From Terriglobia bacterium (GTDB lineage Bacteria; Acidobacteriota; Terriglobia; UBA7540), in NCBI GenBank assembly GCA_020073545.1, contig JAIQEZ010000035.1, positions 1 to 37,771 of the forward strand: 37,771 nt of DNA, given 5' to 3'. The position numbers and the translations under genes are program-made. The notes beneath the pieces are model-generated. The model ran no database searches. It was given only the letters and a program-made list of their open reading frames with translations, and had not been told where the DNA came from. Position 1 is the stretch's first letter, and every line of letters starts with the position of its first letter. Positions 1 to 37,771 of the stretch are shown here, one piece after another.

Positions 1-401
1 CGGAGCGCATCCGCGCGGGCGGCGCCGGCATTGCGGGATTCTACACGCCCGTGGGCGTGGGGACGGTGGTTGCGGAAGGCAAGGAAGTGCGGGAATTTGC
101 CGGGCGAAGGCATCTGCTCGAGCGTGGGTTGACTGCGGACTTCGCTTTGGTCAAAGCCTGGAAGGGTGACCGCTGGGGGAACCTGATTTACCGGAAGACG
201 GCGCGGAACTTCAACCCCATGATGGCGACAGCGGCGAAGGTGACCATCGCGGAAGTTGAGGAACTGGTCGAGCTCGGCGAGCTCGATCCGGACGCGATTG
301 TCACGCCGGGCATTTATGTGCAACGAATTCTCGAAGGGGCGAATTACGAGAAGCGCATCGAGAAACGGGCGGTGAGGAAACGAGCTGATGGAAAAGCGTG
401 A
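1..401 (+). CDS. scoA: 3-oxoacid CoA-transferase subunit A (5' end outside window)
   Basis: The reading frame is open from the left edge (first full codon at base 3), so the N-terminal part is missing. The visible part carries the family hallmarks of SCOT-type subunit A: a [10 protein letters not shown]-like glycine-rich loop, then RKTARNFNP, then a C-terminal stretch ending TPGIYVQRI. With subunit B it would move CoA between succinyl-CoA and a 3-oxoacid such as acetoacetate in the cytoplasm, for ketone-body, fatty-acid or branched-chain amino-acid use. Its stop overlaps the start of the subunit B gene by 14 bases, which implies translational coupling. Related CoA-transferases with other acyl donors (for example acetate) cannot be excluded from sequence alone, but the motif match is closest to SCOT. 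Confidence 0.9.
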
Positions 402-1041
402 AATTATCGTGCGGCGAGTGGCGCAAGAGCTGAGGGACGGCTACTACGTGAACCTGGGAATCGGCATGCCGACGCTCGTCGCGAATTACGTGCCCGCCGG
501 CATTGAGGTCGTGCTGCAGGCTGAGAATGGCATGCTGGGCGTCGGTCCCTTCCCGTGGGAAGGCGAGGAAGACGCGGATTTGATCAACGCCGGGAAGGAG
601 ACGATCACGGAGGTTCCGGGCGCCGCGTATTTCTCCAGCGCCGAATCGTTCGCGATGATTCGCGGCGGGCACATCGACCTGACGGTTCTGGGCGCGATGG
701 AGGTTGACGAGAGAGGTAACCTCGCCAATTGGATGATTCCCGGGAAAATGGTGAAGGGAATCGGAGGCGCCATGGATCTGGTTGCAGGCGCCAAGCGGGT
801 GATCGTTGCCATGGAGCACACGGCCAAAAACGGCCGCCCGAAAATCCTGAAGAAGTGCACGCTGCCGCTGACCGGTGAGGGAGTGGTGAACACGATCGTC
901 ACCGAGCTGGCGTACATTGACGTCACGCCGGACGGCTTGGTCCTGAAAGAACTTGCGCCGGGCGCGACCATCGAAGCCGTGCAGAAACTCACCGAGCCGG
1001 CGCTGCGGATTGATCCGAACCTGCGCGAGTTTCCGATCTGA
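388..1041 (+). CDS. scoB: 3-oxoacid CoA-transferase subunit B
   Basis: The 217-residue product has the usual length for the B subunit. It contains [13 protein letters not shown] near residues 22-34 and the catalytic ENGMLGVGP motif, where Glu46 would form the glutamyl-CoA thioester. The [15 protein letters not shown] and [20 protein letters not shown] blocks are also typical of SCOT B subunits. The ATG lies inside the 3' end of the A gene (14-base overlap), so the two subunits are almost certainly made from one message and assemble into a heterotetramer. The next gene, a DUF1684 protein, starts 85 bases downstream on the same strand, with its own ribosome-binding site and no obvious functional link. 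Confidence 0.93.
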
Positions 1042-1126
1042 GGCGTGTTGTCGGCCCTTCGTCCTCGCACGCTGCCCAACGCGTCCGCGCTTGCCGACAT
1101 TTCCCATTGGAAAGGATGGTGAGTCC

Positions 1127-1999
1127 ATGCTGGTCTCCAGGGTGTTAATTGCGGGTCTTGCTTTATTGCTCTTGCCTGTCGATCAAACGAGTTACCGGAC
1201 GGAGATTGAGCAATGGCGGCACCAGCGTGAAGAAGCCCTGAAGGCCGAGGACGGATGGCTCACAGTGGCAGGGCTCTTCTGGCTGAAAGAAGGCGAGAAC
1301 ACCGTCGGCTCGAATCGCGGGAACAACTTTGTGTTGCCGAAAGCTTCCACCCCAGAGAGAGTGGGTGCGTTCGAATTCCATAACGGTGTGACGACTTTCC
1401 AGGCTGCCGCGGATGTCGCGGCAACGGTGAATGGCCGGCCAACGACGCGTGCCTTGCTCAAGCCGGATTCGTCGGGTCCCCCCGATCTTCTGAGCGTCCG
1501 CGGCCTGACGATGTTCGTCATCCAGCGTGGAAACCGCTTTGGGATTCGTTTGAAAGACAACAACAGCGAAATGCGCCGCAAGTTCACGGGCACCCTGTGG
1601 TTCCCGGTCAAGGAGCAGTATCGCGTCACGGCGAAATACGTGCCTTACGATCCACCGAAGAAGATTTCCATTCCCAACGTTCTGGGTGGCGTCGAGGAAG
1701 AGACCAGTCCCGGCTACGTGGAGTTCACGCTTAATGGGCAGCACTGCCGGCTCGATCCCGTCAACGAAGGCGACGGCCTTTTCTTCATCTTCAAGGACCA
1801 GACGGCGGGTAAGGAGACTTATCCCTCCGGGCGGTTTCTCAATACGCCCTTGCCCAAGAATGGCGAGGTGTTGCTGGATTTCAATCGAGCCGTGAATCCA
1901 CCCTGTGCCTTCACGCCTTACGCGACCTGCCCGCTCCCTCCTGAGCAGAACCAGTTGCCGGTGCGCATCGAGGCTGGAGAACTGCGTTACGGACATTGA
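1127..1999 (+). CDS. Secreted DUF1684 family protein
   Basis: The frame is open well upstream, but the ATG at 1127 is preferred: it follows a purine-rich AAAGGATGGTGAG site and begins a signal-peptide-like segment (hydrophobic run at about residues 4-16). The 290-residue product contains the DUF1684 signatures WRHQREEALKAEDGWLTVAGLFWL near the N-terminus and a C-terminal LDFNRAVNPPCAFTPYATCPLPP block, with a conserved cysteine pair. The biochemical function of DUF1684 is not established to my knowledge, and the protein is found in many soil bacteria. The gene follows scoAB on the same strand but has its own ribosome-binding site. Family assignment is by memory of motifs. Confidence 0.8.
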   Translation: MLVSRVLIAGLALLLLPVDQTSYRTEIEQWRHQREEALKAEDGWLTVAGLFWLKEGENTVGSNRGNNFVLPKASTPERVGAFEFHNGVTTFQAAADVAATVNGRPTTRALLKPDSSGPPDLLSVRGLTMFVIQRGNRFGIRLKDNNSEMRRKFTGTLWFPVKEQYRVTAKYVPYDPPKKISIPNVLGGVEEETSPGYVEFTLNGQHCRLDPVNEGDGLFFIFKDQTAGKETYPSGRFLNTPLPKNGEVLLDFNRAVNPPCAFTPYATCPLPPEQNQLPVRIEAGELRYGH

Positions 2000-2190
2000 A
2001 CGAGGTTTAGTCCAAGTCAAGAGGACGGCACGGGAACCCCGATTCAAGCCGTGAGAAAGGCCGGCGGGCGCCGTTGCTTTGTGAGATGCCGGGAGGTAAT
2101 CTTCCTGCCGGACTCACGGGGGGTTCGCCGTAAGATGGACTGCCGGGGCGGCGAGCCGCTCGCCGCGCGCGCATTCGAGAGGAGGCACAC

Positions 2191-2502
2191 GTGGAGATCA
2201 ACAACATCGTCATTGTCAGCCTCACCTCGCCCAAGGAGAAGGTTTGGGGGCAACTACTGTCGCTGGAATCGAAGGGCGTCACGGTGCGCGGAATCGCGCT
2301 CGATGCCTTTGACGATTTTATCCGGCAGGTCGTCAAGCAGGAGGAAACCGCCGTGGGCTTGGAAACCATTTTCTTCCCCATGCACCGTGTCGAGCGCATC
2401 GCTCTGGACGAGCCCAGCGGTTCGATCCCTTCGCTTGGCCAGCGCTTCCATGCCAAAGTCGGCCTGACCATCCAGGAGTATCTCGACGTCCCCCGGATCT
2501 GA
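2191..2502 (+). CDS. Small conserved protein of unknown function (103 aa)
   Basis: A GTG start at 2191 follows a clear GGAGG site at 2181-2185. The 103-residue product begins MEINNIVIVSLTSPKEKVWG and has a regular alternation of hydrophobic and charged residues typical of a small alpha/beta cytoplasmic protein. No signal peptide, membrane segment or catalytic motif is visible. Its wording (control of 'LTSPKEKVWG', 'FFPMHRVERI') resembles small conserved acidobacterial proteins I have seen without assigned function. I prefer this frame to the longer overlapping frame at 2051-2467, which is arginine- and serine-rich in the way of a shadow frame. Confidence 0.72.
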   Translation: MEINNIVIVSLTSPKEKVWGQLLSLESKGVTVRGIALDAFDDFIRQVVKQEETAVGLETIFFPMHRVERIALDEPSGSIPSLGQRFHAKVGLTIQEYLDVPRI

Positions 2503-2572
2503 GTTCAACCGACTTCTTCTCCTCTCGCCCGCGTGGTCACCCCGGGTCCGTGGAGGCGAGAACTTCTTGGAG

Positions 2573-2746
2573 GTTGCTGAAAAACGATTCGGGCATGTCA
2601 TCCTGAGCGAAGCGAAGGATCTTTGTCATTTCGCTCAGGGTAAACTGCGCGAAGAATCCCCGCATTTACCAGGCACCCAGAACTGCCGGGATTCTTCTCC
2701 CGCAAGGCAGGATCAGAATGACAGGTGAGGGGCATTCTTCAGCAAC
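2573..2746. repeat. MITE-like palindromic element, copy 1
   Basis: The two ends are imperfect inverted repeats of 36 bases. The outer nine bases (GTTGCTGAA at 2573-2581 and TTCAGCAAC at 2738-2746) match perfectly, and a second match, TGTCATYCTGA, lies at the inner side of each arm at identical spacing. Inside the left arm a CCTGAGCGAA/TTCGCTCAGG hairpin (about 2602-2639) surrounds the words AAGGATCTTTGTCAT. No protein is encoded. The right end lies only a few bases before the ribosome-binding site of the alkD-like gene. Confidence 0.8.
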
Positions 2747-2765
2747 TTTCTAAGGGAGGTTTTGG

Positions 2766-3509
2766 GTGAATCGCCCAGAGATTCTGCAAAAGCTCGCATC
2801 ACGATATGATCCCCACGCCGTGGAAGGGATGGCGCGGTTCGGAATCACCACGAAGAAAGCCTACGGCTGGCCGACTCCGGCGCTGAAAAAGCTGGCCCGG
2901 GAAATCGGCCGCGACCACGCGCTGGCACAGGAGCTGTGGGCTTCGGAAATCCTCGAGGCACGCGCTCTTGCCGCGCTGATCGACTTTCCCGAGAAAGTCA
3001 GCGAGCGGCAAATGGATAGGTGGGCCAAGGATTTCGACAACTGGGCGGTCTGCGACGGCACGTGCATTAATCTGTTTCGCTACACAAAACTCGCCCATGC
3101 CAAATGCGTCGAGTGGAGCTCCCGGCAAGAGGAATTCGTGAAGAGGGCGGCGTTTGCGCTGATGGCCGGATTGACGGTGGCGGACAAGACCGCGAGCGAC
3201 CGAGCCTTCCTGAAGTTCCTGCCCCTGATTAAACGCGCCGCGGTGGATGAGAGAAACTTCGTGAAGAAAGCCGTGAACTGGGCGCTGCGCCAAATCGGCA
3301 AGCGCAACCGGAGATTAAACCGCGCCGCCATCGCCGCGGCTCGGGAAATCCACCGCCTCGATTCGCGGGCCGCCCGCTGGATTGCCTCCGACGCTCTTCG
3401 CGAGCTCCAAAGCCCGGCCGTGCAAGGAAGGCTGGCGATTAAGAAAGCGGCGCACTCGAAGGCGAAGGCGCGGGGGAAAAGGTTTCCTGTGGTGAGAAAT
3501 CCGGCTTAA
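2766..3509 (+). CDS. DNA alkylation repair protein, AlkD-like glycosylase
   Basis: The 247-residue product matches the HEAT-repeat AlkD family in length and layout: N-terminal YGWPTPALKKLAREIGRDHALAQELW, then NWAVCDGTC with Trp93 and Asp97 in the place of the AlkD active-site aromatic and aspartate, then VKKAVNWALRQIGKRN, the most recognisable family block. It should be a cytoplasmic glycosylase that removes alkylated purines, particularly cationic 3-methyl and 7-methyl adducts. The start is GTG at 2766, six bases after GGGAGG at 2754-2759. The C-terminal tail is very basic (KKAAHSKAKARGKR). The gene sits between two copies of a repeat element, which end just before the ribosome-binding site and start again four bases after the stop. 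Confidence 0.88.
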   Translation: MNRPEILQKLASRYDPHAVEGMARFGITTKKAYGWPTPALKKLAREIGRDHALAQELWASEILEARALAALIDFPEKVSERQMDRWAKDFDNWAVCDGTCINLFRYTKLAHAKCVEWSSRQEEFVKRAAFALMAGLTVADKTASDRAFLKFLPLIKRAAVDERNFVKKAVNWALRQIGKRNRRLNRAAIAAAREIHRLDSRAARWIASDALRELQSPAVQGRLAIKKAAHSKAKARGKRFPVVRNPA

Positions 3510-3513
3510 CAGT

Positions 3514-3622
3514 GTGCTGAAGAACGTTCCAAGGATGTCATCCCGAGCCCATTGGCTGTCATCCTGAGGCGAAGCCGAAGGATCTTTGTCATTTCGCTCA
3601 GAGTACACGCCACGAAGGATCT
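3514..3622. repeat. MITE-like palindromic element, degenerate copy 2
   Basis: The left end (GTGCTGAAGAACG... GATGTCATCCCGAGC) resembles the terminal repeat of the element at 2573-2746, and the internal portion from about 3558 to 3622 is almost the same as 2597-2660 (TGTCATCCTGAG, GGATCTTTGTCATTTCGCTCAG). The right terminal repeat is not recognisable, so this copy is truncated or decayed. It has the same orientation as copy 1 and begins four bases after the alkD-like stop codon. Confidence 0.7.
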
Positions 3623-3698
3623 GCAGTTTCCCCTCATGAACAACTGGGGGAAGCCCGTTTCCGCGGTTCCGATTCCCCTCGCATCGCTCAAGCTTAGA

Positions 3699-3728
3699 TT
3701 GACAGCCCTTGCTAGTACTGGGTATATT
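3699..3728 (+). promoter_or_regulatory. Sigma-70 type promoter for pgsA
   Basis: TTGACA at 3699-3704 and TATATT at 3723-3728 are separated by 18 bases. The expected transcription start is close to 3735, only a few bases before the GTG/ATG start of pgsA, so the message would have a very short leader or none. This fits the absence of a strong ribosome-binding site there. Confidence 0.6.
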
Positions 3729-3740
3729 GACTGAAGAGTG

Positions 3741-4325
3741 ATGACTACCCGGATCTTAACACCCTCGAATCAGATTACCCTTCTGCGGCTGTTGTTTGTC
3801 CCCGTGTTCGCGATCTTGGTCTTGGACCAAAGCTATCGCGCGGCGCTTGCGGTGTTGACGGCAGCCGCGATCTCCGATGTTCTGGACGGCACCGTAGCTC
3901 GCCTGTTGAAGCAGGTAAGCCCCCTGGGTGTGGCGCTCGATCCGATTGCCGACAAGATTCTCATGACGACCGCCTACCTGACCCTGGCGTTTCGCGACGC
4001 TCTGCCCTGGTGGCTCACAATCCTGGTACTGAGCCGGGACATGGCCATCATTCTGACCGCGTTGCTGATCAGCCTCGTGGCCGGGTATCGCCCCTTCTAT
4101 CCCACCTCTCTGGGGAAAGCGTCCACGGTGGGGCAAGTGGCGACGATTTTCGCGGCGGTCAGTCACGGGGCGCACGTTCCTCATATCTCGGCTGAACTGG
4201 TCATGATCTTCGTTTACCTTGCTGCTGCGCTCACGCTGGCTTCCGGCATTCATTATTTGATTGTCGTACGCCAGCGCTACGGGCACCCCCAAGTCGACGG
4301 GCCCGCTGAACCCAGTCTGAAGTAG
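3741..4325 (+). CDS. pgsA: CDP-diacylglycerol--glycerol-3-phosphate 3-phosphatidyltransferase
   Basis: The product (194 residues from ATG; a GTG directly before it at 3738 is also possible) contains the complete CDP-alcohol phosphatidyltransferase motif: Asp46-x2-Asp49-Gly50-x2-Ala53-Arg54-x8-Gly63-x3-Asp67-x3-Asp71. The four aspartates bind the catalytic metals. Several hydrophobic segments fit an inner-membrane enzyme, and the N-terminal TPSNQITLLRLLFVPVFA is typical for PgsA. It transfers the phosphatidyl group from CDP-diacylglycerol to glycerol-3-phosphate, the committed step to phosphatidylglycerol and cardiolipin. A near-consensus promoter lies just upstream. The stop codon lies inside a 66-base inverted repeat. 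Phosphatidylserine or cardiolipin synthases of the same superfamily are less likely given the length and N-terminus. Confidence 0.92.
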   Translation: MTTRILTPSNQITLLRLLFVPVFAILVLDQSYRAALAVLTAAAISDVLDGTVARLLKQVSPLGVALDPIADKILMTTAYLTLAFRDALPWWLTILVLSRDMAIILTALLISLVAGYRPFYPTSLGKASTVGQVATIFAAVSHGAHVPHISAELVMIFVYLAAALTLASGIHYLIVVRQRYGHPQVDGPAEPSLK

Positions 4326-4388
4326 CGCCGACCTTCAGGTCGGCACAATACGAAAACAATAAGATTGCTGACCTGAAGGTCAGCGCTA
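4323..4388. terminator. Long inverted repeat at the end of pgsA
   Basis: The arms 4323-4345 and 4366-4388 are complementary at 21 of 23 positions (TAGCGCYGACCTTCAGGTCRGCA), around a 20-base AT-rich loop. The pgsA stop codon forms its left end. Each arm also contains the smaller palindrome GACCTTCAGGTC. It can serve as a terminator, but the sequence looks like a dispersed repeat rather than a classical terminator with a T run. Confidence 0.6.
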
Positions 4389-4827
4389 CGAGGGCGTCGC
4401 CGATTCCCGCTTTGCCGTGGGTTCGCAGGCGTGGGAAATGCAAAAGGCCACGGCACGGGAGCACGCGAGCGTCTGTTGTAGGGGCGGGTCTCGTGCCCGG
4501 CCGAGAAAGGCGTTTGTCGCCGTAGGGGCGAACCTCGTGTTCGCCCGACTCCCGCGCCGCGGCTAGAGCCATTACAGCCTTCTCCCGGGGGAGAAGGTGG
4601 TCCCGCAAAGCGGGACCGGATGAGGGGCCTCGCACGCACGTCGTAAGCGGGGGCTGCATTCCCGCTGGAGCCTGCCCTGTGCCATATGGTGCAGGGCCTG
4701 CCTCGACACGTCCGGGGCGAATAGATGTGTGGTGGAACCTGGCCACCGAACAAACCCGCGCCCCGAACCACGACCAACGGCCAGTTTTCCCTTGACCGCG
4801 CCGCCAACCTTATAGATGTGCCACGGG
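4389..4827. repeat. Cluster of dispersed palindromic repeats, no gene
   Basis: About 440 bases contain no convincing gene. They hold two members of a GTAGGGGCG...CGCCC family (4478-4502 and 4522-4547) and a pair of adjoining hairpins at about 4578-4615 (CCTTCTCCC/GGGAGAAGG followed by TCCCGCAAAGCGGGA). Similar GTAGGGGCG palindromes occur at 28546 and 34117. Open frames here are rich in arginine and proline and read as shadows of the repeats. Confidence 0.65.
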
Positions 4828-6156
4828 TTATCTCGTTCCTTCTACGCCCTTCACGTAGGTCAGGTAGCCCTTTTCATCCCACAACCGATGGGTCGTCTTG
4901 CGGCTGCCGAAGATGCGATAGACCTCATCCATGATATCTTTCACAACCGGCATCACTATGTTCCGGTCGGGGCCGTCCCAACGGAAAATATCCCCTAAAT
5001 TCACATCCTTCTCCACAGGGCGATGGGCTCCAGAGTAAGACCACAAAGCCGAGTCACTTAAAGAATTCGCCGCGCCGCGCGAAATTCCCAAAGAAAACTC
5101 CTCGATGTTTTCCATTTCCAAGATGAGGCGAATTCTTTCGGCGCCACGACCTTCGAGGATAGCTCTGCTGAGTTCCAGATGTCTCTGGAGTTCATACGAC
5201 AGCCAGTAGGGATGAAGGGTCTTCCCCTCGTCCCTTGTTGGGTTTGCCTCCGAGTCCAAAGCCACTAGCCCGTCGGTGTACAAGGTGATGCGGAAGGTGC
5301 TCTTGATGTCCTGACGGACGGCTCGCGGAAAAAAGCCGAAAGAAACGCAATCCTGGAAAGGCTCTGGCCCTGGGGAATAGCGTATCTCCTCTGGGAAGGC
5401 GGAACGGTATTTCAGTAGGGACTCTTGCAATGAATCGTAAGGAATCTCGACGGGTCGCTCTGGTATCGAGTAGACCCCAAGGAATCCGAACTCTTTTGTG
5501 TTGTCAAGCTTGGGTTTGATCAACTTCTGATGGGCCTCCAGCCTACTTTTCCTGCCATTTGCCTTGTCGGCGCTATCGCTTCCAGGCAACTCGCCCGCGC
5601 GGAAAGCCCTGGTGACCTGCTCGATGAGGGATGTCATGTGGAAACTTTTGATCTGATCTGGTGCCAATTCGGCGATGCCGTCGGTGGTCCTCCTGAAGTA
5701 CCATACTGCTCCCGAGCCCGGATCGTAATAGCAGTAGGGTTTGTTGGCCTCGGCCGGCACTCTGACCATTGCCACCTTCCGACCCTCCACAACAAAAAAA
5801 CGAACGGAGAGTGAGGCAATCGGGGGACGTATTCGGTCCTCGGCCCAATGACCCAGGTCTTCCGCGCTCGGGCACTGGGTGAGACCTACCACATAATCCG
5901 GGAATACGGTCTCGAGGTCCTTCATGCTTTCCGACACACCGTAAACCAAGAGGCCGCCTTCTTCATTTGAGAAGCTAACGATGTACTTGCAAATCTCCCG
6001 AATGTCGTACTTGTCGCCTTTCTCCGGGAATGCGCTCTTGAACTCCAGGTTGAGGTGCCCGGATTTGAAAGCACGATCGCGGAGGAACGCGGCGACATCG
6101 CTATCGTCGAGCTCAGCGAAGTTCTTAACGGGATGAATCATCCTGTCGATGTCCAT
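4828..6156 (-). CDS. Schlafen/AlbA_2 domain protein, third gene of a candidate defence operon
   Basis: The 442-residue product has an AlbA_2-type domain at about residues 25-190: LNLEFKS with Glu38 and Lys40, then CKYIVSFSNEEGGLLVYGV, then a VAMVRVPAE strand and VWYFRRTTDGIAEL. Such domains bind nucleic acid and in some Schlafen-like proteins carry nuclease activity through acidic and lysine residues. The C-terminal half (about 200-442) is not recognised and has no membrane segment. A GGAGG site lies nine bases before the ATG, and only 19 bases separate this gene from the TOPRIM-like gene upstream, so the three minus-strand genes probably form one operon. Base composition is visibly less GC-rich than in neighbouring core genes, which suggests transfer. 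A role as effector or regulator of an anti-phage module is inference. Confidence 0.75.
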   Translation of the reverse strand: MDIDRMIHPVKNFAELDDSDVAAFLRDRAFKSGHLNLEFKSAFPEKGDKYDIREICKYIVSFSNEEGGLLVYGVSESMKDLETVFPDYVVGLTQCPSAEDLGHWAEDRIRPPIASLSVRFFVVEGRKVAMVRVPAEANKPYCYYDPGSGAVWYFRRTTDGIAELAPDQIKSFHMTSLIEQVTRAFRAGELPGSDSADKANGRKSRLEAHQKLIKPKLDNTKEFGFLGVYSIPERPVEIPYDSLQESLLKYRSAFPEEIRYSPGPEPFQDCVSFGFFPRAVRQDIKSTFRITLYTDGLVALDSEANPTRDEGKTLHPYWLSYELQRHLELSRAILEGRGAERIRLILEMENIEEFSLGISRGAANSLSDSALWSYSGAHRPVEKDVNLGDIFRWDGPDRNIVMPVVKDIMDEVYRIFGSRKTTHRLWDEKGYLTYVKGVEGTR

Positions 6157-6175
6157 AGGGCGAAACCTCCGCCTG

Positions 6176-6787
6176 CTAACCTTCCAGCGGAAACCACTGT
6201 TTGAGCACCCTCCTCAACTTCAAGAAAGCGGGATCTGTGCAGTGCTGAAAATCTACCCTCTCGGCGAGGTCGCCATAGTTGGATGAGGAACGCTGGGTCT
6301 TGGAAAGTCTCCATGCATTCAGCACTGCCTCTTTGGGTCGATGAGGTTTCTGCTGACCTTGGATTAGGTATCCCTCTTCAACTAACCACTTTTCTAAGCG
6401 CGCTCTGCCTCCGACCCAGCCGAGAGCCCTCTCCACATGAGGCGAGTCGCTCCAGAACCACACTTCCAGCTCGGGATCGATAGCGATGGCTGCGGAGCGG
6501 CCGCCCCACCCGTTTTGTGCCAGCCTCGTTTCAACCGACCTCTCGAGATCCTCTCTCGGGTCGAGCCGGCCGCAGCCGTGTCGGTCAAATGCTACAAGAG
6601 CGTGACTTGTCACGTGCTGGTAAGACCGCAAGAAATCATGCGACGAGCGCAGCACTGCCGGATCATGCCGTGGATGGACCCGAACCTGTGTCTCAATTGG
6701 GCGTATCTCAAGGTCTTCGTGCCGAACCAGTAGGGCCGTGAGCGTATCACCCATGTCCTTGCAGGCCGCTAGGACTATTAGGTCCAT
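6176..6787 (-). CDS. TOPRIM-like (DUF4276/MAD4-like) protein, second gene of a candidate defence operon
   Basis: The 203-residue product starts at ATG 6787 (GTG at 6790 is an alternative) and lies 24 bases after the ATPase gene. Motifs compatible with a TOPRIM-like fold are a first strand ending in ACKDMGD (Lys10, Asp11, Asp14), then LVAFDRHGCG with Asp68 after a hydrophobic strand, then AIAIDPELEVWFWSD with Glu106, Glu108 and Trp110, like the E-x-W motif of DUF4276 and RloB-type proteins. From memory the sequence is close in style to proteins named MAD4 in the methylation-associated defence system; this was not checked. The classical N-terminal TOPRIM glutamate is not evident, so nuclease activity is uncertain. 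Pairing with a RecF/OLD-like ATPase is typical of defence systems such as PARIS. Confidence 0.65.
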   Translation of the reverse strand: MDLIVLAACKDMGDTLTALLVRHEDLEIRPIETQVRVHPRHDPAVLRSSHDFLRSYQHVTSHALVAFDRHGCGRLDPREDLERSVETRLAQNGWGGRSAAIAIDPELEVWFWSDSPHVERALGWVGGRARLEKWLVEEGYLIQGQQKPHRPKEAVLNAWRLSKTQRSSSNYGDLAERVDFQHCTDPAFLKLRRVLKQWFPLEG

Positions 6788-6811
6788 CACTGTTCACCGT
6801 GGACCGATCTC

Positions 6812-7978
6812 TTACCCCAGCACGCCGGCCGCAAACAGATCGCTAAGGTTCACTTCCCCTTTCCATTCCTTAAGGGCCGGGTGCTGGTCGCCGGGCACGA
6901 TCTCGGTTCCTTCGGCGGTCCTGGTAAAACAGAGAAGATCCTCTGGCTTAGCCAAACTCAGCAGGATTGGCGAATGGCTCGCCATGAGCACCTGGTCGTC
7001 GTAGAGGGAGGACAGCGACTGGTAGATTGTCTCAACCGCGGTTGGGTGAACCGCGTTTTCCGGCTCCTCAATCAAGTAGACCTGGTTTGGCTCCGGCATA
7101 TACGCAAGGATGGTTAAGGCCAAGAGGCAAAGAGTGCCATCCGAAACGACCCGCGAGGGAACTTCGATTCCGTTTTGGTACTTGAGCTTGAGGTTTCGGG
7201 CTCTTCCTTGTGGCCATGGTTCGGTCCGGATGGTTTCAAGGTCAGGCAGAGCCGTACGGAGATGCCGCATCCAGGCCTCGAAGGACTCGCGAGACTCTTC
7301 CCGGAGTTCGAAAACGGATCGTGCGAGATTGGCGCCTGTTAACTTGCTTGCCTTCTCTGCCTCAAGCGTACTCGGCCCATGCAGGTCCTCGGTCCTCAGC
7401 CTGACGTCGCGGATTCCTTCGCGAAGCAAAGTGGCAAACCACCTGAGCGTCGGGAAGTCGGTCGGACCGGTCGGAAAGTAGTTGACCGCCGAATTGCCTG
7501 AAAGGATGTTCGTCCGAAGCTCGCCTCGCGAGCTATCTTCATGCACAAACACGACCCCCGTGTGAGTGCGATCCGCCAGGGTCCGTGTCTTCTCGTGGGC
7601 AGGATCGCGCAATACCACTTTTTCCTTGTCGATGACGGGAACCTCGGAGCGCGGGTCCAAGCGCACAGACAGGTCGTATCGCAGGTCTGTGTACGGAGCG
7701 GACTCGGTCGCGATGAGGTGGTCCTGCGCTATCTGCGCCTCAAGCGCCAAGTCAAAGCTAGTCTCTTCACGCCCCCAAACCAAGTCGTGAAAGTTGTCCG
7801 TTCGCTGGTTCACCGCGTACTGGACGGTATATGACACACAGTCTCGAAGGAAACCAAGCACGTCCATAAACGCCGTCTTACCGCTGCCGTTCGGCCCCAC
7901 GAGGATCTGAAAGGGGCGCAATGGCGCGGCCACTGACCGCAAGCATCGGTAATTTCTTGCCTCGACTCGCGTGATCAT
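6812..7978 (-). CDS. AAA (RecF/OLD-like) ATPase, first gene of a candidate defence operon
   Basis: The frame extends to 8212, but the ATG at 7978 follows GGAGG by six bases and gives the canonical N-terminus MITRVEARNYRCLRS; product 388 residues. Walker A is GPNGSGKT (28-35), the ABC-like signature region is SDGTLCLLAL, Walker B is YLIEEPENAVHP (301-312, Glu304 and Glu305), and the switch histidine is His335 in MASHSP. The C-terminal block HPALKEWKGEVNLSDLFAAGVLG fits the AAA_21/COG4637 group. Such ATPases, related to RecF, SMC and OLD, sense or act on nucleic acids or proteins and usually partner with a nuclease. Here the next two genes on the same strand encode a TOPRIM-like and an AlbA_2 protein. 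The specific activity and trigger are unknown. Confidence 0.88.
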   Translation of the reverse strand: MITRVEARNYRCLRSVAAPLRPFQILVGPNGSGKTAFMDVLGFLRDCVSYTVQYAVNQRTDNFHDLVWGREETSFDLALEAQIAQDHLIATESAPYTDLRYDLSVRLDPRSEVPVIDKEKVVLRDPAHEKTRTLADRTHTGVVFVHEDSSRGELRTNILSGNSAVNYFPTGPTDFPTLRWFATLLREGIRDVRLRTEDLHGPSTLEAEKASKLTGANLARSVFELREESRESFEAWMRHLRTALPDLETIRTEPWPQGRARNLKLKYQNGIEVPSRVVSDGTLCLLALTILAYMPEPNQVYLIEEPENAVHPTAVETIYQSLSSLYDDQVLMASHSPILLSLAKPEDLLCFTRTAEGTEIVPGDQHPALKEWKGEVNLSDLFAAGVLG

Positions 7979-8138
7979 CCTTGGCCTCCAACGTCCTCGG
8001 GCGTCAAGCAGATTGTATCCCAAGCGCGGTGTAGAGGGAATTCCCTTTCGCGCCTGGGGGCGAAGGTTCACGAGCGGCGTAGCCGCGGTCAGCGTTTCTC
8101 CTGACCGTGGCTTCTTCAGGTTTTCAGGCGCGGCGGAT

Positions 8139-8155
8139 ATATCGCGTCGCGATAT
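8139..8155. promoter_or_regulatory. Perfect 8+1+8 palindrome upstream of the defence operon (possible operator)
   Basis: ATATCGCG and CGCGATAT flank a single T. The site lies about 160 bases upstream of the ATPase start, where a promoter region for the minus-strand operon would be expected. The shape is that of a dimeric repressor site, but no regulator gene is adjacent apart from the small YgiT-like protein, and one palindrome alone is weak evidence. Confidence 0.35.
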
Positions 8156-8244
8156 GTTTCGGGAGTAAAGCCGCGCACGGCGGTTCCCCTCACCCCGGAA
8201 GACCAGTGACAAGTGGCGAGCGACGAGCGGAAGGGAACTGAAGC

Positions 8245-8363
8245 ACTGGGTCAGTGAATCAGTGAATCATCTGATCGGGTGGTCCGATGATCGGGTGATC
8301 CGGTGATCGGGAGAGCGAACTCCACCCAATGACCCGATCTCCCGGCGACCCGATCGATTGGGG
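8245..8363. repeat. Word-repeat inverted tract (GATCGGGTGATC words)
   Basis: The left part repeats variants of CAGTGAATCA and GATCGGGTGATC; the right part has the reverse-complement type words CCCAATGACCCGATC and GACCCGATCGATTGGG. It fills the space between the defence operon and the YgiT-like gene. Apart from this tract and the 8139 palindrome, I see nothing in 7979-8368. Confidence 0.6.
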
Positions 8364-8368
8364 GAGGT

Positions 8369-8593
8369 TCAGGCGAACTCATAGAGAGGCACGTTGCGGG
8401 TGGGTGGGGGAGTGGTTTTGAGCAAGGCTTCGATGCGGCGCACGATTTCGGGTGTGAGCAGGACATCGCCGCAAACGTTGCAGACCCCCGCGGGCACGTG
8501 GTCGATCACCATCACCTCACCCCGGTGTTTGACGGTATGGACGACCGTCCGGGGTTCATAGGCTCCGGGGCATCCCGCAATGGTGCACTTCAT
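8369..8593 (-). CDS. YgiT/MqsA-type zinc-finger protein without a toxin partner
   Basis: The ATG at 8593 follows GGAG at a suitable distance and gives 74 residues beginning MKCTIAGCPG. Two cysteine pairs (Cys3/Cys8 and Cys38/Cys41, the second in GVCNVCGDVLL) would bind zinc, followed by TPEIVRRIEALL, the usual end of YgiT-type domains. MqsA-like antitoxins and many stand-alone YgiT proteins share this fold; the latter often pair with a DUF4258-type toxin. No toxin gene is adjacent on either side: upstream lies only repeat sequence. The first pair is spaced C-x4-C rather than C-x2-C. It may be an orphan antitoxin or a regulator of the neighbouring operon; both are inference. Confidence 0.75.
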   Translation of the reverse strand: MKCTIAGCPGAYEPRTVVHTVKHRGEVMVIDHVPAGVCNVCGDVLLTPEIVRRIEALLKTTPPPTRNVPLYEFA

Positions 8594-8683
8594 GGCTGGC
8601 TTCTCCTTTCCCGAGGTGTTCGCCACTTCGGCGCCCGGGGTTCGTAGGCCGTAATTAAGATTAGCAACAAAACAGGGTGCAGG

Positions 8684-8850
8684 GAATAGGGGACAGGCTA
8701 CAAGAGCCGGGGATTCGGGATTGGGGACTAGGGGCTGGGGAAGGACATCGGGTGATCGGGGGGTCGAACTTCAGCCGATGAGCAGATGAGCAGATCCCCG
8801 GCCCGTTCCCGGCACGAGCCGGGGCGGGCTCCCGATGGCTTGCGTGACTT
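8684..8850. repeat. Word-repeat tract with GC-rich core
   Basis: Iterated GGGGATTCGGGATTGGGGACTAGGGG-like words are followed by a GATGAGCAGATGAGCAGATC stretch and the palindromic core CCCCGGCCCGTTCCCGG...GCCGGGGCGGG. Nearly the same core occurs in the tract at about 31533-31565. No gene is visible. Confidence 0.55.
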
Positions 8851-8982
8851 GGAGGTTGACAGATGTGATACTTTATATTAAGCTTAACGTGTGCGTCCGC
8901 TGGACCGCGTTAGCACTAAGTTCGCGACGTGTTTCGAGGTCTGGACAAATCGGAGGTCACGCCAGCTCTGCTCATGTCTTTG

Positions 8983-9245
8983 CCACGATGTTATAGAAAA
9001 GAAATGTGGTTAGCGATGAAGAGCCAAAACCCTGGAAAAATCCATCTCGTTGAAAAAAAGGAGTTAGTTTGTTCTGTTGTAGCGAGGGTGACGAAAAAAA
9101 GGGGGCCCCAAAATGAAGGTAAGTCTCACGATGCTATTGAAAACAAACGGAGAAAAAATGTCAGTTTGTGGGTTTGCCAAGATGTTGATGAAAATAAATG
9201 AGTTATAGTCATTCTTCCACGATGTTGATGAAAGAACAGGAGTTA
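8983..9245 (+). repeat. AT-rich degenerate repeat array, five units
   Basis: Units starting near 8983, 9044, 9127, 9177 and 9218 share the pattern CCACGATGTTGATGAAAATAAATGAGTTA with considerable variation, at spacings of about 40-80 bases. The stretch is much richer in A and T than its surroundings. Related units occur on the opposite strand at 37655-37771: 20 of 22 bases agree between 9180-9201 and the complement of 37741-37762. A TTGACA at 8856-8861 lies upstream, but with no convincing -10 element. A 90-codon frame across the array is not credited as a gene. Confidence 0.6.
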
Positions 9246-9725
9246 GGATCTAGGAGTCAGGAGTCAGGAGAGCAGGGGACAGGGAAAGCAGGTTACAGGT
9301 GCCAGGTGTCAGGTGCTGGGGAAAACTAGTCCGAAGTGCGGGGATTGGGGACTATGGGCTGGGGGCTGGCGGGAGAACAGGGAACAGGTGACAGGGAACA
9401 GGGAAAGCAGGTTACAGGTGCCGGGTGTCAGGTGTCGGGGGACAGGCGACGCGGAAGAGCCATCAGCTCTCAGCATTCAGCTTTCAGCGCTCGGGTCCGC
9501 TTTCAGGTCTCAGCATTCGGCTTTCAGCGCTCAGCTCGCCGCTCCCAACTCTCAACTTTCGACCTTCAACTCTCGACGCTCGACTTCGCCCGAAGTCGAC
9601 GGGCGAGGTGCTTTCTGCTTTCTGCCTTCTGCGTTCTGCCGTCTGCCTATCCCGACGCGGTCGGGACTCGCACGCGGCGCTCGCTGCCTACTGCCTTCTG
9701 CCTACTGCCCCCGTCCGCTGCCCGA
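9236..9725. repeat. Long low-complexity word-repeat region
   Basis: About 490 bases consist of several word families in succession: GGAACAGGGAACAGGTGACAGG and CAGGTGTCAGGTG words (9236-9440), then CAGCTCTCAGCATTCAGCTTTCAGC words shifting to CAACTCTCAACTTTCGACC (9465-9595), then TTCTGCCTTCTGCGTTCTGCC words (9610-9710) around a TCCCGACGCGGTCGGGA core. Long open frames pass through but reflect repeat composition. It precedes the acyl-CoA dehydrogenase gene; 9726-9878 holds nothing I recognise. Confidence 0.7.
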
Positions 9726-9878
9726 AAGACAGGGGCTTGTGTCCCTGCGGGGAACCATGTAGCATTCCCCTCGCTCCGGAAGGCTCGAAGGCTACCCGAA
9801 ACAGCAAGTCGCGCAACTATCGGGAGCACTGTCACCAGCAGGGCAAGGAGCCGGCAGGACTTAACCTGGGAGTCTGAG

Positions 9879-11051
9879 ATGGCTGAATCCAATGTGGTTC
9901 CCGCGTGTGGGCCCCTAAGCGTGCTGAGCGAAGAGGAGCGCATGTTCCAGGCGATGGCACGCGAATTCGCCGCGAAGGAGATCGCCCCGCACGTCGCGCA
10001 GATGGACCGCGAGGGTGCGTTCGACCACGCACTCCTCGAGAGGCTCTTCGCACAGGGCTTTATGGGAATTGCCGCTCCGGAAGCTTGCGGAGGCAGCGGC
10101 GGCACGTTCTTCCTGGCGATTCTGGCCATCGAGGAGTTCTCGCGCGTTGACGCCTCGGCGGGCGTAGTGATCGACGTTCAGAACACCCTGATGAACAACG
10201 CCCTGCAACGCTGGGGAACTGAGGCGCAGCAGCAGAAGTTCCTGCCTCGCCTCGTGCGAGACACCCTGGGCGCCTACGCGCTTTCCGAGCCTAGCGCCGG
10301 CAGCGACGCCTTCGCGCTGGCGACGCGCGCGCGTGAGGACGGCAACCACTTCGTCCTGACCGGCCGCAAACTTTGGATCACCAATGCCATGGAAGCGGGC
10401 CTGTTTATCGTCTTTGCCAACCTTAAGCCCGAGGCGGGCTATCGCGGCATCACGGCCTTCCTCATCGAGCGCGGCGCGCCCGGCTTCACGGTGGGCAAGA
10501 AGGAGGACAAGCTCGGCATCCGCGCCTCCTCGACCTGCGAGCTGATCCTCGAAGACTGCCGCGTGCCCAAGGAGAACGTGTTGGGCGAAGCCGGCAAGGG
10601 TTACAAGGTGGCGATGGAGACGCTGAACGAAGGCCGCATCGGTATCGCCGCGCAGATGGTGGGTGTGGCGGGCGGCGCGCTCGAACACGCGGTCCGCTAC
10701 GCGCAGGAGCGCAAGCAGTTCGGCAAGGCCATCGCGGAGTTCCAAGCGATCCAGTTCCAGTTGGCGCGCTTGGCCACGGAGGTCGAGGCGGCGCGCCTGA
10801 TGGCCTACAATGCCGCGCGTCTGAAGGATGCTCGCCAGCCCTTCCTGAAAGAAGCTGCCATGGCCAAGTACTTTTGCTCGCAGGTTGCGGAGCGCGTCGC
10901 GTCCGAATGCCTGGAAATCTACGGCGGCTACGGCTTCACGCGTGACTACCCGGCGGAGAAGTACCTGCGAGACTCGAAAATTGGCAAGATCTACGAGGGC
11001 ACGTCGTTCATGCAGCTTCAGACGATCGCCAAGAGCGTGCTGGGGGAGTGA
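9879..11051 (+). CDS. Acyl-CoA dehydrogenase (short-chain type)
   Basis: The frame runs back into the repeat region, but homology begins after the ATG at 9879 (MAESNVVPACGPLSVLSEEERMFQ), giving 390 residues, the usual length. The three-domain acyl-CoA dehydrogenase plan is evident: N-terminal helical part, YALSEPSAGSDAFALAT and WITNAMEAGLFIVFA for the FAD-contacting beta domain, then RIGIAAQMVGVAGGALEHAVRYAQERKQFGK and QIYGGYGFTRDYPAEKYLRD-like C-terminal signatures (ECLEIYGGYGFTRDYP). The catalytic base is Glu373 in IYEGTS, the position used by short and medium chain enzymes. It would oxidise a fatty acyl-CoA to the enoyl-CoA and pass electrons to ETF. The exact chain-length preference cannot be read from sequence. 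It faces the macrodomain gene tail to tail. Confidence 0.93.
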   Translation: MAESNVVPACGPLSVLSEEERMFQAMAREFAAKEIAPHVAQMDREGAFDHALLERLFAQGFMGIAAPEACGGSGGTFFLAILAIEEFSRVDASAGVVIDVQNTLMNNALQRWGTEAQQQKFLPRLVRDTLGAYALSEPSAGSDAFALATRAREDGNHFVLTGRKLWITNAMEAGLFIVFANLKPEAGYRGITAFLIERGAPGFTVGKKEDKLGIRASSTCELILEDCRVPKENVLGEAGKGYKVAMETLNEGRIGIAAQMVGVAGGALEHAVRYAQERKQFGKAIAEFQAIQFQLARLATEVEAARLMAYNAARLKDARQPFLKEAAMAKYFCSQVAERVASECLEIYGGYGFTRDYPAEKYLRDSKIGKIYEGTSFMQLQTIAKSVLGE

Positions 11052-11125
11052 GTTCCATGCCTCAGGGAGTGCCGCCCCGCCACCACGCGGTCTTTCAACA
11101 CGCTCCGAGACGGTCCGTTCAACCG

Positions 11126-11644
11126 CTATGCGCCCTCGGCGAGAGCCCGCGTGTAGCAGTCGTGCGTATAGCGGTCAAAACAAACGAAGACCACCTTTCC
11201 CAGGGCAGGATTCTTTTCGAGGAATGCTCGCACTTCCCTGACGGCGATGCGCGTGGCGCCTTCCAGCGGAAACCCATAAGCGCCGGTGCTGATCGCGGGG
11301 AAAGCCACGCTGCGGGCGCCGTTCTCGACAGCCACCTCGAGAGACCGCCGGTAGCAGCTCGCCAGCAGCTCGTCCTCGTGGTGCTTGCCGCCGTGCCACA
11401 CCGGCCCCACCGTGTGGATGACCCAGCGGGCGGGCAGGCGATAACCGCGGGTGATCTTGGCCTCGCCCGTCGGGCAGCCACCCAGCGTGCGGCATTCCGC
11501 CACGAGCTCCGGCCCCGCCGCCCGGTGGATCGCGCCGTCCACACCGCCACCGCCCAGGAGCGAGGTATTCGCAGCGTTCACAATGGCGTCCACCTTCTCT
11601 TTCGTGATGTCGCCTTGCACAACCTCGATCGCTCCGGTTCTCAT
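11126..11644 (-). CDS. Macrodomain protein, likely O-acetyl-ADP-ribose deacetylase
   Basis: The ATG at 11644 follows GGGAGG by five bases and gives a 172-residue single macrodomain. [24 protein letters not shown] (residues 21-44) is the MacroD-type substrate loop with the catalytic-site asparagines and Asp36, and [11 protein letters not shown] forms the second phosphate-binding loop. MacroD enzymes hydrolyse O-acetyl-ADP-ribose and remove mono-ADP-ribose from acidic residues or nucleic acids. The frame is open a further 48 codons upstream, but that extension ([10 protein letters not shown]...) does not resemble the family. No ADP-ribosyltransferase or sirtuin is adjacent, so the substrate is not indicated by context. 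Confidence 0.92.
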
Positions 11645-11775
11645 GTCGCCTCCCACGGTTGTGATGGGGTCACCGAACGATGAGCCGCGGCTGCGCCGTC
11701 CGCAATCGTAAGGGCCGAGGATCAACGTGGCCGCGCACGGGACCTCACGGCGACTGCCGTCGGTCAGCCTCACGG

Positions 11776-12210
11776 TTACTTGGTGCACTCCACCCGGAAT
11801 TCCGCCTTGTTGGACCGCAGGTCGCCGGAGGCCAGCGTCTCCCAGCCTGTATAGGATGTGCCGATCTCCCAGGTGTCATCGACTCTCTTTGTCCCTGCCC
11901 CGGCGAAGGAGAGAGCTCTCCCCTGTGCGAGTTTGGCGCGGTCGGATCGCTCGATGCTGTAAACCATCTTTCCGGGTCCGTCGAAAGTGATCATGCCAAT
12001 GAAGCGAATGGTCTTCGGACACGGGCCGCGGTATTCTCTCGGCACTGCTCTCAACTCTATTCGTGTCACCTGCCCGATCTTTGGCGCTGGGCTGCCCATC
12101 ATCGCCACTCCTCCATTCGGCCGAGCTGGATGGCTCAGGACTTTCAGGGGCAAGGAGGTGGAAGTCACAACAAAAAGCACTATGAGAATAAGAATGCCGC
12201 GTTTGCTCAT
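11776..12210 (-). CDS. Secreted conserved protein of unknown function (144 aa)
   Basis: The product starts [15 protein letters not shown], a clear signal peptide with a probable cleavage around residues 26-28. The mature part contains [31 protein letters not shown], then [13 protein letters not shown] and a final [10 protein letters not shown]. This arrangement (GPCP-x-TI-x-F-x-G, GPG-x-V-Y, RSD, closing cysteine) recurs in short secreted beta-rich proteins of acidobacteria that I know only as hypothetical. The two cysteines may form a disulfide. It ends 131 bases upstream of the macrodomain start on the same strand. The 12211-12450 region before it contains no gene I can support. Confidence 0.7.
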
Positions 12211-12450
12211 TTTCGCTGCCCTCTTAGATGAAGATTCGCGTTCTTATCTTCACAATTCCCTAAGCTAAGCCGAGGGCGTTTGCACGCCGCGCCTTGCCAG
12301 TCGCACAAGCAAAGGATCAGGACCTACAAGATATGCCCGACTCAAGACCTGGCGATTCAGAAGGGACACCGGGCGAATCCTACTTCGCAAGGGCCAGGTT
12401 TTCAAGTGCGCATCACCGTTGGGCAGCTTGGAATGTGCCGGAGTGGAGGA

Positions 12451-12879
12451 TTACTTCTTGAGTGCTTGCGCGGTTTCAAGTCGCGCCATGGCCCGGCGCA
12501 GTGCTTCGCGGGCGCGCTCCATATCCACTTGCGGATCGGTGAAGCGCTTCAGGCGCTCCTCGGCGCGGACCTTGGCTTTCTCGGCGCGCCCCACATCAAT
12601 TTCCTCGGCGCGCTCGGCCGATTGCGCCAGCACGATGACACGATCCGGCAACACTTCTGCGAATCCCCAGTTCACAGCCAGGAACTGCTTCGTGCCCTCG
12701 CGCGTGTAGACGAGCTCACCGGCAACGAGTTCCGTCAGCAGCGGGGCGTGTCCGGGCAGGATCCCCAGGTAGCCGTCCTTGCCGGGGATGGTCACGGAGG
12801 TCACTGAGTCGTGTGCCACCAACCGGTCGGGGGTAACGATATCGAGATGAATTTCGGTTGGGAGAGTAGGTTCTGCCAT
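12451..12879 (-). CDS. atpC: F1Fo ATP synthase epsilon subunit
   Basis: Starting from the ATG at 12879 the product is 142 residues: LPTEIHLDIVTPDRLVAHDSVTSVTIPGKDGYLGILPGHAPLLTEL is the N-terminal beta-sandwich, followed by the C-terminal helical hairpin rich in Ala, Glu and Arg (ERAEEIDVGRAEKAKVRAEERLKRF). Epsilon couples rotation of the central stalk and can inhibit ATP hydrolysis. It is the last gene of the minus-strand ATP synthase operon; the 100-base gap to atpD contains a word-repeat hairpin. The frame upstream of the chosen ATG (ENRAVFRQSLNDPITQSL) is translated repeat sequence and was excluded. Confidence 0.95.
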   Translation of the reverse strand: MAEPTLPTEIHLDIVTPDRLVAHDSVTSVTIPGKDGYLGILPGHAPLLTELVAGELVYTREGTKQFLAVNWGFAEVLPDRVIVLAQSAERAEEIDVGRAEKAKVRAEERLKRFTDPQVDMERAREALRRAMARLETAQALKK

Positions 12880-12884
12880 GGTTC

Positions 12885-12975
12885 TATTGAGCGATTGGGT
12901 GATCGGGTCATTGAGTGATTGCCGGAAAACCGCGCGGTTTTCAATCACTCAATCGCTAAATCACTCAATGGCTCG
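12885..12975. repeat. Word-repeat inverted tract between atpD and atpC
   Basis: GAGCGATTGGGTGATCGGGTCATTGAGTGATTG-type words lie on the left, and reverse-complement words TCAATCACTCAATCGCTAAATCACTC lie on the right. The centre is a perfect 16-base palindrome AAAACCGCGCGGTTTT at 12926-12941. It can fold into a long hairpin in the operon message. Confidence 0.75.
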
Positions 12976-12979
12976 ATTC

Positions 12980-14555
<1,576 letters not shown>

Positions 14556-15410
14556 CTACGTTGCCGCCGCGCCGCTCACCACTTCGATGATCTCGCGCGT
14601 GATAGCCGCCTGCCGGACACGGTTCATATGCAGGGTGAGCGAATCGATCATCTCCGCAGCGTTGTTTGTGGCCGCGTCCATAGCGGTCATGCGCGCTGCC
14701 AGCTCCGCCGCTTGAGATTCCAGTAGCGCCCGGTAAACCTCAATCTCCACGTAGCGCGGCAGCAGGACGCTGAGGATTTCCTGCGCGGGCTGCTCGTAAA
14801 TGTAGTCTATCAGGGACTCGCCCCGGGCCGGTTCAATGGGCTTGATGGGCAGATAGCGCTCCACCCGCACACGCTGCGTCAGGATGGACTTGAACTCGTT
14901 GTAGAGGAAATCCACCGCATCCACTTTCTCTTGGGTGTAAAGGTTAATGATCTGCTCGGCGATCGGCTGCGCCTGCGTGAACTCCAAGCGGCCGAAAATA
15001 TTGATGTGCTCGGCAATCAGCTTGATCGGCCGCCGGTGGAAGTAGTCGCGGCCCTTGCGGCCGACGGCGATGATGGATACCTCTTTGTCGCGATGCTCTT
15101 CCAAATAACTCTGCGCGGCGCGAATCAGGTTGGTGTTGAAGGCCCCGCACAGGCCGCGGTCGGCGGTGACCAGCACCAGAAGTTGCCGCTCGATGGGCCG
15201 CTCGGCGAGCAGTGGATTCGAGCGGTCTGTGGTGCGCGCCGCCAGGCTGGCGAGCAGCGTCAGCATCTGGTTCGCGTAAGGACGCGCGCTGAAGATGCGA
15301 TCCTGGGCGCGCCGCAGGCGCGCAGCCGCCACCATCTTCATCGCCCGGGTGATCTGCTGCGTGCTCTTCACCGAGCGAATGCGGTGCCGAATGTCGAGAA
15401 GTGCGGCCAT
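14556..15410 (-). CDS. atpG: F1Fo ATP synthase gamma subunit
   Basis: The 284-residue product has the two conserved gamma ends: N-terminal LDIRHRIRSVKSTQQITRAMKMVAAARLRRAQ and C-terminal AAELAARMTAMDAATNNAAEMIDSLTLHMNRVRQAAITREIIEVVSGAAA. These helices form the rotating coiled coil inside the alpha3beta3 head. VTADRGLCGAFNTNLIRAA is the other family signature. It lies between atpA and atpD, as in most bacteria. Confidence 0.96.
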   Translation of the reverse strand: MAALLDIRHRIRSVKSTQQITRAMKMVAAARLRRAQDRIFSARPYANQMLTLLASLAARTTDRSNPLLAERPIERQLLVLVTADRGLCGAFNTNLIRAAQSYLEEHRDKEVSIIAVGRKGRDYFHRRPIKLIAEHINIFGRLEFTQAQPIAEQIINLYTQEKVDAVDFLYNEFKSILTQRVRVERYLPIKPIEPARGESLIDYIYEQPAQEILSVLLPRYVEIEVYRALLESQAAELAARMTAMDAATNNAAEMIDSLTLHMNRVRQAAITREIIEVVSGAAAT

Positions 15411-15415
15411 TTCTT

Positions 15416-15505
15416 GGGTCCCAGGTGTCGGGTTTCAGGTGCTGGGCGCTACGTGCCAGGTTCGGCTCTTTCCCTGACACCTGGCACCTAACACCTGAAA
15501 CCCAG
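15416..15505. repeat. Word-repeat inverted tract between atpA and atpG
   Basis: GGTCCCAGGTGTCGGGTTTCAGGTGCTGGG on the left is matched by the reverse-complement type words CTGACACCTGGCACCTAACACCTGAAACCC on the right. The tract occupies nearly the whole 96-base gap. Confidence 0.75.
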
Positions 15506-15506
15506 C

Positions 15507-17036
15507 TCAGGCTTTGGCCTTATTTTCCGCTACAAACTTCGCCTTGAACTCGTCGAGCATCTTGCGCATTTCCGCCCGCAACGGTTCCTCGATCTCCCGT
15601 TTCTCGACGATCTGCTTCCCTACCGAGGGATAGGACGTATCCATGAAATCGTAAAGCTCCTGTTCGAAAGCCAGGCATTGTTCGATCGCCAGGTCGTCGA
15701 GGTAGCCGCCCGTGCCTGCGAAGACGATGGCAATCTGCTTCTCCACTGCCAAAGGTTTGTACTGGTCCTGCTTCAAGATCTCCGCCAGCCGTCGTCCGCG
15801 GTTCAGTTGCGCCTGCGTGGCTTTGTCGAGGTCGCTGCCGAATTGCGCGAAGGCCGCCAGTTCGCGGTACTGGGCCATTTCCAGGCGCAGCATGCCCGCC
15901 ACCTGCTTCATGGCTTTGATTTGTGCGTTGCCACCCACGCGCGAGACCGAGATGCCGGCGTTTACGGCGGGGCGGATACCACTGTTGAAGAGGTCGGTCT
16001 CCAGATAAATTTGGCCGTCGGTAATGGAGATGACGTTGGTGGGAATGTAAGCGGAAACGTCACTCGCCTGCGTCTCGATGATGGGCAGCGCCGTCAGCGA
16101 TCCGCCGCCACCTTCCTTGTTGAGCTTGGCCGCGCGCTCCAGCAATCGCGAGTGCAGATAGAAGACGTCGCCGGGATAAGCTTCGCGTCCGGGTGGCCGC
16201 CGCAGCAGCAGCGAGATTTCGCGATACGCCACGGCGTGCTTGGAGAGATCGTCGTAAATGCACAGCGCGTGGCGGCCGCGGTCGCGGAAGTACTCGCCCA
16301 TCGCGCACCCGGCGTAAGGAGCGATGTACTGCATGGGCGCAGGGTCGGAAGAGCCCGCCTCGACCACAATGCTGTACTTCATCGCGTCAAACTCTTCCAG
16401 CGTCTTGATGACCTGCGCGATCGTCGAACGCTTCTGGCCGATGGCTACGTAAATGCAGATCACATCGCCGCCGCGCTGGTTCAGGATGGTGTCCAGCGCC
16501 ACGGCGGTTTTCCCCGTCTGGCGGTCGCCGATGATCAGTTCGCGCTGGCCGCGCCCGATGGGGATCATCGAGTCAATGGCCTTCAGACCCGTCTGCAGCG
16601 GCTCGCGCACCGGCTGGCGATCGACCACGCCCGGGGCAAGGCGTTCAATGGTGTTGAACTGATCGGTGAGGATGGGGCCCTTGCCGTCGGTGGGACGACC
16701 CAGCGCGTCCACGACGCGGCCAATCAGGGCCTCGCCGATCGGCACCGACATGATGCGCTTGGTGCGCTTGACGATGTCGCCTTCCCGGATCGTGGTGTAA
16801 TCGCCGAGCAGCACCGCGCTCACCTGGTCCTCTTCCAGGTTCAGCGCCAGCCCCGCCACGTCGTGCGGCAGCGCGAGCAGTTCGCCCGCCATGACGTTGT
16901 CGAGGCCGTGAATGCGGGCCACGCCGTCTCCTACCGAAATGACGGAGCCCACTTCCGCCACTGTCACACTGCGGTCGAAGTTCTCGATCTGCTCGCGGAT
17001 GATTTTGGTGATTTCGTCGGCTTTGATCTGGGGCAT
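15507..17036 (-). CDS. atpA: F1Fo ATP synthase alpha subunit
   Basis: The 509-residue product is full length: [20 protein letters not shown] at the N-terminus, P-loop GDRQTGKT (170-177), [14 protein letters not shown], and [31 protein letters not shown], all alpha signatures. Alpha forms the non-catalytic nucleotide sites of F1. The C-terminal part ends in a lysine-rich tail ([13 protein letters not shown]), as is common. The order delta-alpha-gamma follows the standard atp arrangement. Confidence 0.97.
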
Positions 17037-17045
17037 TGCTTCGGT

Positions 17046-17178
17046 CCTAGCTCTCAGCGATCAGCAATCAGCTCTCAGCTACTGCATGAGCTGACGGCTG
17101 ATGGCTGAGTGTTGACCGGTTCCTTTCTGAGCTTTCAGCAACCAGCTGACGGCTGACCGCTGATGGCTGACAGCTTCC
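17046..17178. repeat. Word-repeat inverted tract between atpH and atpA
   Basis: CTAGCTCTCAGCGATCAGCAATCAGCTCTCAGC is followed by GAGCTGACGGCTGATGGCTGAG and further CAGC/GCTG words until the atpH stop. Word family and layout match the tracts at 14438, 24019 and 31500. It fills the 142-base gap. Confidence 0.7.
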
Positions 17179-17718
17179 TTATTGCGCCAGCAATTGTTCC
17201 CGGAGACGGCCCAAGCGCCCGAGGATCGTGCCGTCATAAACGGTGCTTCCAATCTGCGCCACGACACCGCCAATCAAGTCGCGGTCCACGTGGAATTCCA
17301 GTTCCGACTGCTGGCGCGTCAGCTCGTCAAACCGCCTCCGCAGGAGTTCCCGCTGCTCGTTCGTGAGGTCAGCGGCCGAAGAAATCTTCACCTGCACGAT
17401 TCCCAGCCGCGCATAAGAGACGTTGCGAAACGACTGGGTAACTTCCTCCAGGAGCGGCAGGCGGTAGTGGCTGAGCAGCACGCGCAGGAAATTCAGCGTC
17501 ACGTGCGAACTGCCCAGGCGCCGCGCGATGGCTTCCAGCACGCCTAACTTCTGCGTCAGGGCGACGGCCGGCGTTTCGCAAATCTCCCGCAGCTCCACAC
17601 TCTCGCGATAAGCCGCGCCGAAATCTCCCAGTTCCTCAAGCACCTGGCGGTAATTTCCCGTGGCCGCCACCACGTCCGCCAGGGCGCGTGCGTATCGGTT
17701 GGCAACGGCGGTCGGCAT
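17179..17718 (-). CDS. atpH: F1Fo ATP synthase delta subunit
   Basis: The 179-residue product fits delta/OSCP: MPTAVANRYARALADVV at the N-terminus, NFLRVLLSHYRLPLLEEVTQSF in the middle and a C-terminal FHVDRDLIGGVVAQIGSTVYDGTILGRLGRLREQL, the most conserved part. Delta links the peripheral stalk (b and b') to the top of F1. The start codon lies two bases from the end of the b gene, indicating cotranslation. Confidence 0.94.
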   Translation of the reverse strand: MPTAVANRYARALADVVAATGNYRQVLEELGDFGAAYRESVELREICETPAVALTQKLGVLEAIARRLGSSHVTLNFLRVLLSHYRLPLLEEVTQSFRNVSYARLGIVQVKISSAADLTNEQRELLRRRFDELTRQQSELEFHVDRDLIGGVVAQIGSTVYDGTILGRLGRLREQLLAQ

Positions 17719-17720
17719 AG

Positions 17721-18344
17721 CTAGTTCTTCCGTTCCTTCGCCTGCAGAGTCGCCGCAAACTGGCTCACCAGGCGCCTGCGACCGGACTCATCCAGGCGCT
17801 CGCGTATCAACCCTTCCGCGAGGGCGACCGCCTGCTGCGCGGCGTAGTTTTTCAATTCCAACTTGGCTCCGCGCGCGGCGGTATCCATCTGGGCGCGCGC
17901 GGACTCCAGAATCCGGACCGCTTCCTCGGCCGTCGCCTGTCGCAGCCGCTGGTGCTCCGCTTCCGTCTCGCGGGCGGCTGATGCCTGGAAAGCAGCGATT
18001 TCCTCTTCCAGGTGCTGCAGCTTTTCTTCCACCGCCTGGAGCTGGGCTTGTGATGTTTCTAACGCCTTGCGCCCTTCTTCCAGGCTTTTCTGGATGGACG
18101 CCGACCGCGAGCTGAAGAAATCCGCCGCCGGCTTGCGCAGGACGTAACCCAGTCCTCCTACCAGCAGCACGAAGTTGATCACCTTGAAGAGAAGCGCGTG
18201 AGCTGGCTCTTGACCTTTCTCTTCCGCCCCTGCGGCGGCCGCCCGGCCGAGCCCCAGCGCCCACGCCACGCCAGAACTGGTGAATCCCACCAGACAAACT
18301 CCGAAGAGACCGACCCGAGTGAGCTGGCGAAGCGTGCGGATCAA
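17721..18344 (-). CDS. atpF: F1Fo ATP synthase b subunit with an extra N-terminal hydrophobic segment
   Basis: The frame can start at 18425, but I prefer TTG at 18344: it overlaps the stop of the preceding gene by four bases and follows GGAGGAAGGG at good distance. This gives 207 residues. Residues about 10-30 form a first hydrophobic, signal-like segment (VGLFGVCLVGFTSSGVAWALG), then a second hydrophobic helix ALLFKVINFVLLVGGLGYVLRKP, typical of subunit b, and a long charged coiled coil (SASIQKSLEEGRKALETSQAQLQAVEEKL...). It is part of the peripheral stalk. The double hydrophobic N-terminus suggests a cleaved or looped segment as seen in some other b subunits. The upstream alternative would overlap atpF' by 85 bases. 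Confidence 0.88.
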   Translation of the reverse strand: MIRTLRQLTRVGLFGVCLVGFTSSGVAWALGLGRAAAAGAEEKGQEPAHALLFKVINFVLLVGGLGYVLRKPAADFFSSRSASIQKSLEEGRKALETSQAQLQAVEEKLQHLEEEIAAFQASAARETEAEHQRLRQATAEEAVRILESARAQMDTAARGAKLELKNYAAQQAVALAEGLIRERLDESGRRRLVSQFAATLQAKERKN

Positions 18345-18817
18345 AGTCGCGCCCTTCCTCCCTCGCCGGTAAGCGCGTCGGGTCCCACCAGACTTTGGGA
18401 AATCTCCTCTGCCAGCGGACGGCAAGCACTCTCCAGTTCCACCTTGACACGAGCCGCTTCTCCTGCCAGTTGGGCCTGAGCTTCCCGGATCATCGCCTCG
18501 GCCTGCCCGCGGGCATTCTGCAAGGCCGCCTCCCGCTCCGCCAAGCTCGCACGCCGCTCCGCCTCGCGCTGGCGGTAGACCTCCTGCCGCGCCGCCTGGA
18601 AGGCCTCCTCATACTCCCGGCTCTTCGACTCCGCCGCGGCGGCCTGTTCACGCGCCCGTGCCAGCGCACCCAGCGTCGATTCCTCGCGGTGCTTCAGGAC
18701 GGCAGTCAGAGGACGAAAGAAGATCCGGTCGAGAATTACAAAAAGCAGGAACACAAGGACAACGGTAGGTACAGTCTGAAGGAACAAGTGCCCAAGCTGG
18801 CGAATCGTGTCACCCAT
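18341..18817 (-). CDS. F1Fo ATP synthase b' (second b-type) subunit
   Basis: The 158-residue product has one N-terminal membrane helix (FLQTVPTVVLVFLLFVILDRIFF, about residues 12-34), then RPLTAVLKHREESTLGALARAREQAAAAESK and a long Ala/Glu/Arg coiled coil. This is the architecture of b and b' stalk subunits. Two different b-type genes in tandem imply a heterodimeric stalk. It is the first gene of the operon; a well-formed promoter lies about 50 bases upstream. Genes for subunits a and c, which usually precede it, are absent from this window. Confidence 0.88.
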   Translation of the reverse strand: MGDTIRQLGHLFLQTVPTVVLVFLLFVILDRIFFRPLTAVLKHREESTLGALARAREQAAAAESKSREYEEAFQAARQEVYRQREAERRASLAEREAALQNARGQAEAMIREAQAQLAGEAARVKVELESACRPLAEEISQSLVGPDALTGEGGRARL

Positions 18818-18863
18818 TTGGAAGGCTCAGAGGTGTGCATTTCCTACATTGCAATGACCGGGA

Positions 18864-18892
18864 AATGTAGCATGCGGGTTCGGGGGTGTCAA
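18864..18892 (-). promoter_or_regulatory. Sigma-70 type promoter of the ATP synthase operon
   Basis: On the minus strand TTGACA (18892-18887) is followed after exactly 17 bases by TACATT (18869-18864). The predicted transcription start at about 18857 leaves a leader of roughly 40 bases before the first atp gene. A CATTGCAATG palindrome lies in that leader. There is no coding sequence between this promoter and the atpF' start. Confidence 0.7.
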
Positions 18893-19071
18893 GGAAAAGG
18901 ACACCTGATGCTCGCCCTCCTCCTGTCTTATAACGGCATGATTCTATTTGAGTTATGGGTCCGCGCGCAGAGTTCGGACAGTGTGACTCAGCCCCTGCTC
19001 AGAACTGTCAACGCACATTCGGATGACCACGCGTTCACTCCCACCTTTCGTCGTCCCCTCCGCCCGCGGGC

Positions 19072-19320
19072 TCACTCGCGTCTCACCCCCTCCGTCCAGG
19101 CCATCGCGAACCATATCGCGGCGTCGGGCCGATGCTTCCAGTCGCGCAACGCCGCGACACTCTCCTCAAAGGTCCTCGCGTCGAGCAAGCCGAAGTCCAG
19201 CATCTTCTCCTTCGCTCCTTCTAGGATCCCAATCAGATTCTCGACGTAGACCTCAAAATCCGGGCTGCCTGCACAACTCCCAAAGAAGATCCAGGTATTG
19301 CGTGCCGGCGCCGCGCCCAC
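19072..19320 (-). pseudogene. Truncated 3' copy of the neighbouring methyltransferase gene
   Basis: The translation contains GAAPARNTWIFFGSCAGSPDFEVYVENLIG and WKHRPDAAIWFAMAWTEGV, almost identical to the C-terminal 80 residues of the methyltransferase encoded at 21479-22345. At DNA level, 19091-19314 aligns with 21519-21742 without gaps at about 90% identity (23 mismatches counted by eye over 224 bases). The SAM-binding part is missing: sequence to the right of 19320 does not resemble the intact gene. An open frame continues to 19422, but its first 39 codons are unrelated. It is therefore read as a decayed partial duplication, although expression of a short protein cannot be excluded. Confidence 0.85.
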
Positions 19321-19518
19321 ACCTTCAACCGTCCCGACAACTCCTCGCCGAAGTGCGCCGCGCTGGTGATTACGGAATTTCGCCCGGCAAGAAGAGTCGT
19401 GAAATTCTTGGATTCCACCCATGATTTCGAGTAAAATACTCCTTCACATCGTTCCAGCGCTCAGGGCAACGCTGATCCAAATTCCGGTTTCTGCGACTTC
19501 TCGCGAGAGGTTTCTTGC

Positions 19519-21381
19519 ATGCTCAAGAGTCTGTTCGGAAGAAACGGCCGCCCGGGTGGCGTCGTTTCACCCCACGGCCATCAGGGCGCCGCCGCGGCAC
19601 CTCACGACCCTCCCCAGGATGGCGGCAAGCTGATTGTCCTGACCGCTCCCCTCACTGAAACCATTGATCACGCGGGCTACTTTATCCAGATGGCACTCGC
19701 CTCGCTACCGGTCTGGATGGAGTTCGTCATCAACAACAAATACCCGGCTTGGCGGGAGGTGGAGCGCAACCCCGACGGCTCAGCGTGTCAGATGCCCGCG
19801 GGGGTCCGATTGCTCGAGAAATCCCTGCTTCGCGAGTTCAACCCGCGCGACATCGCCGTTTGCTATCCCGACGATCTGGACAAGTTCCTGGGGCCGCGAA
19901 CGCGCGCCGTGGGAGTCTCGACGCACAACCCGTTGGGCGTGACGTTTGCCGCGGGCGTCTATACCTCCATGTTCGGGTCGTCGAAGGAGCCCATCAATTC
20001 CCATTATGCCAAGATGATGTTTGCCAGAATCAAGGCGAACCCCTTCCGGAAGAATTTCAAGGTCATCGTAGGGGGATCGGGCGGGTGGCAAATCAGCCAG
20101 ACCAGCAGCTTTGAGGCCTTGGGCGTCGACTGCGTGGTCGAGGGGCGGAGCGAATCCCACGAGACCGTGACCTTGTTTCACCAAGCCATTCGCGGCGAGG
20201 AACTGCCGCACGAGGTCCAGGTCGCTCATCCCACCCACCGTCAGGCCATCCTGGTGCCGGAGAGGCGCACCACGTTCGGCGTCATCGAAATGACCACCGG
20301 CTGCGGGCGGCGCTGCCAGTTCTGCGTGCCGGACCTGAATCCGCAGATCGACGTCCCCAAGGACAAGATCATGGCCGCGGTGCGCGCCAACGTCCGCGAG
20401 GGCAACAACCAGATCTCTCTGGCCACCGAAGACATGTTTATCTGGGGGCAGGTGCGCACCGATACCCCGTTTTTCTTTCCCAACCGCGAGGCCTTGGTCG
20501 ATCTCTACACCGACATTGTGAATACGCCCGGCGTGAAGCACCACGTGCTCAGCCATTGCACCATGGCGCCCTTCGTGGTTGATCCATTGCTCATCAAGAA
20601 ACTCTCGAACGCTCTCCTGGACAAGAGCCCCGTGCGAATTCGCCTCAGCAAACATCCGGAGAAGCGAGCGCTTTCGCCTTTGATCGGATTTGAAACCGGG
20701 TCGGTCCGCATGGGAAAGAAGATCATGCCCAGCAAAGCCGTGCCCTTCTCCATCGAAGACTGGCCGAGCGTGATTCTGGAAGGTTTGCGCATCGCCAACG
20801 AAAACAACTGGTTCCCCGTCATGACCCTGATGGTTGGGAATCCTGGCGAGACCGACGAAGATTCCAAGGCCACACTCGACCTCCTCTATGAAATCGAGCG
20901 GCGCGGTCTGTTCGCCATATTGATTCCCTCCATCTTCACGCCGCTGCACGATACGCGCATGGAGAAACAGCGCGGAGTTACGGAAACGCGCCAGCTCACG
21001 CCGCTCCAGTGGCAGATCATTATGAAGTGCTGGAAGATGATTTTGGAGCCGACCTCCATGAGTCGGTGGGCGCCGATCGCCTGGCGCGTGGGATCGCTCC
21101 TTACCTGGTTTTTGAAGCTGCGTCACACCAACGGCCCAAACTTCACCTGGCCGCTCGTCATGTTCTCTGGAGCCCTCTCAGAGAAGACCCTGGCGCGCAT
21201 GGGGAAGATTTACAGGGGCAAGCCCCTCAAGACCAAGACCCGCCGCGAACTGATCGCCTCTTTGAAGCCGCACTACTGGCAATACCTGCGCGCCGACAAC
21301 GGCGACCTGCCCGATGGCTACACGCCACCTCCGCGACCGTATGAGCAGCACCTGGAAGTGGACCAAAGCGTCTGGGCGTGA
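19519..21381 (+). CDS. B12-binding-type radical SAM protein of unknown substrate
   Basis: The 620-residue product has an N-terminal cobalamin-binding-like domain (about 35-245; glycine-rich VIVGGSGGWQ near 183-190 and VDCVVEGRSE near 203-212), then the radical SAM cluster motif Cys262-x3-Cys266-x2-Cys269 in TTGCGRRCQFC, a LIGFETGSVRMGKKIMPSK segment and VMTLMVGNPGETDEDSKATL, typical for COG1032-type enzymes. The last 130 residues carry a hydrophobic WRVGSLLTWFLKL stretch that may contact the membrane. The first 30 residues are Gly/Pro/His-rich and may not be conserved. Such proteins catalyse difficult methylations or rearrangements in cofactor, lipid or secondary metabolism. The adjacent methyltransferase, divergently arranged in tail-to-tail order, gives no clear pathway. 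Confidence 0.85.
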   Translation: MLKSLFGRNGRPGGVVSPHGHQGAAAAPHDPPQDGGKLIVLTAPLTETIDHAGYFIQMALASLPVWMEFVINNKYPAWREVERNPDGSACQMPAGVRLLEKSLLREFNPRDIAVCYPDDLDKFLGPRTRAVGVSTHNPLGVTFAAGVYTSMFGSSKEPINSHYAKMMFARIKANPFRKNFKVIVGGSGGWQISQTSSFEALGVDCVVEGRSESHETVTLFHQAIRGEELPHEVQVAHPTHRQAILVPERRTTFGVIEMTTGCGRRCQFCVPDLNPQIDVPKDKIMAAVRANVREGNNQISLATEDMFIWGQVRTDTPFFFPNREALVDLYTDIVNTPGVKHHVLSHCTMAPFVVDPLLIKKLSNALLDKSPVRIRLSKHPEKRALSPLIGFETGSVRMGKKIMPSKAVPFSIEDWPSVILEGLRIANENNWFPVMTLMVGNPGETDEDSKATLDLLYEIERRGLFAILIPSIFTPLHDTRMEKQRGVTETRQLTPLQWQIIMKCWKMILEPTSMSRWAPIAWRVGSLLTWFLKLRHTNGPNFTWPLVMFSGALSEKTLARMGKIYRGKPLKTKTRRELIASLKPHYWQYLRADNGDLPDGYTPPPRPYEQHLEVDQSVWA

Positions 21382-21478
21382 GGCGCGGGGGGTTGGGCTC
21401 GTGGTTCCTAGCATCTGCTGTGGGCCAAGAAGGTCCGCCGGACTCCGGGCTTAGCGATTTCTGTCAACCATTTCTGCT

Positions 21479-22345
21479 TCAACCGGTTACAGAATTGAAC
21501 GAAACGGGGCGCACGCCTTCCGCCCAGGCCATCGCGAACCATATCGCCACGTCGGGCCGATGTTTCCAGGCGCGCAACGCCGCGACAGCCTCCTCGAAGG
21601 TCCTCGCGTCGAATAAGCCAAACTCCAGCATCTTTTGCTTTGCCCCCTCTAAGACCCCAATCAGATTCTCGACGTATACCTCAAAATCCGCGCTGCCGGC
21701 ACAACTCCCAAAGAAAATCCAGGTATTGCGTGCCGGCGCCGCTCCGGCTTGGTGCAGAAGTTCCACGAGGCGGCGGCCTATGATGGGGTCGCATCCCAGG
21801 CGCTCAAAAACGCACATATAGGCATTCCACAGTTCCTTGAAGCCCGGGACCTCCGGCCACAGGCGAATCACTTCGTGGTCGTCGTCTTCAAGCACCAGGC
21901 GTCCACCCACGCGCACAGCTCGCACCAGGGCGCGAACTACGCTGAGTGGGTCCGGCACATGTTCCAAGAGAAAGCGCGCGTGCGCCACATCGAACGTTCC
22001 CCACTCGTCATCCCGCAGCGGCATGGCCAAGACATCCCCCTGCCGCAATTCCACCAAGTTCTCTTCACCTGCCGCTGTGGCCTGGCGTTGGGCTTCCGCT
22101 ATCTGGGCCGCACTGCGCTCGATTCCGATCACGCGGCCCGCCGCGCCCGCCGTCCGCGCCATCCTCCGCGTCAGTTGCGCCAGCCCGCAACCCACATCGA
22201 GAATTCTCTCTCCGCCCCCGAGGCGCAGCTCGCGGAGCGACGCTTCATTGAGGATTTCATTCAGCTTGGAGAGCCGCGCCTGTTCTTCGGCAGTTGTCCC
22301 GTGCAGGTACTCTGAATCCTCCGCGTTTTTTGCTTCAGGTCTCAT
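21479..22345 (-). CDS. Class I SAM-dependent methyltransferase
   Basis: I choose the ATG at 22345 (MRPEAKNAEDSEYLHGTTAEEQARL), where family similarity begins, giving 288 residues; the frame is open to 22531, but that extension is arginine-rich and unconvincing. Motif I is ILDVGCGLAQLTRRMA, with VIGIERSAAQI as the acidic SAM-ribose loop, QGDVLAMPLRDDEWGTFDVAHARFLLEHVPDP as motifs II-III, then VRVGGRLVLEDDDHE. It belongs with the Methyltransf_25/31 group acting on small molecules. The C-terminal 80 residues (from AGAAPARNTWIFF) form a segment that is duplicated at 19072-19320. The substrate is unknown. Confidence 0.88.
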   Translation of the reverse strand: MRPEAKNAEDSEYLHGTTAEEQARLSKLNEILNEASLRELRLGGGERILDVGCGLAQLTRRMARTAGAAGRVIGIERSAAQIAEAQRQATAAGEENLVELRQGDVLAMPLRDDEWGTFDVAHARFLLEHVPDPLSVVRALVRAVRVGGRLVLEDDDHEVIRLWPEVPGFKELWNAYMCVFERLGCDPIIGRRLVELLHQAGAAPARNTWIFFGSCAGSADFEVYVENLIGVLEGAKQKMLEFGLFDARTFEEAVAALRAWKHRPDVAIWFAMAWAEGVRPVSFNSVTG

Positions 22346-22605
22346 GGCTAGTCTCGCGCGGCCCACTGGCCCGTCTTGCTGGAGAACAACAGTCCCAACG
22401 GCAAAGGGCGTACGCCCGCGTTTCCGAATCTCCTGCGCTGTGTCCAATATATCGCGAATCGTCGGGCAGCCGCAGGCGCGACGGCTGCACCCAGGCTTCG
22501 TGAGGGCTCCGCTTGTGTGCCTATTTCTCATAATGTAAGATGACGGTTCACGGCTCTGAACATCTATGATCTTAGAGGTGTGAGACTTCGCTTGGAGGTG
22601 TGGTC

Positions 22606-24015
22606 TTGGCAGAAGCTCCCAAGTACGACGTGGTGGTCATCGGCAGCGGCCCGGGTGGATATGTGGCGGCGATTCGTTCCGGCCAGTTGGGCATGAAGAC
22701 GGCGATTGTTGAGAAGGACGAAAAGTTTGGCGGCACATGCCTGCACGTCGGCTGCATCCCAACCAAGAGTCTGTTGCTCAACGCGGAAGTCTACGATTAC
22801 TTCAAGAACGCCAAGGAATTCGGAATCATCTGCAAGGAGTTCTCTCTGGACTGGCAGGCGATCCTGGCGCGCAAGTCGAAGGTCGTCACCAAACTCTCCA
22901 AGGGCGTGGAGTTCCTGCTCAAGAAGAATCACGTCGAGACGGTCCGGGGCTTTGCGAAGCTCGCCGGTCCCGGGAAAATCAGCGTGACGGATTCCAAGGG
23001 CGCCACCCAGGAAATTACCGCGAAGAACATCGTGCTGGCCACAGGCTCGGAAGCCCGCCTGCTGCCGGGGCTCGAGCCGGACGGGAAAGCGCTGTTGACC
23101 AACAAGGAAATCCTGAGCCTCCCGGAAATTCCCAAGTCGCTGGTGATCATCGGGGCGGGCGCGGTGGGCGTGGAGTTCGCATCCATTTTCCACCGCTTCG
23201 GCAGCAAGGTGACCGTCCTCGAAATGCTGCCGCGCGCGGTGCCGCTGGAAGACGAGGAGATTTCCGCAGAGCTCGAAAAATCCTTCCGCCACCAGGGCAT
23301 CGCCATCGTGACGCAGGCGAAGATTGGGAAAGTCTTGAAGACTGCAAAAGGCATTTCGGTGGAATATACGGTCGGGGACGGTAAACCGCAGACGCTGGAA
23401 GCCGACACGTGCCTGGTGGCCGTGGGCCGCGCCCCCAATACCGCGAACCTTAGCCTGGAGAAGACGCGCGTCAAACTGGAGCGCGGCTTCGTGAAGGTGA
23501 ACGGCTACATGCAAACGGACGAGCCGGGTGTCTACGCCATCGGCGACATTGTCGCGGCCAGCCCGCTCCTCGCGCACGTGGCTTCCATGGAAGGCATCGT
23601 GGCGGTAACACATGCGGCAGGCAAGCCGGGCGAGCCCATCAACTATCGGCAGATTCCTAATTGTACGTATGGCGAGCCGGAAATCGGCAGCGTGGGCCTG
23701 ACCGAGCGTCAGGCGCGGGAAGCCGGTCACAAGGTGAAGATCGGCAAGTTCCCCTTCGCCGCCGTCAGCAAGGCTGCAATCCTGGGCGCTCGCGAAGGCT
23801 TCGTCAAGGTGGTGAGCGACGAGCGCTACGGCGAGATTCTGGGCGTGCACATCATCGGCCCGCGCGCCACGGAGACGATCGCCGAAGCCGTCATGGCCAT
23901 GCGCCTGGAAGGGACCGTCGACGACATCGCGCACACTACCCATGCGCACCCGACGCTCGCAGAAGCGCTAGGCGAGGCAGCGCATGCGGCGGTGGATTGG
24001 GCGATACATATTTAA
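22606..24015 (+). CDS. lpdA: Dihydrolipoyl dehydrogenase (E3)
   Basis: TTG at 22606 lies seven bases after GGAGG (22594-22598); the upstream GTG at 22600 is too close to that site to be preferred. The product is 469 residues. The FAD fold VVVIGSGPGGYVAAI, redox disulfide Cys45-x4-Cys50 in GGTCLHVGCIPTKS, NAD-binding SLVIIGAGAVGVEFASIF, central YAIGDIVAASPLLAHVA and C-terminal His448/Glu453 in HAHPTLAEAL are all present. It reoxidises lipoyl groups of 2-oxoacid dehydrogenase complexes and the glycine cleavage system using NAD+. It leads a plus-strand cluster with lipB and an E2 gene, whose products make or use the same lipoyl cofactor. Confidence 0.96.
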   Translation: MAEAPKYDVVVIGSGPGGYVAAIRSGQLGMKTAIVEKDEKFGGTCLHVGCIPTKSLLLNAEVYDYFKNAKEFGIICKEFSLDWQAILARKSKVVTKLSKGVEFLLKKNHVETVRGFAKLAGPGKISVTDSKGATQEITAKNIVLATGSEARLLPGLEPDGKALLTNKEILSLPEIPKSLVIIGAGAVGVEFASIFHRFGSKVTVLEMLPRAVPLEDEEISAELEKSFRHQGIAIVTQAKIGKVLKTAKGISVEYTVGDGKPQTLEADTCLVAVGRAPNTANLSLEKTRVKLERGFVKVNGYMQTDEPGVYAIGDIVAASPLLAHVASMEGIVAVTHAAGKPGEPINYRQIPNCTYGEPEIGSVGLTERQAREAGHKVKIGKFPFAAVSKAAILGAREGFVKVVSDERYGEILGVHIIGPRATETIAEAVMAMRLEGTVDDIAHTTHAHPTLAEALGEAAHAAVDWAIHI

Positions 24016-24018
24016 GAA

Positions 24019-24089
24019 AGCGGTCAGCGGTCAGCACTCAGCGAGGGGCTCCAAGCTGATAGCTGACCGCTGAAGGCTGAAAGCTAGGC
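24019..24089. repeat. Word-repeat inverted tract between lpdA and lipB
   Basis: GCGGTCAGCGGTCAGCACTCAGCG on the left is matched by CTGATAGCTGACCGCTGAAGGCTGAAAGCT on the right. The tract fills the entire space between the lpdA stop and the lipB start, leaving no obvious ribosome-binding site for lipB outside it. Confidence 0.7.
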
Positions 24090-24761
24090 ATGCTCTGCCA
24101 CGTGGAACAACTCGGGCTCGTGGACTACGCGGAGACGCTCGACCTGCAGCAGGCGAAGGTCGCGCAGCGTCAAGCGGGCGAGATTCCGGACACACTCCTG
24201 CTGCTCGAGCACCCGCACGTGTACACGTTGGGTCGCAACGCCCGGCGCGAGAACCTGCTTGCGTCCGTCGAGTGGCTGGCGGCGCGCGGCGCGCAGGTTT
24301 TCGAAACCGATCGCGGTGGTGACGTGACCTACCACGGCCCAGGCCAGCTCGTGGGTTATCCGATTCTCGACCTCACCCAGCACCGACGCGACATTTCCTG
24401 GTACATGCGCTCGGTGGAAGAAGTCCTCATTCGCACGGCACGTGACTTCGGGATTGAAACCGGGCGCTCGCCTGGTGCGCCGGGTGTTTGGGTGGGGAAC
24501 GACAAGCTGGCGGCCATGGGTGTGCATCTCGCGCGCTGGGTCACCTCGCACGGGTTCGCGCTGAACGTCAACACCGACCTGCGCTACTTCGAGTGGATCG
24601 TCCCGTGCGGCCTGCACGACAAGGGCGTGACTTCGCTCGCGAAGCTCCTGGGCCGGCCGGTGAGCATGGAGACGGTCACGGCCAGCGTCGTCCAGCATTT
24701 CGGGACGGTGTTCGGACTGGACGTACGAGCTGCTGAAGAGTTAAAAAGTCAAGAGAGTTGA
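24090..24761 (+). CDS. lipB: Octanoyl-[acyl-carrier-protein]:protein N-octanoyltransferase
   Basis: The 223-residue product shows all LipB motifs: DTLLLLEHPHVYTLGR (34-49), TDRGGDVTYHGPGQLVGYPILDL (73-95) and GAPGVWVGNDKLAAMGVHLARWVTSHGFALNVN with Lys139, then VPCGLHDKGVTSL with the catalytic Cys173. It transfers octanoate from ACP to the lipoyl domains of target proteins, after which LipA inserts sulfur. LipA is not in this window. The gene lies between lpdA and the E2 gene, which supports a joint role in making active 2-oxoacid dehydrogenase. The ATG follows a repeat tract directly. Confidence 0.95.
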   Translation: MLCHVEQLGLVDYAETLDLQQAKVAQRQAGEIPDTLLLLEHPHVYTLGRNARRENLLASVEWLAARGAQVFETDRGGDVTYHGPGQLVGYPILDLTQHRRDISWYMRSVEEVLIRTARDFGIETGRSPGAPGVWVGNDKLAAMGVHLARWVTSHGFALNVNTDLRYFEWIVPCGLHDKGVTSLAKLLGRPVSMETVTASVVQHFGTVFGLDVRAAEELKSQES

Positions 24762-24774
24762 AACGGAGGCAGCT

Positions 24775-24895
24775 AGCGAGTTATTGAGTGATTTTGTGAT
24801 TGAGTGATTTGGCGATTGAAGGATTGAACCTCAGTTCGGCAACTAGCGCCCTTTCAGTGAGTCAATCGCCCGATCACTCAATCGCTCCATGAGGT
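24775..24895. repeat. Word-repeat inverted tract between lipB and the E2 gene
   Basis: GAGTTATTGAGTGATTTTGTGATTGAGTGATTTGGCGATTG on the left mirrors CAGTGAGTCAATCGCCCGATCACTCAATCGCTCC on the right. Same word family as the tracts at 12885 and 31277. The E2 gene starts a few bases later, with GAGG as its only visible ribosome-binding site. Confidence 0.7.
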
Positions 24896-24900
24896 AAACG

Positions 24901-26187
24901 ATGCCTACAAATGTGATCATGCCCCAGATGGGGGAGAGCGTTGCGGAAGGGACGATCACCAAATGGTACAAGAAGCTGGGAGAGCGCGTGGACCGCGACG
25001 AAGCCTTATTCGAGATCTCCACGGACAAGGTCGATGCCGAGATTCCCTCGCCTGCAGCAGGAGTACTCACGCTGATTCTCGTCAAAGAGAACGAGACGGT
25101 GGCGGTGAACACGGTCGTCGCCGTCATTGACGGCGAAGGCGCTGCGGCTGTAGTCCCCGCGCCGGAGGAAGCTGTTGTGCCCAAGCCTGGGGCTGCTCCT
25201 CCTGCTGTGCCGCCCACTCCCTCGCCCGCCGCGGGCCTCAGCGCAGCATCGGCCGTGGCGCGGCCCGCGGCGTTCCCGGAAAGCGCCGAGACGGGGGAAC
25301 TCCGCACCTCGCCTTTGGTGCGCCGCATCGCACGAGAACACCACGTGGATTTAGGTCAGGTGAAGGGCTCGGGCCTGGGAGGCCGGGTTAGCAAGAAAGA
25401 CATCCTGGATTTCATCGAGCGGCGCAGCGCGGGCGGCGCAGGGGCAGCGGCGCCGGAGGCGCCGCAGGTTACTGCTGCGCCGGTGATATTCACGGGGCCA
25501 ACGCAGGTTGTTCCCATGACGCCCATGCGCCGGCAGATCGCCGAGCACATGGTGACGAGCAAGCGCACTTCGGCGCACGTTTATACGGTGGTGGAAGCCG
25601 AGATGACGCGCGTGGTGGCGACACGCGAGCGCTGCAAAGAGGAATTCGAACGGCACCACGGCATCAAACTGACCTTCACGCCGTTCTTCATCCGAGCCTG
25701 CGTCGAAGCTATTAGGGAATTACCGATCATCAATTCTTCTGTCGATGGAACCAACATTATCTACAAGCGGGATGTGAATATCGGGATCGCCGTGGCTCTG
25801 GAAAACGGATTGATCGTGCCGGTCATCAAGCGCGCCGACGAGAAGAATTTTCTGGGCATAGCGCGCGCCGTGCAGGACTTGGCCGACCGTGCGCGCGCAA
25901 AGCGCCTGAGCGTGGAGGACGTCCAGGGCGGAACCTTTACCATCACCAACCCGGGTGGCTTCGGCGGGCTGTTCGGCCTGCCCATCATCCCTCAGCCCCA
26001 GGTGGCGATCTTGGGCGTGGGTGCGATTGAAAAACGTCCGGTGGTCCGCGACGACGCTATCGCCATCCGGCATATGGTCTATCTCTCGATTTCATACGAC
26101 CACCGCGTGATCGATGGAGCGGTGGCAGAGCAATTCATGGGGAAGATCAAGAAGATCCTGGAAAATTGGGACGAAGCGGTGTTGTGA
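24901..26187 (+). CDS. Dihydrolipoamide acyltransferase, E2 of a 2-oxoacid dehydrogenase complex
   Basis: The 428-residue product has the three E2 parts. A single lipoyl domain lies at residues 2-77, with the modified lysine Lys43 in FEISTDKVDAEIPSP. An Ala/Pro linker follows. The peripheral E1/E3-binding domain lies at about 136-174 (TSPLVRRIAREHHVDLGQVKGSG...RVSKKDILDFI). The catalytic domain ends with SYDHRVIDGAV, where His401 and Asp405 form the active site. It transfers an acyl group from lipoamide to CoA. The motifs do not separate pyruvate, branched-chain and 2-oxoglutarate types; the STDKVDAEIPSP form is common in branched-chain and generic acidobacterial and actinobacterial E2s. No E1 gene is present in the window. 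Start ATG is unambiguous by homology (MPTNVIMPQMGESVAEGTI). Confidence 0.94.
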   Translation: MPTNVIMPQMGESVAEGTITKWYKKLGERVDRDEALFEISTDKVDAEIPSPAAGVLTLILVKENETVAVNTVVAVIDGEGAAAVVPAPEEAVVPKPGAAPPAVPPTPSPAAGLSAASAVARPAAFPESAETGELRTSPLVRRIAREHHVDLGQVKGSGLGGRVSKKDILDFIERRSAGGAGAAAPEAPQVTAAPVIFTGPTQVVPMTPMRRQIAEHMVTSKRTSAHVYTVVEAEMTRVVATRERCKEEFERHHGIKLTFTPFFIRACVEAIRELPIINSSVDGTNIIYKRDVNIGIAVALENGLIVPVIKRADEKNFLGIARAVQDLADRARAKRLSVEDVQGGTFTITNPGGFGGLFGLPIIPQPQVAILGVGAIEKRPVVRDDAIAIRHMVYLSISYDHRVIDGAVAEQFMGKIKKILENWDEAVL

Positions 26188-26310
26188 TAATTTTGGATTT
26201 TAGATTTTGGATTTCGGATTAAGGAGCGATCCCGCCCGCCACAATCCGCCCCGATAAATTGGGTCGCTACCGTCTTCAATCCAAAATCGCAAATCCAAAA
26301 TCCAAAATAA
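26188..26310. terminator. Word-repeat inverted tract between convergent genes, likely bidirectional terminator
   Basis: TTTTGGATTTTAGATTTTGGATTTCGGATT on the left and AATCCAAAATCGCAAATCCAAAATCCAAAATAA on the right are near reverse complements around a GC-rich core. The tract separates the E2 gene from a convergent minus-strand gene, which fits termination in both directions, but its structure is that of the other word-repeat tracts. Confidence 0.6.
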
Positions 26311-26311
26311 C

Positions 26312-27277
26312 CTACGGCTCCACGCCGGGCACGCGGTCTACAAGGTCCTCAAGGCTTTCCAGGCAGGCGTTCGGGTCTACGTCCTGCTTCCGAAGGCTGG
26401 GCGTGAACAAGCTCAGGTTCAACACGAAAAAGCGTTTTCCCTGATCCTGCTGGCCGAGCACCGCGTATTCCACGGCCAGAGTTTGAAGAAGATCCAGGCT
26501 GCGATTTTTCTCCTGCCGCCACCTCGCCAAGTTCTGGCGAAGGACGTCTTGCAGGTAATCTTCGAAGCGCGCCGTCTGGTCCGTGTAGCGGCCGTTCGCG
26601 AAGGCGTAAACCGAGATCACGTCGGCAGCGGCGTGAGTTCCGCAGGCCGTCAGATAAGACCGGTGCGCGATACACTCCCAGCTCGTGTCTTTGTTAAGCT
26701 TACGAACCTCCAAGCCCTCAAAAGGGATTCCGTCAAGCCCGTCGATGCGGCCGATGGGCCTGACGGTATCGGTGCCGAGCTCCACAATGGTGGCCACGGT
26801 ACAACAGTGGTCTCCGCCGGAATACTGACCGATGATGGCGTCGGGAACGCCGTCGCCCGTGAGGTCGCGAGCATAGTCCGGGCGCGCCCGGTTGCCGGCG
26901 GCGGGAAGGCCGCGGCGCCCGGCGAAGTCATAGAGAGCCGTCCAGGGTTCCTTCGAGCCCTCGAGTGTTTCCAGGGTGAACACAGGCTCGTCCTGGCGGT
27001 CGTAGATCACCAGCCGGCCGGTGGCGAAGACCAGCGGCGCGGGCGTGGCGCGATACAGGCCGGCGCGATAGCCCTCCAGGCGGACGGTTTCGACCCTTTC
27101 ATAGCCGGCGATGTCCGGAACCTGCCCGCGAACGCCCGCCGTCGTCAGGATGAAGTCCTCCGCGGAAGTCGCGACCTCTTTCAGGCTGGCAGGATTCCAT
27201 CGGCGCTGAATGGCGAAAACGGCAAAGAAGACGACCGCAGCCAGCGCAATGGAGATGATGTTCTCACCCTTCTGCAT
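26312..27277 (-). CDS. Membrane-anchored conserved protein of unknown function
   Basis: The preferred ATG at 27277 gives 321 residues with one N-terminal hydrophobic segment (about 8-22, IISIALAAVVFFAVFAI) that would anchor or export the protein. The remainder is soluble and contains DLTGDGVPDAIIGQYSGGDHCC (about 138-158), a calcium-loop-like DxTGDGxxD motif resembling FG-GAP or VCBS-type proteins, and several cysteines. No catalytic motif is recognised. Upstream codons in the open frame are arginine/proline-rich and not convincing. It lies convergent to the E2 gene, and 194 bases of sequence without features separate it from the next minus-strand gene. Confidence 0.72.
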   Translation of the reverse strand: MQKGENIISIALAAVVFFAVFAIQRRWNPASLKEVATSAEDFILTTAGVRGQVPDIAGYERVETVRLEGYRAGLYRATPAPLVFATGRLVIYDRQDEPVFTLETLEGSKEPWTALYDFAGRRGLPAAGNRARPDYARDLTGDGVPDAIIGQYSGGDHCCTVATIVELGTDTVRPIGRIDGLDGIPFEGLEVRKLNKDTSWECIAHRSYLTACGTHAAADVISVYAFANGRYTDQTARFEDYLQDVLRQNLARWRQEKNRSLDLLQTLAVEYAVLGQQDQGKRFFVLNLSLFTPSLRKQDVDPNACLESLEDLVDRVPGVEP

Positions 27278-27471
27278 ATCGTCCGCGCACGCTCCCGATT
27301 GCGGCGGGCGAGGCCACGGCCTCAAACGCCTGCTTGTGCTATTTAACCATTTCTTCCCTACATTGTCATGACGCCGCACCAGACGCGAGGGTTGTTTCAT
27401 ACGAAGGAAACAAGTGCGCGGGGAGAAGGCAGGTCCAACCATGCCGCCCACCGTGGTGAGAAACTCTCCGG

Positions 27472-27711
27472 TCAGGCACGACGGAAGGAATCGAGAAGCC
27501 AGCGGTCTTCGCTTTCCTGGTGGCGGAGGATGTAGACGTTGCCGTCATCCGCTTGGACCTTGAAGCAGCGATAACCCACACCGTGCCACTGATCCTGGAC
27601 TTCCCTGACTTCATGCGTCTGCGCGCCGGTCTTCCCCGGGAAGGTGAACCGCAGCGGGCGCTCGTCCGCCCGATAGCCGGCATAACATTCGACCTTGAGT
27701 TCCAGATCCAT
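27472..27711 (-). CDS. Small conserved protein of unknown function (79 aa)
   Basis: The 79-residue product MDLELKVECYAGYRADERPLRF... continues with a VQDQWHGVGYRCFKVQADDGNVYILRH stretch and ends WLLDSFRRA. The pattern of beta strands and the closing 'W-x-L-x-S-F' motif recall a small protein family that I have seen in acidobacterial genomes without function. It follows the B-family polymerase gene on the same strand, 159 bases downstream, and may belong to the same cluster. No signal peptide or metal-binding motif is visible. Confidence 0.72.
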   Translation of the reverse strand: MDLELKVECYAGYRADERPLRFTFPGKTGAQTHEVREVQDQWHGVGYRCFKVQADDGNVYILRHQESEDRWLLDSFRRA

Positions 27712-27870
27712 GGGCAGAACAGGGCCAGCCTTGGCTTGGCTGGTCCGTCGCGCAGTATAAACCCAGGATTCGATGCTGGGCGCAAGAAGGAGCGGTGGGA
27801 GTCGCTGACTCGCCCCTGCGAACGAGACCGCCCCGCCTGCACCGCACGACTTCCGGCCGCGGCTTCCTGC

Positions 27871-30210
27871 CTAGTGCTTACTGCCTGCTATTTTCCGGGC
27901 GGGGCCGGTGAAGTGGACGACGGGTTCAAACGCCTTCTCCAGCGCTTCCCGGTAGGCTTCTACGTCGTAGCCCCTCCAGCCTTCCCACAAGGTCCAGGCG
28001 CGCACCCGATCGTCGATGAGCGCGGAGCCGGCGTCGGTGATGATGAATTCGATGTTTTCACCCGGCCGCAACTTCACGCCCGCCCGGTCCAGTTGCCGGG
28101 CGGCGATGGCCGTCACGCTGTTTTTCTGGTAGCTCGCGGGAGCGCGGGTAAGGCGCTTGCGGATGACCAGTTCTTCGGGCGCTACACTGCCGTCCCGGAG
28201 CCGTGCCAGGAACCTCTCGTAAACTTCCCGCGCCTCGCCGAGTTTGGCGCAGTAGGTCGGGAAATCATAAGCCTCAGCCAGAATGGCGAGCACCTCGCGC
28301 TGCATCCTGGCGATGAACGGCGGGGTATCATGCCGGCGGCATTCGAGCCCGCGCACCTTGAGCTCACCTGCTTCCGACACGCAGAAAAAGCGGTTGGGCA
28401 CGGGGATCTCAGCAGATTGCCTGGAGGGCAGGAAGACGACGTAGCGATAGACGGCCTCGAGCGCCAGGGGCAGGCCGGTGAGTCGCTCGATTTCCCGCGC
28501 CAGGAGTTCGTAGTCCGCGCGCGTCGCCTGCGGTGGAGGTAGGCCGTAGGGGCGACGCGCCGCGTCGCCCCTACATACGTAGAGCGAGTCCACGAGAGCG
28601 TGCAGCACGCGGAAGCCCCGCCGCTCCGCCGCCTCTTTCGCCACGAGCAATTTCTCCCGCGCCAGGGCATTGATGGCCTCGTGCGCTTCGATTTTGCCGA
28701 AGCGGGCGTTCTTGTAGCCGGTGTACCCGAAGCAACAAACCAGCAGCCACTTCAACACGCCGCGCCGGAGTTTATAAACCTCGGGGTTCGGGGTTCGGGG
28801 TTCGGGATTCGGGATGGGAGAGGGGAGATTTGCCGCAGGCCCCGCCCCCTGCATCCCGAAACCCGCCTGTGCAGGCAGGCCCGAATCCCGAGTCCCGAGT
28901 CCCGAACCCCGAATCTTGTACTGCTGTCGCTTGGCGATGAGCCGCTCCACGACCCGGCTGGTGATGCCTCGATACCGCTGGCAGATGCGGTAGCCGAGTT
29001 CCGGCACGCGCGGCGCCTGCGGGCAGCATGGGCAGTTGATCGTTTCCGGTGAGATGTTGAAGCGCGCCATGATGCTCGGAAACTCGCTCACGAAATCCAG
29101 TTCCGCTACGTTTTCAAAGAATCCGAGACGCGGGGAAAAAACCAGTCCGCCACGATCCGCCATCAACAACTCATCCGGATGCTTGAGACTTTCCGGCTCG
29201 GCCTTTTGCGCGGGAATCAACACTCCGTCCCGCCAAGCGACTTCCATCTGCATGTAAGAGATTCCCGTGCCCGGCGTCGTCCGGCAGGCGTATTGAACCG
29301 GCAATTTCGTTACCCGCACCAGTTCCCAGAGACCTTCGAGTTCGCTGTGCTCGGCGGTGAAAGAATTCTGCGTGTCAATGTGCAGCCGTCCGAACAAGGT
29401 CGTAGTGCTCTCTTTGAACAGGATGCGCCCATAGCTGGTGTAGCTGCGTGAGCGGCTTCTCTCCACAGGCAATTCATCGCGATTCAAGGGCAGGTGGATC
29501 TGGCGTCGCTGGGCTTGCCGGAGCAAACCCGGAAGTAGAACGGCATCGCCCCATTCCGTGACCAGGACGTCCGGGTCGTAGACCCGCAGCAGGCGCTCGA
29601 AAGTTACCGCTACCGGTTCGTCGGAATCATCGAGTACTTGCCAGTCATCCTCGATGGCTACCTCGACAGCGCCGTGTCTGCCGTGCCGAGGATTGACGTC
29701 GGAGAGCCCTTCCAGGCGAACCTGCATGGTGCGCACGGGCGGCCGTTCATACTCGGTAAGCCACTCGTCGTCCCGGCAGGTGATCGCCTGTATTTCGCCG
29801 GCGGCGTCTGCCTCGACCTCCACTTGCGCCAAGGGGAAAATTTTCTTTTCCCAGCAATACATCGGCGCGAGCATGAGGTCAGAGTCGTACAGAACCAGGC
29901 TGCTATCGAAGCGGCGGACGAATCGCGCGAGCGGCGAGAACAGCGTGGGATGGTGGGCCAAAACTTGCAGGACCCGGAGCGGCTGCCGGTCCCAGATGTT
30001 CTGCCTCTCCGCGAGCGTACAACCCACCGGAGCCCGGGCTTGGAGCGCTTCGGCCAGACGCGCGAGCTGTCTTTCCGGCCCGTGCACGTAGAAGCAAGGG
30101 CGAAAAGAGCCGTCAATCAGCCGGCGGCGCTTCTGGCCCGACTCGATAAGCCACAGGACCATCCCCTGCGGGCAGGGGTAAAGGTCGAGAATCCATCCAT
30201 TGAGTCTCAA
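27871..30210 (-). CDS. B-family DNA polymerase with degraded exonuclease motifs and repeat-derived insertions
   Basis: The 779-residue product starts at TTG 30210 (N-terminus RLNGWILDLYP is family-like). Motif A is LDFVSEFPSIMARFNISPET (Asp372), motif B lies in VLKWLLVCCFGYTGYKNARFG (486-505), and motif C is LHALVDSLYV with Asp541. The first acidic residue of the usual DTDS is replaced by valine. In the exonuclease region the D-x-E of ExoI is not evident, and the ExoII-like stretch DPDVLVTEWGDAVLLPGLL lacks the usual asparagine, so proofreading is probably absent. Residues about 434-477 are encoded by a word-repeat tract, and residues about 547-556 by a perfect palindrome. Together with upstream genes it may form a translesion or repair module; this is inference. 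Confidence 0.88.
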   Translation of the reverse strand: MRLNGWILDLYPCPQGMVLWLIESGQKRRRLIDGSFRPCFYVHGPERQLARLAEALQARAPVGCTLAERQNIWDRQPLRVLQVLAHHPTLFSPLARFVRRFDSSLVLYDSDLMLAPMYCWEKKIFPLAQVEVEADAAGEIQAITCRDDEWLTEYERPPVRTMQVRLEGLSDVNPRHGRHGAVEVAIEDDWQVLDDSDEPVAVTFERLLRVYDPDVLVTEWGDAVLLPGLLRQAQRRQIHLPLNRDELPVERSRSRSYTSYGRILFKESTTTLFGRLHIDTQNSFTAEHSELEGLWELVRVTKLPVQYACRTTPGTGISYMQMEVAWRDGVLIPAQKAEPESLKHPDELLMADRGGLVFSPRLGFFENVAELDFVSEFPSIMARFNISPETINCPCCPQAPRVPELGYRICQRYRGITSRVVERLIAKRQQYKIRGSGLGTRDSGLPAQAGFGMQGAGPAANLPSPIPNPEPRTPNPEVYKLRRGVLKWLLVCCFGYTGYKNARFGKIEAHEAINALAREKLLVAKEAAERRGFRVLHALVDSLYVCRGDAARRPYGLPPPQATRADYELLAREIERLTGLPLALEAVYRYVVFLPSRQSAEIPVPNRFFCVSEAGELKVRGLECRRHDTPPFIARMQREVLAILAEAYDFPTYCAKLGEAREVYERFLARLRDGSVAPEELVIRKRLTRAPASYQKNSVTAIAARQLDRAGVKLRPGENIEFIITDAGSALIDDRVRAWTLWEGWRGYDVEAYREALEKAFEPVVHFTGPARKIAGSKH
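28546..28574. repeat. Perfect palindrome inside the polymerase gene
   Basis: Two 14-base arms (GTAGGGGCGACGCG and its complement) flank one base. The 29-base unit encodes part of CRGDAARRPYG in the polymerase. Related GTAGGGGCG palindromes occur at 4478, 4522 and 34117. Confidence 0.8.
28782..28915. repeat. Word-repeat inverted tract in frame inside the polymerase gene
   Basis: CGGGGTTCGGGGTTCGGGATTCGGGAT words on the left are mirrored by CCCGAATCCCGAGTCCCGAGTCCCGAACCCC on the right, with a GCCTGTGCAGGC core. The tract encodes a Gly/Ser/Pro/Asn-rich loop (GSGLGTRDSGL ... PIPNPEPRTPNPE) between polymerase residues about 434 and 477, without breaking the frame. Confidence 0.85.
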
Positions 30211-30460
30211 GGTTTATTCCTAACGCGGCCTCAATTTTGCGCAGCCGAATTTCATGGTCCAGCCCGACGGCGACGTGGATCCCGTGCATCGCATCCACAG
30301 GAAAGTGATAGGTGCAAGCCTGGACATAGAGGCGAACGCGATTGAACATGGCCTCGAGATGCTCCTGCTCTTCTTGACGCAGGGCGCGACCAAAGCGCTG
30401 TTTCCAGGACTGCAATTCTTGCTCGATCAAGTCTCGAAACGTGGCAACGGTTCGACCCAT
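30113..30460 (-). CDS. Small conserved protein upstream of the polymerase (115 aa)
   Basis: The ATG at 30460 has GGAGGAACC directly before it. The 115-residue product MGRTVATFRDLIEQELQSWK... has a helical, charged N-terminal half (QRFGRALRQEEQEHLEAMFNRVRLYVQA) and then YHFPVDAMHGIHVAVGLDHEIRLRKIEAALGI. No function is recognised. The last 98 bases overlap the start of the polymerase gene in another frame, so the C-terminal tail may be poorly conserved or the true stop may have been lost. Position between the RecA-like gene and the polymerase suggests a joint role. Confidence 0.68.
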   Translation of the reverse strand: MGRTVATFRDLIEQELQSWKQRFGRALRQEEQEHLEAMFNRVRLYVQACTYHFPVDAMHGIHVAVGLDHEIRLRKIEAALGINLETQWMDSRPLPLPAGDGPVAYRVGPEAPPAD

Positions 30461-30467
30461 GGTTCCT

Positions 30468-30628
30468 CCAAAAACAGTGAACAGTGGACAGTGAATAGTG
30501 AATAGCAAATCACCCGATCTTTCTGAACTGAGTCACTGAATCAGTGAGCTATTGGTTCAATGACTTACTGGCTCAGTCTTCGGGTCGCCCACCGCCCACT
30601 GCCCACTACCCACTGCCTACTGCCTAGT
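30468..30628. repeat. Word-repeat tract between the small gene and the RecA-like gene
   Basis: Three word families occur in sequence: AACAGTGAACAGTGGACAGTGAATAGTG, then CTGAGTCACTGAATCAGTGAG with TTACTGGCTCAG, then CCCACCGCCCACTGCCCACTACCCACTGCC. The last part is the translated C-terminus of the RecA-like gene. Confidence 0.65.
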
Positions 30629-31209
30629 TGTGCCAAGCCGAGCTGGCCATGGTCATCAAGCTGAAACTTCCAGAGTTCGGTCGCTACCGCACAGGTCTGA
30701 GCGAAAAAAAGCTTGCGGCAAACGGGCGGGTGGAAACCTGAGACGGAAGAAAACAGGGCGACCGTGGTTTGGCTGGCCCAGCGGCGGAGATGGCCAAGCG
30801 CCTGCTGGAAAGCCGCGGATGCGTCGGCAGGGCGGATATCCTCGTCGAAGTAAAGTTCGGGGAAGGCCGTTACCATCAGAACTTGGGCGGGGAATTCCGC
30901 GAGGAATTGGGGAACACGGCTGATGAGTTCGGTAAGCTGAAAGCAAGTGAAGGCCCGCGCCAGCTTAATCTGTCGGTTGAATTGCGCAAAGGGAATCCCG
31001 CGCCGTTCGGCCAGCCGCGCCATAAGCCGGGGATTGGCACAGTTCGCACCGTCTAGAAACAGAATGCGCTTGCCCTCGAGGACCAGGCGCGGCAAGAAGT
31101 AGTGGCTGAGCCGGGGCGCATCGCACTCCCCGTGGAAGACCGCCAAACCCCGCGGCGGCAGGCGCCAAGGTTGCGTCAAGGCGGTCGAAGACGGAGTTAG
31201 CCCGTTCAT
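30565..31209 (-). CDS. RecA-like protein without a P-loop, first gene of the polymerase cluster
   Basis: From ATG 31209 (TTG at 31215 is an alternative) the product has 214 residues. LAVFHGECDAPRLSHYFLPRLVLEGKRILFLDGAN has the strand-loop-helix-strand layout of a RecA/KaiC-type core, but the loop GECDAPRLS lacks the GKT/S of Walker A. VLMVTAFPELYFDEDI matches a Walker B strand, and TTVALFSSVSGFH resembles the next core strand. This recalls ImuA-type RecA-like proteins in mutasome operons, which also assist a specialised polymerase; the assignment is inference. The last 19 residues (GSRQWVVGSGRWATRRLSQ) are encoded by a word-repeat tract and are probably not ancestral. Genes for a small protein and a B-family polymerase follow on the same strand. 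Confidence 0.7.
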   Translation of the reverse strand: MNGLTPSSTALTQPWRLPPRGLAVFHGECDAPRLSHYFLPRLVLEGKRILFLDGANCANPRLMARLAERRGIPFAQFNRQIKLARAFTCFQLTELISRVPQFLAEFPAQVLMVTAFPELYFDEDIRPADASAAFQQALGHLRRWASQTTVALFSSVSGFHPPVCRKLFFAQTCAVATELWKFQLDDHGQLGLAQLGSRQWVVGSGRWATRRLSQ

Positions 31210-31276
31210 GAACAAAGCTCTATCCCCCCAATAGAGGTGGGCTCAGTATAGGCGAAGAAAAAGCGAAAGTCAAGTT

Positions 31277-31390
31277 GATCGGGTGATCCAAGTAATCTGG
31301 TGATTTGGCGATTTTGTGATTGAGCGATTGTCAGGACTCTTCTCGACTTTCAATCGCAATATCACCTAATCGCTAAATCGCTCAATGACT
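31277..31390. repeat. Word-repeat inverted tract upstream of surE (first of two)
   Basis: GATCGGGTGATCCAAGTAATCTGGTGATTTGGCGATTTTGTGATTGAGCGATTG is mirrored by TCAATCGCAATATCACCTAATCGCTAAATCGCTCAATGAC. Between 31216 and 31617 there is no gene; promoters for the divergent genes must lie in or between this tract and the next one. Confidence 0.7.
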
Positions 31391-31499
31391 TGGTCTCCCA
31401 ATCACCAGATCTTCCGATCTGCCCTGTGCCGAATCGTATGGACGAACTTCCACCCGCATGTTAGAAAAGAACGCGGCTTGAGCAAGGCATCTCTTCGAC

Positions 31500-31612
31500 A
31501 GAAGCTGTCAGCAGTCAGCGATCGGTTTTCCCCGGCCCGTTCCCGGACCGAAGGGCCGGGGCGGGCACCCAAAGCATTAGCTGACGGCTGAGTGCTGATA
31601 GCTGAAAGCTGG
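31500..31612. repeat. Word-repeat inverted tract directly before surE
   Basis: GAAGCTGTCAGCAGTCAGCGATCGG is mirrored by TAGCTGACGGCTGAGTGCTGATAGCTGAAAGC, with a central CCCCGGCCCGTTCCCGG...GGGCCGGGGCGGG core also found at about 8797-8829. It ends six bases before the surE start. Confidence 0.75.
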
Positions 31613-31617
31613 AGCCC

Positions 31618-32373
31618 TTGAAACGCATCCTCATCACGAACGACGACGGCATTAACGCTGCAGGGATCAAGGCCCTCGAGCAGGGCTTGGCGCCGGTGGG
31701 GGAAGTGACGGTGATCGCTCCGGACAAGGAAATGAGCGCCACCAGCCAGTCGATCAGCCTGCACACGCCGCTGCGCATCCACCGGATCGACGACCGGCAT
31801 TACGCCGTCTCCGGCACGCCGGCGGACGCGGTGATCCTGGGCCTCTACCACATCCTGCCGCAGAAGCCCGACCTGGTGGTAAGCGGAATTAACCCCGGCG
31901 GCAATCTGGGCGAGAATGTGGTTTACTCCGGCACGGTCGCCGCTGCCATGGAGGCGGCGCTGCACGCTGTGCCGGCCTTCGCTATTTCGCTCGCCACGCG
32001 CAAGTACCTGGACTTTTCCGTGGCGGCGGCCTTCGCGGCGCAACTTGCTGCCCAAATCCTGGAAGAGAGGCTGGCACCGGGAGTGTGCTTGAATGTGAAC
32101 GTTCCGCGCGGCGAAGTGCGCGGCGTGCGGGTCACCCGCCAGAGTCAGAAGATCTCACAGAACATGGTCCGCGAACAGAAGGACCCGCGCGGGCGCCCCT
32201 ATTATTGGCTCGACGAGACCGTAGAACTGGGCGACGTCGAGCCGGATACCGACTACGGCGCCATTCTCGCGCACGAAATCTCGGTGACGCCGCTGCAGGT
32301 GGACCGAACGCATTACCCCAGCCTCAACGAGATTTCCCGCTGGCTGCCGGCATTGCAGGTGGTGAAGAAGTAG
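31618..32373 (+). CDS. surE: 5'/3'-nucleotidase SurE
   Basis: The start is TTG at 31618 with a short GGAG just before it; homology begins at the first residue (MKRILITNDDGINAAGIKAL). The 251-residue product has the metal ligands Asp9 and Asp10, Ser40 in PDKEMSATSQSIS and Asn92 in SGINPGGNLG, as in SurE. It dephosphorylates nucleoside monophosphates and may act on short polyphosphates, usually linked to stationary-phase survival. C-terminal LDETVELGDVEPDTDYGAILAHEISVTPLQVD is also typical. The next gene, gltX, begins 190 bases later with no obvious operon link. Confidence 0.95.
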   Translation: MKRILITNDDGINAAGIKALEQGLAPVGEVTVIAPDKEMSATSQSISLHTPLRIHRIDDRHYAVSGTPADAVILGLYHILPQKPDLVVSGINPGGNLGENVVYSGTVAAAMEAALHAVPAFAISLATRKYLDFSVAAAFAAQLAAQILEERLAPGVCLNVNVPRGEVRGVRVTRQSQKISQNMVREQKDPRGRPYYWLDETVELGDVEPDTDYGAILAHEISVTPLQVDRTHYPSLNEISRWLPALQVVKK

Positions 32374-32562
32374 CGGCGGCTTCGCCTCCAACCGACGAGC
32401 ATGGGGGTATGCCATGGGGAGGCTCGCCAGTCGCCCTACAACGCCAGACCCGCAAGCGCGAAGGCGCGCCGGAAGGGTGGCGGCTCGCGACGGTGAGTAC
32501 GCCGAGGCAAAGCCGGCAGGCCACGGCCTGTGCTATCTTTAGGTTTGCCCCAAGGTTACCCA

Positions 32563-34095
32563 ATGTCCAAGGTTCGAGTGCGTTTTGCTCCCAGCCCGAC
32601 CGGCTACGTGCACGTGGGCAACGCCCGGACGGCTTTGTTCAACTGGCTGTTCGCGCGGCATCACGGCGGCGTCTTCGCTCTGCGGATCGAAGACACGGAC
32701 GTGGAGCGCTCCGAGGAAGCCTACGAAACGCAGTTGCTCGACGACCTGCGCTGGTTCGGGCTCGACTGGGACGAGGGTCCGGACAAGGGCGGCCCATTCG
32801 GATCGTATCGCCAGTCGGGGCGGCTGGAAATCTACGCCCAGCACGCGGAGAGGTTGATTGCGCAGGGCGACGCCTACTATTGCTTTTGCGCGGCGGAGCA
32901 ACTGGAAGCCGAGCGGCAGGAGGCGCTCAAAGCCGGGCGGCAGCCGCGTTATTCCGGGCGCTGCCGGAAACTCCCATCCGAGGAGGCCGCGCGGCGCAAA
33001 GCCGCGGGTGAGCCGGCCGCGGTGCGGTTGAAGATCGTGGAGAGCCGTTTCTCCTGGAACGACCTCGTGCACGGGCCGACCACTTTTTCGAGTGAAGTGA
33101 TCGGCGATCCCATCCTGGTGCGGTCGGAGGGCAACCCTGCTTACAACTACGCGGTGGTGATTGACGACCACCTGATGGAGATTACCCACGTGATCCGCGG
33201 CGACGACCACATTTCGAACACGCCGCGCCAGCTTGCCGTCTATCGCGCCTTGGGCTGGGAACCACCGGCGTTCGCGCATCTTTCCACCATCCTCGGAGCG
33301 GACCGCACGCGCCTTTCCAAGCGGCACGGGGCCGCCTCACTGGCTAATTTTCGTGAAGAGGGGATCCTCCCAGAGGCGTTGAAGAATTATCTACTGCTGC
33401 TCGGGTGGTCGGCGTCAGACGGTAAGACAGAAAAACTAAGCACGGAGGAGATGATTGCCCAATTCTCTTTGGACCGAATCACGAAGAGCCCTGCGGTTTT
33501 TGACCGCAAAAAACTCGACTGGCTGAACGGGGAATACATGGCCGAGCTTTCCCCTGAAAAGTTGCGCGATCGTTCACCAAGTCAACAATTGCAGTTCTTC
33601 AGAGAGCGGACGGCGACCTTCCTCAAGTCAAAGGGGTACCTCGCGGAGGAGGAAATTGGGCGGGCCGGCGACATCATCTACGAAATCCTCGCAATCGTTT
33701 TCGAGAGTAAGGGTGCGACTCGTCTTCAGGACATTGCCCAGCAGATATTTGGGTACAGTGCAGCAGCCATCATCAGCGGCGTAGCCACGAGGCACGTAGC
33801 TGAAGAACCTGCTTCGCGAGAGATCCTGAAAACCTTCATCCCCAAAGTAGTCGGTGAGCCGGAGCTGAAGTTTGACCGATTCCGAGAAATCATGAAATGT
33901 GTTGAGAAGGAAACAGGGAAAAAAGGGAGAGAGCTGTTTCATCCCGTGCGGGTCGCCTTAACCGGCGCGGAGTCGGGTCCTGAGTTGAAGAAGCTGATTC
34001 CCATGTTCGAGGAAGGGTCGAAGTTGCCGCTGGCGCATCATGTGAAGAGCGTAGCCGAGCGATTGCGTGAGTTCGCGGAGGCGGCGGGTCTCTAG
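32563..34095 (+). CDS. gltX: Glutamyl-tRNA synthetase
   Basis: The ATG at 32563 gives 510 residues starting MSKVRVRFAPSPTGYVHVGNARTALFNW; HVGN (17-20) is the HIGH signature and RLSKRHG (250-256) the KMSKS signature. Cys107, Cys109, Tyr130 and Cys134 are arranged like the zinc site of bacterial GluRS. VIRGDDHISNTPRQ supports a GluRS/GlnRS catalytic core. The enzyme charges tRNA-Glu. From about codon 265 onwards base composition and codon choice become less GC-rich, and the segment RDRSPSQQLQFFRERTATFLKSKG... ISGVATRHVAEEPAS is less familiar than the N-terminal half, although the end DFRE/HHVKSVAERLREFAEAAGL is conventional for anticodon-binding domains. The reading frame is intact. Confidence 0.95.
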   Translation: MSKVRVRFAPSPTGYVHVGNARTALFNWLFARHHGGVFALRIEDTDVERSEEAYETQLLDDLRWFGLDWDEGPDKGGPFGSYRQSGRLEIYAQHAERLIAQGDAYYCFCAAEQLEAERQEALKAGRQPRYSGRCRKLPSEEAARRKAAGEPAAVRLKIVESRFSWNDLVHGPTTFSSEVIGDPILVRSEGNPAYNYAVVIDDHLMEITHVIRGDDHISNTPRQLAVYRALGWEPPAFAHLSTILGADRTRLSKRHGAASLANFREEGILPEALKNYLLLLGWSASDGKTEKLSTEEMIAQFSLDRITKSPAVFDRKKLDWLNGEYMAELSPEKLRDRSPSQQLQFFRERTATFLKSKGYLAEEEIGRAGDIIYEILAIVFESKGATRLQDIAQQIFGYSAAAIISGVATRHVAEEPASREILKTFIPKVVGEPELKFDRFREIMKCVEKETGKKGRELFHPVRVALTGAESGPELKKLIPMFEEGSKLPLAHHVKSVAERLREFAEAAGL

Positions 34096-34116
34096 GCGTA
34101 TGCCCCATAGGCCGTT

Positions 34117-34144
34117 GTAGGGGCGCATGGCCATGCGCCCCTAC
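34117..34144. repeat. Perfect 28-base palindrome between gltX and rlmB
   Basis: GTAGGGGCGCATGG is followed directly by its complement. It may terminate gltX transcription, but there is no T run. It belongs to the same GTAGGGGCG family as 4478, 4522 and 28546. Confidence 0.8.
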
Positions 34145-34189
34145 GCAGCACAGTTGGCGCCCTGGTTCGCTTGCCGGGGAGACAATTCA

Positions 34190-34933
34190 TTGTCCCAGCG
34201 AGAGAGTCGTGAACGGCTGGAGGTCGTGTACGGCATCCACGCGGTGCGGGAAGCGCTGCGTACCCGGCCGATGGACTACGTGCTAATCACGCAGGGTTAC
34301 CACAACCCCCGCGTGCAGGAGATCATCGACGCCTGCCGGGCAGCAGGCATCGCGCTGCGTTTTTCGCCGCGCCCGGCGGTGGAGCGCACGGCCGGAACGG
34401 CCCAGCACCAAAATGTGGTGGCGGTGTGCACGCCCAAGGCCTATGATGATCTCCCCGCGATCATGACCAGTGCTGAGCGGCCACTGCTGGTGGCGCTGGA
34501 TGGCGTCGAAGACCCGGCGAACCTGGGGGCGATCATCCGCACCGTGGTCGCGGCCGGGGCAAGCGGAGTAGTGATTCCCGAGCGGCGCGCGGCGGGCCTT
34601 TCCCCGGCGGTTGCGCGGGCGGCGGCCGGCGCTCTGGAGCACGCCAAGGTGGCGCGTGTCCCGAACCTGGTTCGAGCCTTGATGGACTTGAAAACGCACA
34701 ACATTTGGGTGTATGGATTTGAGGCGGGGGGGCCGAGATCTTACACGGAACTCGATTATTCGCCTGCCTGCGCGCTGGTTCTGGGCGGCGAAGGGCGGGG
34801 CTTACATCGGCTGGTCCGCGAGGCCTGTGATGAACTGGCGCACATCCCCCTGCGCGGCCCCGTGAGCTCGTTGAATGTGTCCGTGGCGGCCGGCGTGGTG
34901 CTCTACGAGGCCGTGCGGCAACGCACTCGGTGA
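34190..34933 (+). CDS. rlmB: 23S rRNA 2'-O-ribose methyltransferase, RlmB/TrmH family
   Basis: I choose TTG at 34190, preceded by GGGGAGA at good distance; an ATG at 34127 would start inside a palindromic repeat and add a non-family extension. The product has 247 residues. An N-terminal substrate-binding domain (VYGIHAVREALRTRPMDYVLI, AQHQNVVAV) precedes the SPOUT domain: LLVALDGVEDPANLGAIIRTVVAAGASGVVIPE, then ALVLGGEGRGLHRLV and IPLRGPVSSLNVSVAAGVVLYE, motifs 1 to 3 of the TrmH family that form the trefoil knot and bind SAM. RlmB modifies G2251 of 23S rRNA; other members with the same layout act on other rRNA or tRNA sites, so the exact target is a family-level inference. Confidence 0.9.
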   Translation: MSQRESRERLEVVYGIHAVREALRTRPMDYVLITQGYHNPRVQEIIDACRAAGIALRFSPRPAVERTAGTAQHQNVVAVCTPKAYDDLPAIMTSAERPLLVALDGVEDPANLGAIIRTVVAAGASGVVIPERRAAGLSPAVARAAAGALEHAKVARVPNLVRALMDLKTHNIWVYGFEAGGPRSYTELDYSPACALVLGGEGRGLHRLVREACDELAHIPLRGPVSSLNVSVAAGVVLYEAVRQRTR

Positions 34934-35047
34934 GAGGAAGGGGTCGCCTGAGTTCCCCCGTTCGTGGTGGCAACGCACCGCTTCAGCGCTGCAACGCGGG
35001 TCGCCTCGAAATCATCCAACAGGAAGTAAGGCTTCGGGAGGTCGTTC

Positions 35048-36208
35048 ATGGGTCTGAAATGGCTGCGCGGGTCTGTGCGGTGGGCAGCCCCCCTGGTGCT
35101 ACTGTTAATGCTCTCGGAACAGGGCTCCGTGCGAACCACCTTGGCGCAGCAGGGTGTGGCGGGCGCCGCACCGGGGCAGACTGCTCCGCAGAAGGAGTCG
35201 GCCGATCCGACGCAGGCGACTGCGACGATTCGCGTGGAATCCAGGTTGGTGACGACTCCGGTGACGGTATTCGACTCGGGCGGGCAATTCGTGTACGACG
35301 TCCAACAGGATGAATTCAAGGTTTACGACAACGGCGCGCTGCAGCGGATCGCGCAGTTTGGGACCGAAATGCATCCTGTGGCTTTGGTGATCGTGGTGGA
35401 AACAAATGACACGACCGCGTCATTGCTGGAGGACGTCCGCCCCCTGGGCTCATTGTTCTCGGAACTACTGATGGGGCCGCAGGGGCAGGCGGCGCTGATT
35501 ACTTACAGCGACCGCGTGGACCTGGTCCAAGACTTCACCAGCAATGGCGACAAGTTGGATACGGCGCTGCGCGGGCTCAAGGGGGGCGGCAGCGGGATGC
35601 ACCTCGACGATGCGCTGGTGCGTGCGCTAGGGATGCTGGAGAAGCGGCCGAAAGAGGACCGGCGCGTGGCCGTGGTCTTTTCCGATGGCTATGATGTCGG
35701 CAGCCAGATGAGCAAAGGCGAGATCGTAAAGCGGGCGATGAATTCGGATGTCACGGTCTATGGGCTGGGCTTCAATACGACGAAAGCTCTGTGGTCCAGG
35801 CCACAGAAGGAGCCTCGGCCTGACCTCGTCGACGAGGCGGTGGGGCACCCCGCGCCTCCTGGCATGGCTCCCACACCCAGCCTCTCCCAGAATATTTACA
35901 GCGCGCCCATTCCCATTGTACCGATTCTGCTCGCTACCGGTGAAACGGTGAAGTCCACGGTGTTCAAGAGTTCGCTGGAATACTTCGCGGGCTATTCGGG
36001 GGGCGTCTACTATCAGAAGTGGGGAAAAAGTACGGTGCAGGAAACACTGAACCGCATCGCCACGGAAATCCACGGCCAGTACGAGCTGGCCTATTACCCC
36101 GATAACCTGAGTCAAACCGGGTTCCATCGTATTGTGGTGCAAGTCCGGCGGCCGGGAGCAAAGGTTCGAGCTCGCGCCGGGTACTACTATCAGGGGACGT
36201 CACCATAG
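35048..36208 (+). CDS. Secreted VWFA-related protein of acidobacterial type
   Basis: ATG at 35048 follows GGGAGG closely. The 386-residue product has a signal peptide (hydrophobic core about 14-22, APLVLLLML). The next block TIRVESRLVTTPVTVFDSGGQFVYDVQQDEFKVYDNG is the entry to the VWFA-related domain described for acidobacteria (TIGR03436). The first metal-site motif, usually D-x-S-x-S, reads VVETNDTTAS, and the later segment VAVVFSDGYDVGS keeps an aspartate; metal binding may therefore be altered. The end, HGQYELAYYPDN ... FHRIVVQVRRPGAKVRARAGYYY, is also typical. Function is not established; extracellular protein or surface binding is likely. This gene is the strongest taxonomic marker of the window. 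Confidence 0.88.
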   Translation: MGLKWLRGSVRWAAPLVLLLMLSEQGSVRTTLAQQGVAGAAPGQTAPQKESADPTQATATIRVESRLVTTPVTVFDSGGQFVYDVQQDEFKVYDNGALQRIAQFGTEMHPVALVIVVETNDTTASLLEDVRPLGSLFSELLMGPQGQAALITYSDRVDLVQDFTSNGDKLDTALRGLKGGGSGMHLDDALVRALGMLEKRPKEDRRVAVVFSDGYDVGSQMSKGEIVKRAMNSDVTVYGLGFNTTKALWSRPQKEPRPDLVDEAVGHPAPPGMAPTPSLSQNIYSAPIPIVPILLATGETVKSTVFKSSLEYFAGYSGGVYYQKWGKSTVQETLNRIATEIHGQYELAYYPDNLSQTGFHRIVVQVRRPGAKVRARAGYYYQGTSP

Positions 36209-36444
36209 GGCACACACCACATCTCCTGCCGGCAGGCAAGTCCCTTACCCGCATGACGCCCCCGAACGGCGGCGCTACGGGGACAGAGAATGGTAAATGC
36301 TGAATAGTAGGTGAAACAAGACGCTCCCCCATCGGCGAAGCAGGAAGATTCGTAATTCATGATTCACTATATTTCTCTGAAGCCTTCCCCTCACAAAGTC
36401 ACCGGGCGCTCGCGGCGACGACCGCGTTCCGGTGTGAGACCCTG

Positions 36445-36927
36445 TTAAAATTCCTCGTAGCTTCGCCACACCTCAACGCCCTTTCCGGATTGCAGTTCGA
36501 TTTCCGCCAGATAGGGACGCATCGTGATGGGTTCGACCCTCAGAACCACGGCGTGGATGGCGTCTTGTTCCCTGTAAACAAGCGTAAGGTACCGGTTATC
36601 CTTTGCTTTATCGTGTGGGGGTTGCACCTTCCACGCGATGTTCATCCTCCAAACCTGGCTGCTCAGGTCGGGGCGATATTGCATGAGGGTGATAGCAGAA
36701 AAGGGCAAGTTGACAGAGCCCGTCGGACAGGTGAAGGCGAGTCCATCCTTTAGCACTTCCAGTTTCCCGCCGCATCCCTGCTGAATGTTTTCCGTCCCGC
36801 CCACATACTGAAACGGCGGCTCGTCAGAGGGTTTTCGTTTGCCGTAGGCAAAGCCCGTAAGGAAGAGGACCGCAAGCAAGCCGCTCGTCATCGTGATGCA
36901 CCTTCCAATGTGGCGCTGCATGATCAT
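36445..36927 (-). CDS. Secreted protein of unknown function (160 aa)
   Basis: ATG at 36927 follows GGAG (four-base spacing); a second ATG at 36921 is possible. The 160-residue product has an N-terminal hydrophobic segment (MTSGLLAVLFLTGFAYG), probably a signal peptide, then a mature part with QQGCGGKLEVLKDGLAFTCPTGSVNLPFSAITLMQYRPD, containing two cysteines that may form a disulfide, and NRYLTLVYREQDAIHAVVLRVEP. No known domain is recognised. It is convergent with the VWFA gene; the 236 bases between them hold no clear gene, only short direct words and an AT-rich stretch. Confidence 0.6.
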   Translation of the reverse strand: MIMQRHIGRCITMTSGLLAVLFLTGFAYGKRKPSDEPPFQYVGGTENIQQGCGGKLEVLKDGLAFTCPTGSVNLPFSAITLMQYRPDLSSQVWRMNIAWKVQPPHDKAKDNRYLTLVYREQDAIHAVVLRVEPITMRPYLAEIELQSGKGVEVWRSYEEF

Positions 36928-37189
36928 AAAGCTCCTGAAGCGTTTTTCTCTGGGCGCACCTACCCGCCGCCTCTCCACGAGTTTACTCCCAGAAGGGCCG
37001 CGGGGGAACACGCTCGCGGGTCTATTGGACGCTCTCCATTAGGGTGATCCCGCTTTGTGGGATGCCGCCGTCCCGCAAGTGCGATCTGGGACGCTCGCGA
37101 GTCGCCGCGGCCAACTGCGCGCCCGACTGGAACCAGAGCTTCACCTCTGCCGCCTTCGGCAACCTTTCCAGGACTGCCCACGGGTCGGC

Positions 37190-37336
37190 GCCTTGTTCCT
37201 GTTTCTAGCCGCGAGCATCACGGTTGCGACCGTCTGCGGCCGCTACCATTACGCCGTGGACGCCGTGGCCGGAGCGCTGGTCGGCGTGGCGGCCTACTGC
37301 GCTTCGAATGCCATCAAGCGTCGGGCGATTGATTGA
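37190..37336 (+). pseudogene. Remnant of a PAP2-type phosphatase gene
   Basis: ALFLFLAASITVATVCGRYHYAVDAVAGALVGVAAY matches the C-terminal motif of PAP2 phosphatases (GRYHYAVD contains the catalytic His-x4-Asp-like arrangement). Just before it, fragments of the expected FPS-x-H signature are spread over other frames (FPGLP in one frame and AHGSA in another at about 37165-37192), which suggests two frameshifts. The upstream part is not recognised. It is read as a broken gene; sequencing error would be an alternative cause. Confidence 0.55.
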
Positions 37337-37654
37337 TCGGGCCATCGGGTCATTGAAGGCCCTCTGAGGCCGCAAATTGATTCATCTTCTGACCGGGCAC
37401 TGTCGATAACCGATACGGGGAAGTGTGTCACGCGGGGGGATTGTCCGTCGGCTCCGCGCGCTTTTGTGACCTCCGACATTGCCCGCTTCGCTGTCATCTC
37501 CGATGGCTGGGGTCCGATGGACTCCATCGGAGTCCTGAAATCGGGCCTGAGGCGTGCCGCCTTGCGGGAGAAGGATCTCGCCCTGTCGTTCCGCAGGATG
37601 CGAATTCCAGCTTCTTTCGGCAAGACCAGCGCGATAACCGCCTTTCCTTTCAAT

Positions 37655-37771
37655 AACATTCAAGGTTCGCAGCGATAAGTGGCTTATTTTTGTTAAACAT
37701 TCAAGGATCGAGACGATTTTGAGCTAGGTCAATTTCGTATCTCATTTATTTTCAGCAACATTCAAGGATAT
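37655..37771 (-). repeat. AT-rich degenerate repeat array at the right edge, three units
   Basis: AACATTCAAGG recurs at 37655, 37696 and 37757, at spacings of 41 and 61 bases, each preceded by a T-rich word (TTTATTTTCAGC and similar). The complement matches the array at 8983-9245: 20 of 22 bases between 37741-37762 and 9180-9201. The array is cut by the window edge. From 37337 to 37650 I see no supportable gene, only a short GATTGATCGGGCCATCGGGTCATTG word tract at 37327-37356. Confidence 0.6.

Follow-up and report, generated by a model that had tools for sequence, protein, structure and literature searches.

How does word-repeat DNA of a kind that lies mostly between genes come to be read within a DNA polymerase, and did it arrive there or arise in place? 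The question is raised by a stretch of 37,771 nucleotides from a Terriglobia bacterium (contig JAIQEZ010000035.1; the whole stretch is called the window below), for which a preliminary description had proposed that such a tract encodes about 44 extra residues of a polymerase, and had taken this as evidence of movement or de novo birth of such tracts. From the locus, the rest of the genome and the homologous genes, we consider it likely that permissive loops have time and again received dispersed heptamer-hairpin repeats, which are translated into disordered segments that the protein tolerates. The features of the gene, all on the minus strand of the window, are the following.

27871..30210, minus: family B DNA polymerase gene, archaeal type, 779 amino acids (open reading frame, profile matches, fold match)
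29095..29097, minus: motif A aspartate D372 (DFVSEFPSI), upstream landmark, invariant in alignments A1 and A2
28780..28915, minus: heptamer-array hairpin, residues 433–477 (IRGSGLGTRDSGLPAQAGFGMQGAGPAANLPSPIPNPEPRTPNPE), in the putative fingers-tip loop S2 (TRF, fold, alignment, model)
28880..28915, minus: 5' arm on the coding strand, GGGATTC-type words, read as GSGLGTRDSGL (TRF, period 7, 5.1 copies)
28781..28813, minus: 3' arm on the coding strand, GAATCCC/GAACCCC-type words, read as IPNPEPRTPNPE (TRF, period 7, 4.7 copies)
28726..28752, minus: motif B, K487 to G495 (KWLLVCCFGY), downstream landmark; K487, F494 and G495 invariant in A1 and A2
28528..28575, minus: second in-frame insert, residues 546–561, after motif C (S3), absent from most homologues
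28546–28574, minus: REP-like palindrome GTAGGGGCGACGCG-n-CGCGTCGCCCCTAC inside the second insert (inverted-repeat search)

A heptamer hairpin within a conserved polymerase

The 779-residue product matches PF00136 (7e-17 in the profile search, split over two stretches) and NF004416 (7e-116, also over two stretches and under the curated cut-off), and the top PDB fold match of its model is KOD polymerase 4k8z (Foldseek, E 6e-40), related polymerases matching as well. Apart from its inserts, the gene evolves under purifying selection, with dN/dS values of 0.21 and 0.13 against two orthologues of the same genus (L026 and L024, respectively). At residues 536–541 (window 28588–28605), the polymerase family carries HALVDSLYV, as against the DTD motif of archaeal family B enzymes, and in the Acidobacteriota relatives a leucine takes the place of the first motif C aspartate. 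Elsewhere in the window (6812–8212, minus strand), a protein resembles the MADS3 AAA ATPase of an anti-phage system (NF047739, under the curated cut-off).

Two convergent arrays make the tract a hairpin rather than a simple run of words. Read on the plus strand, TCGGGGT/TCGGGAT units come first (TCGGGGT at 28781–28813, 96% matches in TRF) and their complements CCCGAAT/CCCGAGT come after (CCCGAAT at 28880–28915); together the two arrays make an inverted repeat with 33-nt arms, 88% complementary and separated by 66 nt, in a tract of 135 nt. Its lag-7 identity of 0.95 is reached by none of 300 shuffles, and the computed folding energy of the coding strand, −89.7 kcal/mol, is far better than that of shuffled sequences (z −6.6, 200 shuffles). 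The units present in 28780–28915 are GGGATTC, GGGACTC and GGGGTTC, with no GGGAATC unit on either strand of this interval; they vary differently in the two arms, and four G-runs with short spacers lie within the tract. Compared with Rfam, the tract reached the threshold of no RNA family, and three microRNA matches scoring far under theirs were discarded as chance matches to a hairpin.

As the preliminary description had noticed, the tract is in frame: it occupies codons 433–477 of the open reading frame without a stop, between motif A and motif B. The number of extra residues needs correction. About 45 residues are indeed coded by the tract, and the S2 region measures 82 residues versus 48 in insert-free homologues; the net gain is therefore 34, because some 11 linker residues have been replaced.

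An AlphaFold2 model of the polymerase (68-sequence alignment, mean pLDDT 89.9) gives residues 440–470 a pLDDT below 50, between helices 416–437 and 476–497. We take this helix pair to be the fingers in KOD and related polymerases, and since these enzymes are the best PDB matches of the model, the loop, which is predicted to be disordered, would sit at the fingers tip. The idea of a repeat-origin loop in the fingers region is thus backed by sequence, alignment and model. The residues of the insert are barely conserved when it is aligned to that of L024 (pN 0.39, pS 0.52).

Heptamer tracts across the same genome

Period-7 tracts were searched for in a sample of 1.39 Mb of stretches from the same genome (5.28 Mb, 261 contigs), in which absolute counts are slightly biased, since some of the contigs were picked for holding tracts. 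At the stricter threshold, 89 tracts were detected, versus 7 at period 6, 11 at period 8 and a single period-7 tract in a Markov-simulated genome. Genome-wide, the word pair GGGATTCGGGATTC with at most two mismatches occurs 170 times, versus 17 for the reversed control. A looser threshold, with neighbouring arms merged, yielded 120 period-7 elements in the 1.39 Mb, and their placement relative to gene calls made with a hexamer model (93 intergenic, 14 over a gene end and 13 inside called genes) bears out the early remark that the same kind of tract lies elsewhere between genes, at least for the most part. Many intergenic elements, their arms convergent, fill nearly the whole gap, starting a few bases after one gene's stop codon and ending a few bases short of the next gene; dozens of different words are found among the tracts of the genome. 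The window also holds period-8 word arrays (12893–12973, 24779–24825 and 31298–31386), for example GATTGGGT and TCAATCAC, which are convergent.

Five of the 13 elements inside genes were judged to be real word tracts (polymerase, TGT, MetRS, Mfd (TRCF) and a DUF7948/SBBP protein); the other eight, on visual inspection, were discarded as weak period-7 signals within normal coding sequence, a choice that was not blind and that feeds the word-class comparison given below. Besides the polymerase, three enzymes of this genome carry in-frame tracts of the GGGATTC class in loops or linkers:

L180:2698-2737: TGT
L189:5751-5803: MetRS
L233:19089-19141: Mfd

With the intragenic set picked by eye in this way, the TCGGGNT class makes up four of five intragenic tracts versus 7 of 91 intergenic ones (Fisher p 5e-4). 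Stop-free frames alone do not set the two groups apart (5/5 intragenic, 72/91 intergenic; p 0.58). The word GGGATTC is stop-free on both strands; the words of 59 of 116 tracts, about half, are not.

Repeat-derived inserts recurring at the same loops of the polymerase

Homologues of the polymerase were drawn from the same family of genomes and from 80 loci of named assemblies (alignment of n = 100). Inserts of 12 residues or more occur almost only at residues 139 (S1), 438 (S2) and 550 (S3), with few elsewhere, and the S2 region, 47–53 residues long in insert-free homologues, reaches up to 119 in others. Heptamer arrays account for 17 of the 24 long inserts (lag-7 identity of at least 0.81, no shuffle being as high), and the remaining seven comprise four REP-like palindromes and three loops without repeat character (L101, L071 and L013), which were not counted as repeat-derived. 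Inserts of this kind are also present outside the Acidobacteriota, in Methylomirabilota (L075, S1) and Chloroflexi (L058, S3). The S2 insert of L017 is a heptamer hairpin with several more palindromes nested inside. Among relatives, in-frame tracts of the same class as the polymerase tract, read as the PNPESR type, were found in L301/L302, within an Lhr-like helicase (G018) and a membrane protein (G011), both named from the sequence and not by a family search.

The alignment thus contradicts the expectation that the loop would prove unique, since several relatives have other repeat-derived inserts at the same position. The loop of the window's gene itself, however, is found in no homologue that lacks repeat character.

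With the insert columns left out, the tree forces at least four changes at S1, six at S2 and three at S3, counted from well-supported branches as gains or losses; at S2 the figure is at least four when two loops without repeat character are left out. L026, which belongs to the same genus and is 88% identical over the compared part, has no S2 insert and a linker of common length. In the window's gene, the ancestral linker of about 11 residues is gone, and does not flank the insert; no target duplication, as expected of a MITE, was seen around the S2 insert, where divergence could mask one. The insert core is partly common to the window's gene (P0001) and L024, so a single gain in their ancestor is possible; independent gains in the two were considered and dropped, given the shared core and the weakness of the branch that would separate them. 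In L077, compared with its close relative L043, a palindrome has been cleanly added to the loop.

The second insert of the window's gene is of the palindromic kind. Its palindrome recurs without a mismatch at one other place in the genome, on contig C197, and begins with GTAG, yet this tag belongs to the perfect palindrome itself. As to the RAYT transposase criterion of GTAG REPs, nine Y1_Tnp-family matches are present in the genome.

The presence of inserts follows the repeat load of the genome. Among genomes of the same family (metagenome assemblies, where a public record title exists), all 10 with at least 13 GGGATTC pairs have a heptamer insert in the polymerase versus none of the nine with five or fewer (Fisher p 1.1e-5; 2.7–10.0 versus 0.2–1.5 pairs per Mb), in a test that ignores kinship and to which the polymerase inserts themselves contribute a few GGGATTC counts. 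Similarly, the length of the TGT loop before LFGIVQG increases with word count (Spearman 0.69, p 5e-4, 21 genomes, kinship ignored), and within one genus this loop measures 7 residues in G004 and 106 in G001.

Origin and fate of the loop

The account that we favour can be laid out as follows. The source would be a genome-wide class of convergent GGGATTC-like heptamer arrays that form a hairpin and normally reside in short intergenic gaps; one copy would have taken over the 11-residue linker at the fingers tip of the polymerase. The outcome would be a disordered loop of about 45 residues, rich in Gly, Pro, Ser and Arg, which should be transcribed and translated, since the tract is in frame and stop-free, and which would be retained because the loop is permissive and not because of a function; translation in vivo and neutrality are both presumed here. 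The word class fits a coding filter: both arms of a convergent array can be read through only when the word, as with GGGATTC, contains no stop on either strand. Across relatives, three loops (at the putative fingers tip, in the exonuclease-like domain and after motif C) have been filled repeatedly, with repeats of several classes and in line with the number of such repeats in the genome.

That the tract arrived by insertion of a dispersed element appears fairly probable. Local birth is the more serious alternative, possible though rather unlikely in our estimation: a chance heptamer seed in the permissive linker would have grown by slippage, and template switching at the replication fork would have made the inverted arm, nothing being inserted. 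Such an origin fits the different variation of the units in the two arms, and dozens of words in the tracts of the genome suit it better than they suit one mobile family. By contrast, the insert-free linker of L026 contains no heptamer seed (as judged by eye), and slippage alone does not produce inverted arms. The word class is moreover that of the dispersed tracts, with a presence that tracks genome load, some inserts are composite (palindromes nested in heptamer arms, as in S2 of L017), and the difference between L077 and L043 resembles a clean palindrome insertion. Local birth nonetheless gains from the lack of both a donor copy and a target duplication: a genome search turned up no near-identical donor, only a match of 77% over about 75 nt at best and otherwise short word matches. 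For this same reason transposition and local birth are not separated here, and the early suggestion that tracts move or arise de novo holds as far as recurrent gain is concerned (at S2, at least four repeat-derived changes, or six with all long loops) without distinguishing between the two.

A longer flexible fingers tip could also have been selected, for example for altered fidelity or partner binding, which we regard as improbable. REP-decorated genes have been suggested to be biased towards replication and repair (PMC3733652), the polymerase and Mfd are hit here, and long loops recur at the same site in several relatives. However, these loops differ between relatives in sequence, length and repeat class, the insert residues are barely conserved by the pN and pS values given above, nine repeat-poor relatives retain the polymerase without a heptamer insert, and MetRS and TGT, which have other jobs, are affected in the same way.

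Still less credible is the removal of the tract at the RNA level, or its skipping by the ribosome, with no loop made. The hairpin predicted in the mRNA is very stable, but the tract matches no Rfam family at threshold, and the inserts in intact polymerase open reading frames are in frame and stop-free, which would be needless if they were removed (frames broken by an insert would be missed as fragments). The intragenic bias to words stop-free on both strands points to translation.

Finally, an assembly artefact or a decayed gene can practically be dismissed: the assembly is fragmented (261 contigs), but many separately assembled genomes, some of other phyla, carry similar inserts at the same sites, and the gene shows purifying selection outside the inserts and intact motifs.

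Relation to known repeats

The closest precedent for insertion into genes is given by the Rickettsia palindromic elements (RPEs; Ogata 2000, 2002), palindromic repeats of approximately 100–150 bp described in reviews as lying both between genes and in frame in conserved housekeeping genes, with one host protein, Gmk, reported to be translated and active (PMC10969869, PMC2229807). With its 135 nt and 33-nt arms, 88% complementary, the tract is within the size criterion of RPE palindromes, and it too is found in frame in unrelated conserved genes, here those of the polymerase, TGT, MetRS and Mfd. It differs in that each RPE family shows a conserved sequence and peptide of its own, whereas here a convergent heptamer array of Acidobacteriota is involved, and in that several repeat classes keep turning up in the same loops. 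Strict membership fails, because no conserved family sequence was found. Intragenic GTAG/CGTC REPs (Di Nocera 2013) have likewise been described within replication, repair and tRNA enzyme genes of several bacteria, where flexible linkers or loops were proposed (PMC3733652); a REP-like palindrome (28546–28574) lies in the same polymerase gene, whereas the heptamer tract itself is not a REP.

As for the words, the GGGAATC/GGGNATC arrays of Xanthomonas and Nostoc (Rehm 2015) are G-rich heptamers, mostly intergenic and rare within open reading frames, and in Xanthomonas often form two convergent arrays that make an inverted repeat (PMC4692102). Our tracts share with them the tandem G-rich heptamers, two units or more, and the mostly intergenic location, but they are built on GGGATTC/GGGACTC and lack the GGGAATC unit that the class requires, so that strict membership of the GGGAATC class fails; repeat-built coding loops are, in the portion available, not described for the Xanthomonas and Nostoc arrays. 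G-quadruplex formation in vitro is a further criterion of that class, and what the sequence of the polymerase tract offers in this respect is its four G-runs with short spacers. The TAACTGA direct repeats of Beggiatoaceae (MacGregor 2015) are intergenic heptamers, a minority of which lie in open reading frames, in the orientation that lacks stops, including one in an RNA polymerase beta prime-like gene (PMC4679880). They differ from the polymerase tract in consisting of one word, in direct and not inverted arrays, with copies in open reading frames mostly near protein ends. A literature search for heptamer repeats in Acidobacteria found none.

The polymerase case joins two known kinds: heptamer arrays act as a coding element, recurrently at the same loops and following genome load. 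A bolder generalization, which we hold to be doubtful, would see convergent heptamer hairpins as a repeat class that is actively generated, by some novel way of writing DNA, and that in several phyla keeps entering the same permissive loops of enzymes for replication, repair and tRNA, so supplying essential genes steadily with new disordered segments.

Non-coding repeat DNA would thus repeatedly become protein at the same sites, with the gene unbroken, in enzymes that cells can seldom lose. A single system may in this way address two questions, namely how heptamer arrays spread or arise and where in a protein a loop can accept random peptide. The record of inserts maps candidate permissive sites of a family B polymerase (the fingers tip, the exonuclease-like domain and the position after motif C), and could be useful to polymerase engineers.
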